Source: Sphingopyxis sp. L1A2A (GTDB taxonomy: Bacteria; Pseudomonadota; Alphaproteobacteria; Sphingomonadales; Sphingomonadaceae). From it: a DNA stretch of 64,000 bases. Positions within the stretch are counted from its first letter, which is position 1. Every line of letters starts with the position of its first letter. The stretch lies in the NCBI RefSeq assembly GCF_005502465.1, contig NZ_SCOT01000014.1:1-64000 (forward strand), in the 5' to 3' direction. The translations under genes and the position numbers were made by a program. Of the stretch, positions 1-64,000 are shown piece after piece. Under the pieces are notes generated by a model. It saw only the letters and a list, made by a program, of their open reading frames with translations, did not search any database and had not been told where the DNA came from.

Positions 1-8
1 CCCTTGAT

Positions 9-29
9 CCCCTCCCTTGCAGGGAGGGG
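9..29 (-). terminator. Hairpin downstream of VOC gene
   Basis: A perfect 9-bp inverted repeat (CCCCTCCCT, loop TGC, AGGGAGGGG) lies just past the stop codon at 42. It probably ends the minus-strand transcript. The same arms recur at 38089-38109 and 38176-38196, so it may also be a copy of a dispersed hairpin repeat. There is no clear T-run. Confidence 0.5.
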
Positions 30-41
30 AGAAAAACGGGG

Positions 42-431
42 CTATTTGGTCGCGGGCGGTTCCCACAGTTCGATCGGATTGCCTTCGGGGTCGTGCACGC
101 GTGCGAAGCGGCCGATTGCCGGGTCGTTCCATTCGTCCTTGGTGATCACCGCGTCGCCCGCTTCGTGAAATGGGGCGAGCACCGCGTCGAGGTCATCGAC
201 GCGCAGGTTGATCATATATTGGCGGTCGGCGGGGAAATAATCGGTGTCGGCCTTGAACGGCGCGAACACCATCGGCCCGGCGGCGACGTTCCATGTCCAT
301 TCGTCGATCGGACCGCTATCGTCGGCGTTACAGCCGGCGCCGATGCCCAGCCGCTCGCGATACCAGGCGTTCAGCGCGTCGGGGTCGCGCGCCCGGAAAA
401 ACAGTCCGCCGATGCCTTTGACATGTCCCAT
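42..431 (-). CDS. VOC (glyoxalase/bleomycin-resistance) family protein
   Basis: This 129-aa protein is a single vicinal-oxygen-chelate module. It opens with a strand carrying GIGGLFFRARDP, followed by the helix NAWYRERLGI, and ends with the family signature VHDPEGNPIELWEP (residues 112-125). Such proteins act as metal-dependent lyases, dioxygenases or binding proteins, and the substrate cannot be read from sequence. The start at 431 is chosen because GGGGAGG sits 4-5 nt upstream; a longer frame reaching 695 runs antisense through the next gene and lacks family similarity. It is cytoplasmic, with no signal peptide, and appears to be a single-gene unit downstream of the hydrolase gene. Confidence 0.85.
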   Translation of the reverse strand: MGHVKGIGGLFFRARDPDALNAWYRERLGIGAGCNADDSGPIDEWTWNVAAGPMVFAPFKADTDYFPADRQYMINLRVDDLDAVLAPFHEAGDAVITKDEWNDPAIGRFARVHDPEGNPIELWEPPATK

Positions 432-474
432 ATCCGCCTCCCCGTCATGTGGCAGGCAGACTAGGCCGATTGCA

Positions 475-1608
475 TCACTGTTTCCACTCTCCGCTGCCGC
501 GGAATTCTTCGCGGACCTGACCCGACTGGTTGAGCCGGGGGTCGGCATAGGTCGGTGCCGGCGCCGGGACGACGACGGGCGACGGCATGACGGGCGCGGC
601 GGGTGCCATCGCGCCGGGTAGCGGCGCGGCGGGCCCGTCGAGCAGCGGGGCGCCGGGGCCGCTGAGCATCGGTGCGGGACCGGCGCCGGGGGCAACGCCC
701 TGACCCTTCAGGATCGCGAGCTGCTGCGCGAGTGGCAGATAGGGGCCCGGCACCGGCTCGCGGCCCAGATACGGGGCGCGGAAGGCATCGGGCATCCCCC
801 AGCGGCCGCGCCAGCGGTGAAAGATATGGGCGCCGACGATGTTGGTCATCACCAGGCTTTTGCCCCAGCGCGGCCAGATCGCCTGGGTGTGATAATGGGT
901 GGCAAGGCCGACCTTGGGGAAAACATAACCGCCCAGCGCCGCCGACGCGATGCGGCTGGCGCGCAGCCAATTGGGCTTGCTGGGCGCGCGCGCCATGGCG
1001 CCGTCGCAGCTGAAGGTAAACTGGCACACCCCGGCGCGCTGCGACCCCTGAAACACGACGCCGCACACGGTGTTGGGAAAGCTCGGGTGGCGGACGCGGT
1101 TGATCACCGTCTGGGCGACGCCGCGCATCCCGTCGTCGGTTTCGGACGCCGCCTCATAATAGATGGCGGCGGTCAGGCAATAATGCGCGCGCTCGCGGTC
1201 GAGCGCGGTGACGCCGCGAAAGACATAGGCCTTGGCGGGCGGGCCGACAAAAGCCTCGTCGCGCAACAGTGCGGGGTCGGCCGGGGGCAGCGCCGCGGCG
1301 TCGCCAAAGCCGATGCTCGCCGGATCGGGCAGCGTTGGATCGATCTTCAGCGCGTCCTCATAATCCCCGGCATTCATGATCGCCCAGCGCGCCGGGTCAT
1401 AGGCGCGAAAATCGACCGGCACCGACACGCTGTACGGGCCGAAGACCGCGGGCGCACGCAGCTGCCCGCTCGACAATAGAAAGGCGAGGCACGCCACCGC
1501 CATCACCGCAACGATCGCCGCCCAAAACGCACGCCCTGGCCCGGCCGGTTTTTCCGGCGCCGGGTCGCGCCACGTCGAACGGGCGGTCAAGTTGAGTTCG
1601 GGCTTCAT
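475..1608 (-). CDS. SleB-type cell wall hydrolase
   Basis: The 377-aa product has a short cytoplasmic N-terminus, one membrane segment (about residues 26-48, AFWAAIVAVMAVACLAFLL), and a periplasmic Hydrolase_2/SleB domain. The domain shows the hallmark stretch CLTAAIYYEAASE, then INRVRHPSFPNTVCGVVFQ and CQFTFSCDG, and AATHYHT-like and HIFHRW segments. Family members cleave cortex or cell-wall peptidoglycan; in non-spore-formers they are thought to remodel murein. The C-terminus is a Pro/Ala-rich low-complexity tail. The start is uncertain: ATG at 1608 or 1626 and GTG at 1728 share the frame and none has a strong Shine-Dalgarno. The membrane segment follows all three. Confidence 0.8.
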   Translation of the reverse strand: MKPELNLTARSTWRDPAPEKPAGPGRAFWAAIVAVMAVACLAFLLSSGQLRAPAVFGPYSVSVPVDFRAYDPARWAIMNAGDYEDALKIDPTLPDPASIGFGDAAALPPADPALLRDEAFVGPPAKAYVFRGVTALDRERAHYCLTAAIYYEAASETDDGMRGVAQTVINRVRHPSFPNTVCGVVFQGSQRAGVCQFTFSCDGAMARAPSKPNWLRASRIASAALGGYVFPKVGLATHYHTQAIWPRWGKSLVMTNIVGAHIFHRWRGRWGMPDAFRAPYLGREPVPGPYLPLAQQLAILKGQGVAPGAGPAPMLSGPGAPLLDGPAAPLPGAMAPAAPVMPSPVVVPAPAPTYADPRLNQSGQVREEFRGSGEWKQ

Positions 1609-1829
1609 CAATCGCCAAAATTCCATCGCCGCGCCCGCGCCGATTCGCGCGAACGGGGTCCAGTCCGCCTTATACGCGCAAACGCCAATAAAATGTTGCA
1701 GCGCGTCGCGTTTGTTCCACAGCGGCACGGGCGGGTGGAGGAAGCTGAAAGCAGCAATGTCCGCGCGCTCTGTCTGCAGCGGCCCTTCGATTAGGCAAAT
1801 ATTGGGACAGGGCGGCTAAATGTCCGGCC

Positions 1830-2336
1830 ATGACCGATGCGGGCATCCCATCCTATCGGCGCAGTGCGCGCACCGATGGGCAGATGTGGCTGCTGCTCGC
1901 CTTTGGCCTGCTCTTTTTCTGGGCGGGATCGACGATCGACCCGGCTGATAATTGCAGCGCCGACGGCCGCGAATGTGCGCCGTGGCTGGTGCCGCTGGCG
2001 CAGGGGTTTGGGGCGCTGATCACTTTGGGGGCGGGGCTCAATATGCTGGCCAATCCGAACCGCGGCAGTTTTGTCGATCCCGTCACGGGCGATCTGGTGT
2101 GGTGGAAGGGCCGGATCGGGAGCAGCAGCGGCGACGAAGGGCGCGTTCATCCCTCGCAAATCAGCAAATTGCGGATCGTGCGGCAGGACGACAGCGATGA
2201 CGCGGTGCATCTCTACGACCGCGCGGGCGAGCGGCTGTTCTGGTTTGATCAGGAAATGATTCCATGGCCGTATCAGCACTGGGCCGATCGGCTGGCGGCG
2301 CAGTGGCCGCACATCGTCGTCGAAAAGGGCGACTGA
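1830..2336 (+). CDS. Membrane protein of unknown function
   Basis: I do not recognise a named family for this 168-aa protein. It has two hydrophobic segments, at about residues 18-36 (MWLLLAFGLLFFWAGS) and 51-72 (WLVPLAQGFGALITLGAGL), separated by a short loop with two Cys residues. A soluble C-terminal half has strand-like repeats (GDLVWWKGRIG, ISKLRIVRQDD, AVHLYDRAGERLFWFD) that resemble a small PH-like or bacterial PH domain. Coding character is good, and it is convergent with the cold-shock gene across a strong hairpin. Function is not assigned. Confidence 0.7.
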   Translation: MTDAGIPSYRRSARTDGQMWLLLAFGLLFFWAGSTIDPADNCSADGRECAPWLVPLAQGFGALITLGAGLNMLANPNRGSFVDPVTGDLVWWKGRIGSSSGDEGRVHPSQISKLRIVRQDDSDDAVHLYDRAGERLFWFDQEMIPWPYQHWADRLAAQWPHIVVEKGD

Positions 2337-2371
2337 CGATATCGATCGCGGCCGGATGACCGCCGCGATGG

Positions 2372-2404
2372 TCCGGTCCGGCGCCCCAGGGACGCCGGAC
2401 CGGA
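2372..2404. terminator. Strong hairpin between convergent genes
   Basis: A 12-bp perfect inverted repeat (TCCGGTCCGGCG, 9-nt loop, CGCCGGACCGGA) fills the gap between the stop codons at 2336 and 2411. It probably serves as a bidirectional terminator for the membrane protein gene and the cold-shock gene. Neither side has a T-run, so Rho dependence or simple 3'-end stabilisation are alternatives. Confidence 0.65.
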
Positions 2405-2410
2405 TATCAT

Positions 2411-2617
2411 TCAGGCAGGCTGAAGATTGACAGCCGACGTCTTGCCGCGCTGGTCGGTTTCCAGCTCGTACGAAACGCGCTGTTCCTTGTTCAGCGTCGA
2501 CATGCCGGCGCGCTCAACGGCAGTGATGTGGACGAAGCTGTCGCCCGAGCCATCCTCGTTGGCAATGAAACCATAGCCTTTGTCGCTGTTGAAGAATTTT
2601 ACGGTGCCGATGGGCAT
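2411..2617 (-). CDS. cspA: Cold-shock protein (CspA family)
   Basis: This 68-aa protein is one cold-shock domain of standard length. It carries the RNP1 motif KGYGFI (residues 13-18) and the RNP2 motif SFVHI (27-31), with the usual start GTVKFFN. It binds single-stranded RNA and DNA and acts as an RNA chaperone during cold or growth-phase changes. The ATG at 2617 is preceded by AAAGGA at a good distance. A 232-nt region without a gene lies upstream (2618-2849) and could hold a long 5' leader of the kind used for post-transcriptional control in this family. The symbol reflects family membership, since sphingomonads carry several paralogues. Confidence 0.93.
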   Translation of the reverse strand: MPIGTVKFFNSDKGYGFIANEDGSGDSFVHITAVERAGMSTLNKEQRVSYELETDQRGKTSAVNLQPA

Positions 2618-2849
2618 GGGTGTTTCCTTTCACGAAAACAGGGAATCCTCGGGCAAAAGCACCTTTGGAGCTGGTAGCGCGTGAAGGGAAGTATCAGCCT
2701 GTCGGCATCAAATTTCCGTCGCAGGCGACGTTAGCGCAGTTTCCCTGCTCCGATTTTGGCGAAAAGTCAAGTTTTTGCACAAAATATGCGATTCCGATCG
2801 CGCCCAAATATCGCCATCGCGCCGAATTTCGTGCTGCGCTTGCCGCCCG
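2618..2849. other. Gene-free region upstream of cold-shock gene
   Basis: These 232 bases hold no convincing gene. The stretch is less GC-rich than its surroundings around 2755-2800 and probably contains the cold-shock promoter and leader RNA, read on the minus strand. I see no clear palindrome. Confidence 0.4.
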
Positions 2850-3797
2850 CTAGCGGGTTTCGACGGTCAGATGTTCGATCGCGTGCACCGGCTTCACCCG
2901 CGCGCAAACGGCATCGCGCTTCACGCCGACAACGCTGATGATCGCCGAATGGGCACTGGGGCCGACGCGCCAGACGTGCAGGTCGGTGATCTTTGCATCG
3001 CCGGGCGCTTCGACGCGCTGGCGAATCTCGGCTTCGAGCGCCGCGTCGGATGCGTCGAGCAACACCGCAGCGGTATCGCGCATCAGCGACCACGCCCACA
3101 TCGCGATGACGATCGAACCGACGATCCCCATCACCGGGTCGAGCCAGACCCAGCCGAGATACCGGCCGCCGAGCAGCGCGGCAATCGCGAGCACCGACGT
3201 CAGCGCGTCGGCGACGACATGCAGATAGGCCGAGCGGAGGTTGTTGTCCCGCTCTTGGTGGTGGGGACCATGATCATGGTGCTCGCCGTGATGATCGTCG
3301 TGATCGTGCCCATGGCCGTGCTTGCGGCCATGATCGTGCCCGTGGCCGAGCAACAGCGCGCTGGCGATGTTTACGCCCAGCCCGATGACCGCGATGATCG
3401 TCGCCTCGGCAAAGGCCACGGGGCGCGGGTCGAACAGGCGAAGCGCCGATTCATAAGCGATGCCCAGCGCGACGATGCCAAGCACCAGCGCCGAGGCGAA
3501 GCCGGCCAGATCGCCGACCTTGCCGGTGCCGAAGCTATAGCGGCCGCCGTGGGCATGGCGCTTGGCATAGGCATAGGCGATCGCCGCGATGCCCAGCGCG
3601 CCGGCATGCGTTGCCATGTGAAAGCCGTCGGCGAGCAGCGCCATCGAGTTAAACGCCAGGCCGGCGGCGATTTCGCCGACCATCATTGCCGCGGTCAGCG
3701 CGACCACCCACAGGGTGCGGCGTGCATTTTCGTCGTGGCGCGCGCCCAGAAAGACATGGTCATGGGTCAACGCCTCGATCTCGCTGTCGAAGGACAC
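2850..3797 (-). CDS. dmeF: CDF-family Co/Ni efflux transporter (DmeF-like)
   Basis: This cation diffusion facilitator of 315 aa should export divalent metal (Co2+/Ni2+ by context) from the cytoplasm by proton antiport. Six membrane segments are visible, with the metal-site helix motif HMATHAGALG in TM2 and VADALTSVLA in TM5. A long cytoplasmic loop extremely rich in His and Asp (KHGHGHDHDDHHGEHHDHG) lies between TM4 and TM5, as in DmeF. The start is taken as GTG at 3797, 10 nt after the dmeR stop with AGGG upstream; this gives the DmeF-like N-terminus THDHVFLG..HDENARRT. An ATG at 3869 would overlap dmeR by about 60 nt. It is the second gene of a dmeR-dmeF operon. Confidence 0.88.
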   Translation of the reverse strand: MSFDSEIEALTHDHVFLGARHDENARRTLWVVALTAAMMVGEIAAGLAFNSMALLADGFHMATHAGALGIAAIAYAYAKRHAHGGRYSFGTGKVGDLAGFASALVLGIVALGIAYESALRLFDPRPVAFAEATIIAVIGLGVNIASALLLGHGHDHGRKHGHGHDHDDHHGEHHDHGPHHQERDNNLRSAYLHVVADALTSVLAIAALLGGRYLGWVWLDPVMGIVGSIVIAMWAWSLMRDTAAVLLDASDAALEAEIRQRVEAPGDAKITDLHVWRVGPSAHSAIISVVGVKRDAVCARVKPVHAIEHLTVETR

Positions 3798-3807
3798 GCG
3801 CCGGACC

Positions 3808-4083
3808 CTATTTCGCGTAGCGGCGGATTGCCGCCAGCAATTCGTCGGCGCCTTGGGCCCGCTCGGCATCGGTCAGCGCGGGCGCGACGACATGCTCGCG
3901 CATATGATCTTCGACCAGTTCGTCCATCAGCCCCAGCACCGCCCCGCGCACCCCCGCGACCTGATGCAGGATCGCGGCGCAGCCCGCATTGTCGGTGATG
4001 GCGCGCTCGATCGCCCCCACCTGTCCGGCGATGCGGCGAACGCGGGCGAGAAGATGATCGTGGCTGGATGAAGTGTGCGACAT
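3808..4083 (-). CDS. dmeR: RcnR/CsoR-family metal-sensing repressor (DmeR-like)
   Basis: The 91-aa all-helical protein belongs to the CsoR/RcnR/FrmR family of tetrameric repressors that release DNA on metal binding. It begins MSHT and has His3, Cys35, His60 and His64, which is the full ligand set known for the Ni/Co sensor RcnR. This separates it from copper-sensing CsoR and formaldehyde-sensing FrmR. The basic stretch ARVRRIAGQV is the DNA-contacting helix. The start at 4083 is fixed by the GGGGGG tract just upstream. It lies directly before dmeF, so metal excess should derepress both genes. Confidence 0.9.
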   Translation of the reverse strand: MSHTSSSHDHLLARVRRIAGQVGAIERAITDNAGCAAILHQVAGVRGAVLGLMDELVEDHMREHVVAPALTDAERAQGADELLAAIRRYAK

Positions 4084-4103
4084 AGGATACCCCCCTATCC
4101 TAT
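4082..4103. promoter_or_regulatory. DmeR operator overlapping dmeR start
   Basis: A perfect inverted repeat, ATAGGATA - CCCCCC - TATCCTAT, surrounds the dmeR start codon. AT-rich arms flanking a C/G tract are the known operator form for RcnR/DmeR proteins. On the coding (minus) strand the tract reads GGGGGG and also serves as the Shine-Dalgarno sequence, so repressor binding and translation initiation share the same bases. Confidence 0.85.
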
Positions 4104-4272
4104 AAGTCGAATTGGTGCAATCGGCCTTTTGCTCTGTCGCAGCGATCCGCCGTTTGCGCCCCGGCAAACCCGCCCGATTTCTGTCGCGCCATCGCCCCTA
4201 AGCAATTGCATATCGCGGCTGGGGCGCTAAACCGGCGCCCATCGACCGATTAGAGTCAGAAACGGGGCTGAT

Positions 4273-4716
4273 ATGGCTGGCAACGAACCGAATACGCGCC
4301 CGCGCGCGCCGCATTTGCAGGTGTATAAATGGGGCCCGGCGATGGCGGTCTCGATCCTTCATCGCGCCAGCGGCGACGGGCTGGCGATCGTCGGCGTGGG
4401 CCTGTTCCTGTGGTGGCTTGGCGCCATCGCGGGTGGGCCAGAGGCTTATGCGGCGTTCGTTGCCTGTGTGTGGCGCGATCCCAGCCCCGAAATCACCCTT
4501 TTCCATCAGGTCACCAATATCCTGGGCAAGATCGTCCTCGTCGGGCTGACCTGGGCGTTTTTCCAGCATCTGTTCTCGGGCCTGCGTCACTTCGTGCTCG
4601 ACACCGGCGCGGGGTATGAGCTGAAATCGAACAAGCTGTGGTCGACCGTCGTGATCGCCGCGGGCATCGCCGCGACCGCCGCGACCTGGCTTTACATCAT
4701 GGCGGAGGCACTCTGA
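4273..4716 (+). CDS. sdhC: Succinate dehydrogenase cytochrome b556 subunit
   Basis: SdhC (147 aa) is one of two membrane anchors of complex II, which passes electrons from succinate to ubiquinone. Three membrane helices are visible. The quinone/haem signature SILHRASG (about residues 27-34) and the HLFSGLRHFVLD motif around residue 97 match the family. It starts the sdhCDA cluster, and its TGA overlaps the ATG of sdhD in the form TGATG. Length is slightly over the usual 125-135 aa because of an N-terminal extension rich in Asn/Pro/Arg. Confidence 0.93.
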   Translation: MAGNEPNTRPRAPHLQVYKWGPAMAVSILHRASGDGLAIVGVGLFLWWLGAIAGGPEAYAAFVACVWRDPSPEITLFHQVTNILGKIVLVGLTWAFFQHLFSGLRHFVLDTGAGYELKSNKLWSTVVIAAGIAATAATWLYIMAEAL

Positions 4717-5120
4717 TGGGCGACGGCACGCATCTCGGCAAGGTCCGCGGCCTCGGCTCGTCGGGGCATGGGTCGCAGCATTGGCTGCAGCAGCGGCTGA
4801 CCGCGCTCGGCAACATTCTGCTCGTCGGCTTTTTCGTCGTGTCGCTGATCCGGCTGCCGCTCGGCGACCATGCCGCGGTGCTGCGCTGGGCGGCGAACCC
4901 GATGGTCGCGCTCGCGCTGATCCTGATGGTGGTCAGCGTCTTCTGGCATCTGCGGCTGGGCCTGACGGTGCTGATCGAGGATTATGTCCACGGACCGATG
5001 CTTCTGCTCGCGACCGTTCTGCTCAATTTCTACGCCATCGGCGGCGCCGTCTACGGGATCTTTACGATCGCCCGTATCGCGCTGGTCCCGGTGATGGCCG
5101 CCGGCCCGGGGGGCATGTGA
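4716..5120 (+). CDS. sdhD: Succinate dehydrogenase hydrophobic anchor subunit
   Basis: SdhD (134 aa) is the second membrane anchor of complex II. It has three hydrophobic helices and carries the haem-ligand region [17 protein letters not shown] near residues 88-104. The N-terminal [19 protein letters not shown] segment is typical of alphaproteobacterial SdhD. The start is set at 4716, where the codon overlaps the sdhC stop; a longer frame from 4638 is out of the family pattern. The sdhA start follows one base after its stop, so the three genes are translationally coupled. Confidence 0.92.
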
Positions 5121-5121
5121 C

Positions 5122-6936
5122 ATGACCGACGCTTACAAGATCATCGACCATATCTATGACACCGTCGTCGTCGGCGCCGGCGGGTCAGGGCTGCGCGCCA
5201 CGATGGGCTCTGCCGAAGCGGGGCTGAAAACCGCGTGCATCACCAAGGTGTTCCCGACGCGCAGCCACACCGTCGCGGCGCAGGGCGGCATCGCCGCGTC
5301 GCTCGGCAACAATTCGCCCGACCATTGGCAATGGCATATGTACGACACCGTCAAGGGCTCCGACTGGCTCGGCGACCAGGACGCGATCGAATATATGGTC
5401 CGCGAAGCGCCGCAGGCGGTGTACGAGCTCGAACATGCCGGGGTGCCCTTTTCGCGCAACGCCGATGGCACCATCTATCAGCGCCCGTTCGGCGGCCATA
5501 TGCAGAATATGGGCGAAGGCCCGCCGGTTCAGCGCACCGCCGCCGCGGCCGACCGCACCGGCCACGCGATGCTTCACGCGCTGTACCAGCAGTCGCTGAA
5601 ATATGACGCCGACTTCTTCGTCGAATATTTCGCGCTCGACCTGATCATGGAAGATGGCCCCGACGGCAAGGTTTGCCGCGGCGTCATCGCGCTGTGCATG
5701 GACGATGGCAGTATCCACCGCTTCCGCAGCCAGGCCGTGGTGCTCGCGACCGGCGGCTATGGCCGCAGCTATTTCACCGCGACCTCGGCGCACACCTGCA
5801 CCGGCGATGGCGGCGGGATGGTGCTGCGCGCCGGGCTGCCGCTCCAGGACATGGAATTCGTCCAGTTCCACCCGACCGGCATCTACGGCGCGGGCGTGCT
5901 GATCACCGAGGGTGCGCGCGGCGAGGGGGGGTATCTCACCAACTCCGAGGGCGAGCGGTTCATGGAACGCTATGCCCCGTCGGCGAAGGATCTGGCGTCG
6001 CGCGACGTCGTGTCGCGCTCGATGGCGCTCGAAATCCGCGAAGGCCGCGGCGTTGGCCCGCACAAGGACCATATCTTCCTGCACCTCGATCATATCGATC
6101 CGGCGGTGCTGCACGAACGCCTGCCCGGCATCACCGAAAGCGGCAAGGTGTTCGCGGGCGTCGATTTGACGCGTCAGCCGCTGCCGGTCGTGCCGACGGT
6201 CCATTATAATATGGGCGGCATTCCGTGTAATTATCATGGCGAAGTCGTGACGTTGGGCAAGGATGGCCCCGACACCGTCGTCCCCGGCCTGTTCGCGGTC
6301 GGCGAAGCGGCGTGCGTGTCGGTCCACGGCGCTAACCGCCTCGGGTCGAACAGCCTGATCGATCTCGTCGTCTTTGGCCGCGCCACCGGGCACCGCCTGC
6401 GCGACATCATCAAGCCTGGCGCGGCGCAGCAGCCGCTGCCAGCTGACAGCGCCGATCTGGCGCTCGGCCGGCTCGACCATTTCCGCCATGCCAAGGGCGG
6501 ATCGCCGACCGCCGAAATCCGCCTCGAAATGCAGCGCGCGATGTCGGCGCACGCCGCGGTGTTCCGCACCGACGAACTGATGGCCGAGGGCAAGGAAAAG
6601 CTGACCAAGACCTATCAGCGGATGAACGACATCGGGGTCACCGACCGCAGCCTGATCTGGAACACCGACCTCGTCGAAACGCTCGAGCTCGACAATTTGA
6701 TCAGCCAGGCGACGGTGACCATGCATTCGGCGTTCAACCGCAAGGAAAGCCGCGGCGCCCACGCCCACGAAGATTTCCCCAACCGCGACGATGCGACCTG
6801 GATGAAGCACACGGTGGCGTGGTTCGACGGCTGGGGCGGCAAGGGCGGCGGCGTCCGCCTCGATTACCGCCCGGTCCACGAATATACGCTGTCGGATGAC
6901 GTCGAATATATCAAGCCGAAGGCGCGGGTTTATTGA
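5122..6936 (+). CDS. sdhA: Succinate dehydrogenase flavoprotein subunit
   Basis: SdhA (604 aa, full family length) oxidises succinate to fumarate with a covalently bound FAD. The dinucleotide-binding motif [11 protein letters not shown] lies at residues 15-25, and the FAD-linking His is in [10 protein letters not shown] near residue 50. Substrate-site motifs include GARGEGG around 266 and [14 protein letters not shown] around 405. It ends with the conserved C-terminal [16 protein letters not shown]-type tail. The iron-sulfur partner sdhB normally follows in alphaproteobacteria but is absent here; an unknown gene starts on the sdhA stop codon. Confidence 0.97.
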
Positions 6937-7577
6937 TCAGGACAGCGGCGACGAGCCTGATCTTGTTCGCGGCGGCCGGCGTCGCTGGGGGAACTTCGGA
7001 AACATCGATTTCGGAAGAGGCGCGCATGCTGATCGACCTCACGCGCGAGACGCGGAAGACCTATTCGCTTGTGACCTGGAACAGGGTTACACGCCGGGAC
7101 GGGACCGTAATCGAGGAATGGAGTGCCGAGTTCCATGACGGCGTTCATCACCGCGTTGAAACACCTCGCGATCGATTGATCGCCGATTGTGCGAGGATGA
7201 CCGGTACCTATGTTCAAATGGGGAGCGCCAAGATGATCAATGGCGCCACTGTTGCGCGCGCCGCGTGTGGCGTGCAGGCCAATTCGATCATTCAGTCGGC
7301 GCGTGTCGCGGGCAAACGGGAAACCCGGTTCGGGCCTGTCACTCATCTGATCGTCGTCGACGCGGATAGCATCCGTACCTATGACGTGGACGTGAGTGGG
7401 GCGCTGCTCGGCGCTACGATTTCGGATCGGGACGGGAGCTTGCGACTGGTGAGCCGCGCCGTGAGCTTCACCGCTGATGTGCCACCTGACATTTTTTCAA
7501 TGGAATCGCTCGGAAAGAGCGCGGTTCCCGAACGTTTTCGAAAATCTGTCCGCTATCCGGCGCCAACTGCCGATTGA
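6933..7577 (+). CDS. Unknown secreted protein overlapping sdhA stop
   Basis: This 214-aa frame begins with TTG overlapping the sdhA stop (TTGA). The N-terminus [17 protein letters not shown] looks like a signal peptide, so the product is probably periplasmic. The body is mostly beta-like, with pieces such as [42 protein letters not shown] and [20 protein letters not shown]. Two Cys residues could form a disulfide. I recognise no family, and base composition is less GC-rich than sdhA. It sits where sdhB would be expected, and no complex II role can be claimed. Confidence 0.65.
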
Positions 7578-7725
7578 TCCTGCAACGACCGGATTCATGT
7601 CGAGTTGGCGCGGCGCTCTTATGGGTTCGCGGAAAAGAGCTGCCCTTTTTGCATTACTTCGCCTCGGCGACGTTAGGCGGCGGCACTTTCAATCGTTGAT
7701 ATTGCCGAGGACCGGTGCAGCGCGG

Positions 7726-8019
7726 CTACTCGCCAAAAATGGTGTCGATCGGGTTGAGGTCGGAGAACGGCTTGTCGACGTCCTGACCCATGAGCCACAG
7801 TTTCTGGCATGCCACGGTGAAAAAGATCAGCGCGACGGTCCACACGATGAAGGTCTTGCGGATTTGCCAGCGGCGTTCGGCCTCGGCCGCCTTGGCGCGC
7901 GCCTTGTAGTCGATTCCCAGCTCACCCTCGAACTCGGCGACAAGCTGCGCGCGGCGGGTACGCGAAATATTCGCGATACTCGCGTTGCTTTCGTCAGCCT
8001 TCGCACGGCGAGTCGCCAT
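7726..8019 (-). CDS. Small single-pass membrane protein, unknown
   Basis: This 97-aa protein has a basic N-terminal half rich in Arg, Ala and Lys (coiled-coil-like YKARAKAAEAERRWQIRK) and then one membrane segment, FIVWTVALIFFTVAC (about residues 62-78). It ends with a short acidic tail. The start at 8019 is chosen because AGGG lies 7 nt upstream; ATG codons at 8025 and 8058 fit worse. I do not recognise a family. It stands alone between the sdh cluster and the leu cluster. Confidence 0.6.
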   Translation of the reverse strand: MATRRAKADESNASIANISRTRRAQLVAEFEGELGIDYKARAKAAEAERRWQIRKTFIVWTVALIFFTVACQKLWLMGQDVDKPFSDLNPIDTIFGE

Positions 8020-8127
8020 CTTCATACCCTTGGCCCAGCTAGTCCTGACACCCGACAATAATGCCGAGCCCCTGCAAAAGGGTTAACCGGGTGGCGCCAA
8101 TCGACCGACCCAATCAAGGGTGCCGGG

Positions 8128-9123
8128 TCAGAGTGTTACGACCAGTTTGCCGACCGCGCTGCGATCGCCCAGCTTGGCAATCGCCTTGCCGCCATCGGCG
8201 AGCGCGTAGGTGCCGGTGACGCGCGGCTTGATCTTGCCCTGTTCCCACAGCTGGAACAGGCGCGCGACATGCGCCCGGTTTCGCTCCGGCTCGCGCGCGA
8301 CAAAGGCGCCCCAGAACACACCCGCGACGTCGCAGCTTTTGAGCAAGGTCAGGTTGAGTGGCAGGCGCGGGATGCCCGCGGGGAAGCCGACGACAAGATA
8401 GCGGCCTTCCCATGCGATCGAACGCAACGCGGGCTCGGCATAATCGCCGCCGACCGCGTCATAGACGACATTGGCGCCGCCCGGTCCGACCGCTTCCTTA
8501 AAGGTGTTCGCGAGCGCCTTGGACTGATCCTTGTCGAACGGCTGGCGGCCATAGATCACGACCTCATCGGCGCCCGCCTGCCGCGCGATGTCAGCCTTTT
8601 CTTCGCTTGAGACGCCCGCGACAACGCGCGCGCCGAACGCCTTGCCGAGTTCGACCGCGGCGATGCCGACGCCGCCCGAGGCGCCGAGCACGAGCAAAGT
8701 CTCGCCTTCCTGGATATGGCCGCGATCGACGAGCGCGTGGATACTGGTGCCGTAGGTCATCAGCAGTGACGCGCCCTCGGCGAAGTCATGGCCTTCGGGC
8801 AGGTGATAGACATTGTGGACCGACACCGCGACGGCTTCGGACATGCCGCCATTGCCGCAGCCCGCGATGACGCGGTCGCCGAGCTTGAATTCGGTGACGC
8901 CTTCGCCGACTTCGGCGATCAGCCCCGCGACTTCGCCGCCGGGGGCAAAGGGGCGCGCGGGCTTGAACTGATATTTATCCTCGATGATCAACGTGTCGGG
9001 GAAATTGACCGCGCACGCCTTGACGTCGATCACGACCTGTCCGACGCTGGCGGTCGGCCGCGGCAGTTCGCCCAGGGTCAGCGTTTCGGGGCCGCCGGTG
9101 GCGGTCGACAAGAGAGCCTTCAT
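8128..9123 (-). CDS. NADPH:quinone oxidoreductase (zinc-free MDR family)
   Basis: The 331-aa protein is a medium-chain dehydrogenase/reductase of the quinone oxidoreductase type. It has the N-terminal GroES-like fold (VKACAVNFPDTLIIEDKYQ, RPFAPGGEVAGLIAEVG) and the Rossmann motif LVLGASGGVGIAAVELGK near residue 145. The catalytic-zinc Cys/His set of alcohol dehydrogenases is missing, which fits a zinc-independent NADPH-dependent reductase of quinones or enones. Two ATGs are adjacent (9126, 9123); the second has better spacing to AAGGAG. It lies 10 nt after leuD and probably shares its transcript. Confidence 0.87.
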   Translation of the reverse strand: MKALLSTATGGPETLTLGELPRPTASVGQVVIDVKACAVNFPDTLIIEDKYQFKPARPFAPGGEVAGLIAEVGEGVTEFKLGDRVIAGCGNGGMSEAVAVSVHNVYHLPEGHDFAEGASLLMTYGTSIHALVDRGHIQEGETLLVLGASGGVGIAAVELGKAFGARVVAGVSSEEKADIARQAGADEVVIYGRQPFDKDQSKALANTFKEAVGPGGANVVYDAVGGDYAEPALRSIAWEGRYLVVGFPAGIPRLPLNLTLLKSCDVAGVFWGAFVAREPERNRAHVARLFQLWEQGKIKPRVTGTYALADGGKAIAKLGDRSAVGKLVVTL

Positions 9124-9133
9124 CATCTTCTCC

Positions 9134-9727
9134 TTATGCCAGCGTTGGCGTCAGCCACGGCTGTGTTTTGGCTATTTTCTGTTCGTGCGCGGCGATTGCC
9201 GCTTCGCTCTTTTCGGTCAGTGAGATCTCGTCGAGGCCTTGCAACAGGCACATCTTGCGGAACGGGTCGATGTCGAAGGTGAAGCGGTCCTGAAACGGCG
9301 TCGTCACCGTCTGAGTGTCGAGGTCGACGTGGATCGGATCGGTCGCCGCAACCGCCATCAGCCGGTCGATCGCCGCCTGCGGCAACACGACTGGCAGGAT
9401 CCCGTTCTTCACCGCATTGCCCGAAAAAATGTCCGAGTAGGACGGCGCGATGACGACGCGGATGCCCAGGTCGCCGAGCGCCCAGGCGGCATGCTCGCGG
9501 CTCGACCCGCAGCCAAAATTGTCGCCCGCGATCAGAATCGGCGCGCGCTGAAATTCGGGGCGGTCGAACAGATTGTCGGGGTCGGCGCGTAACGTCTCGA
9601 ACGCGCCTTGGCCCAATCCCTCGCGGCTGATCGTCTTCAGCCATTTGGCCGGGATGATGACGTCGGTATCGACATTCTTCAGCCCGAACGGGATGGCGCG
9701 GCCTTCGACCTTTTCAATCGGCGTCAT
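9134..9727 (-). CDS. leuD: 3-isopropylmalate dehydratase small subunit
   Basis: LeuD (197 aa) forms the swivelling domain that completes the LeuC active site and isomerises 2- to 3-isopropylmalate in leucine synthesis. The signature [17 protein letters not shown] (about residues 69-85) and [14 protein letters not shown] at the N-terminus are clear. Length is normal. Its start is one base after the stop of the metallo-hydrolase gene, which separates it from leuC. The quinone oxidoreductase gene follows at once. Confidence 0.96.
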
Positions 9728-9728
9728 G

Positions 9729-10577
9729 CTATTCGGCAGCCTTCGGAAAAGCGGGGAGTTTCGTGACGTCGCGGGGTTCGTGCTGAATGATCACCGTTGC
9801 CTTCAGATTTTTCGCCAGCGCCTTGAAGCGGTCGAACGAGGCCAAGGTGTCGGCGCGGTTGGTGTTGAAGGTCGGCACCCCCGCGCTGTCGTAATTTTCC
9901 TGAAAATGCGCCTGATCGCCGCTGAGCAGCACCGGACCCATTCCCGCCAGCCGTACGAGCAGCGTGTGGTGGCCCGGGGTGTGCCCCGGCATGTCGAGCA
10001 TAACGACGCTGCCGTCGCCGAAAATATCCTTGTCGCGCGCGACCGGCTCGACGCTGCCGCCGCCGCCGATCCAGTGCGCGAAGGGTTTCGGATCGACAAA
10101 TGCGGGGCGCTCGCTTTGCGTCAGCATATCCCAGTCGCCATTGCCGACATAGAGTTTCGCGGCGGGGAAATCGGGCAGCTGGCCGACATGGTCGGAATGA
10201 AAATGGCTGACCCCGACCATATCGATGTCGTCGGGCTTGATGCCAAGGTCGGCGAGCTGTTCGACCAGGCTGCGGCGCACCGTGGCCGACATGTCGCCGG
10301 TGGTCGTGAACGCCGCGCCCTTGAGCGCGGTCGGCAAGCCCAGATCCCACAGCATCAGCTGGTCGCCGTGGCGGATCAGGTAACAACCGACGGTCAGGTC
10401 GCGGCTTTGCCCGGGATAAGCCTGGGTGTCCGAAAAGGCGTTGAGCCGGTTGACGCGCACCGTGCCGCAATCAAGCCGGGTCAGGCTGACCTTCGCCGCC
10501 GCGGGCTTGTCCTGCGCCAGCGCGGGGGCGGCGAGGGCCAGTGCTGCTGCGGCCGATGCGATAGCTTTCCAGATCAT
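9729..10577 (-). CDS. Secreted MBL-fold hydrolase, AHL-lactonase-like
   Basis: The 282-aa protein starts with a clear signal peptide ([17 protein letters not shown], cleavage near residue 21). A metallo-beta-lactamase fold follows with the zinc motif HFHSDHVGQ (around 131-139), a second ligand at GHTPGHH and a third at SGDQAHF. The overall pattern resembles the AttM/AiiA-type N-acyl-homoserine lactonase branch, and the substrate could be another lactone or ester. It sits between leuC (25 nt) and leuD (1 nt) in the same direction, so it is co-transcribed with leucine synthesis genes although a periplasmic hydrolase has no obvious role there. Confidence 0.85.
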
Positions 10578-10602
10578 GCTCTTGGCTCCCTCTGTTGCGC
10601 GC

Positions 10603-12033
10603 TCAATCCATCAGCTCCCGCACGTCGGTGAGCCGTCCGGTCACCGCCGCCGCCGCCGCCATCGCGGGCGACACGAGATGCGTGCGGCTGCCCGGGCCTT
10701 GGCGGCCGACGAAATTGCGGTTGCTGGTGCTGGCGCAGCGTTCGCCTGCGGGCACCTTGTCGGGGTTCATGCCGAGGCACGCCGAACAGCCGGGCTCGCG
10801 CCACTCGAGGCCCGCGTCGGTGAAGATGCGGTCGAGCCCCTCGGCTTCGGCCTGCGCCTTCACCAGCCCCGATCCGGGGACGACGATCGCCCATTTGACA
10901 CCCGCGGCCTTATGCCGCCCCTTCAGCACCGCGGCGGCGGCGCGCAGATCTTCGATCCGGCTGTTGGTGCAGCTGCCGATGAAGATATTCTCGATGGCGA
11001 CGTCCTGCATCCGGGTGCCGGGTTCGAGGCCCATATAGGCGAGCGATTTTGCCGCCGCCGCCTGTTTTGACGAGTCGGCGAAGCTGTCCGGGGCAGGGAC
11101 CAGCCCGGTGATCGGCACGACATCTTCGGGGCTGGTGCCCCAGGTGACGCTGGGCGCGATGTCGGCGGCGTCGATCACGACAATCTTGTCATAGGTCGCG
11201 CCCGGATCGGTGGCGAGACTGGTCCAATAAGCGACCGCGGCGTCCCAGTCGGCGCCCTTCGGCGCATATGGGCGGCCTTTGAGATACGCGAAGGTCGTCG
11301 CGTCGGGGGCGATCAGCCCGGCGCGCGCGCCGCCCTCGATCGCCATGTTGCTGACCGTCAGGCGGCCCTCGACGCTGAGCGCGCGGATCGTGCTGCCGGT
11401 ATATTCGATGACATGGCCGGTGCCGCCCGCGGCGCCGATGGTGCCGGTGATGTGGAGGATGACGTCCTTGGCGGTGACGCCGCGGCCGACCTCGCCCTCG
11501 ACGCGCACTTCCATCGTTTTCGCGGGCTGGAGCAGCAACGTTTGCGTCGCCAGCACATGCTCGACCTCGCTGGTGCCGATGCCGAAGGCGAGCGCGCCGA
11601 TACCGCCGTGGCACGCGGTGTGGCTGTCGCCGCAGACGATCGTCGTGCCGGGCAGCGAAAAGCCCTGCTCGGGGCCCACGACATGGACGATGCCCTGCTC
11701 GGCGGCGACCGCGTCGATGTAGCGGATACCGAAATCAGGGGCGTTTTGCGCCAGCGCCGCGAGCTGCGCCGCGCTTTCCAGATCGGCAATCGGCAGCCGG
11801 TTGCCCGCCGCGTCCTGGCGCGCCGTGGTCGGCAGATTATGGTCGGGCACCGCCAGCGTCAGGTCGGGGCGACGTACCGTCCGCCCGCTCGCGCGCAGCC
11901 CGGCGAACGCCTGCGGGCTGGTGACTTCGTGGACGAGGTGGCGGTCGATGAAGATCAGGCAGGTGCCGTCGGGGCGCTGTTCGACAACATGCGCGTCCCA
12001 GATTTTTTCATACAGGGTGCGGGGGCGAGTCAT
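10603..12033 (-). CDS. leuC: 3-isopropylmalate dehydratase large subunit
   Basis: LeuC (476 aa, standard length) is the [4Fe-4S] aconitase-fold subunit of isopropylmalate isomerase. Cluster ligands are in [13 protein letters not shown] (around residue 348) and [11 protein letters not shown] (around 410). The N-terminal [12 protein letters not shown] and the [21 protein letters not shown] segment are diagnostic. The start at 12033 begins [10 protein letters not shown]. It is the first gene of a minus-strand run, leuC - MBL hydrolase - leuD - quinone oxidoreductase, and is divergent from the phospholipase D-like gene. Confidence 0.97.
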
Positions 12034-12168
12034 GCCGCTGCCTTAGATCAGCCGCACAACATTGCAAGCCGGTGGCGATAGGAAACGCAATTTTCGGTCG
12101 CGTTGGCGGCAAAGATGCTTAGCATGGCGCAGCCCTTCTGGAGTCGCGCTCAGGAACAGGAGAGGCCC

Positions 12169-13842
12169 ATGGTATCGATTCCCGCCTATCGCCCCGTCAT
12201 CCGCACGACGCGCGGGCCGTATCGCGCCGCGGCGCTGGTCGGCACCCATAGCATTTCGCTCGGCTGGGACGTCGATCCCGCGCAAAGCGCGGGCCTGCAC
12301 GGCTTTGCGGTGCGCAAGAGCGAGGTCGACCTGGCCAGCGGCGAGGTCATCGCGGTGAACTGGCTGCGCGGCGAGAAACGCTTCAAGGGCGATCCGGTCG
12401 ATGGCTATGACGTGTCGTCGCGCGAGGCGCCGTTCCAGCGCTTTCGCTGGAGCGATTACACGCTGAAAAGCAGCCTCGGCTATGTCTTCGACATTTTTCC
12501 GGTGCGCGGGACGCCGCCCGATGGCCTGACCATCGGCGAGCCGCCCTTAACGCTGAAGCTGCGGCCGTCGCCCGAAATGGCGAGCGGAGTGGGCGCCTAT
12601 GTCAATCGCGGCGTCACCTCCGCCTTTGCCTATCTCGACCGCTTCAAGGGCGCGCATCCGCGCGACGTTCCCGATGGCGCGGCGTGGCGCTGGCTGTCGC
12701 GCGGGTTGAAAGAGGCGTTGATCGGTTTCATCGAAGGCGCGGGCGGCGGGCACGGCCTGCGCGTCGGCATCTACGAGTTTTTCGACGACGAGGTCGCGGC
12801 GGCGCTGGCGGCGGCCAAGGCGCGCGGGGTCGATGTACGGATCGTCTATCACGCCAAGCCCGGCGACCATGCGACGCACAAGAGCGAAGCGGTGCTCGCC
12901 GCGCACGGCCTGACCGCCATCGCGACGCCGCGTGCCGCGATCCAGAAGATCAGCCACAACAAGTTCATCGTCCATCTGGCGGGCGGCGTGCCGGTGCGGA
13001 CCTTTACCGGCACCGCCAATTTTTCGGAGAACGCCTTTTATTACCAGACCAACGCCGCGGTGATCCTGGACGATCCGGTCGTCGCGGCGGCCTATCATGA
13101 TTATTGGCTGATCCTGGCCGACGACCCGGTGCGCGGGCCGTCAAAGAGTGATCCGGCCGAGGTGCGCAACCGCGTCGGGGCGCTGCAAGCGCGGCTCGCC
13201 GCGGCGGGCGGCGGGCCGTTTAGGGCGCAATATTTCTCGCCGGTGCGCACGCTCGACATCATCGACAAGGCGGTCGAACTGGTCGGCGCGGCGAAAAGCT
13301 GTGTCCTGACCAGCGCACCGTTCGCGCTCGACCCCGCGATCGTCGCCGCGATCGCGGCGCAGCCACAGGGGCTGCTCCACTATGGCCTCGGGAACACGAC
13401 GGTGCGCAAGAAGGTCGAGGCGCTGACCACGAACAACACGCGCTATTTCGTCCCCTCGCGGCTCGAAACCTATATGGGGCGGCAATGGGATGCCAAGGCG
13501 TTCGGCAACCACAAGATCCACAGCAAGCTGATGATCATCGACCCGTTCGGGGCGCGGCCGCAGATGCTGTTCGGGTCGGCCAATTTCAGCGACGAAAGCT
13601 GTCAGGGCAATGACGAAAACGCATTTCTGAGCGAAGATCCGCGGCTGATCGCGGTCATGGCGACCGAATTTCTGCGGATGTTCGACCATTATAAGTCGCG
13701 CGCCTTCATCAACCAGATCCGCGGGCAGGGGCTGACCGACGATGATTATCTGAGCGAGGATGGCGGCTGGATGAAGACCAGTTTTTCGCCGACCGCGCGC
13801 AGCCACAAGTTCCGCGACCGGCTGGTGTTTGTCGGTGACTAG
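12169..13842 (+). CDS. Phospholipase D-like domain protein
   Basis: This 557-aa protein has two PLD-like halves. The second contains an intact HxK(x)4D motif, HSKLMIID, followed by FGSANFSDES (around residues 451-475). The first has HNKFIVHL near 263 and the matching TGTANFSENA, but the Asp of the motif is replaced. PLD-fold enzymes cleave or transfer phosphodiester bonds through the two His residues. There is no signal peptide or membrane segment. The start at 12169 has GGAGAGG upstream; an in-frame TTG at 12103 is less likely. It is divergent from leuC. Lipase, nuclease and transphosphatidylase roles all remain possible. Confidence 0.85.
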   Translation: MVSIPAYRPVIRTTRGPYRAAALVGTHSISLGWDVDPAQSAGLHGFAVRKSEVDLASGEVIAVNWLRGEKRFKGDPVDGYDVSSREAPFQRFRWSDYTLKSSLGYVFDIFPVRGTPPDGLTIGEPPLTLKLRPSPEMASGVGAYVNRGVTSAFAYLDRFKGAHPRDVPDGAAWRWLSRGLKEALIGFIEGAGGGHGLRVGIYEFFDDEVAAALAAAKARGVDVRIVYHAKPGDHATHKSEAVLAAHGLTAIATPRAAIQKISHNKFIVHLAGGVPVRTFTGTANFSENAFYYQTNAAVILDDPVVAAAYHDYWLILADDPVRGPSKSDPAEVRNRVGALQARLAAAGGGPFRAQYFSPVRTLDIIDKAVELVGAAKSCVLTSAPFALDPAIVAAIAAQPQGLLHYGLGNTTVRKKVEALTTNNTRYFVPSRLETYMGRQWDAKAFGNHKIHSKLMIIDPFGARPQMLFGSANFSDESCQGNDENAFLSEDPRLIAVMATEFLRMFDHYKSRAFINQIRGQGLTDDDYLSEDGGWMKTSFSPTARSHKFRDRLVFVGD

Positions 13843-13887
13843 ATCCCAGCCCTAGCGCGGCCGGCGCGGCGGGGGTATGATCGCGCC

Positions 13888-14406
13888 ATGTCGCTGCCCG
13901 CCATCATTGCGCTGATCGTCGCCACCGTCGTTGCGATGGAATTTGTCGCGTGGGGCAGCCACAAATATATCATGCACGGCTTTGGCTGGGCGTGGCACCG
14001 CGACCATCATGAACCGCATGACAAGATGCTGGAAAAGAACGACCTGTTCGGACTGTTCGGTGCGGCGCTGAGCATATCGATGTTCGCGGTGGGCAGCCCG
14101 ATGATCATGGGATCGTCGGCGTGGGCGCCGGGGACGTGGATCGGGCTGGGCGTGCTGTTTTACGGCATCATCTATACCGTGGTCCACGACGGGCTGGTCC
14201 ACCAGCGTTATTTCCGCTGGGTGCCGCGGCGCGGCTATGCCAAGCGGCTGGTGCAGGCGCACAAGCTGCACCATGCGACGATCGGCAAGGAGGGCGGGGT
14301 CAGCTTTGGCTTCGTCTTTGCGCGCGATCCGGCGAAGCTGAAGGCCGAGCTGAAGGCGCAGCGTGAGGCCGGGGTTGCGGTGGTGCGCGAGGCGTTGGTC
14401 GATTGA
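13888..14406 (+). CDS. crtZ: Beta-carotene hydroxylase (CrtZ-like)
   Basis: The 172-aa membrane protein carries the di-iron His cluster of the fatty-acid hydroxylase/CrtZ family: HKYIMH (about 28-33), HRDHHEPH (40-47), HDGLVHQ (about 101) and HKLHH (about 128). CrtZ adds 3-hydroxyl groups to beta-ionone rings to make zeaxanthin. Yellow sphingomonads make such xanthophylls. Length and motif spacing fit CrtZ closely. No other carotenoid gene is nearby, and the gene appears to be its own unit. Confidence 0.92.
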   Translation: MSLPAIIALIVATVVAMEFVAWGSHKYIMHGFGWAWHRDHHEPHDKMLEKNDLFGLFGAALSISMFAVGSPMIMGSSAWAPGTWIGLGVLFYGIIYTVVHDGLVHQRYFRWVPRRGYAKRLVQAHKLHHATIGKEGGVSFGFVFARDPAKLKAELKAQREAGVAVVREALVD

Positions 14407-14410
14407 TTGC

Positions 14411-14508
14411 CGTCATTGCGAGGAGCCGAAGGCGACGCGGCAATCTCCAGCCGCCGGCCTCACGCGGCGCCGATAGCTGGAGATTGCTTCGCTTCGCTCG
14501 CAATGACG
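14411..14508. repeat. Long inverted repeat, intergenic
   Basis: Outer arms CGTCATTGCGAG (14411-14422) and CTCGCAATGACG (14497-14508) enclose inner arms CAATCTCCAG (14441-14450) and CTGGAGATTG (14477-14486). The element fills the gap between two convergent genes and could fold into a long stem. It has the look of a dispersed palindromic repeat, and I see only this copy here. Confidence 0.75.
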
Positions 14509-14520
14509 GGGCGAGGAATG

Positions 14521-15201
14521 CTACCCCGTCCGATAATCCGCCGTGATCGCCCCGCACGCGCGCAATTCTTCCTCATGCCCGACCTCGCGCCAGCTTTCGG
14601 CGAGCGCCTGACGTTCCCACTCCACCATCGCGGGATACGCCAGGATGTGATCGACCCACACCTGTCCGACGCCGACGTCGAGACCATAGGTACGGATGCG
14701 GAAGGCGACGGGGGCGAAAAAGGCGTCGACCGCGGTGAAATCGCGGCCCGCGAGCCACGGGCCGCCAAAGCGCGCCAGCCCCTCCTCGAACAGTTCGCGG
14801 ACGCGCGCGACATTGGCCTGGAGCGCGGCGGACATCGGTTTTGGGGTCACGCGGACCCCGACGTTCATCGTGCAATCATTGCGGAGCGCCGCAAAGCCGC
14901 TGTGCATTTCGGCGGCGGCGCATTGCGCCCAGGCGCGCGCGTCGGGATCGGCCGGCCACACGCCGTCGTGCCGGTCGGCGAGATAGAGGGTGATGCCGAG
15001 CGAATCATGGATGGTGCGCCCTTCGTGGAGCAGTGCCGGCACCTGTCCGGTCGGTGAGAAGCTACGGAAATCATCGTAATTGGCGGGCTTGGTAAAGGGT
15101 TCGATGCGGTCGCGAAACGATATACCGAGCGCGCTCATCAGCACCCAGGGGCGGAGCGACCAGCTCGAATAATTGCGGTTGGCGGTGATCAGCTCGTACA
15201 T
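14521..15201 (-). CDS. Glutathione S-transferase family protein
   Basis: The 226-aa protein has an N-terminal thioredoxin-like GST domain with SSWSLRPWVLM (residues 12-22; Ser is the likely glutathione-activating residue) and the GSH-binding segment TGQVPALLHEGRTIHDSLGI (cis-Pro and Asp-Ser). A helical C-terminal domain contains LAGRDFTAVDAFFAPVAFR. This is the zeta/maleylacetoacetate-isomerase-like type found widely in proteobacteria. Its start overlaps the end of the upstream epimerase gene by 13 nt, so the two are coupled. The substrate is unknown. Confidence 0.88.
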   Translation of the reverse strand: MYELITANRNYSSWSLRPWVLMSALGISFRDRIEPFTKPANYDDFRSFSPTGQVPALLHEGRTIHDSLGITLYLADRHDGVWPADPDARAWAQCAAAEMHSGFAALRNDCTMNVGVRVTPKPMSAALQANVARVRELFEEGLARFGGPWLAGRDFTAVDAFFAPVAFRIRTYGLDVGVGQVWVDHILAYPAMVEWERQALAESWREVGHEEELRACGAITADYRTG

Positions 15202-16166
15202 GCTGCGCGCTCCTGTGCGACGATGGGGGAGGTGTAGGCGGGGTCGTGCGCGAAGGGCAGCGCGGTGCCCTCGCGCAGCGCCGCGAGCACGCTGGCGAAG
15301 TCGCTGCGGGCGCGCCAGCCGAAGCGGCGTTCGGCGCGCGACGGGTCGTAAACGCGGTCGATCCGGTCGGGAAGCACCCAGCCTTCTGCCGCATAAAGTT
15401 CGGCGGCGTCGGGGTGGGCGCGCGCGATGACGGCGGGCGCGTCGCGGGCGAGTTCGGCGGCGTCTTCGCGCGCGAACGGCGGCGGCGCCGAGAGGATGAA
15501 GGTGTCGCAGCCGATCGCGGGCGCGGCCTCCAGCGCGGCGAGATGCGCCGCGGCGGCATCCTCGACCGTCAGGCGGCGGTTCAGCAGCTCGTTCGCCTTG
15601 AGGTTCGGGCCGCTCGGCACCGCATGGGTGTCGTCATCTTCGGGAAAGAAGCGCCCGGTGCGCAGGATCGCGACCGAAATGCCATGCTCGCGGTGGACGA
15701 GGCGGCACGCCTGTTCGGCGGCGAGCTTGGTGATGCCATAGATGTTGCGCGGTTCGAGCGGGCCGAAATCCTCGTCCATCCACCACGCGCCATGCGCGCC
15801 CGCGCCGTCGCGGACATCGGCGCGCACCATCAGCGAGGTGGTCGAGGTGAACAGGAAGCGGTCGTTGCCCGCCGCCACCGCGGCCTCGATCAGGTTCAGC
15901 GTCCCGCTGACATTGACGTCGATAAACGCCTGCCGCGGATAGCGGATGATGTCGGGTTTGTGCAGCGCGCCGCCGTGGATCACCGCCTCGATGCCATGCT
16001 CGCCCATGGTCCGGTCGACCAGCGCGCGGTCGGCGACGGTGCCGATGACCTGCGTATGCGTGCCGGGGACGACGTCGAAGCCGGTCACGTCATGGCCGTT
16101 TTGGCTCAGCAGCGGAGCCAGATAGCGCCCGAGCCAGCCCGACGATCCGGTCAGCAACACGCGCAT
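15189..16166 (-). CDS. NAD-dependent epimerase/dehydratase family protein
   Basis: This 325-aa extended SDR has the NAD motif TGSSGWLGRY (GxxGxxG, residues 6-15) and the catalytic pair in IYGITKLAAE (YxxxK, about 138). The region around VIHGGALHKPD is typical of nucleotide-sugar epimerases. Many proteins of this family act on UDP- or GDP-sugars, and the substrate here cannot be determined. The C-terminus resembles sugar epimerases in length. It is the first gene of a two-gene unit with the GST. Confidence 0.87.
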   Translation of the reverse strand: MRVLLTGSSGWLGRYLAPLLSQNGHDVTGFDVVPGTHTQVIGTVADRALVDRTMGEHGIEAVIHGGALHKPDIIRYPRQAFIDVNVSGTLNLIEAAVAAGNDRFLFTSTTSLMVRADVRDGAGAHGAWWMDEDFGPLEPRNIYGITKLAAEQACRLVHREHGISVAILRTGRFFPEDDDTHAVPSGPNLKANELLNRRLTVEDAAAAHLAALEAAPAIGCDTFILSAPPPFAREDAAELARDAPAVIARAHPDAAELYAAEGWVLPDRIDRVYDPSRAERRFGWRARSDFASVLAALREGTALPFAHDPAYTSPIVAQERAACTS

Positions 16167-16217
16167 CGATGATTCTCCTCCAGACCCCGAACGCGCGCCT
16201 GATACACAGGCCGTGGA

Positions 16218-17498
16218 TCAGGGCGCAAGCGGGTCGCGCGCGACCGGAGTGGCGTCCGTCCGGCCTCTGGCAGGCGGCAGCTCGCTGAGGTCGAGCCAGC
16301 CCGCGTCGCCGCGCTGGTGATAGCTGTCGATCACCGTGAACGGGATGCGAAAGGGAAATCCCCAGTCGCTGTTCCACATCGCGACGACGCCCGTCCGCGT
16401 CGCGGGTTCAAAAATCATCGTTGCGCGGTAGCCCGCAACCGCGCCCGAATGGCCCGCGAGCCGGTGACCGCCATAGGTAAAGCTCCGCCAGCCCAGGCCA
16501 TAGGCCGCATCGCCGGTCGCCTGCCGCAACGTGCCGCCATAGAGCCGCGCGGTGCCGACGCGCGGGCGGTGGGCCAGCTGCAACACCGGTTGCGGCAGCA
16601 CATCGGGGCGGTCGCCCATCATCGCCTGCATCCAGGTCGCGAAATCGACGATGTCGCTTTCGACCCCCGCGGCGGCGGGGACACGCCAATAGGCCTCCTT
16701 GACCGCGCGGACGTCGTGCCCGCGATGCGGCCGCGCCCAATCCTTGGCGCCGGTCAGCCGCGCCATCCCATAACCGGCGCTGACCATGCCGAGCGGGCGG
16801 AAAAACCGGTCCTCGACCGCGTTGGCGAACGGCTCGTTCGCCGCCCGGGCCAGGATCTCGCTCGCGGTATCAAAGGCGATATTCTGATAGGTGTGGCAGG
16901 TGCCGGGTTCGCATTGCAGCGGCGCCGCAGCCAGACTGGCGCGCAGCAGCGCCGGGCTCTGCCCCTCTTCCAGCTTTTCGTCATAGGCGTTTTTGGTCAG
17001 GCCGGTGCGCTGCGCCAGCACATCCTCCAGCGTCACCCGCGCCTCGGCGCCGCCGGGCAGACGCAGCGACGTGCGCCAGTCACCGACCGGACGGTCCAGA
17101 TCGATCGCGCCATCGCTGGCCAGCGCCGCCGCCAGCACCCCCGTCGCGGTTTTGGAAACCGAGGCCCAGCGAAACAGCGTCTGCGGGGTGACCGGCGCCC
17201 CGGTCGATTTGTCGGCGACGCCATAGGTGCGGACAAAGCGCAGTTCGCCATCCTCGACCACCGCCACCGCCAGCCCCGCCATTTCGGGCCGCTGCGCCAG
17301 GTCGGACAATTGCTGGTCGAGGGCGCGATAGTCGATCCGGCCGCGCCACTCGGCGGCGGTGTCGGGCAGATTCTCCGGCGGCTTGATCGGGATCGGAACG
17401 CTGGCCAGCGGCTGGCCCCCGCCAAAGGCGTGCAGACCAAACCAGCCGGAAAAGCCCAGCGCGGCTATCGCGATCAGAAGAAGAAAAAAACGCTGCAT
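16218..17498 (-). CDS. Serine hydrolase, class C beta-lactamase fold
   Basis: The 426-aa protein has an N-terminal signal or anchor (FFLLLIAIAALGFSGWFGL), followed by a beta-lactamase/D-Ala-D-Ala carboxypeptidase fold. The active-site motif S113-V-S-K116 is clear, and the second motif Y204-Q-N206 fits YxN. A C-terminal GHSGAVAGYR takes the place of the KTG-type motif, as in esterase/peptidase relatives (EstB, D-aminopeptidase). It probably acts in the periplasm on peptides or esters. True beta-lactamase activity is not implied. It stands alone on the minus strand. Confidence 0.87.
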   Translation of the reverse strand: MQRFFLLLIAIAALGFSGWFGLHAFGGGQPLASVPIPIKPPENLPDTAAEWRGRIDYRALDQQLSDLAQRPEMAGLAVAVVEDGELRFVRTYGVADKSTGAPVTPQTLFRWASVSKTATGVLAAALASDGAIDLDRPVGDWRTSLRLPGGAEARVTLEDVLAQRTGLTKNAYDEKLEEGQSPALLRASLAAAPLQCEPGTCHTYQNIAFDTASEILARAANEPFANAVEDRFFRPLGMVSAGYGMARLTGAKDWARPHRGHDVRAVKEAYWRVPAAAGVESDIVDFATWMQAMMGDRPDVLPQPVLQLAHRPRVGTARLYGGTLRQATGDAAYGLGWRSFTYGGHRLAGHSGAVAGYRATMIFEPATRTGVVAMWNSDWGFPFRIPFTVIDSYHQRGDAGWLDLSELPPARGRTDATPVARDPLAP

Positions 17499-17577
17499 CG
17501 ACCCGTGATTATATTGCGACCTTATCGTTGATCGCTGTCTTAGCCGCGACTGCCGCCGCCGTCACCCCCGGCGCGGT

Positions 17578-18027
17578 TCAGGGCGCCAGATAACGCCACG
17601 CCTTGACCGTGCCGATGGCGTAAACCGCGCCATAGACAAAGACGATCAGCGACGACCAGATCGCGAAGCTGTCGGTGTGTTGCGGCCGCCACAGATGGAG
17701 CGGCACAAAGATCAGCCCGCGGAGCAGATAGATTGCGGTGATCGTCACCAGCCCCGTGCGGAGCAAAGGCAGACGCGGGAGGGCGCCCGCGCCCGAAAAG
17801 GCATAGGCCGCCCAGATCAGCAGCATCGCGCTGATCGCCAGCGTGATCAGCGTCGGTTGCCAGTCGCCGCGTGCCGCCGCGCGCGCCATGCCCTCACCCG
17901 CGCCGAAAAAGCGATACCAGTCGGGGCCGCCAAAGATGCATGCGATATGGAGCAGCGCCGCGGCGACCGACAGCCCGCCGCCGATCAGCAGCCAGGTCGA
18001 ACCGGGGTTGGCGGCGACGTCAGGCAC
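17578..18027 (-). CDS. Four-helix membrane protein, unknown
   Basis: The 149-aa protein has four hydrophobic helices, beginning with LLIGGGLSVAAALLHIACIFGG and ending with AIWSSLIVFVYGAVYAIG. Small Gly and Trp-rich loops lie between them (GGPDWYRFFGAGEGMARAA). The pattern is common among conserved sphingomonad membrane proteins with no assigned function. It starts 5 nt after the scoB stop and may be the last gene of that transcript. Confidence 0.72.
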   Translation of the reverse strand: MPDVAANPGSTWLLIGGGLSVAAALLHIACIFGGPDWYRFFGAGEGMARAAARGDWQPTLITLAISAMLLIWAAYAFSGAGALPRLPLLRTGLVTITAIYLLRGLIFVPLHLWRPQHTDSFAIWSSLIVFVYGAVYAIGTVKAWRYLAP

Positions 18028-18032
18028 CGGCG

Positions 18033-18668
18033 TCAGGCGATATAGTGCGCGGTGGTCTTTTCGGCGACCTCTTCGGCGGTGACCCCGGGCGCCAGCTCGA
18101 TCAGCCGGAACGGGCTGGCATGATCGTCGCGCCGGAACACCGCGAGGTCGGTGATGATCATGTCGACGACATTCTTGCCGGTCAGCGGCAGCGTGCAGGC
18201 CGGGATGAATTTCGGGCTGCCGTCCTTGGCAACATGTTCCATCACGACGATGATCTTCTTGACCCCGGCGACCAGATCCATCGCGCCGCCCATGCCCTTG
18301 ATCATCTTGCCTGGAATCATCCAGTTGGCGATGTCGCCATTTTCGGCAATCTCCATCGCGCCCAAGACGGTGAGGTCGATATGTCCGCCGCGGATCATCG
18401 CAAAGCTGTCCGACGAGCTGAAATAGGCCGAGTTCGGCACTTCGCTAATCGTCTGCTTGCCCGCATTGATCAGGTCGGCGTCCTCCTCGCCCTCCAGCGG
18501 GAAGGGGCCGATGCCGAGCATGCCATTTTCCGACTGGAGCGTCACCGTCATCCCCGCGGGGATATGGTTCGCGACCAAGGTCGGGATGCCGATGCCCAGA
18601 TTGACGTAATAGCCGTCCTGCAGTTCCTTTGCGGCACGCGCCGCCATATCGTCGCGGGTCCAGGGCAT
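18033..18668 (-). CDS. scoB: 3-oxoacid CoA-transferase subunit B
   Basis: ScoB (211 aa) is the catalytic beta subunit of succinyl-CoA:3-ketoacid CoA transferase, which activates acetoacetate or related acids. The catalytic Glu lies in the [11 protein letters not shown] motif (about residues 46-56). [13 protein letters not shown] and [14 protein letters not shown] are also diagnostic. The true start is ATG at 18668 ([13 protein letters not shown]), whose A overlaps the stop of the upstream phosphatase gene (TAATG). Its partner scoA is 1.4 kb away, with two unrelated genes between them. Confidence 0.95.
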
Positions 18669-19570
18669 TATTTCGGCTCCCAATTTTTGTCGGAGGGGAA
18701 GGTTTCGTCCCAGCCCAGCTTTTCCCATGGGCCATAGACGGGGTTGGGGAACAGGAACCAGCCCTTGTCCCACAGCGCCGCGGCGGCGGGGCCGGTGGCC
18801 AGCGCCATGCGGGTTGCGGCGGGGAGGTCCCTAACGTTGAACTGCTGGCTGAAATCGCCGAGCTGGTCGCCGGCGAGGATGATGACGCAATATTTGGCGG
18901 CAATCGTCGCACGACGCCCGTCCTTGCTCGACCCGGTGGCATCGTCGCCCATCAGGAACAAGGTCTCGCCATGCTTGAAGTCGCCGAGCCCCGCGGCGCG
19001 CAGCGTGTCTTCGCTGCCCTTGGCATTGGTGGCGCTGCGATTGGTGTTGGCGATGACCGTGATGCCAGCGGTGCGCAGCTTACTAACCATCTCGACGGTG
19101 CCGGGCATGGCGACGGCCTTACCCGCGCCGGTCTTTTCCCACTGGTCCCAGATTTTGGGGTCAAAGGCGGTGCCCTTTTCGGCGAAGTAGCGCATCGGGC
19201 CAAGGTTCCAGATCAACGTCTCGTCGGCATCGAAGACCGCGGCGAAGGGCTTGCTGCCGCAGGGGTCGAAGCGCGGCGCGTCCATGCTGGCGCCCGCCGC
19301 CAGAACGACGCTGTCGGTCGGTCGTTGCTTGATGCGGGCGAGGCCATAGTCAGCGATGCGAGCGTTGGTGGCGCGCACCGCGATGGCGGCCTCGGCAGAG
19401 CCATAGAGATACTGTAGCGCGACGGGTGGCTTGGCGGCTTCCGTGGGACTAGCAGGTAGGGCCGAGGCGATCGCGACTTCTCCCCGCGGCGTGCTTGCGC
19501 AGCCAGCGAGGAGAAAAATTGCCGGTAACACGCCCCGGAAAGCGACTTTGACACGAACGGCGCTGGTCAT
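18668..19570 (-). CDS. Lipoprotein e(P4)-like acid phosphatase
   Basis: The 300-aa protein has a lipobox LLAGC (Cys at about 24) after a hydrophobic signal, so it should be an outer-membrane or periplasmic lipoprotein. The HAD phosphatase core has [12 protein letters not shown] (DxDxT nucleophile motif) near residue 113 and the motif II/III segment [18 protein letters not shown]. Such class C acid phosphatases remove phosphate from nucleoside monophosphates and other small phosphoesters. It starts inside the stop of the preceding unknown gene (ATGA) and ends on the scoB start, linking it tightly between the CoA-transferase subunits. Confidence 0.85.
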
Positions 19571-20100
19571 TGGTATGCCTCGATCATTTCAGCCGTAACT
19601 CCGCAAAGGAGATCCGGCATGCCCATGTTCAGTTCTATCTCAGCGATTTTCGATTGCTCGCGAGTCGGAGTTGCTTTGATCAATCGTGCCGACGCGACAT
19701 ATTCATCGAAGAATGTGCGCCCAAGAGCGATCATATGCGGCCTGCCGGATCCGTGCATCACGTCATAAGAGACGCGATCTGTCAGTATCTCTCCAACTTC
19801 CGGTGTCATCGACATTTTCGAGAATGTGACCAGCTTCTCCGTCGGATAGATTCTCCGGAAAGAATCATAATAGGCCGCCCTTACGCTCGGCATTTCCGTC
19901 GCAAATGCTTTGCTCCATGCCTTGAGATACGCATCACAACGATCTTCACCAAGCCGCTTGTAGGCATCCTGAAATGCTGGCGACTTTTTGAGATTCAGCA
20001 TGACTTTGGCCTGCGCGATTTCGGCGGGCCGAAAGGTCTGTTCGATGAGCGCATCATCGACAGTGGTGGGCGCCAAAAGGAGGACGAACAGTAGTTTCAC
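19567..20100 (-). CDS. Unknown secreted protein between scoA and scoB
   Basis: I do not recognise this 177-aa protein. It begins with a short hydrophobic segment ([10 protein letters not shown]) that may be a signal peptide, then a helical body with pieces [33 protein letters not shown] and [14 protein letters not shown], and a C-terminal Cys. GTG at 20100 overlaps the scoA stop (GTGA). The DNA is clearly lower in GC than its neighbours, and codon use is looser. This suggests a recently acquired or fast-evolving gene inserted into the CoA-transferase operon together with the phosphatase gene. Confidence 0.65.
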
Positions 20101-20819
20101 GCAACCACGTCTGCCGCCTCACGCGGACGCGTCGTGCGGAATTCGATCTTCTTGTCATAGGGCGCGCCGATGATCATGCGCTTCACATAAATGCCGGGCA
20201 GGTGGATGGTGTCGGGGTCGAGGCTGCCGACGGGGACGATCTCTTCGACCTCGGCCACGCAGATTTTCGCCGCGGTCGCCATCGGTGCGTTGAAATTGCG
20301 CGCGGTTTTGCGGAAGATGAGGTTGCCGCTCTCGTCGGCCTTCCAGCCCTTGATGATCGCGAGGTCGGCAAAGATGCCGCGTTCGAGGATATAATCCTGG
20401 CCGTCGAAATTCTTGACTTCCTTGCCCTCGGCGACCGCGGTGCCGACGCCGGTCTTGGTGTAGAAACCGGGGATGCCCGCGCCGCCGGCGCGGCAGCGTT
20501 CGGCCAGCGTGCCCTGCGGGCAGAATTCGACCTCGAGCTCGCCCGCCAGATATTGGCGCTCAAATTCCTTGTTCTCGCCGACGTAGGACGAGATCATTTT
20601 CTTGACCTGCCGGGTGCGGAGCAGCTTGCCGAGCCCTTCGCCGTCGATCCCGGCGTTGTTGCTGGCGATCGTCAGATCCTTGGTTCCCGCATCGCGGATC
20701 GCGTCGATCAGCCGTTCGGGAATGCCGCACAGGCCGAAGCCCCCCGCGCAAATCTGCATGCCGTCAAAGAGCAGGCCTTCCAGCGCGGCGGCGGCGGTGG
20801 GATATTGCTTCTTCCCCAT
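20097..20819 (-). CDS. scoA: 3-oxoacid CoA-transferase subunit A
   Basis: ScoA (240 aa) is the alpha subunit of succinyl-CoA:3-ketoacid CoA transferase. The CoA-binding glycine loop [13 protein letters not shown] lies at residues 26-38, and [12 protein letters not shown] at about 53-64 is also characteristic, as is [16 protein letters not shown]. Together with ScoB it transfers CoA from succinyl-CoA to 3-ketoacids. It is the first gene of the chain scoA - unknown - phosphatase - scoB and is divergent from a LysR gene that may regulate it. Confidence 0.95.
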
Positions 20820-20875
20820 GGGACGGCTCTCCTGATTGCTATGGCGCGCGGACCTTGGCGCAATTAATTCATCAA

Positions 20876-20893
20876 TTCTAATTGTTCTAATTT
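20876..20893. promoter_or_regulatory. AT-rich tandem repeat between scoA and LysR
   Basis: Two tandem 9-mers, TTCTAATTG and TTCTAATTT, lie in the 91-bp AT-rich gap between divergent scoA and the LysR gene. This is the most likely site for the promoters and for the LysR operator. It is only a candidate. Confidence 0.4.
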
Positions 20894-20910
20894 GTCATTA
20901 TACATAGGCG

Positions 20911-21804
20911 ATGTCTATCAATCGCGTCGCACTCTATCATCTCGAAACCTTGCTCTGGATCGACCGGCTCGGCACGTTTTCGGCCGCTGCCGAGCGGCTG
21001 AACACCACCCAGCCGACGGTGTCGGCGCGCATGCGCGAGCTGGAACAGCGGCTGGGGACGGCGCTGTTCCGCCGCGAAGGTCGCGCGATGTCGCTCACCG
21101 CGGCGGGGCGCAAGCTGGTGCGCGATTGCGATCCGTTGCTGCGCGACATGCAATATGCGCTGCTCGGCAGCGGCGGTTATGGCGAGGCGAGCGGGGTGGT
21201 GCGGATCGGCGCGGGCGAGATCGCGGCGGCAAGCTGCCTGCCCGCCTTCGTCGCGGGGCTGAAGGCCGATATGCCCCATGTCGGGCTCGAGATCGAAATC
21301 GACCTGACTGCGAACCTGATCCAGCAGCTGCTCACCGGGCGCACCGACATTGCCTTTGCCGCCGGGCCGATCGCGCATCCGGCGCTCAAGACCAGCGCGA
21401 TCGGCGATGTGGAGCTGGTGTGGCTCGCCAGCCCCGCAGTCGCGACGGCGTTTGCGGGCGGCGACACCGGCTTGCCGGTCTGGTCGCTCGCCAGCCATTC
21501 GCCGATCCACGGCCGGATGCGCGACGCGATCCAGGCGTCGCGGATTGCCCAGAAATCGCTCAACCTGTGCAACAACGCGCGCACGATGATCGACATCGCC
21601 AGGGCCGGGGGCGGCATCGGAATTTTCCCGCAGCCGATGGTGCGTACCGAGGTGGCGAGCGGCGCGCTCGTCGAAATCGGCGCCATGCCCGCGCTCGCGC
21701 CGGTCGAGTTTCAGGTGGCGATGCGCGTCGCCGACACCGAACCGGTGCTGACGCAGATTTTTGCGCGCGCGGCGAAGCTCGATCTTGCTGAGGCGGGCGT
21801 CTAA
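20911..21804 (+). CDS. LysR-family transcriptional regulator
   Basis: The 297-aa protein has the N-terminal winged helix LWIDRLGTFSAAAERLNT followed by QPTVSARMRELEQRLG (recognition helix near residues 33-48). A two-lobed effector domain follows, with VRIGAGEIAAASCLPAF at its start. It is divergent from scoA, the arrangement typical of LysR genes that control their neighbour. The effector may be a ketoacid or CoA metabolite, but this is inference. The start at 20911 has only a weak ribosome binding site. Confidence 0.9.
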   Translation: MSINRVALYHLETLLWIDRLGTFSAAAERLNTTQPTVSARMRELEQRLGTALFRREGRAMSLTAAGRKLVRDCDPLLRDMQYALLGSGGYGEASGVVRIGAGEIAAASCLPAFVAGLKADMPHVGLEIEIDLTANLIQQLLTGRTDIAFAAGPIAHPALKTSAIGDVELVWLASPAVATAFAGGDTGLPVWSLASHSPIHGRMRDAIQASRIAQKSLNLCNNARTMIDIARAGGGIGIFPQPMVRTEVASGALVEIGAMPALAPVEFQVAMRVADTEPVLTQIFARAAKLDLAEAGV

Positions 21805-21844
21805 GTCGAACGGCCGGTATCGATCGGAAGCTGACCTTTTTTCA

Positions 21845-21919
21845 TCGTCATCCCGGACTTGATCCGGGATACATAGCCGCGCCGTCGTCATGGATCCCGG
21901 ACCAAGTCCGGGATGACGA
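21845..21919. repeat. Dispersed palindromic repeat, copy 1
   Basis: TCGTCATCCCGGACTTGATC at the left is repeated in inverted form at the right (GACCAAGTCCGGGATGACGA), with a second short arm in between. Related copies are at 38513-38586 and 63539-63613, always between genes. It resembles REP/BIME-like elements common in sphingomonads. Confidence 0.8.
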
Positions 21920-21977
21920 AAATGTGAAGGAGTGTCCTGCCCCAAAAACGCTGCTCACCGCGCGATCGGAAACCTGG

Positions 21978-22640
21978 TCATCCGGCCAACGGCACCCCCA
22001 GCACCGCCGACAGGTCGGCGAGCGCCTGCTCGCCGCTGGTCACCTTGATGGCGTGCATACCGAGCCGGGCGGCGGGTTTGCAGTTGATGCCGAGGTCGTC
22101 GAGATAGACGCAGGCGGCCGGTGCCACGTCCAGCGCGTCGCACATCATTTTGTAGATGCGCGGATCGGGTTTGCGGACCCCGACCTTGCTCGATTCGATG
22201 ACATGGTCGAACCGCGCCATGATCGCGGCGACCTCCTCGGCCTTGGCGAAGCTGCGCGCCATGCCGGCGCCGACAACGCCCATCGAACCCGACGGCACGT
22301 TGTTGGTGATGCAGCCGAGGGTGAAGCCGCGCGCTTTCAGCGTGTCGAGCGCCGCGACCATCGCCGGGCGGACGGTGCCGGCGAGCACCGCGAGCACCGC
22401 TTCGCCCTCGAGCTCATGCCCCAGCGCCCGCGCTTCGGCGGCGAACAAGGTGTCAAAGGTCGCGGCATCGATTTCGGCGCGCTCGAACTTCGCCCATGCA
22501 TTGTGGTCGGGATCGGCGGCGTTGACGCGGCGCACGAAATCGCGCGGCAAGCCGCGCTCGTCCTCGAGCCGGTTGAACGCTTCGAACGGCGACGAGGTGA
22601 TGACGCCGCCGAAATCGAAAATCACGGTGGTTATCGTCAT
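21978..22640 (-). CDS. HAD-IA family hydrolase
   Basis: The 220-aa protein has the HAD nucleophile motif FDFGGVITSSP (residues 6-16), the motif II threonine-type segment GCITNNVPSG, and KVGVRKPDPRIYKMM with VYLDDLGINCKPA as motif III/IV. The layout with the C1 cap and KPDPRIY resembles the N-terminal phosphatase domain of epoxide hydrolase and ACAD10-like proteins. It probably dephosphorylates a small organic phosphate. The ATG at 22640 overlaps the stop of the DUF2855 gene, so both are translated from one mRNA. Any relation to acyl-CoA metabolism is speculative. Confidence 0.87.
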   Translation of the reverse strand: MTITTVIFDFGGVITSSPFEAFNRLEDERGLPRDFVRRVNAADPDHNAWAKFERAEIDAATFDTLFAAEARALGHELEGEAVLAVLAGTVRPAMVAALDTLKARGFTLGCITNNVPSGSMGVVGAGMARSFAKAEEVAAIMARFDHVIESSKVGVRKPDPRIYKMMCDALDVAPAACVYLDDLGINCKPAARLGMHAIKVTSGEQALADLSAVLGVPLAG

Positions 22641-23740
22641 GGAGCGATGACAATCCCGGTCTTCGGATCGGCCTGTCCCGACAGCATTTCGCGATAGGCG
22701 GCGAGCGCCGCGTCGCCGCCGCTGCGCTTGTCGATGCTGGCGATCCGCGGGGCGACGTCCATGAACGCCAGCCACGCCGCGGCGATTTTTTGCCCGAACA
22801 CCGCCCCGCCCCAGTCGGCGATCCGCTTCTGGCTGCGCCCGGGGGCAAAAAAGCCCTGGCGGTCGGGGCCGGGCAGACCTTCAGCGTCGGCCTGCGCGTC
22901 CCAATGCGATTTGCCGACGACGATCGATGCCTGCAACTGGCCGCCGAAATGGCTGTGGACGCTGCGCGTCACCGCGCCATTGCCCGCCATGTCGACCAGC
23001 GCGGCGGGGGTCGATGCGTTGAGCGTCATGATCTGGTCATAGCTGATGACGCGGTCATAGATGCCTTGCGCCGCGAGCGCATCGACATTGGCGGCGCTGG
23101 TCAACCCGATCGTTTCGGGGCGGTCGGCGCGTTGCTTGAGGGCAAAGCCCAGCCCGATCGCGGTCTTGCTCGATGCGCTGGCGATCAGGATCTGCTGGAC
23201 GCCATAATCGCCCTCATCCTCGAACTGGTCGGCGATCAGCCAGCCGGTCAGGAACAGCGGGCGGAACACCGGCCAAAAATCATGGTCGGCGGCGCGATAG
23301 TCGGCCATCGCCTCGATCCGTTGGTAGTTGTTGTAAATGGGGGGCAGGGCGGTGCGGCGTGGGGTCACGTCGGTGAAACCGCCGGGTCCGGCCTTGCCGA
23401 CGGTCAGCACCGCATCGCTCGCCATCGGATAATAGCCATAAAAGCGGTCGCCGACAGACACGCCCTCGGCGGCGCTTTCGGTGACGGTCGCGAAACCCCA
23501 GACCGGCAGGCGGCCGGGTTCGCCCGGTTCGGCGAAGAAGTCCCAATAGCCCTGATCATTGCCGAAGAGGCCCGCGGGCTTGCCGAACACCGCGTAGGTG
23601 ATGTTGTTCGCGGTCATCGCATAGCTGTCGACATGCACGCGCACCTGCCCCGATGCGAGCGGGCTGTCGGGGTCGGCAACCAGCCGGGCTTGCGTAATAT
23701 CGTCGCGATCGATGTCGATCGCCCAGCTCGTTAAACTCAT
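22637..23740 (-). CDS. DUF2855 family protein
   Basis: This 367-aa protein matches the DUF2855 type, a family related in fold to quinone-reductase-like MDR proteins but without a proven activity. Segments such as LASGQVRVHVDSYAMTANN, VWGFATVTES and RFYGYYPMASD at the N-terminus and IASASSKTAIGLGFALKQR near the middle support this. The start at 23740 has GGAGGGG 7 nt upstream. Its stop overlaps the HAD hydrolase start by four bases. NAD(P) binding is plausible but the reaction is unknown. Confidence 0.83.
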   Translation of the reverse strand: MSLTSWAIDIDRDDITQARLVADPDSPLASGQVRVHVDSYAMTANNITYAVFGKPAGLFGNDQGYWDFFAEPGEPGRLPVWGFATVTESAAEGVSVGDRFYGYYPMASDAVLTVGKAGPGGFTDVTPRRTALPPIYNNYQRIEAMADYRAADHDFWPVFRPLFLTGWLIADQFEDEGDYGVQQILIASASSKTAIGLGFALKQRADRPETIGLTSAANVDALAAQGIYDRVISYDQIMTLNASTPAALVDMAGNGAVTRSVHSHFGGQLQASIVVGKSHWDAQADAEGLPGPDRQGFFAPGRSQKRIADWGGAVFGQKIAAAWLAFMDVAPRIASIDKRSGGDAALAAYREMLSGQADPKTGIVIAP

Positions 23741-23832
23741 TTGCGGACCCCTCCGATTGTCTGGCCGCTTTCGCGGAATGGTGGCCATTCATACAGATGC
23801 AGCCCGCGCTGACAATCGCCGCGGCGCGGCCG

Positions 23833-24522
23833 TCAGCCGATGGCGGTGTCAAACAGCGATCCGATCGCGATCGTCACCGCCATCGCCGCCGCGCCCCAGA
23901 ACGTGACGCGGACGACCGGGCGAAGCATCGGGGCGTTGCCTGCCCAGGCGCCAAGCGCGCCGAGGATGGCGAGGAAGGCGAGCGATGCCGCCGACACCGT
24001 AAAGGGCAACGAGCCGCCCTGATCGAGCAATACTGTCGCGAGCGGCAAGGCCGCGCCGATCGCAAAACTTGCTGCCGAAGCCACCGCGGCTTGCACCGGC
24101 CGCGCGGTCATCGCGTCGGTCAACCCCAACTCGTCGCGCAAGTGCGTGTCGAGCGCATCATGCGCGGTCAGCTGCGCCGCCACCTGCTCGGCAAGCGGTC
24201 GATCCAGCCCGCGCTGCTGATAGATTTGGGTCAACTCCTCCAGCTCGAACTCGGGATCCGCCGCGAGGTGGCGCTTCTCCAGCTCTACATCGGATCTTTC
24301 GGCGTCGCCCTGCGAACTGACCGAAACATATTCGCCCGCCGCCATCGACATCGCGCCCGCCACCAGCCCCGCGGTGCCGGTAACCAGGACCGACGATTGC
24401 GCGGCGCCCGCCGCGGCGACCCCGGCGATCAGGCTCGCGGTCGATACGATCCCGTCGTTGGCGCCGAGGATCGCGGCGCGCAGCCAGCCGATCCGCGTCA
24501 CCGCGTGGGTTTCCTCGTGCAT
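23833..24522 (-). CDS. VIT/CCC1 family membrane transporter
   Basis: The 229-aa protein belongs to the VIT1/CCC1 family, which moves Fe2+ or Mn2+ across membranes. The N-terminal helix carries GWLRAAILGANDGIVSTASLI, the family signature. A cytoplasmic metal-binding helical region follows (GEYVSVSSQGDAERSDVELEK), and three hydrophobic helices complete the protein at the C-terminus. The start at 24522 has GAGGGGG upstream. It follows the SMP-30 gene by 8 nt and may share its transcript. Metal specificity is not visible. Confidence 0.88.
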   Translation of the reverse strand: MHEETHAVTRIGWLRAAILGANDGIVSTASLIAGVAAAGAAQSSVLVTGTAGLVAGAMSMAAGEYVSVSSQGDAERSDVELEKRHLAADPEFELEELTQIYQQRGLDRPLAEQVAAQLTAHDALDTHLRDELGLTDAMTARPVQAAVASAASFAIGAALPLATVLLDQGGSLPFTVSAASLAFLAILGALGAWAGNAPMLRPVVRVTFWGAAAMAVTIAIGSLFDTAIG

Positions 24523-24530
24523 GATCCCCC

Positions 24531-25451
24531 TCAATATTGGAGTTGCAGCCCCGGCCGCGCCCAGCGCGTCTTGACCAGCCGTCCGGTGCCCGACAGGGTG
24601 ATATAGGCGTCCTGCCGGTCGGGTCCGCCGAACGCGATGTTGGTGGTGAAAATATCGTCGGTCGCGACAAATTCGACCAGCTCACCCGCGGGCGAGATCA
24701 CCGAAATGCCGCACTCGCCGATCGTCGCGACGCAGATATTGCCCGATGCCTCCATCGCCAGACTGTCGAAGAATTTATAGCCTGCGGGGCGATAGAGCGG
24801 GATGCCGGGACCGCCGGGGCCGGCGTCGGCGGCGACCTTGCCGGGGGCGATTATGTTGAACTTCATCAGGCGGCAGGTGTAGGTTTCGGCGGCGTACAGC
24901 GCGCTGCCGTCGGGCGACAGGCCGACGCCATTGGGGTTGTTCGACGGAAAGATGACTTCCTCGATAAAACTGCCGTCGGCCTTGGCATAGAAGATGCCGA
25001 CAATGTCGTGGCAGCGCGCAGCATAATCGACCTTGCCGTGATCGGTGAACCAGAAGCCGTCGTGGGCGTCGAACACGATGTCGTTGGGACCGCGCAGGGA
25101 GACGCCATGATCGCCGCTCTGGTAGAGAATTTCGACCGCACCGGTGTCGATGTCGATACGCTCGATCCGCCCGCCCGAATAATCACTGGCGATGCCGTGC
25201 GGGGCGAGATAGCCGTTCGCTTCGACATAGTTGAAGCCGCCGTTGTTACAGCAATAGAGCTTGCCGTCGGGGCCAATCGCCAGGCCGTTGGGGCCGCCAC
25301 CGGGGGTCGCGATGACCTGTTTCTTGCCGCCCGGCCAGCACCGCGTGATCCGCCCCGCCTCGATCTCGACGACGATGACACTGCCGTCGTCCATCACCAC
25401 CGGCGCCTCGGGAAAACGCAATCCGTCGGCGATCAATTCGAACTCGGCCAT
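24531..25451 (-). CDS. SMP-30/gluconolactonase family protein
   Basis: The 306-aa beta-propeller protein shows repeated SMP-30/Gluconolactonase motifs: GPNGLAIGPDGKLYCCNNGG, GPNDIVFDAHDGFWFTDHGK and GVGLSPDGSALYAAETYTCRL. Members bind Ca2+ or Zn2+ and open sugar lactones or other lactones. No signal peptide is present in this form. The start at 25451 has GGGAG 7 nt upstream; a longer frame from 25499 overlaps the divergent oxygenase gene. The substrate is unknown. Confidence 0.9.
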   Translation of the reverse strand: MAEFELIADGLRFPEAPVVMDDGSVIVVEIEAGRITRCWPGGKKQVIATPGGGPNGLAIGPDGKLYCCNNGGFNYVEANGYLAPHGIASDYSGGRIERIDIDTGAVEILYQSGDHGVSLRGPNDIVFDAHDGFWFTDHGKVDYAARCHDIVGIFYAKADGSFIEEVIFPSNNPNGVGLSPDGSALYAAETYTCRLMKFNIIAPGKVAADAGPGGPGIPLYRPAGYKFFDSLAMEASGNICVATIGECGISVISPAGELVEFVATDDIFTTNIAFGGPDRQDAYITLSGTGRLVKTRWARPGLQLQY

Positions 25452-25497
25452 ATCCGTCTCCCTTGCGCGTCCGCACTTGCTGTGCTTTGCGGCCATC

Positions 25498-26097
25498 ATG
25501 CCCGTTCGTTCGCTGTTCGCCAGTATTTTCTACGAGGCCGATATCGGCTCGCCCGACCTGCTCGCCGAGCTGGAGGACAGCAGCCGCCTGTTTGCCGAGG
25601 AGGATGGCGCGGGGCGCGCGTGGAGCCGCGCGCATGGCTATAAGGGCTACACAAGCTACGCCAGCCTCGGCGACCTGCCCGAGCGCGATCCGGCATTTCA
25701 CGACCTGAAACGTCTGCTCGACAAGGAAGTGAAAGCCTTTGCCAAGGCGGCGCATTTCGACCTCGCCAAGCCCCTGAAGCTCGACAGCCTGTGGGTCAAT
25801 GTCCTGAAACCCGGCGGCACGCATAGCGGCCATATCCACCCGCACAGCATCGTGTCGGGAACCTTCTATGTCGCGGTGCCGTCGGGGTCGGGGGCGCTGA
25901 AACTGGAAGACCCGCGGCTCGCGATGCTGATGGCGGCGCCGGGGCGCACCGCCGATGCACCCGAACATCTGCTGCCCTTCGTCTATGCGCAGCCTGCGGC
26001 GGGGCGGGTGTTCCTATGGGAAAGCTGGCTGCGCCACGAAGTGATGCCGCATAGCGGCAAGGGCGAACGGATCAGCATCAGCTTTAACTATCGCTGA
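25498..26097 (+). CDS. Putative 2OG-Fe(II) oxygenase (TIGR02466-like)
   Basis: This 199-aa protein resembles the TIGR02466 group of small double-stranded beta-helix oxygenases. The metal-site region GGTHSGHIHPHSIVSGTFYV (near residue 105) and the C-terminal FLWESWLRHEVMPHSGKGER with ISISFNYR give His and Arg residues expected for iron and 2-oxoglutarate. The start at 25498 follows directly after the divergent SMP-30 promoter region. The biological substrate is unknown, and the gene appears monocistronic. Confidence 0.78.
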   Translation: MPVRSLFASIFYEADIGSPDLLAELEDSSRLFAEEDGAGRAWSRAHGYKGYTSYASLGDLPERDPAFHDLKRLLDKEVKAFAKAAHFDLAKPLKLDSLWVNVLKPGGTHSGHIHPHSIVSGTFYVAVPSGSGALKLEDPRLAMLMAAPGRTADAPEHLLPFVYAQPAAGRVFLWESWLRHEVMPHSGKGERISISFNYR

Positions 26098-26141
26098 GCG
26101 CGACTATATCGGCGGCCTATTCTAACGAAGGATCATCCCCC

Positions 26142-27575
26142 ATGACCGCGACCTACGACGCCGACCTTCAGCTTTTCATCAACGGTGCCTGGCGGAGCGG
26201 TGAGGGGCGCGAGGGGCGGCCGGTGTATAACCCCGCGACCGCCGGCACGATCGCCGAGCTGCCGGTCGCGACCATCGCCGATCTTGATGAGGCGCTCGCT
26301 GCCGCCGAGCGTGGCTGGCCGGTGTGGCGCGCCAAGAGTTTCGACGAGCGCGCCGCGCTGATGCACAAGGCTGCGGGCATCATCCGCGAGCGGGTCGAGC
26401 ATATTGCGACGCTGCTGACGCTGGAGCAGGGCAAACCGATCGCCGAGGCGCGCGGCGAAGTGCTGTCGGCGGCGGGGCTGTTCGATTATTTTGCCGAGCA
26501 GGGCAAACGCATCGAAGGCCGCGTGCTCCAGCGGCCCGCGGGCCAGCGCACGATGGTGCTGCGCCAGCCGGTCGGCCCGGTCGCGGGGTTCAGCCCGTGG
26601 AACTTTCCGGTCAATCTGATGGTCAAGAAAATCGCCCCCGCACTCGCCGCGGGCTGCGTCGTGATCGCCAAGGCGCCTGAAGAAACCCCGGGCTGCACCA
26701 GCGCGATCATGCGCTGCATCGCCGATGCCGGCATCCCCGGCGATGTCGTCCAGCTCGTTTACGGCGACCCCGACAGGATCAGCCGCCATTTGCTCGCCAG
26801 CCCGGTGATCCGCAAGGTCAGTTTCACCGGCTCGACCGCGGTCGGCAAACATCTGATGAAACTCGCCGCCGATGGCGTGAAGCGCATCACGATGGAGCTT
26901 GGCGGCCACGCCCCGGTGCTGATTTTCGACGATTGCGACCTCGAAGCCACGCTCGACAAGGTCGTGTGGCAAAAGTTCCGCAACGCCGGACAGGTGTGCA
27001 TTTCGCCGACGCGCTTCTATGTCCAGCAGGGTATCTACGACGCTTTTGTGAAGGGCTTCGCCGAGCGGACCGCGAAGGTAAAGATCGGCAGCGGGTTCGA
27101 CGCCGATACGCAAATGGGGCCGCTCGCCAACGCGCGCCGCGCCCCGGCGCTGGCGGCGCTGGTCGCCGATGCCAAGGCCAAGGGCGCGCGCGTGATCGCG
27201 GGCGGCGAGGTGACGGGCGAGGGCTATTTCTTCCAGCCGACCGCGATCGCCGACGTCCCGCTCGACGCCGATGCGATGCACCACGAACCGTTCGGCCCGA
27301 TGGCGCTGATCCGCCCCTTCGGCACCGAGGACGAAGCCTTGGAGCAGGCGAACCGGCTGCCTTACGGCCTCGCCGCCTTCGCCTTCACCGAGAACGGCCG
27401 CCGCATCAACCGCATCGCCGATGGTGTCGAGAGCGGTATGGTCGGGATCAACAGCTTCGTCATCTCGACCCTCGACACGCCGTTCGGCGGGATCAAGGAA
27501 TCGGGCTTCGGCAGCGAAAGCGGGCCGGAGGGGCTGGACGGCTATCTGGTGACCAAGGCGGTGCATATTTACTAA
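26142..27575 (+). CDS. Aldehyde dehydrogenase (succinate-semialdehyde type)
   Basis: The 477-aa enzyme is an NAD(P)-dependent aldehyde dehydrogenase. The catalytic Cys286 is in GQVCISPTRF, and the general-base Glu is in MELGGHAP near residue 252. The cofactor loop FTGSTAVGKHLM is also present. It resembles GabD-like succinate-semialdehyde dehydrogenases, including the C-terminal FGGIKESGFGSESG. The actual aldehyde is uncertain. There is no transaminase or transporter gene beside it, and it stands alone. Confidence 0.9.
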   Translation: MTATYDADLQLFINGAWRSGEGREGRPVYNPATAGTIAELPVATIADLDEALAAAERGWPVWRAKSFDERAALMHKAAGIIRERVEHIATLLTLEQGKPIAEARGEVLSAAGLFDYFAEQGKRIEGRVLQRPAGQRTMVLRQPVGPVAGFSPWNFPVNLMVKKIAPALAAGCVVIAKAPEETPGCTSAIMRCIADAGIPGDVVQLVYGDPDRISRHLLASPVIRKVSFTGSTAVGKHLMKLAADGVKRITMELGGHAPVLIFDDCDLEATLDKVVWQKFRNAGQVCISPTRFYVQQGIYDAFVKGFAERTAKVKIGSGFDADTQMGPLANARRAPALAALVADAKAKGARVIAGGEVTGEGYFFQPTAIADVPLDADAMHHEPFGPMALIRPFGTEDEALEQANRLPYGLAAFAFTENGRRINRIADGVESGMVGINSFVISTLDTPFGGIKESGFGSESGPEGLDGYLVTKAVHIY

Positions 27576-27580
27576 TGATT

Positions 27581-27653
27581 GTCGCCCCAGCGAAAGCTGG
27601 GGCCGCTGTCGTCCTGTCAGAACGATGGAGATCCCGGCTTTCGCTGGGATGAC
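27581..27653. repeat. Dispersed palindromic repeat, family B copy 1
   Basis: The left end reads GTCGCCCCAGCGAAAGCTGG and the right end ATCCCGGCTTTCGCTGGGAT, giving GC-rich arms in opposite orientation around a 28-nt centre. A related element lies at 29390-29476. Both are between convergent or tandem genes. Confidence 0.7.
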
Positions 27654-27662
27654 GTTATTCTG

Positions 27663-28424
27663 CTAATCCCGCTCCAACGCCACGAAATCGCGCCCCATCG
27701 GCGCCAGATGCGCGCCGCCATCGACAAAGATCGTCTGCCCGGTCACCGCCTCGGCGCGCGCCAGATACACCACAGCGTCGGCAATCTGAGCTGGGGTCGG
27801 TAGCGCGCCCAGCGGCATCCGTCCCGCGAGCCGCTCGACCTGCGCCGCCGAATAATCGTCGGTCGCCAGCGTCAGCCCCGGCGCGACGGCGTTGACCCGC
27901 GCGCGGTGTCCGAACGCGACCGCCAGCGTCGCGGTCGCCTGCCACAGCGCCGATTTCGACAGGCTATAGGCAAGCTGATCGGGCACCGGCTGTACGACGC
28001 GTTGGTCGACGATATTGACGATCGCCGGGCGGCTGCCTTCGCTCGCCGCGACGAGTGCCTTTGCAAGCATCACCGGCGCAGACAAGTTGACCTGCATCAT
28101 CTCCGTCAGCGCCGCGGTCGACAGATCGGCCCACGCACCCTCGGCAAACATTGCGGCATTGTTGACGAGCAGGTCGGGCGCGCGGCCGAATTTTTCGATC
28201 ACCGCGGGGATCAGCGCGTCGACCGCGGCGGGGTCGGACAGGTCGGCGGCGAAGCGGTGGCTGATCGTGCCGGTTTCGGCGAGCGCGTCGGCAAGCACCG
28301 CGTCGGCATCGCCCGGGCTGCGCTTGTGGATCGCCAGCGCATAGCCTTCGCGCGCCAGCCGCGCCGAAATCGCGGCGCCGACGCGGTGGAGGCCACCGGT
28401 GACCAGCGCCAGCTTTTGCGTCAT
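27663..28424 (-). CDS. SDR oxidoreductase, pteridine-reductase-like
   Basis: The 253-aa short-chain dehydrogenase has TGGLHRVGAAIS (cofactor loop), NNAAMF and the catalytic YSLSKSAL (YxxxK). The Arg/His after the first Gly pair and the general pattern resemble PTR1/FolM reductases, which reduce dihydropterins and dihydrofolate. Its start overlaps the stop of folB by four bases (ATGA). That coupling supports a pterin or folate role, possibly in place of a classic dihydrofolate reductase step, although this is inferred from context. Confidence 0.85.
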   Translation of the reverse strand: MTQKLALVTGGLHRVGAAISARLAREGYALAIHKRSPGDADAVLADALAETGTISHRFAADLSDPAAVDALIPAVIEKFGRAPDLLVNNAAMFAEGAWADLSTAALTEMMQVNLSAPVMLAKALVAASEGSRPAIVNIVDQRVVQPVPDQLAYSLSKSALWQATATLAVAFGHRARVNAVAPGLTLATDDYSAAQVERLAGRMPLGALPTPAQIADAVVYLARAEAVTGQTIFVDGGAHLAPMGRDFVALERD

Positions 28425-28792
28425 TTGCGGCTCCGCCGCATCGTGATGCCGATTTCTTCGCCGTCCTCGGCGATCGCCAGCTTGACGATCTTGACCTCGA
28501 CCTCTTCGACCTTGTCGTCCTGCAGGAACAAAGTGTCGATGATATGGTCGGCGACGCTTTCGATCAGTACGAAATGGACATCCTTGGGAATACCCTCGGT
28601 CGCCGCGAATTTCAGGTGCATGTAATTTTTCGACGCGCTCAATGGTGTCGTCGGATCATAATGATCGGCCATCGCCAGCCGCGCGCGCACCCCGATGCGC
28701 AGCGGCTGCGGCAGGTGGGTTTCTTCGGAATAAATGCCGGTCAGCACCTGGGCGATCAGCCCGTCCACCTCCAGCCACAATGTATCGGTCAC
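28421..28792 (-). CDS. folB: Dihydroneopterin aldolase
   Basis: FolB (123 aa) converts dihydroneopterin to 6-hydroxymethyl-dihydropterin in folate synthesis. The segments LEVDGLIAQVLTGIYSEE and the later LIESVADHIIDTLF (substrate pocket helix) match the family, and the length is standard. The start is GTG at 28792, with AGGA 6 nt upstream; a longer frame from 28915 overlaps the divergent GNAT gene. It is upstream of and coupled to an SDR gene. Confidence 0.88.
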   Translation of the reverse strand: MTDTLWLEVDGLIAQVLTGIYSEETHLPQPLRIGVRARLAMADHYDPTTPLSASKNYMHLKFAATEGIPKDVHFVLIESVADHIIDTLFLQDDKVEEVEVKIVKLAIAEDGEEIGITMRRSRK

Positions 28793-28881
28793 AAGAAATC
28801 CTGTCGAACGCGGGCGACATTCGGCTTTGCATCGCCGCGCCGCACCCCTAAAGCGCCGCCGCATTAGCGAAAGGGCGCGCG

Positions 28882-29385
28882 TTGGTCGAGTTACTTCCAT
28901 TGTCGGACATTGCACCGCAGGCGGTCGAGGCTCTGCTCGACGCCGCGTTCGGCAGCGACCGTTTTGGACGAACCGCCTATCGCATCCGCGCAGGCGTGGA
29001 TGCCGTGCCGGCGCTCAGCTTCGCCCGCGTGGCGGATGGCGCGCTGATCGCCACGATCCAGTGCTGGCCGGTGGCGCACCGCGCCGTCGACGGCACCGCG
29101 ACGCCGCTGGTGATGGTCGGGCCGGTTGCGGTGCGCCCCGACGTCCAGCGCGGCGGGCATGGCCGCGTACTGATGGCGCATATGCTGGCGGCGGCCGAAA
29201 CCCAGGCCGACGGCGCGCTGATGATGATCGGCGATCCCGAATATTATGGGCGCTTTTTCGGGTTCGATGCTGAGGCGACGGGCGCGTGGGATTTGCCGGG
29301 ACCGTACGAGAAGCGGCGCCTGCTGGCGCGCGCGGTGAACGGGCATGGGTTGCCGATCGGTGCGGGAATGATCGGGCCGCGCTAA
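28882..29385 (+). CDS. GNAT family N-acetyltransferase
   Basis: The 167-aa protein is a single GNAT domain. The acetyl-CoA site lies in VGPVAVRPDVQRGGHGRVLM (V/I-x-x-x-Q/R-x-x-G-x-G/A motif) near residue 85, and the C-terminal GDPEYYGRFFGF motif is typical of the YhbS-like subgroup. The acceptor is unknown. A TTG start at 28882 with AAAGGG upstream gives the best N-terminus. It is divergent from folB. Confidence 0.85.
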   Translation: MVELLPLSDIAPQAVEALLDAAFGSDRFGRTAYRIRAGVDAVPALSFARVADGALIATIQCWPVAHRAVDGTATPLVMVGPVAVRPDVQRGGHGRVLMAHMLAAAETQADGALMMIGDPEYYGRFFGFDAEATGAWDLPGPYEKRRLLARAVNGHGLPIGAGMIGPR

Positions 29386-29389
29386 AGCC

Positions 29390-29476
29390 GTCGCCCCCGC
29401 GAAGGCGGGGGCTGCCATCGGTTTACGCGGCGAAGCTGGTCCAGGTTGCCAGCGGCCCCCGCCTTCGCGGGGCGAC
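29390..29476. repeat. Dispersed palindromic repeat, family B copy 2
   Basis: GTCGCCCCCGCGAAGGCGGG and the inverted CCCCGCCTTCGCGGGGCGAC bracket the gap between two tandem genes. It is a sharper relative of the element at 27581-27653. Confidence 0.75.
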
Positions 29477-29519
29477 GTGATGGGGTTGCACCCGCCATCC
29501 TTCCCCCTATGTCGGACGG

Positions 29520-30104
29520 ATGGTCACCCCCGCGCCTTCGCTTCCCAAGGACTTTGCGCAGCTTTCGCTCACCGAAGCCGCCGAACTGCTTGCGGCGCGC
29601 AAGCTGCCGCCGGTCGAAAGCTGGTATCCTGAACGCAGCGGCGACAGCTTCATGGAAATCCGCGCCGACGGCAGCTGGTACCATGAGGGCGGGCGGATCA
29701 ACCGGCCCGCGATGGTCCGGCTGTTTTCGACGATCCTCCGCCGCGAAGGCGATGGCAGCCATGTCCTCGTCACGCCCGCCGAACGGCTGAGCATCATGGT
29801 CGAGGACACGCCCTTTCGCGCGGTCGAACTGAAAAGCGAGGGGGAGGGCAAGTCCCGCAAGCTCGTCTTCCGCCTCGACACCGACGACCTCGTCATGGCC
29901 GGACCCGATCACCCGCTCCGCTTTGGCAGCGACCCCGACAGTCCTGACCCGCGGCTGCACGTGCGCGGCGCCATCGGCAACGGCCTCGAGGCGCGGATCG
30001 ACCGTGCGCTCTATTATGAGATCGTCGACATGGCGCCGGCCGACCAAAATGATCCGCCCGCGATCTGGTCGAACGGCGCCCAATTCCCGCTGGTCGATCG
30101 CTGA
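29520..30104 (+). CDS. DUF1285 domain protein
   Basis: The 194-aa protein matches DUF1285, a conserved alphaproteobacterial family of unknown role. Motifs WYHEGGRINRPAMVRLFSTIL (residues 54-74 or so) and the beta-rich VTPAERLSIMVEDTPFRAVEL are characteristic. No signal or membrane segment is seen. Its TGA overlaps the ATG of the Nudix gene, which in turn overlaps cca, so three genes form a coupled unit linked to nucleotide or RNA maintenance. Confidence 0.87.
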   Translation: MVTPAPSLPKDFAQLSLTEAAELLAARKLPPVESWYPERSGDSFMEIRADGSWYHEGGRINRPAMVRLFSTILRREGDGSHVLVTPAERLSIMVEDTPFRAVELKSEGEGKSRKLVFRLDTDDLVMAGPDHPLRFGSDPDSPDPRLHVRGAIGNGLEARIDRALYYEIVDMAPADQNDPPAIWSNGAQFPLVDR

Positions 30105-30688
30105 TGCTGTCGGCGAAGCTGCGCGCTGCGCTGGGCAATCTGCTGCCCGACGCGGGCGAGGACGAGGCGTATCTGGGCCCCCCGACGCTGCGCGATGCCG
30201 CGGTGCTGATCGCCTTTACCGACCGCCCCGATCCCGGCGTCATCCTGACCCAGCGCCCGCAATGGCTGCGCAGCCATGCCGGGCAGGTCGCCTTTCCGGG
30301 GGGCAAGATCGACCCCGGCGACCGCGACGCGATCGACGCGGCGCTGCGCGAGGCCGAGGAAGAAATCGGCCTCGATCGCCGCGACGTGATGGTGGCGGGG
30401 ATGACCGAGGCCTATCTGTCGGGCAGCGGCTACCGGATTACCCCGGTGCTCGGCGTCATTCCGCCCGACCTGCCGCTCGATCCCAATCCCGACGAGGTCG
30501 AGGACTGGTTTGAAGTGCCGCTCGATACGCTGTTCGATCCCGCCAATTATCAGCGGCAGCAAGCGCATTGGCAGGGCCAGGATCGGCATTATTATGACAT
30601 GGCGTGGCAGGGGCGGCGGATTTGGGGCGTGACGGCGGGGATCATCATCAATCTGGCGCGGCGGATGCCGGCGGGCTGGCACCGGTGA
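30104..30688 (+). CDS. CoA pyrophosphatase, Nudix family (NudL-like)
   Basis: The 194-aa protein has the UPF0035 motif LRSHAGQVAFPGGK (residues 55-68) directly before the Nudix box, which ends REAEEEIGL. This pair is diagnostic of CoA and acyl-CoA diphosphatases, which split CoA into phosphopantetheine and 3',5'-ADP. The ATG overlaps the DUF1285 stop, and its TGA overlaps the GTG of cca. The C-terminus ends in the hydrophobic segment TAGIIINLAR. Confidence 0.9.
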   Translation: MLSAKLRAALGNLLPDAGEDEAYLGPPTLRDAAVLIAFTDRPDPGVILTQRPQWLRSHAGQVAFPGGKIDPGDRDAIDAALREAEEEIGLDRRDVMVAGMTEAYLSGSGYRITPVLGVIPPDLPLDPNPDEVEDWFEVPLDTLFDPANYQRQQAHWQGQDRHYYDMAWQGRRIWGVTAGIIINLARRMPAGWHR

Positions 30689-31881
30689 CGGCGCTGCCCG
30701 ACGCCGAATGGCGGAAGCGCCCCGGGCTGCGCCGCATCGTCGCGGCGCTCAGCGCCGATGGCGGGGCGGTCAAGATCGTCGGCGGTGCGGTGCGCGACAC
30801 GCTGCTCGGGCTGGCGGTCACCGACATCGATCTGGCGACGCCCTTGTTGCCGCACGAGGTGACGCGGCGGCTGGCGGCGGCGGACATCAAGGTCATCCCG
30901 ACCGGCATCGCCCACGGTACCGTCACCGCGATCGCCAGCGGCGACCATCACGAGATTACGACGCTGCGCCACGATGTCGAAACCGACGGGCGCCGGGCGA
31001 CGATCGCCTTTGCCGATGACTGGCCGGGCGATGCGGCGCGGCGCGACTTCACGATCAACGCGCTCTATGCCGATCCCGACAGCGGCGCGGTCGACGATTA
31101 TTTCGGCGGCCTTGCCGACCTGCGGGCAGGGCGCGTCGCTTTCATCGGCGACGCCGCGACGCGGATCGCCGAGGATCATTTGCGCATCCTGCGCTTCTAT
31201 CGTTTCGCGGCGCGCTTCGGGCGCGGCGCTCTTGACGCGGCCAGCCACGCCGCGGTGGTCACCGCGCGTCAGTCGCTCAAAAGCCTGTCGCGCGAACGTA
31301 TCGCCGACGAACTGACCAAGATATTGGCGCTGCCCGATCCGCGCGCGATCGTCGGCCAGATGGCGGTCGACGGCATATTTGCGGTGATGCTGCCCGAACT
31401 CGATCCGGATTTTGCGGCGACGCTCGACCGATTGCTCGTCAATGAGCAGGCGGCGGGGGTGCCCGCGACGGCACACCGCCGCCTCGCGGCGTTGCTGCCC
31501 GCCAATCCCGCCATCGCCGAACAAGTGGCCAGCCGGCTGCGGCTATCGACGCGGCAACGCAAATATCTGGCCGCGGTGGCGGGGCATCGCGGCGATACCG
31601 CGCGTCCGGTCCGGCAGTTGGCGCATGCGATCGGGATCGACGCCGCGCGCGACGTTCATCTGATCGCCGGTGAAGCCGCCGCGGCGCGCGCGCTGGCGGA
31701 TTGGCAGGTGCCGCAGTTGCCGATCAAGGGCGGCGATATCGTCGCGCGCGGGGTCGCTGCCGGGCCAGAGGTGGCGCGTATCCTGAAAGCAGTCGAAGCG
31801 GCGTGGGTTGCCGAGGATTTTCCCGATTTTACCCGTGTCGCCGAACTGGTCGATCAGAAGATCGGGCGCACCAGCGACTGA
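30685..31881 (+). CDS. cca: CCA tRNA nucleotidyltransferase
   Basis: The 398-aa enzyme adds or repairs the 3' CCA of tRNAs. The N-terminal polymerase motif KIVGGAVRDTLLG (residues 25-37) and the catalytic DIDLATPL carboxylates are clear. RRDFTINALYADP and the downstream RILRFYRFAARFG complete the class II nucleotidyltransferase head and neck. The start is GTG at 30685, overlapping the Nudix stop. Its 3' end overlaps the convergent GGDEF-EAL gene by 28 nt. Confidence 0.92.
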   Translation: MTALPDAEWRKRPGLRRIVAALSADGGAVKIVGGAVRDTLLGLAVTDIDLATPLLPHEVTRRLAAADIKVIPTGIAHGTVTAIASGDHHEITTLRHDVETDGRRATIAFADDWPGDAARRDFTINALYADPDSGAVDDYFGGLADLRAGRVAFIGDAATRIAEDHLRILRFYRFAARFGRGALDAASHAAVVTARQSLKSLSRERIADELTKILALPDPRAIVGQMAVDGIFAVMLPELDPDFAATLDRLLVNEQAAGVPATAHRRLAALLPANPAIAEQVASRLRLSTRQRKYLAAVAGHRGDTARPVRQLAHAIGIDAARDVHLIAGEAAAARALADWQVPQLPIKGGDIVARGVAAGPEVARILKAVEAAWVAEDFPDFTRVAELVDQKIGRTSD

Positions 31882-33566
31882 CGCCAGAAATCGAGCGCCG
31901 CGGCGCTTTCCAGCGGCCGCGCGAACAAATAGCCTTGCCCGAAATCGCAACCGAGCGCCGACAGCAGCCGCGCCTGGTCGGCGGTTTCGACGCCCTCCGC
32001 TGTCGTCTTCATCCCCAGCACTTCGGCCAGGCTCTGGATCGTGCGGACAATCGCCACCTTGTCGCGGTCGTCGACCATATGTTCGACAAAGCTGCGGTCG
32101 ATCTTGAGCACATCGAGCGGCAAGCGTTGCAGATAGGCGAGGTTCGAATAGCCGGTGCCGAAATCGTCCATCGCGACGCGCGCGTCGAGCGCCTTCAATT
32201 CGCTCAGCACCGATAGCGCGAGGTCGGGATCGCCGATGATCGCACTTTCGGTGAGTTCGATCATCAGCCGTTCGCCGCCGATCCGGTGCTTGGCCATCGC
32301 CTGGCGGACGACCGCGGCGATGTCGTCGCGCAGCAGCTGGATCGCCGAAACATTGACCGAAAAATAACAGTCGACGATCTTGCCGCCATTCTGTTTGTCC
32401 CAGTCGGCGAGGACCGCCGCCGCCTTGCCGATCGCCCATTGGCCGAGCGGGACGATCAGGCCCGAATCCTCTGCAATCGGGATGAATTCGCTGGGCGAAA
32501 TCGAATCGCCATTCTGTTTGTCCCAGCGCGCCAGCGCCTCGAACCCGGCGACCTTGCCGGTCGCGAGCTCGATCAGTGGCTGGAACGCGAGGTGGAGCCG
32601 GTCTTCCTCAATCGCGTTGCGCAGTTCGGTTTCGAGCCCGAAGCGATTGTCTGACAGCATCGCCGTTTCGGGTTCGTAGATCTCGATGCGATCGGTCTGC
32701 TTGGCGCGTTTCAGCGCGATCTGGGCATGGCGGATCTGATCGGCGACATCGCTGTCGACGGCAGGCTGGATCGCGCAACCTAGCGCGCAATCGACGCTGA
32801 CCTTCAGCTCGCCGATGCGGAACGGATGGTCGAAACAGCCGCGGATGCGCCGCGCCATCTCGCGCACATCGGCGCGGCCGCCCGCGACGCACGTGGAAAT
32901 GGCGAATTCGTCGCCGCCGGTGCGTGCCAATATGTCGCCGCTGCGCAGGCTCGATTTCAGCCGCCGCGCGACGGTGATGATCAGTTCGTCGCCGGCCATC
33001 GGGCCGATATGTTCGTTGATGCGGCTGAACCGGGCAAGGTCGAGCAGCAGGATCGCATGGTCGGCGCCGACCCCGTCGGTCGCGGCGCGCTGTTCGACCA
33101 GCTCCTCGAACCCGGCGCGGTTGGGCAGGCCGGTCAGGCTGTCGGACACCAGCTCGCGGCGCAAATTGCGCTCGGTCATCATTTCCTGGGTGCGGTCGAT
33201 CAAGGTCAGCAGGAACAGCGTCTCGTCGCCCGATTCGGTGGGCAGCGGCCCGATCGATCCGCGCAGATCGCGCGCCGCGACGCCTTCGCCCAGCTGGCAC
33301 GAGAATTCCTGGGTGTCGTCGGGGTCTTGCGCGGCGCGCTCGATCGCGCGCAACAATTCGATCGGCGCGTCGGCGCCGGCGGGGGACAGGCGCAACCGGT
33401 CGAACGCGGCGTTGCTGGCGTGCAGGCGAAAATTGCCGCGCGCGAGCGGACGGATCAGCGCCGCCGGGACCGGGAGTGCGTCGATCCAACCGACGAACAA
33501 CAAGGGCCGGTCTTCACCGGTTCGATCAATAGGCATGACAGCGGGTTTTGTGCGACCTTTCCCCAT
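31854..33566 (-). CDS. GGDEF-EAL protein (c-di-GMP turnover)
   Basis: This 570-aa protein has an N-terminal PAS-like region (about 22-130), a GGDEF domain with the intact motif at 217-221 and an RxxD inhibitory site five residues before it (208-211), then an EAL domain with EAL at 343-345 and ELTES, DDFGTGYSNL and AEGVET downstream. Both halves keep their key residues, so synthesis and breakdown of cyclic di-GMP are possible. No membrane segment is present. Two PilZ genes nearby (40.3 and 46.8 kb) are possible receptors. The start could also be 33536. Confidence 0.92.
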   Translation of the reverse strand: MGKGRTKPAVMPIDRTGEDRPLLFVGWIDALPVPAALIRPLARGNFRLHASNAAFDRLRLSPAGADAPIELLRAIERAAQDPDDTQEFSCQLGEGVAARDLRGSIGPLPTESGDETLFLLTLIDRTQEMMTERNLRRELVSDSLTGLPNRAGFEELVEQRAATDGVGADHAILLLDLARFSRINEHIGPMAGDELIITVARRLKSSLRSGDILARTGGDEFAISTCVAGGRADVREMARRIRGCFDHPFRIGELKVSVDCALGCAIQPAVDSDVADQIRHAQIALKRAKQTDRIEIYEPETAMLSDNRFGLETELRNAIEEDRLHLAFQPLIELATGKVAGFEALARWDKQNGDSISPSEFIPIAEDSGLIVPLGQWAIGKAAAVLADWDKQNGGKIVDCYFSVNVSAIQLLRDDIAAVVRQAMAKHRIGGERLMIELTESAIIGDPDLALSVLSELKALDARVAMDDFGTGYSNLAYLQRLPLDVLKIDRSFVEHMVDDRDKVAIVRTIQSLAEVLGMKTTAEGVETADQARLLSALGCDFGQGYLFARPLESAAALDFWRQSLVRPIF

Positions 33567-33625
33567 TGGCCATGACCTAGGGGGTGGGGAGTAAAGAAGC
33601 TATTTACGGCAAGCTGAAAATACGG

Positions 33626-35929
33626 TCAGCCGAAACGATTGTTGCGTGGGAAACCGGTCGGCGGCATCCGCCCCGCGGCGCCGCGCGCGACGCGCCACGG
33701 CACCAGGTCGGTCTCGGTCCGCGTGCGGCCGGTGTCGCCGCCCATCGCCCAGCTTAACCCCTCGGCAAAGGCAAAGCTGATCGCGTCGGACAGGCCGCCG
33801 TCACGATAGCGTTGCAGCATCACCCCCTGACCGCGCGCCATCACCGGCACTTCGCTGATCGGGAACACCACCAGCTTGCGATTGTCGCCGACCACCGCGA
33901 CGCTGTCGTCGCCCGGCCCGATCGCCCGCACGATGGCAAGCTGGGCGCCGGTCTTGAGGTTGACGACGCCGCGCCCCTTGCGCGTTTCGGCGACGACTTC
34001 GCCCATCTGCGCGACAAAGCCGTGTCCGCTCGACGAGGCGAGCAGCAAGCGGCCGTCGGCGTGCGCGGGGATCATCGCGACGATCCGCGCCTCGGGGTCG
34101 ATGTCGACCATCAACCGCAGCGGCTCGCCAAAGCCGCGCCCGCCGGGCAGCTTGTCGGCGCCGATGGTGAAGAAGCGCCCGTCGCTCGCCGCGACCAGCA
34201 GCTTGTCGGTGGTCTGCGCGTGCGCGGCGAACAATAACTCGTCGCCGTCCTTGAACTTGAATTCGGCCCATTGATCGGCGGCGACATGGCCGCGCTGGGC
34301 GCGGATCCAGCCGCGTTTCGACAGGATCACCGTCACCGGCTCTTTCTCGATCATCGCGTCGAGCGGAATGTCGCGCGCCGGGGCAGCTTCGGCGATCGTC
34401 GTGCGCCGCGCGCCGAGCAGCGTGTCGAGCCCGTAAACCGTGCGCAGTTTTTCCAGATCCTTGCGCAGCCGGGTGCGCTGGCGCTGCGGGCTTTCGACCA
34501 GCTTGACCAGCTCCTCGCGCTCGGCGGTCAGATCGGCCTGCTCGCGCTTCAGCTCCATTTCCTCGAGCTTGCGCAAAGACCGCAGCCGCATGTTGAGGAT
34601 CGCCTCGGCCTGGCGGTCGGTCAGGATGAATTCGGCGATCATCACCGGCTTGGGCTCGTCCTCGGTGCGGATGATCGCGATGATCCGGTCGAGGTTGAGG
34701 AAGGCGATGATATAGCCCGCGACCAGCTCCAACCGGTCGTCGATCTTGTTGATGCGATGCTGGGCGCGGCGGATCAGCACGACGATCTGGTGCGTGAGCC
34801 ATTCGGTGAGCAGCTGATGCAGCCCCATCACCTTCGGGGTCCGCGTCGCGTCGAGGACGTTGAGGTTGAGCGCGAAGCGGCTCTCCAGGTCGGTGAGCCG
34901 GTACAGGCTTTCCTTCAGGATGTCGGGGTCGACGTTGCGGCTTTTGGGCTCGATGACGATGCGCAGATCCTCGGCGCTCTCGTCGCGGACATCCTCGAGG
35001 ATCGGCAATTTCTTGTCGGCGATCAGCTGTGCAATCTGTTCGATCAGCTTGCCCTTGGCGACGCCATAGGGAATCTCGCTGATCACCAGCTGCCAGGTGC
35101 CGCCGGGCTGCTTTTCGATGCCATCGGCTTCCCAGCCGCCGCTCTCCAGCTTGCCGGTCGAATAGCGCGCCCGGACGCGAAAGCCGCCGCGGCCGGTGGC
35201 ATAGGCTTGCCGGATCGTCTCGGCGCTGTCGACGACGATGCCGCCGGTCGGAAAGTCGGGGCCTTTGACATGTTCGAGCAGCTCGGCCAGTTCGGCGCGC
35301 GGATTTTCGATCAGCAGCAGCGCCGCGTCGATCACTTCGGCGGCATTGTGCGGCGGGATGTTCGTCGCCATGCCGACCGCGATCCCGCTCGCGCCATTGG
35401 CGAGCAGATTCGGGAACAGCCCCGGCATGATCTCGGGCTCTTCGTCTTCGCCATTATAGGTCGGCTTGAAATCGACGGTACCCTCGTCGAGCCCCTGCAT
35501 CAGGTCGACCGCGACGCGGGTCAGCCGCGCCTCGGTGTATCGATAGGCGGCAGCGTTATCGCCGTCGATATTGCCGAAATTGCCCTGGCCGTCGACCAGC
35601 GGATAGCGCAGCGAGAAATCCTGCGCCAGGCGGACCATCGCGTCATACACCGCGACGTCGCCGTGCGGGTGGAATTTGCCGATCACATCGCCGACGACGC
35701 GCGCCGATTTCTTGTAACCCTGCGACGGATCGAGCCGCATCGCGCGCATCGCCCATAACAGGCGGCGGTGGACGGGCTTCAGTCCGTCGCGCAAATCGGG
35801 CAGCGAGCGCGCGGTGATCGTCGACAGCGCATAGACCAGATAGCGTTCGGACAGCGCACTGCCGAACGGCGTGTCGGTCATGCCCGGGACGGGTTCTGGA
35901 TTGTCGGGATCGTCGGTGGTGGTCGCCAT
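33626..35929 (-). CDS. parC: DNA topoisomerase IV subunit A
   Basis: ParC (767 aa) cuts and rejoins DNA to decatenate chromosomes. The N-terminal breakage-reunion domain has [19 protein letters not shown] and the quinolone-region [20 protein letters not shown] with the conserved acidic residue. The catalytic Tyr is in [13 protein letters not shown] coiled coil around residues 415-490 and C-terminal beta-pinwheel blades follow (for example [12 protein letters not shown]). The shorter C-terminal part compared with GyrA favours ParC. The start is at 35929. Confidence 0.93.
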
Positions 35930-35998
35930 GGTCGCGGCGCGATAGCAAGGCTAGCGCGTCAAGGCAAAGGCCGCGATGCGCGCCCGGCGATTATCGGT

Positions 35999-36130
35999 TC
36001 AATCCGCATAAGCCTTGACCAGATCGAACATATAGTCGCGCCCGACATACACCGATTTCACCTCCATCCGCTCGTTCAGGCCGTGGGCGCCATTGCCGTC
36101 GGGGTCGCCCCACATGCCGGGGGTGAAGGG
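35999..36130 (-). pseudogene. C-terminal remnant of a peptidase-like gene
   Basis: Between parC and the acyltransferase gene a minus-strand frame ends with about 43 residues that read like a genuine protein C-terminus: GMWGDPDGNGAHGLNERMEV followed by SVYVGRDYMFDLVKAYAD. The HGLNERM segment resembles the C-terminal metal-site region of M20-type metallopeptidases. The upstream reading frame has no further similarity and is Arg/Pro-rich shadow sequence, and no start codon fits. I therefore call it the broken end of a lost gene. The family assignment is tentative. Confidence 0.5.
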
Positions 36131-36140
36131 AGCAGAAAGC

Positions 36141-36187
36141 GCGCCGGGCCGCAAGCGGTCGTCGCGCCCCCTTGCGAAGCCCGGCGC
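36141..36187. repeat. Long hairpin at remnant boundary
   Basis: Arms GCGCCGGGC (36141-36149) and GCCCGGCGC (36179-36187) enclose inner arms CGCAAG (36150-36155) and CTTGCG (36171-36176), giving about 15 bp of stem with a two-base bulge. It lies between the peptidase remnant and the acyltransferase ribosome binding site and may mark the rearrangement end or act as a terminator. Confidence 0.6.
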
Positions 36188-36223
36188 TTTCGCGCAAGCC
36201 GTGCGGCGGGTAGAGGAGATCAT

Positions 36224-36859
36224 GTGACGCGGATCGAGGATCAACCGCCGGGACGCGTGGCGCGCGCGGTGCGCCGCCTGCTGTTGCTGCTGTACCGGAT
36301 GCGCGGCTGGAAAGCGGTCGGGGTGGTGCCCGAACCGCGGCGCTTCATCCTGATCGCGGCGCCGCACACCAGCAATTGGGACTTCGTCAATTTCCTCGGG
36401 CTGACCGCCGATTTGAAAATCCGTCCCTATTTCATGGCGAAACTGTCGCTGTTCCGCTGGCCGCTCGGCGGCTTCATGAAACAGATGGGCGGGGTGCCGG
36501 TCGATCGCCGCGGCGGCGGCAATGTCGTCGAGCAGATGGTCGCCGAATTCGCGCGCCGCGCCGAATTCATGCTGACCGTCGCGCCCGAAGGGACACGCGG
36601 CAAGACGACGAAATGGCGCACCGGTTTTTACCAGATCGCGCTGGCGGCCAAGGTGCCGATGGTCGTCGGCTTCATGGATTATGGGACCAAGACCGGCGGG
36701 CTCGGTCCGTTGATCTGGCCCAGCGGCGATTTTCGCGCCGATATGCTCAAGGTGCTCGAAGTGTATCGCACCTGCATCCCCAAAATCCCCGAGCGCGCGG
36801 TGCGCTCGATCGACGATATTGTCGGCGACGGCCCAGACGACATGGAGATGCGCGCATGA
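36224..36859 (+). CDS. Lysophospholipid acyltransferase family protein
   Basis: The 211-aa protein has the acyltransferase motif HTSNWD (HX4D, about residue 46) and the second motif APEGTRGK. Such PlsC-like enzymes move acyl chains onto lysophosphatidate or related lipids at the inner membrane. The GTG start at 36224 has GAGGAG 5 nt upstream and is much better supported than a long frame extending back to 35768. Its TGA overlaps the next ATG (ATGA), so it is coupled to the DUF1295 gene. The precise acceptor is unknown. Confidence 0.9.
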   Translation: MTRIEDQPPGRVARAVRRLLLLLYRMRGWKAVGVVPEPRRFILIAAPHTSNWDFVNFLGLTADLKIRPYFMAKLSLFRWPLGGFMKQMGGVPVDRRGGGNVVEQMVAEFARRAEFMLTVAPEGTRGKTTKWRTGFYQIALAAKVPMVVGFMDYGTKTGGLGPLIWPSGDFRADMLKVLEVYRTCIPKIPERAVRSIDDIVGDGPDDMEMRA

Positions 36860-37674
36860 CCGATCTGCTGATGCTACTGGCGCTCAATTTCGCGGGACTG
36901 CTGGGGGTGATCCTGATCCTGTGGGCGATTTCGGTCGCCATCCGCGACGTGTCGTTCATCGACGCCTTTTGGGCGTTCGGCATGGTGCTGCTCGCATGGG
37001 GCGCGGCGTGGCAGGCGGGCGCCGATACACTGCATGCGCGGTTGCTGCTCGGGCTGACCAGCCTGTGGGGGCTGCGGCTGGCGATCCATCTGGGGCTGCG
37101 CTGGGTGAAGCATGGCGAGGATCCGCGCTATGCCAAAATCCTGTCGCGGACGGTGGAAACGAAAAAATGGAGCTGGGACAAGGCGGCGCTGCTCACCGTG
37201 TTCCTGACCCAAGCGCCCTTGCTGTTCATCACCTGCCTGCCGGCGCAGATCGGCATCTGGGCGAGCGGCGGCGCGGCGGCGAACGGCGTTGGCATCCTTG
37301 CGATACTCGGCGTCGTCGCGGCGCTGATCGGCATTGCGTTCGAGACGATCGGCGACGCGCAGCTCGATGCGTTTCGCAAGAACCCCGCGAACAAGGGGCA
37401 GGTGCTCGACACCGGGCTGTGGCGCTACACCCGCCATCCCAATTATTTCGGCGACGCGCTGACCTGGTGGGGGCTGTGGCTGATCGCCGCCGACATCGGG
37501 CCGTGGGTCGCACTGGCCAGTGTGATCGGGCCGGTCTTCCTGACCTTCACCCTGACCAAATGGTCGGGCAAGGCGCTGCTCGAAAAGGGCCTGCACAAGA
37601 CGCGGCCCGACTATGCCGCCTATGTCGCGCGCACCTCAGGTTTCATCCCATGGCCGCCAAAGACGAGGGTTTAG
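36856..37674 (+). CDS. DUF1295 membrane protein (steroid-reductase-like)
   Basis: The 272-aa protein has about six membrane segments and the DUF1295/ICMT-type C-terminal motif GLWRYTRHPNYFGDALTWWG, followed by LLEKGLHKTRPDYAAYV. The fold is shared with steroid 5-alpha reductases and isoprenylcysteine methyltransferases; NADPH or S-adenosylmethionine dependence cannot be decided. Its start overlaps the acyltransferase stop, and its end overlaps the next small gene. A lipid-modifying role is likely from context. Confidence 0.88.
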   Translation: MTDLLMLLALNFAGLLGVILILWAISVAIRDVSFIDAFWAFGMVLLAWGAAWQAGADTLHARLLLGLTSLWGLRLAIHLGLRWVKHGEDPRYAKILSRTVETKKWSWDKAALLTVFLTQAPLLFITCLPAQIGIWASGGAAANGVGILAILGVVAALIGIAFETIGDAQLDAFRKNPANKGQVLDTGLWRYTRHPNYFGDALTWWGLWLIAADIGPWVALASVIGPVFLTFTLTKWSGKALLEKGLHKTRPDYAAYVARTSGFIPWPPKTRV

Positions 37675-38054
37675 GCGGCGAGGCGCTGGCCGCCGACGCC
37701 AGCGCCCTCGGCGACGCCCCGTGCATCCGCTCGATATTGACAGAAGCCGCGCGCGAAGGCCGCGCGGTCAGCTATTCCGAACTGCTCGGCGATCTGGGTT
37801 TCCGTTTCACCCGGCCGAAGATGCGCGCGGTGTGCAAAACCTTGGCCGAGGTCGACCGGCTGTGCGCGCTCGACGGCGAACCTGATCTGGCGGTGCTGGT
37901 GGTGCGCGAAAGCGACCGGCTGCCGGGGCAGGGCTGGTGGGTCGGCGGGACGGCGCTGCTGCTCGGCTACGACGGCCCGTGGGAGGGCGCGGCGGCGGCG
38001 CGGTTTATTCGCGAGCAGCAGCAGGCGGTGTTTGAGTATTGGGCGGGGCGGTAG
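37650..38054 (+). CDS. Small conserved protein, winged-helix-like, unknown
   Basis: This 134-aa protein starts inside the DUF1295 gene (25-nt overlap). It has a helical core VSYSELLGDLGFRFTRPKM and RAVCKTLAEVDRLCALDGE, then a strand-rich LAVLVVRESDRLPGQGWWVG and a C-terminal helix FIREQQQAVFEYWAG. The SYSELL and GQGWWVG pieces recall the layout of alkyltransferase-like folds, without the PCHR motif. I cannot name a function. It is the last gene of the acyltransferase operon. Confidence 0.7.
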   Translation: MAAKDEGLGGEALAADASALGDAPCIRSILTEAAREGRAVSYSELLGDLGFRFTRPKMRAVCKTLAEVDRLCALDGEPDLAVLVVRESDRLPGQGWWVGGTALLLGYDGPWEGAAAARFIREQQQAVFEYWAGR

Positions 38055-38088
38055 GGCAACTAACGACCGATAGGCGACCATCGCTTCT

Positions 38089-38196
38089 CCCCTCCCTCTT
38101 AGGGAGGGGCTGGGGGTGGGTAGCCGCCGAAGGCGGCGCTCTGCCTCGGCTCGCTTTGCTCGCACCCACCCCTAACCCCTCCCTGAAAGGGAGGGG
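38089..38196. repeat. Nested hairpins after the operon
   Basis: Arms CCCCTCCCT and AGGGAGGGG form one hairpin at 38089-38109 (loop CTT) and another at 38176-38196 (loop GAA), while the sequence between them pairs imperfectly (GGGGGTGGG with CACCCACCCC). The first hairpin is 34 bases after the stop at 38054 and may work as a terminator. The motif recurs at 9-29 and in modified form at 40102-40122. Confidence 0.7.
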
Positions 38197-38512
38197 AATG
38201 TCTCAAAACCACCCCAAAGCCGCCATCCGCAGCTCAAAATAAAACGCTGTCCTACAATATTCCGCTGTGCCAGCCTTCGTCTCAGCTCTTTCCATTTGCA
38301 GGCAAAAGCGGTCGCCGCCCGGATTCCGGATGCAGCCAAGAACCAGCCGCCCTCTGTCCGCCAAACACGACAAATCAGGCGCTGCACTAGGCTGAACTTT
38401 ACTGAACTTTGGCATGATGGCTCGGCCCATGCGCCGACCGGATCGCAGCCCCGCCCCGGGATCACCGAAGACGGCCATGGCTGCTGGCCACCCCAAAGCG
38501 GACTTTCCATCT

Positions 38513-38586
38513 TCGTCGTGCCGGACTTGATCCGGCATCCATCGCTGACCCGTCGTCTGGACCCCGGATCAAGTCCGGGGTGACGA
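38513..38586. repeat. Dispersed palindromic repeat, copy 2
   Basis: The left part reads TCGTCGTGCCGGACTTGATC and the right part GATCAAGTCCGGGGTGACGA, inverted, with a centre of about 35 bases. It is a diverged copy of the elements at 21845-21919 and 63539-63613. Confidence 0.8.
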
Positions 38587-38599
38587 ATGAGCGGGTGAT

Positions 38600-39529
38600 T
38601 TATTTCTTCAACCCAATCTCGCGCAGCCGCTCCTGCAAATACTCATCGGCAGTAATCGACGTCGGATACAGGTTCGGGTGCGCCGCATCGATGCAGCTTT
38701 CCAGCGTCTCGATCGGATAATCCGAGCGAAAGTGCAGGAAAAACGGCATCGAATAACGCGCCACACTCGCCCGTCCGGCATCGGGGTTACGGACGCGGTG
38801 GGTGGTGGAGGGGAGCTTGTTGTTGGTCAGCCGTTGCAGCATGTCGCCGACATTGACCGCCATCGCCCCCGGCGGCGGGCTGACCGGGAGCCAGCTGCCG
38901 TCCTTGTCGAGGATTTCCAGGCCCGCTTCTTCGGCGCCGAGCAGCAAAGTGATCGTGTTGATGTCCTCATGTGCCTCGGCGCGGATGCCCTTGGCGGGCG
39001 CTTCGACGGGCGGATAGTGGAGCAGGCGCATCACGCTGTTGCCGTCGAGCACCGTGTCGTCGAAGAAATCGGGGGCGAGGCCGAGGTAGCGCGCGATGCC
39101 CGACAGCAATTGGCCGCCGACGCGGTCGAACTCGGCGAAGAGCTTGTCATAGACGGCGCGGAAGCCATCGACTTCGGCGGGCCAGACATTGTTTGGCTGC
39201 TGCGCAGCGAGGCGGTGGCCGGCGGGCAGGTCGCGGCCGACGTGCCAGAATTCCTTGAGGTCGACTTCCTTCGCGCCCTTGGCGATTTCGGTCCCGAACG
39301 GCGTATAGCCGCGCGCGCCGCCGCCGCCGGGGATATGATAGGCGCGCTTGGTGTCTTCGGGCAGCGCGAAGAAATCCTTCGCCTTCACCCAAGCGTCGTC
39401 GATCAGCGCCGGGTCGATGCCATGATCGGTGATCATCGCAAAGCCGAAGCGTTCGAACGAGGCGCCAAAGTCCTTGGCGAACTGGTCGGCGGGAAGCGAC
39501 ATCGAGATGGTGGGAACAGCGGCGGTCAT
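38600..39529 (-). CDS. Isopenicillin N synthase-like 2OG-Fe(II) oxygenase
   Basis: The 309-aa protein has the N-terminal DIOX_N segment (FAMITDHGID) and a C-terminal oxygenase barrel. Iron ligands are in AEAHEDINTITLLLG (HxD) and TTHRVRNP (His), and RYSMPFF gives the Arg-x-Ser that holds the cosubstrate. Such bacterial homologues oxidise many different substrates; penicillin synthesis is not implied. ATG at 39529 is chosen over TTG at 39541. It is a single-gene unit next to the repeat-rich gap. Confidence 0.9.
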   Translation of the reverse strand: MTAAVPTISMSLPADQFAKDFGASFERFGFAMITDHGIDPALIDDAWVKAKDFFALPEDTKRAYHIPGGGGARGYTPFGTEIAKGAKEVDLKEFWHVGRDLPAGHRLAAQQPNNVWPAEVDGFRAVYDKLFAEFDRVGGQLLSGIARYLGLAPDFFDDTVLDGNSVMRLLHYPPVEAPAKGIRAEAHEDINTITLLLGAEEAGLEILDKDGSWLPVSPPPGAMAVNVGDMLQRLTNNKLPSTTHRVRNPDAGRASVARYSMPFFLHFRSDYPIETLESCIDAAHPNLYPTSITADEYLQERLREIGLKK

Positions 39530-39653
39530 ATCATCATCCAATTTGGGGCGGCGCTTGGGCGACCGCGACTCTGTGTCCGCATGTAGGGGTGTCGGCGGGG
39601 CAGGGAAAGAGGCTCGCTCTTTTCAAACCGCCGATGCTTGCTAAGAGAGCGCC

Positions 39654-40079
39654 ATGGCAAAATCATATTGGCTGATGAAATCCGAACCCGACGCTTATCC
39701 GTGGGAGCAGTTGGTGCGCGAAGGCACCGGCATCTGGGACGGGGTGCGCAACCACACCGCCAAGCTCAACCTGAAAGCGATGCAGGTCGGTGACGAGGCG
39801 CTGTTTTACCACAGCAATATCGGCAAGGAATGCGTGGGGATCATGCGCGTCACCGAAACTGCCTTCCCCGATCCGACCGCCGATGCAGGCTCGCCGTGGG
39901 TCGTGGTGCGCGTCGAACCGGTACGGGCGCTGAAGCATCCGGTGACGCTGGCGGCGATCAAGGCCGATCCCAAACTTGGCGACATGGATCTGATCCGCCA
40001 GTCGCGGCTGTCCGTCGGGCGCGTGACGCCCGCCGAGTGGCAGCATATTTTGCAGAAGTCGGAGACGGCGGCGGATTGA
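39654..40079 (+). CDS. EVE domain protein
   Basis: The 141-aa protein is one EVE domain (PUA-like fold). The start KSYWLMKSEPDAYPWEQLV and the middle WDGVRNHTAKLNLKAMQVGDEALFYHS are the family signatures. EVE domains read modified bases in DNA or RNA; homologues in bacteria include RNA-associated proteins and parts of restriction-like systems. Here it stands alone, so a general RNA-related or base-modification role is the most that can be said. Confidence 0.92.
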   Translation: MAKSYWLMKSEPDAYPWEQLVREGTGIWDGVRNHTAKLNLKAMQVGDEALFYHSNIGKECVGIMRVTETAFPDPTADAGSPWVVVRVEPVRALKHPVTLAAIKADPKLGDMDLIRQSRLSVGRVTPAEWQHILQKSETAAD

Positions 40080-40101
40080 GCGCCGCGTTCGGCTAGGGTT
40101 C

Positions 40102-40122
40102 CCTCCCCCTTGGTGGGGGAGG
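40102..40122. repeat. GC hairpin downstream of EVE gene
   Basis: CCTCCCCC (40102-40109) and GGGGGAGG (40115-40122) form a hairpin 22 bases after the EVE stop. The 204-bp gap to the next gene also holds the loosely matched ends CCCCCTCC and GGGGGAAGG of a larger degenerate repeat. It may terminate the EVE transcript. Confidence 0.5.
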
Positions 40123-40283
40123 CAGCGAGGCTTGGCGGCTTGCCGCCTAGTCGCAGCGGTGGGGGTGCGGTCGCGCCCTGAGGCGTGGGTGCAAGGACGC
40201 ACCATCACCCCCTCCAACTTCGCCTAGTCACATGCGTGGCAAGGCTGCGTATCCTTCCGCCCATCAAGGGGGAAGGTTGATAG

Positions 40284-40607
40284 TTAGCGCAGCTTCACCT
40301 GCAGATGTTTCGCCACCGACGGGTGGAGCGGATCGACGAACTCGCACCCGTAGCTGTTGCCATCGGCGCGGCGGACGATGGCTTCGAGCGGCTGCAGCCC
40401 GGGCAGGTTGACCCAGATATGCTTGCCGAGCTGCGGTCGGAAAAAGGTGACCATGCGAAAGCCGGTCGACGACAGGTCGAACAATTCGACGTCGAAGGGG
40501 TTCAGCCCGGCCTCGCGATAGCGGGCGCGGGCCTGTACCGGAGCGCGTTCGGCGCGGCGGCCGGTGGTGGCGGGCCGTTTGGCCTCGATGATGCGATTCC
40601 CCAACAC
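40284..40607 (-). CDS. PilZ domain protein
   Basis: The 107-aa protein is one PilZ domain. RAPVQARARYREAG gives the Arg-rich loop, and DVELFDLSSTGFRM corresponds to the D/NxSxxG motif that closes on cyclic di-GMP. The C-terminus has VRRADGNSYGCEFVDP. The start is GTG at 40607 with no good ribosome site. The only strong Shine-Dalgarno, 30-odd bases upstream, serves an ATG followed at once by a stop (see findings). It may respond to the GGDEF-EAL protein at 32 kb. Confidence 0.88.
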   Translation of the reverse strand: MLGNRIIEAKRPATTGRRAERAPVQARARYREAGLNPFDVELFDLSSTGFRMVTFFRPQLGKHIWVNLPGLQPLEAIVRRADGNSYGCEFVDPLHPSVAKHLQVKLR

Positions 40608-40624
40608 TGCTTTGGTCCCAGCGG

Positions 40625-40645
40625 TTACATTTGATTCGCCTCCTT
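40625..40645 (-). promoter_or_regulatory. Start-stop element before PilZ gene
   Basis: On the minus strand AAGGAGG (40639-40645) is followed after 8 nt by ATG and immediately by TAA (40625-40630). This is an ideal initiation site for an empty reading frame. It lies 17 nt upstream of the PilZ GTG start and could reduce, or feed by reinitiation, translation of the PilZ gene. Confidence 0.55.
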
Positions 40646-40694
40646 TTACGGCGCTGGTGGTTACCTTGAAGTGAAGGGATATGGTGAAAATCGC

Positions 40695-41285
40695 TTACAT
40701 CGGCGGGGCGTCGCCGACCGCCATGGCCTGACCGGGATAGGGAACCGCGAGCGCCACCGCATCGCGCCATTCGCCGCTCAGCCAGGTCGCATGCTGGTCG
40801 GGGTGCAGGATAACCGGCATCGCGTGCGGCTGATATTGGCCGACCAGCCGGTTGGGCTCGGTCGCGAGCATCGCAAAACAGGGCCAGTCCTCGCTCTGGC
40901 GGTGGATGCCGGCAAAGGCGAAGATCGGCTGCGACGGCACCGAAAACCAGTGCTGGCGGCGCGTCCCCTCTGGCCCCGACCACTCGGCAAAGGCGGTGGC
41001 GGGGATCAGGCAGCGCAGCTCGGCGTGGCGCAATGTGCCGATCCAGAACGGGCTCGACAGGTTGCGGACGTGCGTCACCGGCCGGTCGCCGCGCGGCGGT
41101 GGCGGCACCCCCCATAGTTTCGGGCGCAGAAAGCGGCGCGCGCCACCGCGGCCGTCGCTGACGATCACCGGCGCGGGGCGCCCGGGGGCGACATAATCGC
41201 CGCTCCACGGGTCGCTGCCGGCCTCGGCATTAAACGCCGCGGCGATCGCGGCGGCGGGGGCGTCGAGACGGTAAAGATTTGTCAT
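40695..41285 (-). CDS. SRAP (SOS response-associated) protein lacking Cys2
   Basis: The 196-aa protein is clearly of the HMCES/YedK family: VRNLSS, RCLIPATAFAEW, FAMLATEPN and PHAMPVIL match the Asn, Glu and His sites. Family members use Cys2 to link covalently to abasic sites in single-stranded DNA. Here the N-terminus reads MTNLYRL, with Thr in place of that Cys (codon ACA). No other start can restore it. The protein may bind DNA without crosslinking or may be a diverged paralogue. It is a single gene on the minus strand. Confidence 0.88.
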   Translation of the reverse strand: MTNLYRLDAPAAAIAAAFNAEAGSDPWSGDYVAPGRPAPVIVSDGRGGARRFLRPKLWGVPPPPRGDRPVTHVRNLSSPFWIGTLRHAELRCLIPATAFAEWSGPEGTRRQHWFSVPSQPIFAFAGIHRQSEDWPCFAMLATEPNRLVGQYQPHAMPVILHPDQHATWLSGEWRDAVALAVPYPGQAMAVGDAPPM

Positions 41286-41295
41286 CGCAGGATTT

Positions 41296-41697
41296 TCAGT
41301 CGATTCCGCGCACCCGTCCGCGCCCGGCCTTGACGCTGCTACGCGCTTTCTTGCTATCGACCCGGCGCGCTTTGGCGGCCTTGCTCGGCTTGGTCTTGAT
41401 CCGCCGTTCGGGGCGCACCAGCGCGGCGTCGATCAGCGCCGACAGGCGCTCGCGGGCATCGGCGCGGTTGCCCTCTTGGGTGCGATACCGGCGCGCCAGG
41501 ATGATCAGCTCGCCGTCGGTGGTCATCCGGCTACCCGCCAGCGTTTTCAAGCGTTTATAGGCGTCGGGATCGAGCCCCAGCGCATAGACATTGACGCGCA
41601 GCTGGCACGCGGTCGCGACCTTGTTGACATTTTGCCCGCCCGGCCCGGTGCCGGCGAGAAATTTTTCCGAAATCGCGCTTTCGGGGATCTCAGCCAC
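41296..41697 (-). CDS. arfB: Ribosome rescue hydrolase ArfB-like
   Basis: The 133-aa protein has the release-factor motif GGQ at residues 20-22 (AGTGPGGQNVNKV) and a basic C-terminal tail (KTKPSKAAKARRVDSKKARS) that enters the mRNA channel of stalled ribosomes in ArfB/YaeJ. It hydrolyses peptidyl-tRNA on non-stop ribosomes. The start is GTG at 41697, with GGAG 7 nt upstream. The first eight bases overlap the end of the RluA gene, so both are co-translated. Confidence 0.88.
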   Translation of the reverse strand: MAEIPESAISEKFLAGTGPGGQNVNKVATACQLRVNVYALGLDPDAYKRLKTLAGSRMTTDGELIILARRYRTQEGNRADARERLSALIDAALVRPERRIKTKPSKAAKARRVDSKKARSSVKAGRGRVRGID

Positions 41698-42373
41698 GCG
41701 TCGGCTCCGCTCCCTCCGGCGCCGTAAATCCCAACGCGATAAACGCGTCGGGGAAGGGGGCCTCGGCAATTACCGACGGCTTGACGTCACGTTTTACGAC
41801 CAGCCGTTCGGCGTGCAGCAAGGTACGGGTTTTGGTGCCGCCGCGTCCGTAAACCGGATCGCCGACCAGCGCGAAGCCCAGCCCTTCGAGCGCGTGGACG
41901 CGGATCTGGTGGGTGCGGCCGGTTTCGGGGCGAAAGCGCAGCAGGCTGCGGCCATCGACCACCGCCAGCTTTTCCCAATGCGAAATCGACGGCTTGCCTT
42001 TCGGGTCGCCGACCATCCGCCAGCCATCCTCGGCGGTCGACACCTTGCTCAGCGGCAGGTTGATCGTGCCGCTGTCGGCCTCCGGCACGCCATCGACGAT
42101 CGCCAGATATTGCTTCTCGACCTCGCGATCCTCGAACGCGCGGGTGAAGCGCCCATGCGCCTTGGGATTGCGCGCCAGCAGCAGGCAGCCCGAGGTGTCG
42201 CGGTCGAGCCGGTGGACCGCGAGCGGCCAGCGCTTAAACCCGAATTTGAGCAGGTCGAGATGATTTTCGAGGCTGATGCTGCCGTCGCGCGGTGCGTCGA
42301 CGGGCAGGCCAGCGGGCTTGTCGATAACGAGAGCCTCGCCATCGAGGAACAGGACACGGTCTGAAAGGAGCAT
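41690..42373 (-). CDS. RluA-family pseudouridine synthase
   Basis: The 227-aa protein has the catalytic motif HRLDRDTSGCLLLARN (Asp in RLDxxTSG, near residue 59) and the later RTHQIRVHALEGLGFALVGD segment that binds RNA. It isomerises specific uridines in rRNA or tRNA; the target cannot be told within the RluA/C/D group. It lacks an S4 domain. Its stop overlaps the arfB start, giving a two-gene RNA-related unit. Confidence 0.92.
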   Translation of the reverse strand: MLLSDRVLFLDGEALVIDKPAGLPVDAPRDGSISLENHLDLLKFGFKRWPLAVHRLDRDTSGCLLLARNPKAHGRFTRAFEDREVEKQYLAIVDGVPEADSGTINLPLSKVSTAEDGWRMVGDPKGKPSISHWEKLAVVDGRSLLRFRPETGRTHQIRVHALEGLGFALVGDPVYGRGGTKTRTLLHAERLVVKRDVKPSVIAEAPFPDAFIALGFTAPEGAEPTRG

Positions 42374-42397
42374 GGCGCGCTATAGGCGGCCCATGGC

Positions 42398-43204
42398 TCA
42401 GTCGAAAGCGTAAACATCCATCGCGAGCAGCCCATAGGTCGTGCTGTGGTGCAGCCGCTCGGCCCGAAACGGCGATCCACCCGCACCCATCGCGACGAAC
42501 AGCGGCAGAATATGGTCGGGGGTCGGGTGATTGTCGGCGCCGTGTGGAGCGCGTTCGATGCTGTGCAGCACATCGTCGATCGCGCCCGCCGCCATGCGCT
42601 CGGCGATCCAGTCGGTGAAGGCAGTAACCCAGGTGGGCGCCGGCGCGTCGATCGCCAGGCGCGCAGAGAACAGTGCGCGCAAATTATGCGTGATGCTGCC
42701 CGACCCGACAACCAGCACGCCGTCGTCGCGCAGCGGGGTCAGCGCTTGACCCAGCGCATAATGCCATTCGGGCGTCGCGTTCGACGCGATCGACAGCTGG
42801 ACGACCGGAATGTCGGCGTGCGGATACATCAGCGATAGCGGCACCCACGCGCCATGGTCGAGTCCGCGGTCGGGATCGGCGTTGACGGTCAGGCCATGGC
42901 CCGCGAGCAGATCGACGACCCGCGCTGCCAGTACCGGATCGCCCGGCGCGGGGTAGCGCATCGCGAACAGTTCGTCGGGAAAGCCGCCGAAGTCGTGGAT
43001 CGTCGGCGGCGCGGACGCGGCGGTGACGGTCGCGCGGCCGCCCTGATACGCCGCATCATGATGCGCCGAAACGACCAGGATCGCGCGCGGACGCGGCAAT
43101 TGGGTACCCAGCCCGGCGAGGAAATCTCGCGCCGGGCTGGGCTCGAGCGCCATCATCGGCGAGCCATGCGAAAGGAACAAGCTCGGCAGACGGCGCATCG
43201 ACAT
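42398..43204 (-). CDS. Extradiol dioxygenase, DODA type (YgiD-like)
   Basis: The 268-aa protein is a class III extradiol ring-cleaving dioxygenase of the 4,5-DOPA type. The metal His residues are in LFLSHGSPM (about residue 13), VVSAHHDAA (about 47) and HNLRALF (about 173). The YgiD group acts on DOPA or other catechols and binds Zn2+ or Fe2+. It starts 1 nt after the azoR stop and follows azoR in transcription. The pairing suggests metabolism or detoxification of quinones and catechols. Confidence 0.9.
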   Translation of the reverse strand: MSMRRLPSLFLSHGSPMMALEPSPARDFLAGLGTQLPRPRAILVVSAHHDAAYQGGRATVTAASAPPTIHDFGGFPDELFAMRYPAPGDPVLAARVVDLLAGHGLTVNADPDRGLDHGAWVPLSLMYPHADIPVVQLSIASNATPEWHYALGQALTPLRDDGVLVVGSGSITHNLRALFSARLAIDAPAPTWVTAFTDWIAERMAAGAIDDVLHSIERAPHGADNHPTPDHILPLFVAMGAGGSPFRAERLHHSTTYGLLAMDVYAFD

Positions 43205-43205
43205 G

Positions 43206-43802
43206 TCAGGCGGCCTGCTTCAGCTGATCGATGGCAGCCGTCGCGCGGGTCACCGCTTCGCCGTCCATCATCTGCTGACCCGCCTCGATGACGGTGACGT
43301 CGGTGATGCCGACGAAGCCAAGGACGTGGCGGAGATAGCCGGTGGCGAAATCATAGTCGCTGCCGACCGGCACGCCGCCCGATGCGACGACCAGATAGGC
43401 CTTCTTGCCCTTGAGCAACCCTTCGGGGCCGGTTTCGGTGTAGCGGAAGGTGCGGCGGGCGCGGGCGATCAGGTCGATCCACGCTTTCAGCGCCGCGGGG
43501 ATGGCAAAATTGTAAACCGGGACGCCGATGACGATGGTGTCGGCGGCTTCGAGCTCGGCGATCAGTTCGTCCGAATGGGCGAGCACCGCGCGCTGGTCGT
43601 CGCTGCGATCGGCATCGTCGGTGAAGTTGGCGCCGACCCAGGCTTCGGTGAGCAGGGTAGGCGGGGTGAGCGCCAGGTCGCGGCGGGTGACGGCGCTGCC
43701 ATAGTCCCGTTCGACCAGGCGGGTGACGAGTTGGTCGGCGAGCTGGCGGGTGGTCGAACCGCTGTGGCGGGCCGAGGCGTCGATGCGAAGAATATGCGAC
43801 AT
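43206..43802 (-). CDS. azoR: FMN-dependent NADH-azoreductase
   Basis: The 198-aa flavodoxin-like protein matches AzoR. RIDASARHSGSTTRQLADQL is the FMN phosphate loop, and VPVYNFAIPAALKAWIDLIARA the flavin-ring motif; the C-terminal half has VVASGGVPVG. It reduces azo dyes and quinones by two-electron transfer. ATG at 43802 has AAGGAG 7 nt upstream. It precedes the DODA gene by one base and follows the pirin gene on the minus strand. Confidence 0.92.
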   Translation of the reverse strand: MSHILRIDASARHSGSTTRQLADQLVTRLVERDYGSAVTRRDLALTPPTLLTEAWVGANFTDDADRSDDQRAVLAHSDELIAELEAADTIVIGVPVYNFAIPAALKAWIDLIARARRTFRYTETGPEGLLKGKKAYLVVASGGVPVGSDYDFATGYLRHVLGFVGITDVTVIEAGQQMMDGEAVTRATAAIDQLKQAA

Positions 43803-43927
43803 GTGATTACTCCTTTGACTTGAATTGGAATGGGAGGGGCAGGGGGTGCCGCGAGCCGGGGAAACTCGCGGCACCGAGGTGGGCCGCCGCCTTCAGGGAG
43901 GGGACAAGGCAGCGGCCCAAGGCGTCG

Positions 43928-44626
43928 TCAGAGGCTGTCGACGAGCACCAGCTCGGCGTCGTCGAGCGCCTCGACGGTGATCGTCCCGACATCGCGCAGC
44001 GCGATGCCGTCGCGCGGGTCGGCGTCGGTGCCGTTGACGCGGATGCGGCCCTTGGCGGCGACCAGATAGGCATGGCGACCGGCGTCGAGGTCGTAGGAGA
44101 CGCGCTCACCGGCATTCACCGTAGCCGCCGCGACGCGGGCATTGGCGCGGATCGGCAGTGCGTCGGTGTCGCCTGCGATGCCGCTCGCCAGCGTCACGAA
44201 CTGGCCCGAACGATCATTCTGGGGGAACTGACGCGCGCCCCAGCCGGGGTTGCCGCCGCTCTGATCGGGCATGATCCAGATCTGGAACAGCGTGGTTTCC
44301 TCATCCTCCAGGTTGAACTCGCTGTGGGTCACGCCGGTGCCGGCGCTCATCACCTGAACATCGCCTGCCGCGGTGCGGCCGCTGTTGCCCATGCTGTCAC
44401 GGTGGGTGATCGCGCCGGTGCGGACATAGGTGATGATTTCCATGTCGCGGTGCGGGTGCGGGGGGAAACCCGACTGCGCCGCGATGGCGTCGTCGTTCCA
44501 CACGCGCAGCGCGCCCCAGCCCATCCGGCCTTCGTCATGATAATTGGCGAAGGAGAAGTGGTGGCGGGCGTCGAGCCAACCGTGGTCGGCGTGGCCCAGC
44601 GTGTCGAATTTGCGAATGTCGATCAT
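43928..44626 (-). CDS. Pirin family protein
   Basis: The 232-aa bicupin protein has the pirin signature HHFSFANYHDEGRMGWG (residues 22-38) and HPHRDMEIITYV with metal-binding His residues (55-66), then THSEFN. Pirins bind Fe or Cu and many oxidise quercetin-like flavonols. The C-terminal cupin is intact. It is the first gene of a pirin-azoR-DODA series and is divergent from a LysR gene. The gap of 125 nt to azoR leaves room for a separate promoter. Confidence 0.92.
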   Translation of the reverse strand: MIDIRKFDTLGHADHGWLDARHHFSFANYHDEGRMGWGALRVWNDDAIAAQSGFPPHPHRDMEIITYVRTGAITHRDSMGNSGRTAAGDVQVMSAGTGVTHSEFNLEDEETTLFQIWIMPDQSGGNPGWGARQFPQNDRSGQFVTLASGIAGDTDALPIRANARVAAATVNAGERVSYDLDAGRHAYLVAAKGRIRVNGTDADPRDGIALRDVGTITVEALDDAELVLVDSL

Positions 44627-44726
44627 GGCCTTGTCCTTTCTGTCGCGCCGCGCCGTGGCACGATGCCCGGCGGCGCTTCGGTGTTGAGGCCAAGATAGCG
44701 ATTGGGATTGTTTCTAAAATAGCGTA

Positions 44727-44740
44727 GATAGAAATCTATC
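44727..44740. promoter_or_regulatory. Candidate LysR operator
   Basis: The palindrome GATAG-AAAT-CTATC lies in the AT-rich 187-bp region between the divergent pirin and LysR genes. It has the T-N-A dyad form bound by LysR proteins and is the clearest operator candidate for both. Confidence 0.55.
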
Positions 44741-44813
44741 GTTTCCGTAAATGAGGTAATTCGTTGAAGCCAACACCGGCTCAGGGCTACGGTGAGAATG
44801 GAGGAGCACCGGA

Positions 44814-45749
44814 ATGTCGCTGCCCGATTACGAAGGCTGGGCCTGTTTTGTCGCCGTCGCCGATGGTGGCAGCTTTACCGCCGCGGCGACCGCGCTCGGG
44901 ATGTCAAAAGCGAGCGTGTCAAAGGCGGTGACCCGCCTCGAGGCTGCGCTGGGCATCGCCTTGCTCTATCGCAGTTCGCGCGTCGTCACCGTTTCGACCG
45001 CGGGGGCGGGGCTGCTGGGCGAGGCGCAGGCGATGGTGGCGGCGGCGACCGCGGCGACCGAGGCGGCACGCGGCGACCGCGTCGATCTGGCCGGGCCAAT
45101 CCGCCTGGCGGCGCCGATGAGCTTTGGCATCAAGGTGCTCGGCGCGCCGATAGCGGCTTTTCTCGACCTGCATCCGGCGGTCGAGATCGACGTGATGCTC
45201 AGCGACGCGCGCCACGACCTGGTGGCCGAGGGCATCGACCTGGGGCTGCGCATCGCCACGATGGAGGATAGCAGCCTGCTCGCGCGCACGATCGCGCCGG
45301 TGGCGGCGTCGGTACTGGCCAGCCCGGCCTATCTCGATCGGCACGGCATCCCGCGCCATCCGCTCGATCTTTCGGGCCATCGGCTGATCGGCTATGGCCA
45401 CCGCGAGCGCACCCTGCCGCTGCGTTTCCATCGCGGCGAGGAGGAAGCGACGGTGATCCCGACCGGGCCGCTGTTCACCAACAATGGCGATATCATGATC
45501 CCGCTGCTGATCGCCGGCGGCGGCATTGCGGTACTGCCCGATTTCATCGCCGCCGATGCGCTGGCGTCGGGGGCGCTCGTCCGCATCCTGCCCGACTGGT
45601 CGCTGCCGCAGGCCTATCTGCACCTGTTGTCGCCGCCGTCGCGACTGCGCCCGGCGCGGGTGCGCGCGCTGGCCGACTATCTGGTCGATGGGCTAAAGCG
45701 GTCATGCACCGGCGCGCACGCCCAGCATCTGGCGCTGGGGACTGCGTAA
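44814..45749 (+). CDS. LysR-family transcriptional regulator
   Basis: The 311-aa protein has an N-terminal helix-turn-helix (FVAVADGGSFTAAATALGM, KASVSKAVTRLEAALG) and a periplasmic-binding-like effector domain with PIRLAAPMSFGIKVLG. It is of the DsdC/CrgA-like subgroup. It faces the pirin-azoR-DODA genes, so it probably senses a quinone or phenolic compound and controls them. The start at 44814 is preceded by GGAG at a normal distance. Confidence 0.9.
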   Translation: MSLPDYEGWACFVAVADGGSFTAAATALGMSKASVSKAVTRLEAALGIALLYRSSRVVTVSTAGAGLLGEAQAMVAAATAATEAARGDRVDLAGPIRLAAPMSFGIKVLGAPIAAFLDLHPAVEIDVMLSDARHDLVAEGIDLGLRIATMEDSSLLARTIAPVAASVLASPAYLDRHGIPRHPLDLSGHRLIGYGHRERTLPLRFHRGEEEATVIPTGPLFTNNGDIMIPLLIAGGGIAVLPDFIAADALASGALVRILPDWSLPQAYLHLLSPPSRLRPARVRALADYLVDGLKRSCTGAHAQHLALGTA

Positions 45750-45758
45750 AAAATCCGC

Positions 45759-45788
45759 GAATCCGGCGGCTCGAATTTGCCGCGACTC
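45759..45788. promoter_or_regulatory. Two GANTC sites upstream of ctrA
   Basis: GAATC (45759-45763) and GACTC (45784-45788) are CcrM methylation sites that lie 16-60 bases upstream of the CtrA box. In Caulobacter a GANTC site in the ctrA promoter couples expression to replication, so the arrangement here may do the same. Confidence 0.55.
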
Positions 45789-45803
45789 GCGGAGTTCCGC
45801 GGG

Positions 45804-45819
45804 TTAAATCAAAATTAAC
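45804..45819. promoter_or_regulatory. CtrA-binding box
   Basis: TTAA (45804-45807), seven bases, then TTAAC (45815-45819) is an exact match to the full CtrA site TTAA-N7-TTAAC. It lies 126 bases upstream of the ctrA start, which supports autoregulation. The same bases form the imperfect palindrome GGTTAA..TTAACC. Confidence 0.8.
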
Positions 45820-45945
45820 CTTTTCCCTTCATTAGTTTCGTGGTTAATGTTCCGGCAGTCCCGCAACGGGGGTCGTCGGTGGCATCGCAGGATGATCATG
45901 CGGACGGTCGCGGGATCATCGTGGGAAACAATCGAGGGGTGCCCA

Positions 45946-46653
45946 ATGCGCGTATTGCTGATCGAGGACGAGCCGACGACCGCCAAGGCGATCGACACGA
46001 TGCTCACGACCGAAGGCTTCAATGTCTATACCACCGATTTGGGTGAAGAAGGCTTGGACCTGGGCAAGCTCTATGATTACGACATCATCCTGCTCGACCT
46101 GAACCTGCCCGACATGCACGGCTATGACGTGCTGAAAAAGCTCCGCACCGCGAAAGTGCAGACGCCGGTGCTGATCCTGTCGGGCATTTCCGAAATGGAT
46201 TCAAAGGTGCGTTCGTTCGGCTTTGGCGCCGACGATTATGTCACCAAGCCGTTCCACCGCGACGAACTTGTCGCCCGCATCCATGCGGTCGTCCGCCGAT
46301 CGAAGGGCCACAGCCAGTCGGTCATCAAGACCGGCAAGCTGGCGGTCAATCTGGACACCAAGACGGTCGAGGTCGATACGACCCGCGTGCATCTGACCGG
46401 CAAGGAATATCAGATGCTCGAGCTGCTGTCGCTGCGCAAGGGCACGACGCTGACCAAGGAAATGTTCCTCAACCACCTCTATGGCGGGATGGACGAGCCC
46501 GAACTCAAAATCATCGACGTCTTCATCTGCAAGCTGCGCAAAAAACTGGCGCTGGCGTGCGAAGGCGAAAATTATATCGAGACGGTCTGGGGCCGCGGTT
46601 ATGTTCTTCGTGACATCGACGACGAAGGCAATGAGGTGCGCCGCGTCGCCTGA
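45946..46653 (+). CDS. ctrA: Cell-cycle response regulator CtrA
   Basis: CtrA (235 aa) is the alphaproteobacterial master regulator of cell cycle and motility. The receiver domain begins MRVLLIEDE with the phospho-Asp at residue 51 (LLDLNLPD) and KPF-like Lys at [14 protein letters not shown]. The OmpR-type winged helix carries [17 protein letters not shown] and [14 protein letters not shown] with GRGYVLRD. The C-terminal tail ends VRRVA, with the hydrophobic pair used for ClpXP turnover in relatives replaced by Val-Ala. ATG at 45946 has GAGGGG upstream. It is preceded by a CtrA box and followed by a strong terminator. Confidence 0.96.
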
Positions 46654-46686
46654 CGCACGGCATATCACATAATTTACCGAGGGAAG

Positions 46687-46719
46687 CCGGCGCGGAGCAA
46701 TCCGCGCCGGTTTTCTTTT
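46687..46719 (+). terminator. Rho-independent terminator of ctrA
   Basis: A perfect 10-bp stem (CCGGCGCGGA / TCCGCGCCGG) with a GCAA loop is followed by TTTTCTTTT. It lies 34 bases after the ctrA stop. The loop is a GNRA tetraloop, and the element has all standard terminator parts. Confidence 0.92.
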
Positions 46720-46760
46720 GGACAAAACCTGGCTTTCGGCGGTTTGCCACCCTTGTTTAA

Positions 46761-46805
46761 GTCGTCACCCCGGACGCTTCGACAGGCTCGGGACAGGCTT
46801 GATCC
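46761..46805. repeat. Degenerate palindromic repeat
   Basis: GTCGTCACCCCGGA at the left shares its sequence with repeat copies at 21845 and 63539, but the rest (CTTCGACAGGCTCGGGACAG) belongs to another common intergenic motif. It is a partial or fused copy with no clear right arm. Confidence 0.5.
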
Positions 46806-46837
46806 AGGTGGCCAGCGCGGCATCGCCGCCGCCCATA

Positions 46838-47299
46838 TTACCGCTTATCCTGCCACACACTGCGCCCGAAATGGCCCTGTTGAGCCGCGCCCAGCACCAG
46901 CCCGGGGCGGCGTGCGGGGGCGGACGGTGGCGGGATGATCTCGAACCCCGCGACATTTTCCGGTGCAGTCGCCCCGCTGCCATGCGCGGTGCGGAGCTGG
47001 CTGGTTTCGACCGGCCGATCGGTTTCGATCCCGAAACGATTGCCCGCGACCCAGCGCACCGTGCCGAGCATCGGTTCGTGCCCGGGCAGGAACACCGTGA
47101 TCCGCTCACCGATATGGAGCGCGTCCGGTGCCTGTCCGCCGATGCCGGTTTCGGACACGTTGCGGATCGTTGCATCGAATTGACCAAGGCGCGCGCAGGC
47201 GAGCGCCGCCTTGACCAGTCGCGACTGGCGCGGCTGGCGCTTTTCGCCCGGGGGAGGGGAGGCAGAAGGAACCTCGGGAATTGACATGGCGCGACCCAT
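46838..47299 (-). CDS. PilZ domain protein with tail
   Basis: The 153-aa protein has a PilZ-like domain in the N-terminal two thirds: QSRLVKAALACARLGQFDAT, then IRNVSETGIGGQ (NxSxxGxxG motif). A central LGTVRWVAGNRFGIETDRPV completes the barrel. The C-terminal 50 residues are Pro/Ala-rich and unstructured. The first Arg-Arg pair of canonical binders is weak, so cyclic di-GMP binding is uncertain. ATG at 47299 or 47287 may start it. It is the second PilZ protein near the GGDEF-EAL gene. Confidence 0.78.
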   Translation of the reverse strand: MGRAMSIPEVPSASPPPGEKRQPRQSRLVKAALACARLGQFDATIRNVSETGIGGQAPDALHIGERITVFLPGHEPMLGTVRWVAGNRFGIETDRPVETSQLRTAHGSGATAPENVAGFEIIPPPSAPARRPGLVLGAAQQGHFGRSVWQDKR

Positions 47300-47403
47300 C
47301 GTTGTCGCCCAACCCCCACGTTGGCCGAAAAATTCATGGTCCCTCCTTGGCTGTAAAGGCAGAAGGTAAATTTTCGTATAGCGTGTTCGGTAATTATTGC
47401 CGG

Positions 47404-48726
47404 TCAGGGCGCGGGCGGGAGCCCGCCGAATGTTACGATGCTTTCGCTGCGGTCGGCCGCCAGCGCCGACACGCCAAAGAAATGATCGTCGACGATCACT
47501 CCGGGCAGCACCAGTTCGCTCGCGGCATCGCCCGCGACCTGGCGACTGTCGGTCCAGTCGAGCGTGTCGGCGCGGCGCCAGTGGACGCGATAGGCGGCGG
47601 CATCCTTGACCGGTGTCCATTTGACCGTCGTGTTCGAGCTGACCGCGCCGTCGATGCTGACGCTGGCGGGCGCGGGCGGCGCGGCCGCCAGCTCGCTGGC
47701 CAGCGCGACGTTGAGCGCGGTGACGCGCGCCAGATAGGCAAAATCCATCTCGTCGACGGTGTCGCCATATTTTCGGCCATTGTCGGTCCGCAAATCCTGA
47801 TGCTGGTGATCATAATCCTCGATCCCGACGGTGAAGCGGATCGCCGGATAGCCGAGTTCGAGCGCCGGCAGATGGTCGCCGCCGCGGCGAAAGCGGTCGG
47901 GGCGGCGCACCGCCAGCACCTCGAGTCCGATCGCCGGGCTTTGCTCGCCCGCCCGGATCGCCGCCTTGGCCAGTGCGCGCGACGGGCCGTCGTCCTCGCC
48001 GCCGATGCCGCGCCGCGCCAGCTGCGCCGCCAGATCCTCCGACGCGCGGATGCCCTCGCTGAACACCCGCACCCGATGGGCGACGATCGTGCCGTCGGTT
48101 CCGTGCACGCCGCCGACGATGTCGTTGTTCAGCATCGCCGCGACCGGCCAATTCTGCGCCTTGGCGTGCTTGGCCAACAGGCGGCCGCCCCACAATCCCT
48201 GCTCCTCGCCTGACAGCAGCGCATAGACGATCGTCGCGCGATGCTGCTGCTTCGACAGCAGCCGCGCCGCCTCGATCACCAGCGCGGTGCCCGACGCATC
48301 GTCGTTGGCGCCGGGGGCGTCGGCGGTGAAATTCATCGGGTCGCTGACACGGCTGTCGATATGCCCCGCGATGATGATGACATGCGCGGGGTCGCCGGTG
48401 CCTTTCTGGATCGCCAGCACATTTTCGACAATGACGCCGTCCGGCGCGCGCGGCCCGTCAAAGCGATCGGCGATCCGTTCGATGGTCAGGCAACCGCCGC
48501 AAGCCTTGGAAATCCGTCCGAACTCGGCCGCGCCCCAGTTGCGCGCGGCGCCGATGCCGCGTTTCGGATCGGTCGTCGACGACAGCGTGTGGCGGGTGCC
48601 GAACGACACCAGCTTTTCGACGTCGGCTTTCAGGCGCGCGGGATCGGCGGCGGGGGTTTCGTCCTTCGCGTGCGCCGCAACGGGCGCGGCGAGGAGCAGG
48701 GCGGCGAGCAGGCTGTGTTTGATCAT
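47404..48726 (-). CDS. Secreted M28 family metallopeptidase
   Basis: The 440-aa protein begins with a signal peptide (SLLAALLLAAPVAAHA). The M28 domain carries zinc ligands in IAGHIDSR, APGANDDASGTALVIEAAR, and LSGEEQGLWGGR (catalytic Glu). The C-terminal 90 residues (PASVSIDGAVSSNTTVKWTP, then YRVHWRR) look like a fibronectin type III domain. Such enzymes remove N-terminal residues from peptides in the periplasm or outside. The gene is a single unit before the secreted-protein cluster. Confidence 0.92.
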   Translation of the reverse strand: MIKHSLLAALLLAAPVAAHAKDETPAADPARLKADVEKLVSFGTRHTLSSTTDPKRGIGAARNWGAAEFGRISKACGGCLTIERIADRFDGPRAPDGVIVENVLAIQKGTGDPAHVIIIAGHIDSRVSDPMNFTADAPGANDDASGTALVIEAARLLSKQQHRATIVYALLSGEEQGLWGGRLLAKHAKAQNWPVAAMLNNDIVGGVHGTDGTIVAHRVRVFSEGIRASEDLAAQLARRGIGGEDDGPSRALAKAAIRAGEQSPAIGLEVLAVRRPDRFRRGGDHLPALELGYPAIRFTVGIEDYDHQHQDLRTDNGRKYGDTVDEMDFAYLARVTALNVALASELAAAPPAPASVSIDGAVSSNTTVKWTPVKDAAAYRVHWRRADTLDWTDSRQVAGDAASELVLPGVIVDDHFFGVSALAADRSESIVTFGGLPPAP

Positions 48727-48752
48727 ACCGCTTCATGCGGCGTTGTGGCCAT

Positions 48753-48786
48753 AAAGAAAAGCCCCTCCCCGGCAGGGGAGGGGCTT
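48753..48786 (-). terminator. Rho-independent terminator
   Basis: A 12-bp perfect stem (AAGCCCCTCCCC / GGGGAGGGGCTT) with a GGCA loop lies between 48759 and 48786. Read on the minus strand it is followed by TTTTCTTTA. It terminates the unknown secreted protein gene that stops at 48792. Confidence 0.9.
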
Positions 48787-48791
48787 CAAGG

Positions 48792-49334
48792 TCAGCGCAG
48801 GCCCGAGAAACGGATGTCCTGCACGCGGCCATAACGGATGTCACAGGTGAATTTACCCTGGTCGTAGTAACCGCCACGGCCCCAGCGGCCGCCGTAACCG
48901 TCGCGGACGACGACGCGGCCCTTCACCTTATACCCGTCGCGCTTGCGATCGATGCTCGTCACCTGGGTGACGTCGGTGCTGCCATAGCGGCGGCTGCCGC
49001 GTTCGACCGCGTTCACGCACTGGTTCACCGCGCTGCGGCTGTTGCCATAGCGGTTATAGTCATAGCCATAGCCGTAACGCGGGTCGTCATAGCGGCCACG
49101 ATAACGGTCGTCGTAGCGATAGCGGTCGTCATAACGGTCATAGCGGTCGTTGTTGCCGCTCGACAAAATCGCGGCGAGGCCGCCGAGCACGACGGCGCCG
49201 GCGATCACTTCGCCCGCACTGATCCCGTCGCGGTCGTACCGGTCGCGGGCGGCGGCGGGCGCGGCGCTCATCAACATCGCGCCAGCGGTGGCCGCACCAA
49301 TTGCGGCCTTGGTCAGGTTGGTCTTGATAGCCAT
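48792..49334 (-). CDS. Secreted Arg/Tyr/Asp-rich protein
   Basis: This 180-aa protein has a clear signal peptide (AAIGAATAGAMLMSAAPAAA) followed by the shared GISAGEVIAGAVVLGGLAAILS segment (possible membrane or Gly-zipper helix). A charged repetitive linker is rich in Arg, Tyr and Asp (DRYDRYDDRYRYDDR). A C-terminal domain with two Cys residues (CVNAVERG.., FTCDIRYGRVQDIRF) follows. It resembles the next gene in plan and in the C-terminal domain and is probably its paralogue. Such proteins are common and uncharacterised in sphingomonads. Confidence 0.8.
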   Translation of the reverse strand: MAIKTNLTKAAIGAATAGAMLMSAAPAAARDRYDRDGISAGEVIAGAVVLGGLAAILSSGNNDRYDRYDDRYRYDDRYRGRYDDPRYGYGYDYNRYGNSRSAVNQCVNAVERGSRRYGSTDVTQVTSIDRKRDGYKVKGRVVVRDGYGGRWGRGGYYDQGKFTCDIRYGRVQDIRFSGLR

Positions 49335-49473
49335 GGTTCGGTCTCCTTCAGGCGCAGGCAGCAGCGTTGCAGCCTGTTGGAGACGGTTTAGCGATTCGCG
49401 GGTGACGCGGTGCTGAACCCGTCGCTTATCTGGCGTTCAGCCTTGGTTTTGCCGGGGTTCAGCTTCAACACGA

Positions 49474-49505
49474 AGGGCCGCCCCACCCAAAGGTGACGCG
49501 GCCCT
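49474..49505 (-). terminator. Hairpin downstream of the second secreted protein gene
   Basis: Arms AGGGCCGC (49474-49481) and GCGGCCCT (49498-49505) with an inner CACC/GGTG stem form a strong hairpin 30 bases past the stop at 49535. No T-run follows on the minus strand, so it is either a terminator of Rho type or a 3'-end stabiliser. Confidence 0.6.
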
Positions 49506-49534
49506 GCGTTAAGCTGTTGATGAAGCGGCGAGGT

Positions 49535-50080
49535 TCAGCCGAAATTGACGTCGACGACGCGGCCGTTTCGATAGCTGCACCCGAAACTGCGAACCTCGCC
49601 GCCCAGCCGCGACGCGGTGCCGGTGACGTACCAGCCGCCGTTGTTCGCTTCGGTGCCGTCGATGCGATCGACGCGCGCGTCGTCGCCCATTTCGGCCTCG
49701 ACCGCCCAGCTGCACGCATCGGCGGCGCGGGTCTGGGCATCGCCATTGCCATAGGGGCGCGTGTCGCCGGCTTCCGGACGGTCGTCGACCGGCGGCACAT
49801 AATCGCCGTCGCGCTGCTCATAGCGCTGGTCGTCGCGATACGGCGGATCGTAACGATAGTCGGGCGCGCGCTCGCGCTTGTTCTTGCTCGCAGCGCCGGC
49901 GATCGCGGCGATGGTGCCGATGATCAGCAGGCCGCCGAGCACGTCGCCGGTGCTGATGCGGTCGTGATGGCGATGACCCCAGCCGCCATGGCGCTGGCGC
50001 GCTTCGGCGGGGACGGCGCTGATCCCCACCGAGGTGACGACGACGGCGGCAGCGGCGGCAAGGCTGGTGAATTTACGCAT
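49535..50080 (-). CDS. Secreted protein, paralogue of 48792-49334
   Basis: The 181-aa product has a signal peptide (SLAAAAAVVVTSVGISAVPAEA), then HGGWGHRHHDRISTGDVLGG and LLIIGTIAAIAGAASKNKR, a hydrophilic Asp/Tyr/Arg-rich stretch and a C-terminal domain with two Cys (ACSWAVEAEMG, FGCSYRNGRVVDVNF). The overall plan matches the neighbouring 180-aa protein: signal, Gly/Ile-rich helix after ISTGDV/ISAGEV, charged linker, Cys domain ending in GRVxDxxF. The function is unknown; surface or envelope association is likely. ATG at 50080 has GGGAG upstream. Confidence 0.8.
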   Translation of the reverse strand: MRKFTSLAAAAAVVVTSVGISAVPAEARQRHGGWGHRHHDRISTGDVLGGLLIIGTIAAIAGAASKNKRERAPDYRYDPPYRDDQRYEQRDGDYVPPVDDRPEAGDTRPYGNGDAQTRAADACSWAVEAEMGDDARVDRIDGTEANNGGWYVTGTASRLGGEVRSFGCSYRNGRVVDVNFG

Positions 50081-50199
50081 CGAGGGATACTCCCCAAGGG
50101 CGGGCAATGGATGGTCCCGCCCGCAATGTCGCTGGTCTAGGCCGCCGATGCTTTCGCGCCGCTGAACCGTTGCCGCCGCGCGACGAGGCGAGTCTCGAT

Positions 50200-50236
50200 A
50201 TGGAAAAGGCCCGCCATCGCTGCGATGGCGGGCCTT
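50200..50236 (-). terminator. Rho-independent terminator
   Basis: A 15-bp perfect arm pair (AAGGCCCGCCATCGC / GCGATGGCGGGCCTT, 50206-50236) is followed on the minus strand by TTTTCC. It ends the glycine-zipper protein gene that stops at 50273. Confidence 0.85.
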
Positions 50237-50272
50237 CGGACCAGATACAGGTGACCAGACCTATCGGGTATG

Positions 50273-51115
50273 TCAGCAGGCGCAGCGCGGCTTGGGCCGG
50301 GGCTTCCACTTTTTCTTCGCCACATAGCGTTTCCGCACCGGCACATTTTCATAATAGGTGCGGGTGGTCGTCTCGACCGTTTCGGTCACCACGGGCGCAC
50401 CACCGGTGATGATCGTCGTGACCACGACGCCCGGGGTGTAATAGCCATAGCCGTAACCATAGCTGCTCTGATAATAGCTCGCGCCGCCATGATAAGCGCC
50501 GCGGCTCGACCACCAGGCCTCGCATTTCTTCTTGTCCGACGCGTCGCCGATCGCGGCACCGGCCAGCGCGCCAAGCCCGCCGCCGATCAGCGTGCCCGCG
50601 GTGCGATCACCGCGCCCCGCGATGCGGTTGCCGACGACGCCCCCCACGACTCCGCCGACAACCGCGCCGCCCACTGTACCCCCCCGGCCACAGCGGCGTT
50701 CCATTTCTGCATCGTGGCGCGGGTCGTACCCGCCCCCATGATGGCCGTGATGCGGCGGCGGATAACCCGCGCCATGCCCCTCGACCGTGCCTTCATAGCT
50801 GCCGTCGTACCGGCGGCCGTCGGGCGCTTCATAGCTACCGTTCCAGGTGCCGGTCCAGCGGCCCTCGGCGTCGTAACCCGACACGCGGCGATATTCGACT
50901 TCGCTCGGCACCCGGTCGGCATGGCCGGTGTACACGCGCACGTCGGGATCGGCGGGCGCGCCATAATCCAGCGCCGGGCGCGGGTCGTGATCATAGGATA
51001 CGCCGGCTGCGACATCAGCGGCGGCGCGCGCGTCGATCATCGGCGCTTCGGCATGCGCACGGCCCGCCAGCAACAACGACCCTGCGGCCACCCCCAACAG
51101 AACGAACGTACGCAT
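50273..51115 (-). CDS. Secreted glycine-zipper 2TM domain protein
   Basis: The 280-aa protein has a signal peptide (FVLLGVAAGSLLLAGRAHA), a polar N-terminal half with Tyr-rich repeats (RWTGTWNGSYEAPDGRRYDG), and a Gly-zipper segment VGGAVVGGVVGGVVGNRIAG followed by GTLIGGGLGALAGAAIGD (about residues 155-195). The C-terminal part is rich in Tyr, His and Lys and ends with two Cys (RCAC). Gly-zipper 2TM proteins sit in the outer membrane or periplasm, but the role is unknown. It is the third secreted protein gene in a row. Confidence 0.83.
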   Translation of the reverse strand: MRTFVLLGVAAGSLLLAGRAHAEAPMIDARAAADVAAGVSYDHDPRPALDYGAPADPDVRVYTGHADRVPSEVEYRRVSGYDAEGRWTGTWNGSYEAPDGRRYDGSYEGTVEGHGAGYPPPHHGHHGGGYDPRHDAEMERRCGRGGTVGGAVVGGVVGGVVGNRIAGRGDRTAGTLIGGGLGALAGAAIGDASDKKKCEAWWSSRGAYHGGASYYQSSYGYGYGYYTPGVVVTTIITGGAPVVTETVETTTRTYYENVPVRKRYVAKKKWKPRPKPRCAC

Positions 51116-51246
51116 GTCTAACTCCCTGTTCCCTCGGCCCGAACCGATTGGTTAACAGCTTGTTAGCAAAATTGGCGGCTTTTCGCGAATCCGTTAACCG
51201 TGAGGATTGCGTCCCGATTTGGGTCAGATGGTGCGGGGGGTGGCGG

Positions 51247-51732
51247 CTATGCCAGCGCCCCCGCGATCCGCGCCACCAGCGCCTCGGCCCCCGCCTGATC
51301 GGCGGCCGAAAACCGCCCCGGCAGCGGGCTGTCGAGGTCGAGCACGCCGACCAGCCGATCGTCCGCGATCACCGGGACGACCAGTTCGCTGCGGCTGTCG
51401 GCGTCGCACGCGATATGGCCGGGAAAGGCGTGGACATCGTCGACCCGCTGCGTCGCGCGCAGCCGCGCCGCGGCGCCGCATACGCCCTTGTCCAGCGGAA
51501 TCCGGATGCACGCCGCCTTGCCCTGAAACGGGCCGAGCACCAATTCCTGCCCGTCAAAGCGATAGAAGCCCGCCCAATTGAGGTCGGGGATCGCCTGCCA
51601 GACCAGCGCCGCGACATTCGCCATATTGGCGATGCCGTCGGGCTCGCCCGCGACCAGCGCCGCGGCGGCGTCGCCCGCCTCGGCCCACAGTTCGGCCGGA
51701 TCGGTGGCGGTAAAGGCAAGCGCGGTGGACAT
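51247..51732 (-). CDS. Free methionine-(R)-sulfoxide reductase (GAF)
   Basis: The 161-aa GAF-domain protein matches fRMsr (YebR-like), which reduces free methionine-R-sulfoxide. Three Cys residues at the expected places (residues 85, 95 and 119: AACIRIP, GVCGAAA, HIACDADSR) form the active-site set known from E. coli. LNWAGFYRFDG and LVVPVIADDRLVGVLDLDS match the GAF core. The ATG at 51732 overlaps the stop of the S9 peptidase gene by one base, so the two are co-translated. Confidence 0.92.
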   Translation of the reverse strand: MSTALAFTATDPAELWAEAGDAAAALVAGEPDGIANMANVAALVWQAIPDLNWAGFYRFDGQELVLGPFQGKAACIRIPLDKGVCGAAARLRATQRVDDVHAFPGHIACDADSRSELVVPVIADDRLVGVLDLDSPLPGRFSAADQAGAEALVARIAGALA

Positions 51733-53885
51733 TATTCGACCGTCAGTCCGGTCCATTTCGCCGCGAACGCATATTTGTCGGCGGCCTCGGCGATGATCTT
51801 GTCGGTCGGTTTGCCGCTGCCGTGGCCGGCGCGGGTTTCGACGCGGATCAGATGCGGCTTGCTCCCCGCCTCGGCATGTTGAAGCTGCGCGGTATATTTG
51901 AAGCTGTGCCCCGGCACGACGCGGTCGTCGGTGTCGGCGGTGGTCACCAGCACCGCGGGATAGGCCGCCCCCGCCTTGATATTATGATAGGGCGAGTAGC
52001 GAAGCAGATTGCGGAAATCACCCTCCTTCGACGGATAGCCATAATCGTCGACCCAGTAACGCCCGGCGGTGAAACGGTCGAAACGCAGCATGTCCATCAC
52101 CCCCACCGCGGGCAGCGCCGCGGCGAACAGGTCGGGACGCTGGTTGGTGACCGCGCCGACGAGCAGCCCGCCGTTCGATCCGCCCTCGATCGCGACCTGA
52201 CCTTTGCCGGCGATGCCCTGGGCGATCAGATATTCGCCCGCGCCGATGAAATCGTCGAAGACATTCTGCTTGTTGGCGAGCCGCCCGGCATCGTGCCAGG
52301 CTTTGCCATATTCGCCGCCACCGCGCAGATTGGCGATCGCCAGCACCCCGCCCTTGTCGACCCACGCCAGACGGGTGGGCGAGAAAGCGGGGGTCATCGA
52401 CACGTTGAACCCGCCATAGCCGTAAAGCAGCGTCGGCGATCCCTTGCTGCGGTCGAGGCCCTTCTTCATCACGATGAACATCGGCACCTCGGTACCGTCC
52501 TTCGATTTATAGAAACGCTGCTCGACCGAGAATTGGCTGGGGTCGAAGGTCAGCTTGGGCTCGGCGAAAATCTCGCTCTTTCCGGTTGCGGTATCGAGCC
52601 GGTAGATCGTGGTCGGCCGCGCATAGCTGGAAAAGGCATAAAAGGTTTCGGGGTCGCTCGATTTGCCGCCGAACCCCGATGCCGACCCGATGTCGGCGAG
52701 GTTGATGTTGGCGACCTTTTTGCCGTCGAGCGCGATCATTTCGGCCTGCGATTTCGCGTCGCCCAGATAAGACAGGATGATGCGGTTGCCGACCCGCGAC
52801 GCGCCGACCAGCGTGTTCGCGCTTTCGGCGACCAGTTCGGTCAGCTTGCCGGGATTGCGGATGTCCATCGACACCAGCCGCTCGCGCGGCGCGCCCTTGT
52901 TGGTGACAAAGGTGAACAGCGGTCCCTGGTTGGTCACATAGTCCCAGTTGTTGGCGAAATCGTCGACCAAAGTGATCGGTTTCCCGATGCGTTTGCCCAC
53001 CGGATAGAGCGTCAGCCCCAGCCGCGCGTCGGTGCCTTCGGACCCGAACACCAGCAGATACTGGCCGTCGTCGGTGACGATCGCGCTGTTGTTGAGCTTG
53101 GGCTTGGCGGGAGTGGCGTGGATCAGCACGTCGGCGCTCTGCGGGGTGCCGAGCTTGTGGAAATAGACGCTGTGATTTTCGTTGAGCGATTGGAACGCGC
53201 CGCCCGCGACGGGTTCGGGGAAGCGCGAATAATAAAAGCCGCTGCCGTCTTTCGCCCAATCGAGTGCCGAAAATTTCACCCAGCGCACTTCGTCGGACAG
53301 ATCCTGGCCGGTCGCGACGTCCTTGACCCGGACGATGCGCCAGTCGGTGCCGCCGTCCTGCACCGAATAGAGCAGATGCTTGCCATCCTCCGACGGGTTC
53401 CATTCGGCGAGCGCGGTGGCGCCATCCTTCGCCCACAGATTGGGGTCGATCAGCACCCGCCCTTCGCCCTTCAGCCCCTCGCGGACATAGAGCACCGACT
53501 GCGGCTGGAGCCCGTCGTTGCGGGTATAGAAATAGCGCGTCCCCGCTTTGGTCGGCAGGCCGAAGCGTTCGTAATTATACAGCTCGGTCATCCGTTTCTT
53601 GAACGTGTCGCGGCCGGGCAGGGTGGCGAGATAGGCGTCGGTGACCTTGTTCTGTGCCGCGACCCAATCGGCGACCTTCGGATTGACGCGAACATCGTCC
53701 TCCAGCCAGCGATAGGGATCGGCGACATCGACCCCGAACTGCGGATCGACCGTGTCACCCCGCGCGGTGTCGGGATAGGTCAGCGCCGGTGCGGGGGCCG
53801 ATGCGGCTTCGGCTGCCTGGACCGCTGCGGGGGTCATCGAAAGGGCAACCAGCGCCAGCGGCGCGAACAGGGCTTTACGGGACAT
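51732..53885 (-). CDS. Prolyl oligopeptidase family serine peptidase
   Basis: The 717-aa protein has a signal peptide (LALVALSMTPAAVQAAEA), a seven-bladed propeller, and an alpha/beta-hydrolase domain. The catalytic Ser is residue 570 in EGGSNGGLLV; Asp is in TADTDDRVVPGHS and His in RAGHGSGKPT. S9A enzymes cut small proline-containing peptides and work outside the cytoplasm here. It begins a two-gene unit with the fRMsr gene, both serving peptide or methionine recovery. The length is normal for the S9A group. Confidence 0.93.
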   Translation of the reverse strand: MSRKALFAPLALVALSMTPAAVQAAEAASAPAPALTYPDTARGDTVDPQFGVDVADPYRWLEDDVRVNPKVADWVAAQNKVTDAYLATLPGRDTFKKRMTELYNYERFGLPTKAGTRYFYTRNDGLQPQSVLYVREGLKGEGRVLIDPNLWAKDGATALAEWNPSEDGKHLLYSVQDGGTDWRIVRVKDVATGQDLSDEVRWVKFSALDWAKDGSGFYYSRFPEPVAGGAFQSLNENHSVYFHKLGTPQSADVLIHATPAKPKLNNSAIVTDDGQYLLVFGSEGTDARLGLTLYPVGKRIGKPITLVDDFANNWDYVTNQGPLFTFVTNKGAPRERLVSMDIRNPGKLTELVAESANTLVGASRVGNRIILSYLGDAKSQAEMIALDGKKVANINLADIGSASGFGGKSSDPETFYAFSSYARPTTIYRLDTATGKSEIFAEPKLTFDPSQFSVEQRFYKSKDGTEVPMFIVMKKGLDRSKGSPTLLYGYGGFNVSMTPAFSPTRLAWVDKGGVLAIANLRGGGEYGKAWHDAGRLANKQNVFDDFIGAGEYLIAQGIAGKGQVAIEGGSNGGLLVGAVTNQRPDLFAAALPAVGVMDMLRFDRFTAGRYWVDDYGYPSKEGDFRNLLRYSPYHNIKAGAAYPAVLVTTADTDDRVVPGHSFKYTAQLQHAEAGSKPHLIRVETRAGHGSGKPTDKIIAEAADKYAFAAKWTGLTVE

Positions 53886-54197
53886 GGCAAGGCGATCCTC
53901 ATGATCCGGGGGAAATTATCGTGCGCCGATATGTAAGGATGGAAAAGCCGGGGGCAAGTGGATTTGTCCCGCGTCGCTCGCCGCCGACCGTGCGAGTGCC
54001 CACCCTCCCATTCTGCCCGACTATGTGCCGCGGTGGGGCATAAATAATAGTGTATCAGTTATTTAGGCATAAACAGATGTTCTATCTATAGTATTACGTA
54101 ACAACTAACTTGTCAGCCATCGCGTGCTGATTTACCCGAGTCACCGCAGCCACGGGTCGCAATTGTTCGGGCTGCGTAACCGGAAGGGATATTCCCG
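53886..54197. other. Gene-free, partly AT-rich promoter region
   Basis: These 312 bases hold no credible gene. The left half is GC-rich, while 54040-54120 is strikingly AT-rich for this genome and carries several repeats: an inverted pair TAAATAA/TTATTTA (54041-54065), the direct repeat GGCATAAA at 54037 and 54066, and the palindrome TTACGTAA (54094-54101). It must contain the promoter of the small gene and radical SAM pair, and possibly that of the S9 peptidase on the other strand. Confidence 0.6.
54037..54101. promoter_or_regulatory. AT-rich control region before the radical SAM pair
   Basis: The inverted repeat TAAATAA (54041-54047) and TTATTTA (54059-54065), two copies of GGCATAAA 29 bases apart, and the palindrome TTACGTAA make an operator-like region in otherwise high-GC DNA. 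It lies about 100 bases upstream of the first start codon at 54198. The binding protein is unknown. Confidence 0.5.
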
Positions 54198-54506
54198 ATG
54201 AAAGCGACCCACGACTTAGCCACCAAATTTTCCTCCGCCCGCTTCGACAAGGGCCGAATGAAGGCCTTTGCCGAGCATGTCGCGAAGATCGAAGCGAGCG
54301 GCGACATCCAGATCATCGACATCTTGGACAACGGCATCCCGCCGTTCGAGGATCTGGCGAGCGTGCATTTCAAGGTGCCGCGGACCAAGATCGGCACCAT
54401 ATTGGGCGATCTGCTCAGCGCGGGCACGCTCAACCCCAGCGTCATCATCAACGGCATCCCGGCCGAACGGCTGGTCAATGTCCATGTCGCGGTGCGTGGG
54501 CACTGA
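54198..54506 (+). CDS. Unknown small protein coupled to radical SAM gene
   Basis: This 102-aa cytoplasmic protein has no Cys, Trp or Tyr, no signal and no membrane segment. It has an N-terminal helix (GRMKAFAEHVAKIEASG) and then strand-like pieces DIQIIDIL, VHFKVPRTKIGTIL, NPSVIINGIPAERLVNVHVAV. The motif NGIP occurs twice (residues 45-48 and 85-88), suggesting an internal duplication. It ends three bases before the TTG of the radical SAM gene. It could be a substrate, a partner or a regulator of that enzyme; I recognise no family. Coding composition matches the genome. Confidence 0.75.
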   Translation: MKATHDLATKFSSARFDKGRMKAFAEHVAKIEASGDIQIIDILDNGIPPFEDLASVHFKVPRTKIGTILGDLLSAGTLNPSVIINGIPAERLVNVHVAVRGH

Positions 54507-54509
54507 CCG

Positions 54510-55523
54510 TTGGTCGGTGCCATTGCGAGCAAGACGGTTCAGGTTCACCTGAACCGTCGTTGCAACCTCGCCTGCGCGCATTGCTATTCGGCTTCGGGAC
54601 CGCGTGAAACCGAACAATTGCCGGTGGCCGCGCTGATCGACTTTCTGGAGGAGGCCGCGAACGAAGGCTATGGCGTCGTCGCCTTTTCGGGCGGCGAGCC
54701 GTTTCTCTACGACGATTTCGCGGCGGTGCTGGCGGCGGCGAAGGCGCTGGGACTGCGGCGCCTCGCGGTCACCAACGGCACCGTGCTGACCGGGCGGCGG
54801 GCCGCGGCGCTGGCGCTGCTCGACCTGGTGGCGGTGAGCGTCGACGGCCGCGAGGCGGTGCACAACCGCATCCGCCGCTCGCCCACCGCCTTCGCGCGGA
54901 TGCTGAAGGGACTCGACGTCGTGCGCGGCGCCGGGCTGCCGTTCGGGATCGCGCATACGGTGACTCGCGACAGCCTGGCCGATCTGCCGTGGATGGCCGA
55001 GTTTGCGGTGAAGCAGGGCGCGCGCATCCTCCAGCTGCATCCGCTCGGCATGGTCGGCGCGGCCCAAGAGGGGCTTGCGGGCGCCCAGCTCGACGGCGAA
55101 ATCCTTGCGCGGACCTGGCTGACGGCGCTGGCATTGCAGGCCGATTATGGCGAGCGGCTGGCGATCCATGTCGATCTGTTCAACCGCGCAACGCTCGCCG
55201 CGCGGCCCGATCTGGTGGTGCCGGGGGAGGGCGGCGCAGCGGGCAACCCACGGCTTTCGGACATCCTCAACCCGCTGGTCGTGATGGCGAATGGCGAGCT
55301 CAGCCCGATCTGCCACGCGATGGGGCCGGGGTTCCGCTTTGGCCGTCTCGGCAGCGAACCGCTGCCCGAGATCGCCCGCCGCTTCCGCAGGTCGACGCTC
55401 GGCGATCTGCGCGCCCTGTGCCACGGCCTGTGGCAGGAGGTGGTCGATGATGAAGAGGGCTGGCCGTATCTCAACTGGTACGAACTGCTCGAAACCCGCG
55501 CGCAGCTACAGCTGGTGCATTAA
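54510..55523 (+). CDS. Radical SAM protein, unknown product
   Basis: The 337-aa enzyme has the radical SAM cluster motif CxxxCxxC at Cys18, Cys22 and Cys25 (RRCNLACAHCYS), SGGEP at about residue 60 and LLDLVAVSVDG further on, so the core barrel is intact. Only two more Cys occur, at 268 (SPICHAMG) and 304 (ALCHGLW), too few for a full SPASM domain with auxiliary clusters. It is preceded by a coupled small protein gene; TTG at 54510 starts it. The end overlaps the convergent reductase gene by 18 nt. A peptide- or cofactor-modifying role is possible but unproven. Confidence 0.88.
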   Translation: MVGAIASKTVQVHLNRRCNLACAHCYSASGPRETEQLPVAALIDFLEEAANEGYGVVAFSGGEPFLYDDFAAVLAAAKALGLRRLAVTNGTVLTGRRAAALALLDLVAVSVDGREAVHNRIRRSPTAFARMLKGLDVVRGAGLPFGIAHTVTRDSLADLPWMAEFAVKQGARILQLHPLGMVGAAQEGLAGAQLDGEILARTWLTALALQADYGERLAIHVDLFNRATLAARPDLVVPGEGGAAGNPRLSDILNPLVVMANGELSPICHAMGPGFRFGRLGSEPLPEIARRFRRSTLGDLRALCHGLWQEVVDDEEGWPYLNWYELLETRAQLQLVH

Positions 55524-56630
55524 GCGGGCGCGATCCCTTTCCGCGCCGTAGGTTGCGATCCCCAACGCCGCAAAATCCGCCGCGGACTCCGCCAGCGTCA
55601 GCATCCCGGCGCACACCCTTGCCCCCGGCGCAGGCGGGCGCCCGCCCTGAAACCGCCGCAGCATCGCCAGCGCCGCGAGCACCGGCACATACGGCCCCCG
55701 GTTGCCGTCGGCGCGCAGCGTCCAGCGCGCGTGGGCGGGAGCGCCGCCCGCATCCTGCCCGGTCACAATCACGTCCATCGCCCCGATATCGCTCCCGAAC
55801 GGCAGCAGCAGTTTCGCCATCGCCAGCAACGGCCGCGCCGCCGGGCGCAGGCTGCGCACCCACCCCCAGCGCACCGGCAACGCCAGCAGCGCCAGCCCCA
55901 GGTGAAGCAGGCTCAATTCCATTCCGGCGAAAAACTCGGCGCTGCCCTGCGGGGCGTAACGCGCGACGAGCAGATCCTGCTCGGGGGTATCGCACACGCT
56001 CGCCCAGCGCCGCCCAACCCCCGGCACCGCCCAGCGCTGCGTCATCCCCCATCCGGGCACATCGGTCCACGCGCCGCCGCGCCACACGCGCACCGGGTGG
56101 CCGACATAGGACAGGATCGCCTGCACCACCGCCAGCCCGCGCGGCGCGCGGTTGCCGGGAAAGATGCCGATGCGGATATTGTCGATGCCCGTCCACCCCC
56201 CGGTCAGCGCGTCGATCACGGCATGCGACAGCGCCGGGATCGAACTCGCGCCGCAGGTGACGCTGATCCCCGCCGCCTTTGCAGCCGCATCATGATCGCC
56301 GATCGCCGCAACGAACGCGCGCCCGTCGGCCAGGTCGACATAATGGACCCGGGCCGCGATCGCCGCCACGATCACCGTCGGCGCCGACGCCTGAAACGGC
56401 CCCGCGGCATCGACCACGACATCGAACCCGGCGAGGTCAGCGCCGGTCACCCGCTCGCGGTCGAGCACCCGCACCGCCAGCCCGCCCAGCCGCGCCGCCA
56501 GCGCATCGAGCTTTGCCCGGTCGCGCGCCGCCAGCGTCAGCGCGATGCCGGGTTCCAGCACCGCGCGCTCGGCCAGCCGGCTCCCGAACACCCCCGTCGC
56601 CCCGATCAGCAGGACGCGCAGGTCAGCCAT
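55506..56630 (-). CDS. Saccharopine dehydrogenase-like reductase
   Basis: The 374-aa protein has the NADP loop LLIGATGVFGSRLAE (residues 6-20) and the segment VVDAAGPFQASAPTV (about 72-86) of the trans-acting enoyl reductase/saccharopine dehydrogenase NADP-binding family. The C-terminal region has hydrophobic helices (LHLGLALLALPVRWG), as in membrane-associated homologues. The true substrate is probably a lipid or polyketide-like molecule rather than saccharopine. Its start overlaps the end of the DUF4166 gene by 8 nt, and the two are co-translated. Confidence 0.87.
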   Translation of the reverse strand: MADLRVLLIGATGVFGSRLAERAVLEPGIALTLAARDRAKLDALAARLGGLAVRVLDRERVTGADLAGFDVVVDAAGPFQASAPTVIVAAIAARVHYVDLADGRAFVAAIGDHDAAAKAAGISVTCGASSIPALSHAVIDALTGGWTGIDNIRIGIFPGNRAPRGLAVVQAILSYVGHPVRVWRGGAWTDVPGWGMTQRWAVPGVGRRWASVCDTPEQDLLVARYAPQGSAEFFAGMELSLLHLGLALLALPVRWGWVRSLRPAARPLLAMAKLLLPFGSDIGAMDVIVTGQDAGGAPAHARWTLRADGNRGPYVPVLAALAMLRRFQGGRPPAPGARVCAGMLTLAESAADFAALGIATYGAERDRARLMHQL

Positions 56631-57312
56631 CGCGGAACAGCCCGTGCTGGTTGACCAATTCGCCCAGCCGCGGGTGCGTGACTTTGAGATCGAAGGCGAA
56701 GCGGCCGCTGCCCAGATGCTGGTGCGTGACGACGGTTTGCCCCGGCGTCAGCCACCCGGGCAACCGCAGCCGGACGCTGCCGCGCCGCCAGAAATAATGG
56801 TCAGAGGCGAAGATCAGCGCATCGCCCTCGGCATACGCCGTCAATGCCATGCCGAACCCGCCGCCGATATGCTCTTCCAGCCCCGTCGCACCCGAAAAGC
56901 TCTTGGCGCTGTGGATCACCTGTGGATGCCCGCGCGCCCGGCCGTAGAGCCGCGTCCAGCATTGGCCGCCGCTCTGCCGGTCCTCGCTGACCGCCACCGC
57001 GGCGGGCGCGGGACCGCTCGCCGCCAGTGGCAGCGGCGCGCCGATCAGGCGGCACAGCTGGGCGAGGAGCCAGCCCGCGCCCGACAACCGCGTCCACACG
57101 ATCTCGCCGCGATAGGTCACACTCGCCACGCCCGTCAGTCGCTTGGAAAAACGCCGCCGCACATCCGCGGGCAGCGCGTCCCAGGCGGCGCGTGGGACAA
57201 GCCGGCGAAAGCGGTCGTCGGTGCGTGCTTCGCTATCCTCTCCGCCCTGTTCGCGCGCACTGGGGGAGGGGGCTTTGATCCCGTGACTATAGCCCAATCG
57301 CCGCCCCATCAT
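56623..57312 (-). CDS. DUF4166 domain protein
   Basis: The 229-aa protein matches DUF4166 in its C-terminal two thirds: RLTGVASVTYRGEIVWTRLSG, CWTRLYGR, SAKSFSGATGLEEHIGGGFGM and FASDHYFWRRGSVRLRLPGW. The domain is often encoded next to, or fused with, saccharopine dehydrogenase-like reductases, as it is beside here. The role is unknown. Two adjacent ATGs (57312, 57309) have AGGAG upstream. It is 7 nt downstream of the regulator gene and forms a three-gene operon with the reductase. Confidence 0.85.
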   Translation of the reverse strand: MMGRRLGYSHGIKAPSPSAREQGGEDSEARTDDRFRRLVPRAAWDALPADVRRRFSKRLTGVASVTYRGEIVWTRLSGAGWLLAQLCRLIGAPLPLAASGPAPAAVAVSEDRQSGGQCWTRLYGRARGHPQVIHSAKSFSGATGLEEHIGGGFGMALTAYAEGDALIFASDHYFWRRGSVRLRLPGWLTPGQTVVTHQHLGSGRFAFDLKVTHPRLGELVNQHGLFRDG

Positions 57313-57319
57313 TCGTCTC

Positions 57320-57925
57320 CTACCCGGCGTCCCTGCCGCCGTCTTTGCCGCGACCGGGGCGCCAGTTGATCAGCTTCGTGACCCCGGCGCCCAGCTTGAT
57401 CAGCCGCATCAGCGCGGGTTTGGGGACGTTCAGCATCTCGTCGTGCCACCGGCTCATCGTCGTCACAAAATCGAGCATATCGGCGAGCCGCGCCTTGGCC
57501 CCGGCGCTCAGCTCGGGATCGCTCGCCGCGCGGGTGACGCACGCTTTCAGCGCCGCTTCGGCGGGATCGATCTCGCGCGCCTTGCGCCCCGCCGCGATCC
57601 GCGTGACCATTTCCCAGATGTCGGTTTCGGCGGCGAAATGGTCGCGCCGGTCGCCCAGCACCGGCACCCGCTGGATCAGCCGCCAGCCGAGCAGCTCCTT
57701 GATCGAGTTCGAGACGTTCGATCGCGCCAGCCCCAGCATCTCGGCAATCTCTTCGGCATGCAGCGGGCGGTCGGACACGAACAACAGCGCATGGATTTGC
57801 GCCACCGACCGGTTGACCCCCCATTGCCCGCCAAGATTTCCCCAATGGAGGATGAACTCGGTCGCGGCCGGGGACAGTTTCGACTCATATTCGATAATTT
57901 CTGTCATAACAGAAATATCAGGCAT
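57320..57925 (-). CDS. GbsR-type MarR-like transcriptional regulator
   Basis: The protein (201 aa from 57925, or 195 aa from ATG 57907) has a winged helix: RSVAQIHALLFVSDRPLHAEEIAEML followed by GLARSNVSNSIKELLGWRLI and the wing VLGDRRDHFAAETD. This is the GbsR subgroup of MarR-type repressors. Neither start has a clear ribosome binding site. A perfect inverted repeat covers the ATG at 57907 and probably holds its own operator. It heads the operon with DUF4166 and the reductase, so it likely controls them in response to a lipid or small ligand. Confidence 0.88.
   Translation of the reverse strand: MPDISVMTEIIEYESKLSPAATEFILHWGNLGGQWGVNRSVAQIHALLFVSDRPLHAEEIAEMLGLARSNVSNSIKELLGWRLIQRVPVLGDRRDHFAAETDIWEMVTRIAAGRKAREIDPAEAALKACVTRAASDPELSAGAKARLADMLDFVTTMSRWHDEMLNVPKPALMRLIKLGAGVTKLINWRPGRGKDGGRDAG
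57897..57916. promoter_or_regulatory. Inverted repeat at the GbsR-type gene start
   Basis: The perfect repeat ATTTCTGT - CATA - ACAGAAAT places the ATG of 57907 in its centre. It is the best candidate operator for autoregulation of the operon. Confidence 0.65.
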
Positions 57926-58032
57926 GAAGGATCGAATGTCAATGGCGGCGGTGTGGCAGCAGTCAGTGCGTTGCTGTTCAGATGGAACTATAGCCCTGCG
58001 CCTGTCGCAGGGCGCTTCAACCGGACCGTGCC

Positions 58033-58383
58033 CTAAAACTCGATCAATATCCGGACCTTGTCGGGTGTGGTGCCGACGACGCGGGCGATGTGGGCGCGGC
58101 TTTCGGCCAGCATGTCAGGCGAAAATTCGCGGCCGTCGCTGCCCAACAGTTCGGCGACCGACACGCCCAGCAAAGCGCCCAGCGCCTCGACGCGGCCATG
58201 GCGCGGCCGGGTGCGGTCCTTTTCCCATGCCGATACCGCGGGCACGCTGACATCGAGCGCCGCCGCCAGCTGCATCTGGCTGAAACGGCGCGTCACCCGC
58301 AGGCGCCGCAGGCGGGAGCCAAAGGATTCGGTCCCGGCAGAAGTCGGCTGTGCTAGGTCCGCTGCTATTCGGTCTCCGGGCAT
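58033..58383 (-). CDS. XRE-family helix-turn-helix regulator
   Basis: The 116-aa protein has an XRE/Cro helix-turn-helix (FGSRLRRLRVTRRFSQMQLA, then ALDVSVPAVSAWEKDRTRPR) at residues 21-60, followed by a helical tail (LLGVSVAELLGSDGREF and RAHIARVVGTTPDKVRILIEF). It is small, cytoplasmic and has no effector domain apparent. The start at 58383 is a choice among frames that extend back to 58539. It lies upstream of the GbsR-type gene in the same orientation, with a 107-bp gap from its stop to the regulator. Confidence 0.8.
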   Translation of the reverse strand: MPGDRIAADLAQPTSAGTESFGSRLRRLRVTRRFSQMQLAAALDVSVPAVSAWEKDRTRPRHGRVEALGALLGVSVAELLGSDGREFSPDMLAESRAHIARVVGTTPDKVRILIEF

Positions 58384-58524
58384 CGGGCGGCGTTGCTTTC
58401 GATCGTGATCCGACGTGGGATACACGAGCGGCGTCGCGATGCGCCGTCCTATAATGTGCGAGTACATTGACCATGGGGGCGGGGACCATGGGGGCAGGAG
58501 ATCGCAAGACGGCTGCCGCCCACG

Positions 58525-58558
58525 AAAAAGGGCGGCCATCCTTTCGGAAGGCCGCCCT
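58525..58558 (-). terminator. Rho-independent terminator of the rpl/rpo operon
   Basis: The stem AGGGCGGCC / GGCCGCCCT (58529-58537 and 58550-58558) with an inner GGAT..TTCC pairing and GAAA loop on the minus strand is followed by a T-run (58525-58529). It ends the rpsM-rpsK-rpoA-rplQ transcript 25 bases past the rplQ stop. Confidence 0.92.
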
Positions 58559-58583
58559 CGATTTCGTGCGGTTAAAGCGAAGC

Positions 58584-59006
58584 TCAGGCTTCGGCCATAT
58601 CCTCGTCATACTGCTCGACCGGACCCGAATCCTGACCCTTGGCATCGACGTCGCGATCGACGAGTTCGATGATCGCCATCGGCGCCGCGTCGCTGGCGCG
58701 GATGCCGGCCTTGATGACGCGGGCGTAACCGCCGTTGCGGTCCTTGTAACGCTCGGCGAGGGTGTCGAACAGCTTGACCAGCTGAACGTCGTCCATCAGG
58801 CGGCTCATCGCGAGGCGACGGTTGGCCAGCCCGCCACGCTTGGCCAGCGTGATCAGCTTTTCGATATAGGGACGCAGTTCCTTCGCCTTGGCGACGGTGG
58901 TCGTGATCTGCTCATGCTTGATGAGCGAGGCCGACATGTTGCGGAACAGGGCCGTGCGGTGCGCGCTGGTGCGCTGCAGCTTCCGGCCACCCGATTTATG
59001 ACGCAT
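58584..59006 (-). CDS. rplQ: 50S ribosomal protein L17
   Basis: L17 (140 aa) begins [20 protein letters not shown] and contains [26 protein letters not shown], both diagnostic. It surrounds the exit-tunnel rim region of the large subunit. It has an acidic C-terminal extension ([20 protein letters not shown]) common in this order. It is the last gene of the alpha operon, 109 nt after rpoA. Confidence 0.97.
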
Positions 59007-59089
59007 GATAACTTCCTTCGTTTGTCAGAGGGGCCGTGTGAGGTACCCCAAGCCAGGTCGATTTGCGGGCCGACCCATTCCCGTTGTGA

Positions 59090-59109
59090 GCCCCGGCCGA
59101 AGCCGGGGC
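59090..59109 (-). other. UUCG hairpin between rpoA and rplQ
   Basis: The perfect 8-bp stem GCCCCGGC / GCCGGGGC with the loop TTCG on the minus strand (C-UUCG-G, an exceptionally stable tetraloop) lies just after the rpoA stop. It may balance rpoA and rplQ expression or protect the upstream mRNA. No T-run follows. Confidence 0.7.
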
Positions 59110-59115
59110 GCAAGA

Positions 59116-60174
59116 TTATCCGAGCAGCTCTTGTTCGAGCTTCTTGGCCATCTCTTCGATGTTTTCCGGCGGCCAGCCGGGGATGTCCATGCCCAGGCGC
59201 AGACCCATCGACGACAACACTTCCTTGATTTCGTTCAAGGATTTGCGGCCGAAGTTCGGGGTGCGCAGCATTTCGGCTTCGGTCTTCTGAACCAGATCAC
59301 CGATATAGATGATGTTGTCGTTCTTCAGGCAATTGGCGCTGCGGACCGACAGTTCGAGCTCGTCGACCTTCTTGAGCAGGAAGCGGTTGAGCTGGTTGAC
59401 GTCGCTCTCGTCCGCGGTGGTTGGCGATGCCGCCATGCCGATCATGCCGCTGTCGTTCATCGCTTCTTCAAAGTGGACGAAGACCTGCAGCTGGTCCTGA
59501 AGGATGCGCGCGGCATAGGCCACGGCATCTTCCGGGGTGATCGTGCCGTCGGTTTCGACGGTCAGGTTCAGCTTGTCATAGTCCAGTTCCTGACCGATGC
59601 GGGCATTGTCGACCTTGTAGGCGACCTGGCGCACCGGCGAGTAGAGCGAGTCGACCGGGATCAGGCCGATCGGCGCGTCGATCGGACGATTGGCGGTCGC
59701 GGGGACATAACCCTTGCCGGTGTCGGCGACGAGTTCCATGTTCAGCGTCGCACCGTCATCGAGGTGACAGATGACATGGTTCGGGTTCATCACCTTGATG
59801 TCGCCCGACACCATGATGTCGCCGGCCTTGACGGTCGCGGGACCGGTCGCCGAAAGCTGAAGCCGTTTCGGGCCTTCGCCTTCCATCTTGAGCGCGATCT
59901 GCTTCACGTTGAGGACGATGTCGGTGACATCTTCGCGCACGCCGGCCAGGCTCGAGAATTCGTGGAGGACGTTCTCGATCTTGATCGACGTGATCGCCGC
60001 ACCCTGGAGCGACGAGAGCAACACGCGGCGCAGCGCGTTGCCGAGCGTCAGGCCAAAGCCGCGCTCGAGCGGTTCGGCGACAAAGGTCGCCTTGCGCTTG
60101 CCGTCGCTGCCAGCCTTGATTTCCAGGTTGCTGGGCTTCTTCAATTCCTGCCAGTTCCGGATATTGACAGTCAT
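59116..60174 (-). CDS. rpoA: RNA polymerase alpha subunit
   Basis: RpoA (352 aa) assembles the RNA polymerase core. The N-terminal dimerisation domain has [34 protein letters not shown]. The C-terminal domain (about residues 265-330) carries [21 protein letters not shown] and [21 protein letters not shown], which contact UP elements and activators. The length is slightly above the usual 329-340 aa of the class. It sits between rpsK and rplQ. Confidence 0.98.
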
Positions 60175-60281
60175 GGTCTTCCCTTTGCTTTTGGCGGGAC
60201 GAATTGGGGGTCGGCCAATTTGTCCGGCGTTAAGAGTTTAGCGGATGCAGCCCCGGAAATGGGGCGCATCCGAAGCAGGCA

Positions 60282-60671
60282 TCAGACGCGGCGGCGCTTG
60301 GCCGGGCGGACACCATTGTGCGGGATCGGGGTCACATCGCGGATCGAGGTGATGTGGAAACCGACCGCCTGCAGCGCGCGAAGCGCCGATTCACGACCGG
60401 CGCCCGGGCCTTTCACTTCGACTTCCAGCGTGCGGACGCCATGTTCGGACGCCTTTTTGCCGGCGTCTTCGGCGCACACCTGCGCCGCGTAGGGAGTCGA
60501 CTTGCGGCTGCCCTTGAAACCCATCATGCCGGCACTCGACCAGGCAATGGTGTTGCCCTGCGCGTCGGTGATGGTGATCATCGTGTTGTTGAAGGTCGCG
60601 TTGACGTGGGCGACGCCCGACGAGATGTTTTTGCGTTCGCGCCGACGAAGGCGCTGCGGTTCACGAGCCAT
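60282..60671 (-). CDS. rpsK: 30S ribosomal protein S11
   Basis: S11 (129 aa) is in the platform of the small subunit. The family signature [28 protein letters not shown] is at the C-terminus. The N-terminus [24 protein letters not shown] is typical. Its start follows rpsM by 104 nt, a gap that contains a hairpin. No rpsD gene lies between rpsK and rpoA, as is usual in alphaproteobacteria. Confidence 0.98.
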
Positions 60672-60746
60672 TTTGAATTCCTAAATCCTAAATCCTGAAC
60701 GGCCGGCGGTGCTGTTTCGAGAGCGGCCTCCGGCGGAGAAATAAGG

Positions 60747-60769
60747 AAAATCGTCCCCCGGACGATTTT
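60747..60769 (-). other. Hairpin between rpsM and rpsK
   Basis: AAAATCGTCC - CCC - GGACGATTTT is a perfect 10-bp stem 7 bases past the rpsM stop, with TTTTCCTTATTTC following on the minus strand. It looks like a weak intrinsic terminator or attenuator inside the operon, or a protein-binding RNA stem. Confidence 0.65.
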
Positions 60770-60775
60770 CTGATC

Positions 60776-61144
60776 TTATTTCTTCTTGCCGGCGATCGCC
60801 TTGGCCTTGCCCTTGCGGGTGCGCGCATTGGTGTGCGTGCGCTGGCCACGGACCGGCAGACCCTTGCGATGACGCAGCCCGCGGTAGCAGGCGAGGTCCA
60901 TCAGCCGCTTGATGTTCATCGACGTGGTGCGGCGAAGATCGCCCTCGACCGTCAGGTCGGCGTCGATGGTTTCACGGATCTGCAGCACTTCGGCGTCGGA
61001 CAGGTCCTGGACGCGGCGCGACTGGTCGATCCCCAGCTTGGTGGCGATGTCGACGGCGGTCTTGCGACCGATGCCGTGGATGTAGGTGAGCGCGATGATC
61101 ACGCGCTTGTTGGTGGGCAGGTTGACGCCCGCGATACGTGCCAT
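60776..61144 (-). CDS. rpsM: 30S ribosomal protein S13
   Basis: S13 (122 aa) sits at the head of the small subunit and contacts the P-site t[29 protein letters not shown] is the N-terminal signature, and [22 protein letters not shown] the C-terminal one. The start is ATG at 61144. A longer frame to 61282 has no family support. It opens the rpsM-rpsK-rpoA-rplQ unit. Confidence 0.98.
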
Positions 61145-61342
61145 TGGTAATTTTCTCCTGCTCCACAGGGCCGTAGGCAATCGGCCCCATCTCAAAGCGT
61201 CTGATTTCCAACGCAAAAAACGGACCACGAATGCGCGCTGTGCGCTTCGCCGTCCGGTCATGATGTCGGAATGGAGGCGCAACTAAGGTAAGTCGGGCCG
61301 ATTGTCAAGCAGAGTGCGGCGGTTTGTGCGGCGCTTTGACTG

Positions 61343-62134
61343 TCAGGATGTCGATGTAAGAGCGACGGCGCGATCGTGCAAGCGATCGACCACCGCGGCG
61401 TGGATTCCCGGCGCACAGGCGATCACACCAAAGGCCTGCGCGCGCGGGGTGTTGAACTTTAGCGGCGCGCCAAAGGCGTCGGTGACGGTTGCTCCCGCCT
61501 CGGCCGCGATCAGCGCCGCGGCGGCAACGTCCCATTCAAACCCCCAGCGCAACGTCGCGACCAGATCGGCGCGGTCGTCGGCGACCAGTGCCATCCGCAG
61601 CGCGATGCTGTTCGGCTTGGTAACGATCACCAGGTCGCTGTCGACGCGCGGCAACGCATCGGCGGGGACGCGCGATCCGGCGAAATCGGTGCGGCGGCTG
61701 GCATGGAGCGTCTCGCCATTGAGCTGCGCTCCCTGACCCTTTTGCGCGACCCACAATTCGTCGAGCGCGGGGGCATAGAGGATGCCGAATTCGGGGGTGC
61801 CATCGATCACCAGCGCGACCGACACGCACCAGCCGGGGCGGCCGCGGATGAAATCGCGGGTGCCGTCGATCGGATCGACGCACCACATCGCGCGGCACGC
61901 CAGCCGGTCGGAATTGTCAGCGGTTTCTTCGGACAGCCACCCCGCGTCGGGCACCATCGCGCCGAGCACCGCCTTCAACCGCGCATCGACCGCCAGATCG
62001 ACATCGCTGACCGGATTGTCGTGCGACTTGTTCCAAACATTGACCGCTTGCCCTTCGCCGCGCCAGCGCGCCATCGCCATGTCGCCGACCTCGCGGGTCG
62101 CGGCGATCGCGGCTTCCAGATTGCGGCCCGGCAT
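61343..62134 (-). CDS. Inositol monophosphatase family (CysQ-like)
   Basis: The 263-aa protein has the metal motif SEETADNSD (about residues 76-84) and CVDPIDGTRDFIRG (about 98-111) of the IMPase/CysQ superfamily, and a C-terminal EWDVAAAALIAAEAGATVTD. It hydrolyses small phosphate esters with Mg2+; in CysQ the substrate is 3'-phosphoadenosine 5'-phosphate, and inositol phosphates or histidinol phosphate are alternatives. It lies 7 nt from the pmbA stop and is transcribed after it. Confidence 0.88.
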   Translation of the reverse strand: MPGRNLEAAIAATREVGDMAMARWRGEGQAVNVWNKSHDNPVSDVDLAVDARLKAVLGAMVPDAGWLSEETADNSDRLACRAMWCVDPIDGTRDFIRGRPGWCVSVALVIDGTPEFGILYAPALDELWVAQKGQGAQLNGETLHASRRTDFAGSRVPADALPRVDSDLVIVTKPNSIALRMALVADDRADLVATLRWGFEWDVAAAALIAAEAGATVTDAFGAPLKFNTPRAQAFGVIACAPGIHAAVVDRLHDRAVALTSTS

Positions 62135-62141
62135 CCGCCGC

Positions 62142-63485
62142 TCAGCTGCTGGCGACGGTCATGCCGTCGATGCGCAGCGTCGGCGCGTTGATGCCATGGC
62201 GAAATTCCAGGTCGTTCGCCGGGATCAGCGCCGCGAACATATCGATCAGATTGCCCGCAATGGTGAATTCGGCGATCGGCCCGGCGACGGCGCCGTCCTT
62301 GATCAGGAAGCCCGACGCGCCGCGGCTGTAATCGCCGGTCACCGGATTGACGCCGTGCCCGATCAGCTCGGTGATATAGACGCCGTCGGCGATCCCGGTC
62401 ATCAGCGCCGCCGGAGTCATGCTGCCCGCCGCGAGATGCAGGTTACTGGCGCCGACCCCCGACGCGCCGCCGCCGCGGCTCGCATGGCCGGTCGGGGTCA
62501 GGCCAAGCTGCTTTGCCGATGCGGTGTCGAGCAGCCAGCCGGTGATCTTGCCATCGGCGACCAGATCGCGCGCCGCGGTCGGCAGCCCTTCGCCATCAAA
62601 GGCGCGGCTGCGTAAGCCGCGCGGGCGGTGGGGTTCGTCGCGCATGACGATGCTGCGGTCGAACAATAGCTGGTCTTCCTTGCCGAGCAGGAAGCTGGTG
62701 CCGCGCGCGATCGCGGGGCCGGCGATCGCGCCGAGCAGATGGCCGACGATGCCGCCGCTGACCCGCGGGTCAAGGATGACGGGCACCTTGCCGTTCGGCG
62801 CCTTGCCGGGGTTCAGCCGCGCGACGGCGCGGGTTCCGGCGCGGACGCCGATGTCGGCGGCGCTTTCGAGGTCGGCCAGATGATGCGCGCTGTGCCAGCC
62901 ATAATCGCGCTGCATCGATGCGCCTTCGCCCGCGATGACGCTGGCCGACAGGCTGTGACCGCTCGATCCGTAACCACCGGCAAAGCCGTGGCTGGTGGCG
63001 AGCGCAAAGCGGGTGCGGCTGTGGCTGGCGCTGCCGCCTTCGCTGTTGGTCACCCCGGCGACCGCACGGGCCGCTTCCTCGACCGCCAGCGCAGCCTCGC
63101 GCAGCGCCGCCGGATCGGCTTCGCTGCCGTCGTCAAGGTCGAAGTCGGGAACGGCACCCTGGAACAGCAGGGCTTCGGGGGCGAGCCCGGCATAGGGATC
63201 TTCGGGCGCCTCGCGTGCCATCGCGACGCAGCGTTCGACCAGCTTGGTCAGCTCGCCCGCATCCATGTCGGCGGTCGACACGCTGGCGCTGCGCTGGCCG
63301 ACAAAGACGCGCAGCGAAATATCCTGCCCCTCGGACCGCTCGACATCCTCCAGCGCGCCGAGCCGCATCGAAACCGACGTGGCGGCATTGCAATAATAGA
63401 GCGCGTCGGCGGCATCGGCGCCGGCCTTGGCAGCGGCGTCGCACAGCAACTGCGCGCGATCGAGGGCTTCGGAAACGGTCAGCAT
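62142..63485 (-). CDS. pmbA: TldD/PmbA family metallopeptidase subunit
   Basis: The 447-aa protein matches PmbA/TldE. It has the N-terminal SVSMRLGALEDVERSEGQDI region and the Ser/Gly-rich GYGSSGHSLSASVIAGEG, and the C-terminal half RGASGFLIKDGAVAGPIAEFTIAGNLID. The TldD/E pair cuts unfolded peptides and processes some antibiotic precursors and CcdA. No tldD is in the window. It is the upstream gene of the two-gene unit with the IMPase-type gene. Confidence 0.93.
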   Translation of the reverse strand: MLTVSEALDRAQLLCDAAAKAGADAADALYYCNAATSVSMRLGALEDVERSEGQDISLRVFVGQRSASVSTADMDAGELTKLVERCVAMAREAPEDPYAGLAPEALLFQGAVPDFDLDDGSEADPAALREAALAVEEAARAVAGVTNSEGGSASHSRTRFALATSHGFAGGYGSSGHSLSASVIAGEGASMQRDYGWHSAHHLADLESAADIGVRAGTRAVARLNPGKAPNGKVPVILDPRVSGGIVGHLLGAIAGPAIARGTSFLLGKEDQLLFDRSIVMRDEPHRPRGLRSRAFDGEGLPTAARDLVADGKITGWLLDTASAKQLGLTPTGHASRGGGASGVGASNLHLAAGSMTPAALMTGIADGVYITELIGHGVNPVTGDYSRGASGFLIKDGAVAGPIAEFTIAGNLIDMFAALIPANDLEFRHGINAPTLRIDGMTVASS

Positions 63486-63538
63486 TGCCGCGCCCTATAC
63501 GGCGCGCGGCAGGGCGTCAAAATCAAAGTCGGCAATCT

Positions 63539-63613
63539 TCGTCACCCCGGACTTGATCCGGGGTCCACGACTTCGCTGCTGGAATGGATCCCGGATCAAG
63601 TCCGGGATGACGA
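63539..63613. repeat. Dispersed palindromic repeat, copy 3
   Basis: TCGTCACCCCGGACTTGATC at the left and GATCAAGTCCGGGATGACGA at the right are inverted, with a second GGAATGGATCCC arm in between. It lies between pmbA and the last gene and matches the copies at 21845 and 38513. Confidence 0.85.
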
Positions 63614-63627
63614 GGAAAGCGAGAGGA

Positions 63628-63978
63628 TTAGTTGACGATCGCGGCAATCGCGTCGGTGGCGGCCATCGCGCCGCTGACCCACAGAAAGGGCAGCGTCAGC
63701 GCAGCGACCCACAGGCGGCGGACATCGCGGCGAAAGCGTGCGTGCAGGCCCCAGCTGGCGAGCGCCTGACGGCTGAGGTGATACCAGCGGCGTTCGGTCG
63801 ATCGCGCGACGGGAACGGCGAGCGCGAGCAGGACGATCAGCGCGACGAAAATCAGCGTCGATGAGGCGCCCGCAGCGATCGCACTCGACACCAGCCAGAT
63901 CTGCAAAGCGGCAAAAGCGACCAGCGCGGTAGCGGCGTGCCAGGTCATGCGGCGGCCAAGACTCCGTGCTGCCGGCAC
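63628..63978 (-). CDS. Small membrane protein, unknown
   Basis: The 116-aa protein has two N-terminal hydrophobic segments (ATALVAFAALQIWLVSSAIAA and LIFVALIVLLALAVPVA) and a third near the C-terminus (LWVAALTLPFLWVSGAMAA), with a basic middle loop (STERRWYHLSRQ). I do not recognise the family. The start is uncertain (63978 or 63948). It stops 15 nt after the palindromic repeat, and the window ends 22 bases upstream of the start. Confidence 0.65.
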   Translation of the reverse strand: MPAARSLGRRMTWHAATALVAFAALQIWLVSSAIAAGASSTLIFVALIVLLALAVPVARSTERRWYHLSRQALASWGLHARFRRDVRRLWVAALTLPFLWVSGAMAATDAIAAIVN

Positions 63979-64000
63979 ACTAGGTGACGTGCGCCGCCAC

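Follow-up and report, generated by a model that had tools for sequence, protein, structure and literature searches.

Most of the small partners known for radical SAM enzymes are either winged helices of the RRE type or precursor peptides. In the haloarchaeal pseudo-SAM/SPASM family TIGR04347, a small gene of ~112 aa, encoding a partner of the Htur_1727 family, lies immediately upstream of the enzyme gene. The PqqE/PqqD system likewise has its small partner gene just upstream of the radical SAM enzyme gene, and PqqD with PqqE is the precedent for a small partner of such an enzyme (PMC10906245). In SkfB, a Twitch sactisynthase, an RRE is fused to the enzyme and Aux I has three Cys ligands (PMC6231123).

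The window analysed here, 64,000 nucleotides of Sphingopyxis sp. L1A2A, contains a gene pair of similar layout, in which a gene for a 102-aa protein directly precedes a radical SAM gene. The pair differs from each of the systems above. PqqE is a SPASM enzyme. The small protein of the window has no PqqD-like sequence (profile comparison with a PqqD gave no match), and PqqD was rejected as its relative. TIGR04347 proteins have more C-terminal Cys than the window enzyme, and the Htur_1727-family partner, which shows no similarity to the small protein, was rejected as well. SkfB is the best PDB sequence match of the enzyme (E = 4e-14) and both have a Twitch-like C-terminus, but the window enzyme has no RRE and only two Cys in that part, and the small protein offers no Cys for a crosslink. 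Literature searches on Sphingopyxis radical SAM proteins, the Htur_1727 layout and ferredoxin-like radical SAM partners returned nothing useful. Since both genes always co-occur, they probably constitute one two-component enzyme system. The pair, narrow in distribution and dispensable, is an undescribed variation on the plan of a radical SAM enzyme with a small partner; the earlier note on this DNA had singled it out as the best candidate for an undescribed system, an idea that is partly borne out: the pair is genuine, tightly coupled and undescribed, but we file it under this known plan.

Junction, distribution and genomic site of the gene pair

The small gene (54198..54506, + strand) is an ORF with an ATG start and a TGA stop, and its 102-aa product is free of Cys, Trp and Tyr. 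The radical SAM gene (54510..55523, + strand) starts with TTG and encodes a 337-aa enzyme, placed in the radical SAM superfamily by its match to Pfam PF04055 (67.5 bits against a cut-off of 29.5, E = 2.1e-18). Three nucleotides, CCG (54507-54509), separate the stop of the former from the start of the latter. The sequence thus confirms the earlier description of the small protein, its two NGIP motifs included, and of its end 3 nt before a radical SAM gene. Values of dN/dS for the small gene ranged from 0.02 to 0.09 among close species and reached 0.28 in the most distant comparison; the enzyme gene gave 0.16-0.20 and 0.22, respectively. Being well below 1, the values for the small ORF exclude a chance ORF, and purifying selection acts on both ORFs, which are thus genuine genes. 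Among close species the small protein is better conserved than the enzyme, an order that flips for the most distant pair.

A consensus scan detected a possible promoter (TAGGCA-17-TATAGT, 54064..54092, + strand) within the AT-rich leader, as one of three sites in the region against 0.1 expected; the second promoter hexamer is recognisable in close relatives. The two ORFs share one frame and are separated by TGA-CCG-TTG. This stop-CCN-TTG junction is retained in every species with the pair, and upstream of the radical SAM core no start codon other than this TTG follows the stop, which suggests translational coupling and near-equal amounts of the two proteins. Such stoichiometry would fit a subunit better than a precursor. 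The shared frame and the lack of anything other than TGA-CCN-TTG between the ORFs in all species would also allow read-through of the TGA, with one fused protein of two domains as the product. However, the TGA is kept in every homologue and is never a sense codon, no fused homologue was found in the genomes searched, and a shared frame is expected by chance in one of three cases. A recoded or read-through TGA thus found no support, and we regard a fused product as scarcely credible.

Searches of 80 genomes from the genus located the small gene in five and the enzyme gene in the same five, and none of the 80 held only one of the two. The small genes at loci L003, L004 and L005 match those of genomes G349, G343 and G337 exactly. 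Loci and genomes are most likely the same in these cases, and the carriers then amount to five species, that of the window included. No further credible small protein was obtained from a single-sequence search of 298 family genomes or a profile search of 385 class genomes, and nothing credible came from plasmids, viral contigs, PDB sequences or PHROGs; a few matches at E about 0.0006-0.005 were short and low-scoring, some with internal stops. As Actinomycetota were not broadly covered by these searches, the family may be wider than shown. Conservation of the pair side by side, which the earlier note had proposed to check in other sphingomonads, is seen within the genus but not across sphingomonads. 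Nor did the small protein prove to be a common stand-alone domain, as no solitary copy was found in the genus, family and class genomes searched.

In carriers, the pair is invariably flanked by a prolyl oligopeptidase gene and a saccharopine-dehydrogenase-like gene, both named from our own reading of the sequences. The two flanks adjoin one another directly in at least seven related genomes (L024, L025, L026, L028, L030, L031, L034), in which the stretch upstream of the oligopeptidase is still alignable. Comparison of occupied and empty loci places the segment missing from the empty sites of sister species at approximately 53975..55540, with boundaries set by eye to about +/- 20 bases, and its start is therefore further upstream than the 54037 given earlier. 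In a tree of the dehydrogenase, made by a quick method and of moderate support, carriers occupy two places, one four-species clade and one separate species, with non-carriers between them. At synonymous sites, the pair and its most distant homologue diverge by 0.66-0.67, between the values for the flanking genes (0.53 and 0.93), and for this reason we infer that old presence at the site and repeated loss fit better than recent arrival. Whether lost repeatedly or recently arrived, the pair is dispensable. It is small, seemingly independent of neighbouring genes and naturally absent from sister species, so it could easily be tested by expression or deletion, and its very narrow distribution limits its general importance.

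Two further observations concern the downstream flank. In the window, the saccharopine-dehydrogenase-like gene is convergent with the radical SAM gene, and their 3' ends overlap by 18 nt (55506-55523); in carriers the last residues of the dehydrogenase are antisense to the 3' end of the enzyme gene, and the presence of the pair thus accompanies an altered C-terminus of its neighbour. In two pair-less genomes of the genus (L022 and L023, 1-1500), the dehydrogenase adjoins a sigma-factor-like ORF and another ORF rather than prolyl oligopeptidase, which implies that the chromosomal site has been rearranged more than once.

Predicted fold and internal repeat of the small protein

The small protein matched nothing in Pfam, in NCBIfam or among PDB sequences, and PHROGs yielded no noteworthy hit. 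An AlphaFold2 model built from four sequences (mean pLDDT 71, pTM 0.62, moderate confidence) has the elements H19-33, E38-44, E53-61, H62-77, E79-85 and E92-100. At this moderate confidence, the protein is predicted to be a duplicated alpha-beta-beta unit with a permuted ferredoxin-like fold, an order of elements that differs from the winged helix of PqqD and the RRE. Foldseek searches with the model gave a best E of 1.2e-3. In structure comparison, designed proteins reached Z scores of at most 9.5, and the periplasmic domain of XcpY scored 8.8 (79 residues at an rmsd of 2.7). The matches comprise the designed protein Peak6 and the permuted ferredoxin-like periplasmic domains of XcpY, PulL, PulM and PilO; they were rejected as kin, the arrangement they share with the model being a widespread one.

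NGIP occurs twice, at residues 45-48 and 85-88. The first copy, within DNGIP (residues 44-48; 54327..54341, + strand), forms a predicted loop between strands 1 and 2, and the second (54450..54461, + strand) a predicted loop between strands 3 and 4, such that, by this prediction, the two motifs form the turns of equivalent hairpins. The two halves of the protein align above shuffled sequences (local p 0.0014 for the window protein and 0.025 for the most distant homologue). An internal duplication is therefore likely; whether the NGIP repeats align as one was a check proposed in the earlier note. Residues 41-52 and 78-93 are invariant among homologues. Between the window protein and the most distant homologue, the hairpins are identical at 46 of 51 positions and the remainder at 29 of 51 (permutation p 0.00015), with helix 2 nearly free to vary (4/16 identical). 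Since conservation concentrates in the NGIP hairpins, they are likely the working surface of the protein.

The size of the small ORF and its position upstream of a radical SAM gene recall a classical RiPP cluster, in which it would encode a long precursor with leader and core. However, its C-terminal 25 residues are the most conserved (24/25) where a variable core would be expected, the protein is predicted to be structured up to residue 100, and the pair is accompanied by no peptidase, transporter or RRE of its own. Pair-less species also have the prolyl oligopeptidase next door, which was on this account rejected as a dedicated processing protease. We consider a classical RiPP cluster very improbable. 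The earlier note had suggested a modification system with its own substrate or partner. The two genes do form an exclusive, coupled pair, in the same five of 80 genomes, and a modification system is one possible reading of it, but the evidence leans against a substrate of the precursor type, because the protein is predicted to be a folded two-repeat domain, is conserved through its C-terminus without a variable core, and is accompanied by neither peptidase nor exporter.

The radical SAM core and C-terminal part of the enzyme

The motif CNLACAHC (CxxxCxxC; 54561..54584, + strand) contains the predicted ligands of the SAM-binding 4Fe-4S cluster, and its Cys are invariant, also in the Mycolicibacterium relative described below. 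The enzyme has five Cys in total, C18, C22 and C25 of this motif and C268 and C304, as first reported. Alignments place C268 after a beta-hairpin and C304 after a helix of a Twitch-like C-terminal part (55251..55424, + strand), of which they are the only Cys. In the auxiliary-cluster ligand scheme for SkfB, BtrN and MoaA, Twitch domains have four or three Cys and SPASM domains seven (PMC6231123). Judged against this scheme, the C-terminal part, with Cys at two of four Twitch positions, lacks the full set of auxiliary cysteines of a SPASM or Twitch domain, and a conventional auxiliary cluster is thus unlikely from the sequence. The stretch NPLVVMANGELSPIC fits the Twitch beta-hairpin pattern, in a part where the model of the fused proteins is of low confidence. 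The statement of the earlier note that the enzyme lacks a full SPASM domain can be made more precise: the C-terminus is better described as being of Twitch type, with Cys at two of the four positions where they are expected.

The enzyme could be assigned to none of the named families, and it fell far short of all NCBIfam cut-offs. The best NCBIfam score was 97.9 bits against a cut-off of 525 (TIGR04347), and the top scores cover the core only. PqqE (TIGR02109, 62.9 bits against 381.35) and MftC (TIGR03962, 69.7 bits against 265) scored far below their cut-offs. A core-domain tree with representatives of NirJ, PqqE, GDL-type, GrrM, MoaA, TIGR04347 and TIGR04053 recovered the enzyme as its own fully supported branch inside none of these families, in a tree with long branches and without a firm exact placement. 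It lies outside a 100/100 clade holding PqqE, and apart from NirJ and the GDL maturases. Of the groupings that the earlier note had named as refuting its view, that with PqqE was thus not observed in the tree, and MftC is likewise far off by its NCBIfam score. Viral and phage relatives showed core-domain similarity only, or none.

Most of the top NCBIfam scores were to NirJ/AhbC/AhbD-type haem enzymes, and the best PDB matches include the BlsE type of nucleoside decarboxylase. The enzyme might accordingly act on a small metabolite, such as a tetrapyrrole or a nucleoside sugar; the small protein would then be a not strictly essential accessory, and the pair a lineage-specific metabolic add-on. 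These matches, however, span the radical SAM core only (residues about 10-185), at 90-98 bits against cut-offs of 500-650 (TIGR04051, TIGR04546 and TIGR04545: 93.1, 92.9 and 90.1 bits against 515, 650 and 500), and no tetrapyrrole or nucleoside gene was recognised adjoining the pair. A metabolite target therefore appears rather unlikely.

The small protein as a possible partner or substrate

The explanation we favour, tentatively and at somewhat less than an even chance, is a two-component radical SAM system in which the small protein is an obligate, dedicated partner that docks by its NGIP hairpins. The enzyme would combine one SAM-cleaving 4Fe-4S cluster with a degenerate Twitch C-terminus. 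The partner, made in step with the enzyme via translational coupling, would fold as two helix-plus-hairpin repeats and dock through the conserved hairpin side bearing both NGIP turns. Once docked, it may complete or gate the active site, or present a substrate, which would be another peptide or a small molecule whose gene or synthesis lies elsewhere; next to the pair, the analysis detected no gene for a substrate. Complex formation, the docking face and the role of the partner are what we infer here, and a read-through fusion model of both proteins, of low confidence (mean pLDDT 50, pTM 0.46), does not demonstrate a complex.

A partner is favoured because conservation stronger than that of the enzyme among close species suits a protein with many contacts and not a precursor, and because a Mycolicibacterium relative of the enzyme likewise follows a small hypothetical gene. 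This relative, WP_155921908 of plasmid pCBMA213_1, was the sole full-length enzyme relative among the loci gathered; with a profile of Sphingopyxis enzymes only, it scored 131.5 bits over residues 9-327, and the next best match 96 bits over the core only. It is 30% identical to the window enzyme over 325 residues, the C-terminal part and C304 included, but C268 is replaced and there is additional Cys elsewhere. The hypothetical protein WP_155921909 (118 aa) is encoded ~30 nt upstream, a layout resembling the Sphingopyxis pair. Its homology to the small protein was not established, with a suggestive N-terminal helix motif as the only likeness (shuffle p of about 0.002-0.003 in global and about 0.1 in local alignment, hhalign probability 0.3%). 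The small proteins of the two genera are thus without demonstrable kinship, which counts against a partner role, and coupling and strong conservation would suit a protein substrate as well.

The main rival, possible though less probable, is that the small protein is itself the substrate. Hydrogen abstraction in both NGIP hairpins of the folded protein would then lead to a permanent change on which its function depends, such as an oxidation, an epimerisation or a carbon-carbon link. The exclusive pairing of the small gene with the enzyme and the duplicated, invariant NGIP turns would be expected in this case, the closest solved sequence relatives include the peptide-modifying SkfB, PqqE and YydG, and C268 and C304 could act as hydrogen donors. 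On the other hand, the lack of Cys in the small protein makes thioether chemistry impossible on the substrate side, and Trp and Tyr for the common aromatic crosslinks are also missing. No recognition domain was seen on the enzyme, and neither the variable core typical of substrates nor an accompanying peptidase or exporter is present. We retain the dedicated partner as the preferred reading.

A more specific proposal, speculative and on balance unlikely, is a new two-component family whose obligate, duplicated permuted-ferredoxin-like protein stands in for both the RRE-type partner and the domain of the auxiliary cluster, or else is modified itself at the two NGIP hairpins, which are equivalent by symmetry, as a folded-protein substrate of an undescribed kind. 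Should there be an obligate partner of such a different, duplicated fold, the notion of a radical SAM system would broaden, and genome miners would have a new gene layout to seek.

Other small genes beside radical SAM genes were seen on plasmids. On Deinococcus radiodurans plasmid CP1 (L096:1471-3519), a 113-aa hypothetical gene lies between two radical SAM genes with 4-nt overlaps, in a compact unnamed cluster. On an Indioceanicola profundi plasmid (L055:186-4041), three radical SAM genes and a PqqD-family gene stand in a row, adjoining TIR-domain and SIR2 genes. On a Sinorhizobium medicae plasmid (L048:2465-8222), one unannotated run, with names assigned by eye, comprises 109-aa PqqD-like, SPASM-type radical SAM, second radical SAM-like and decarboxylase-like ORFs, preceded by a QueA-like ORF.
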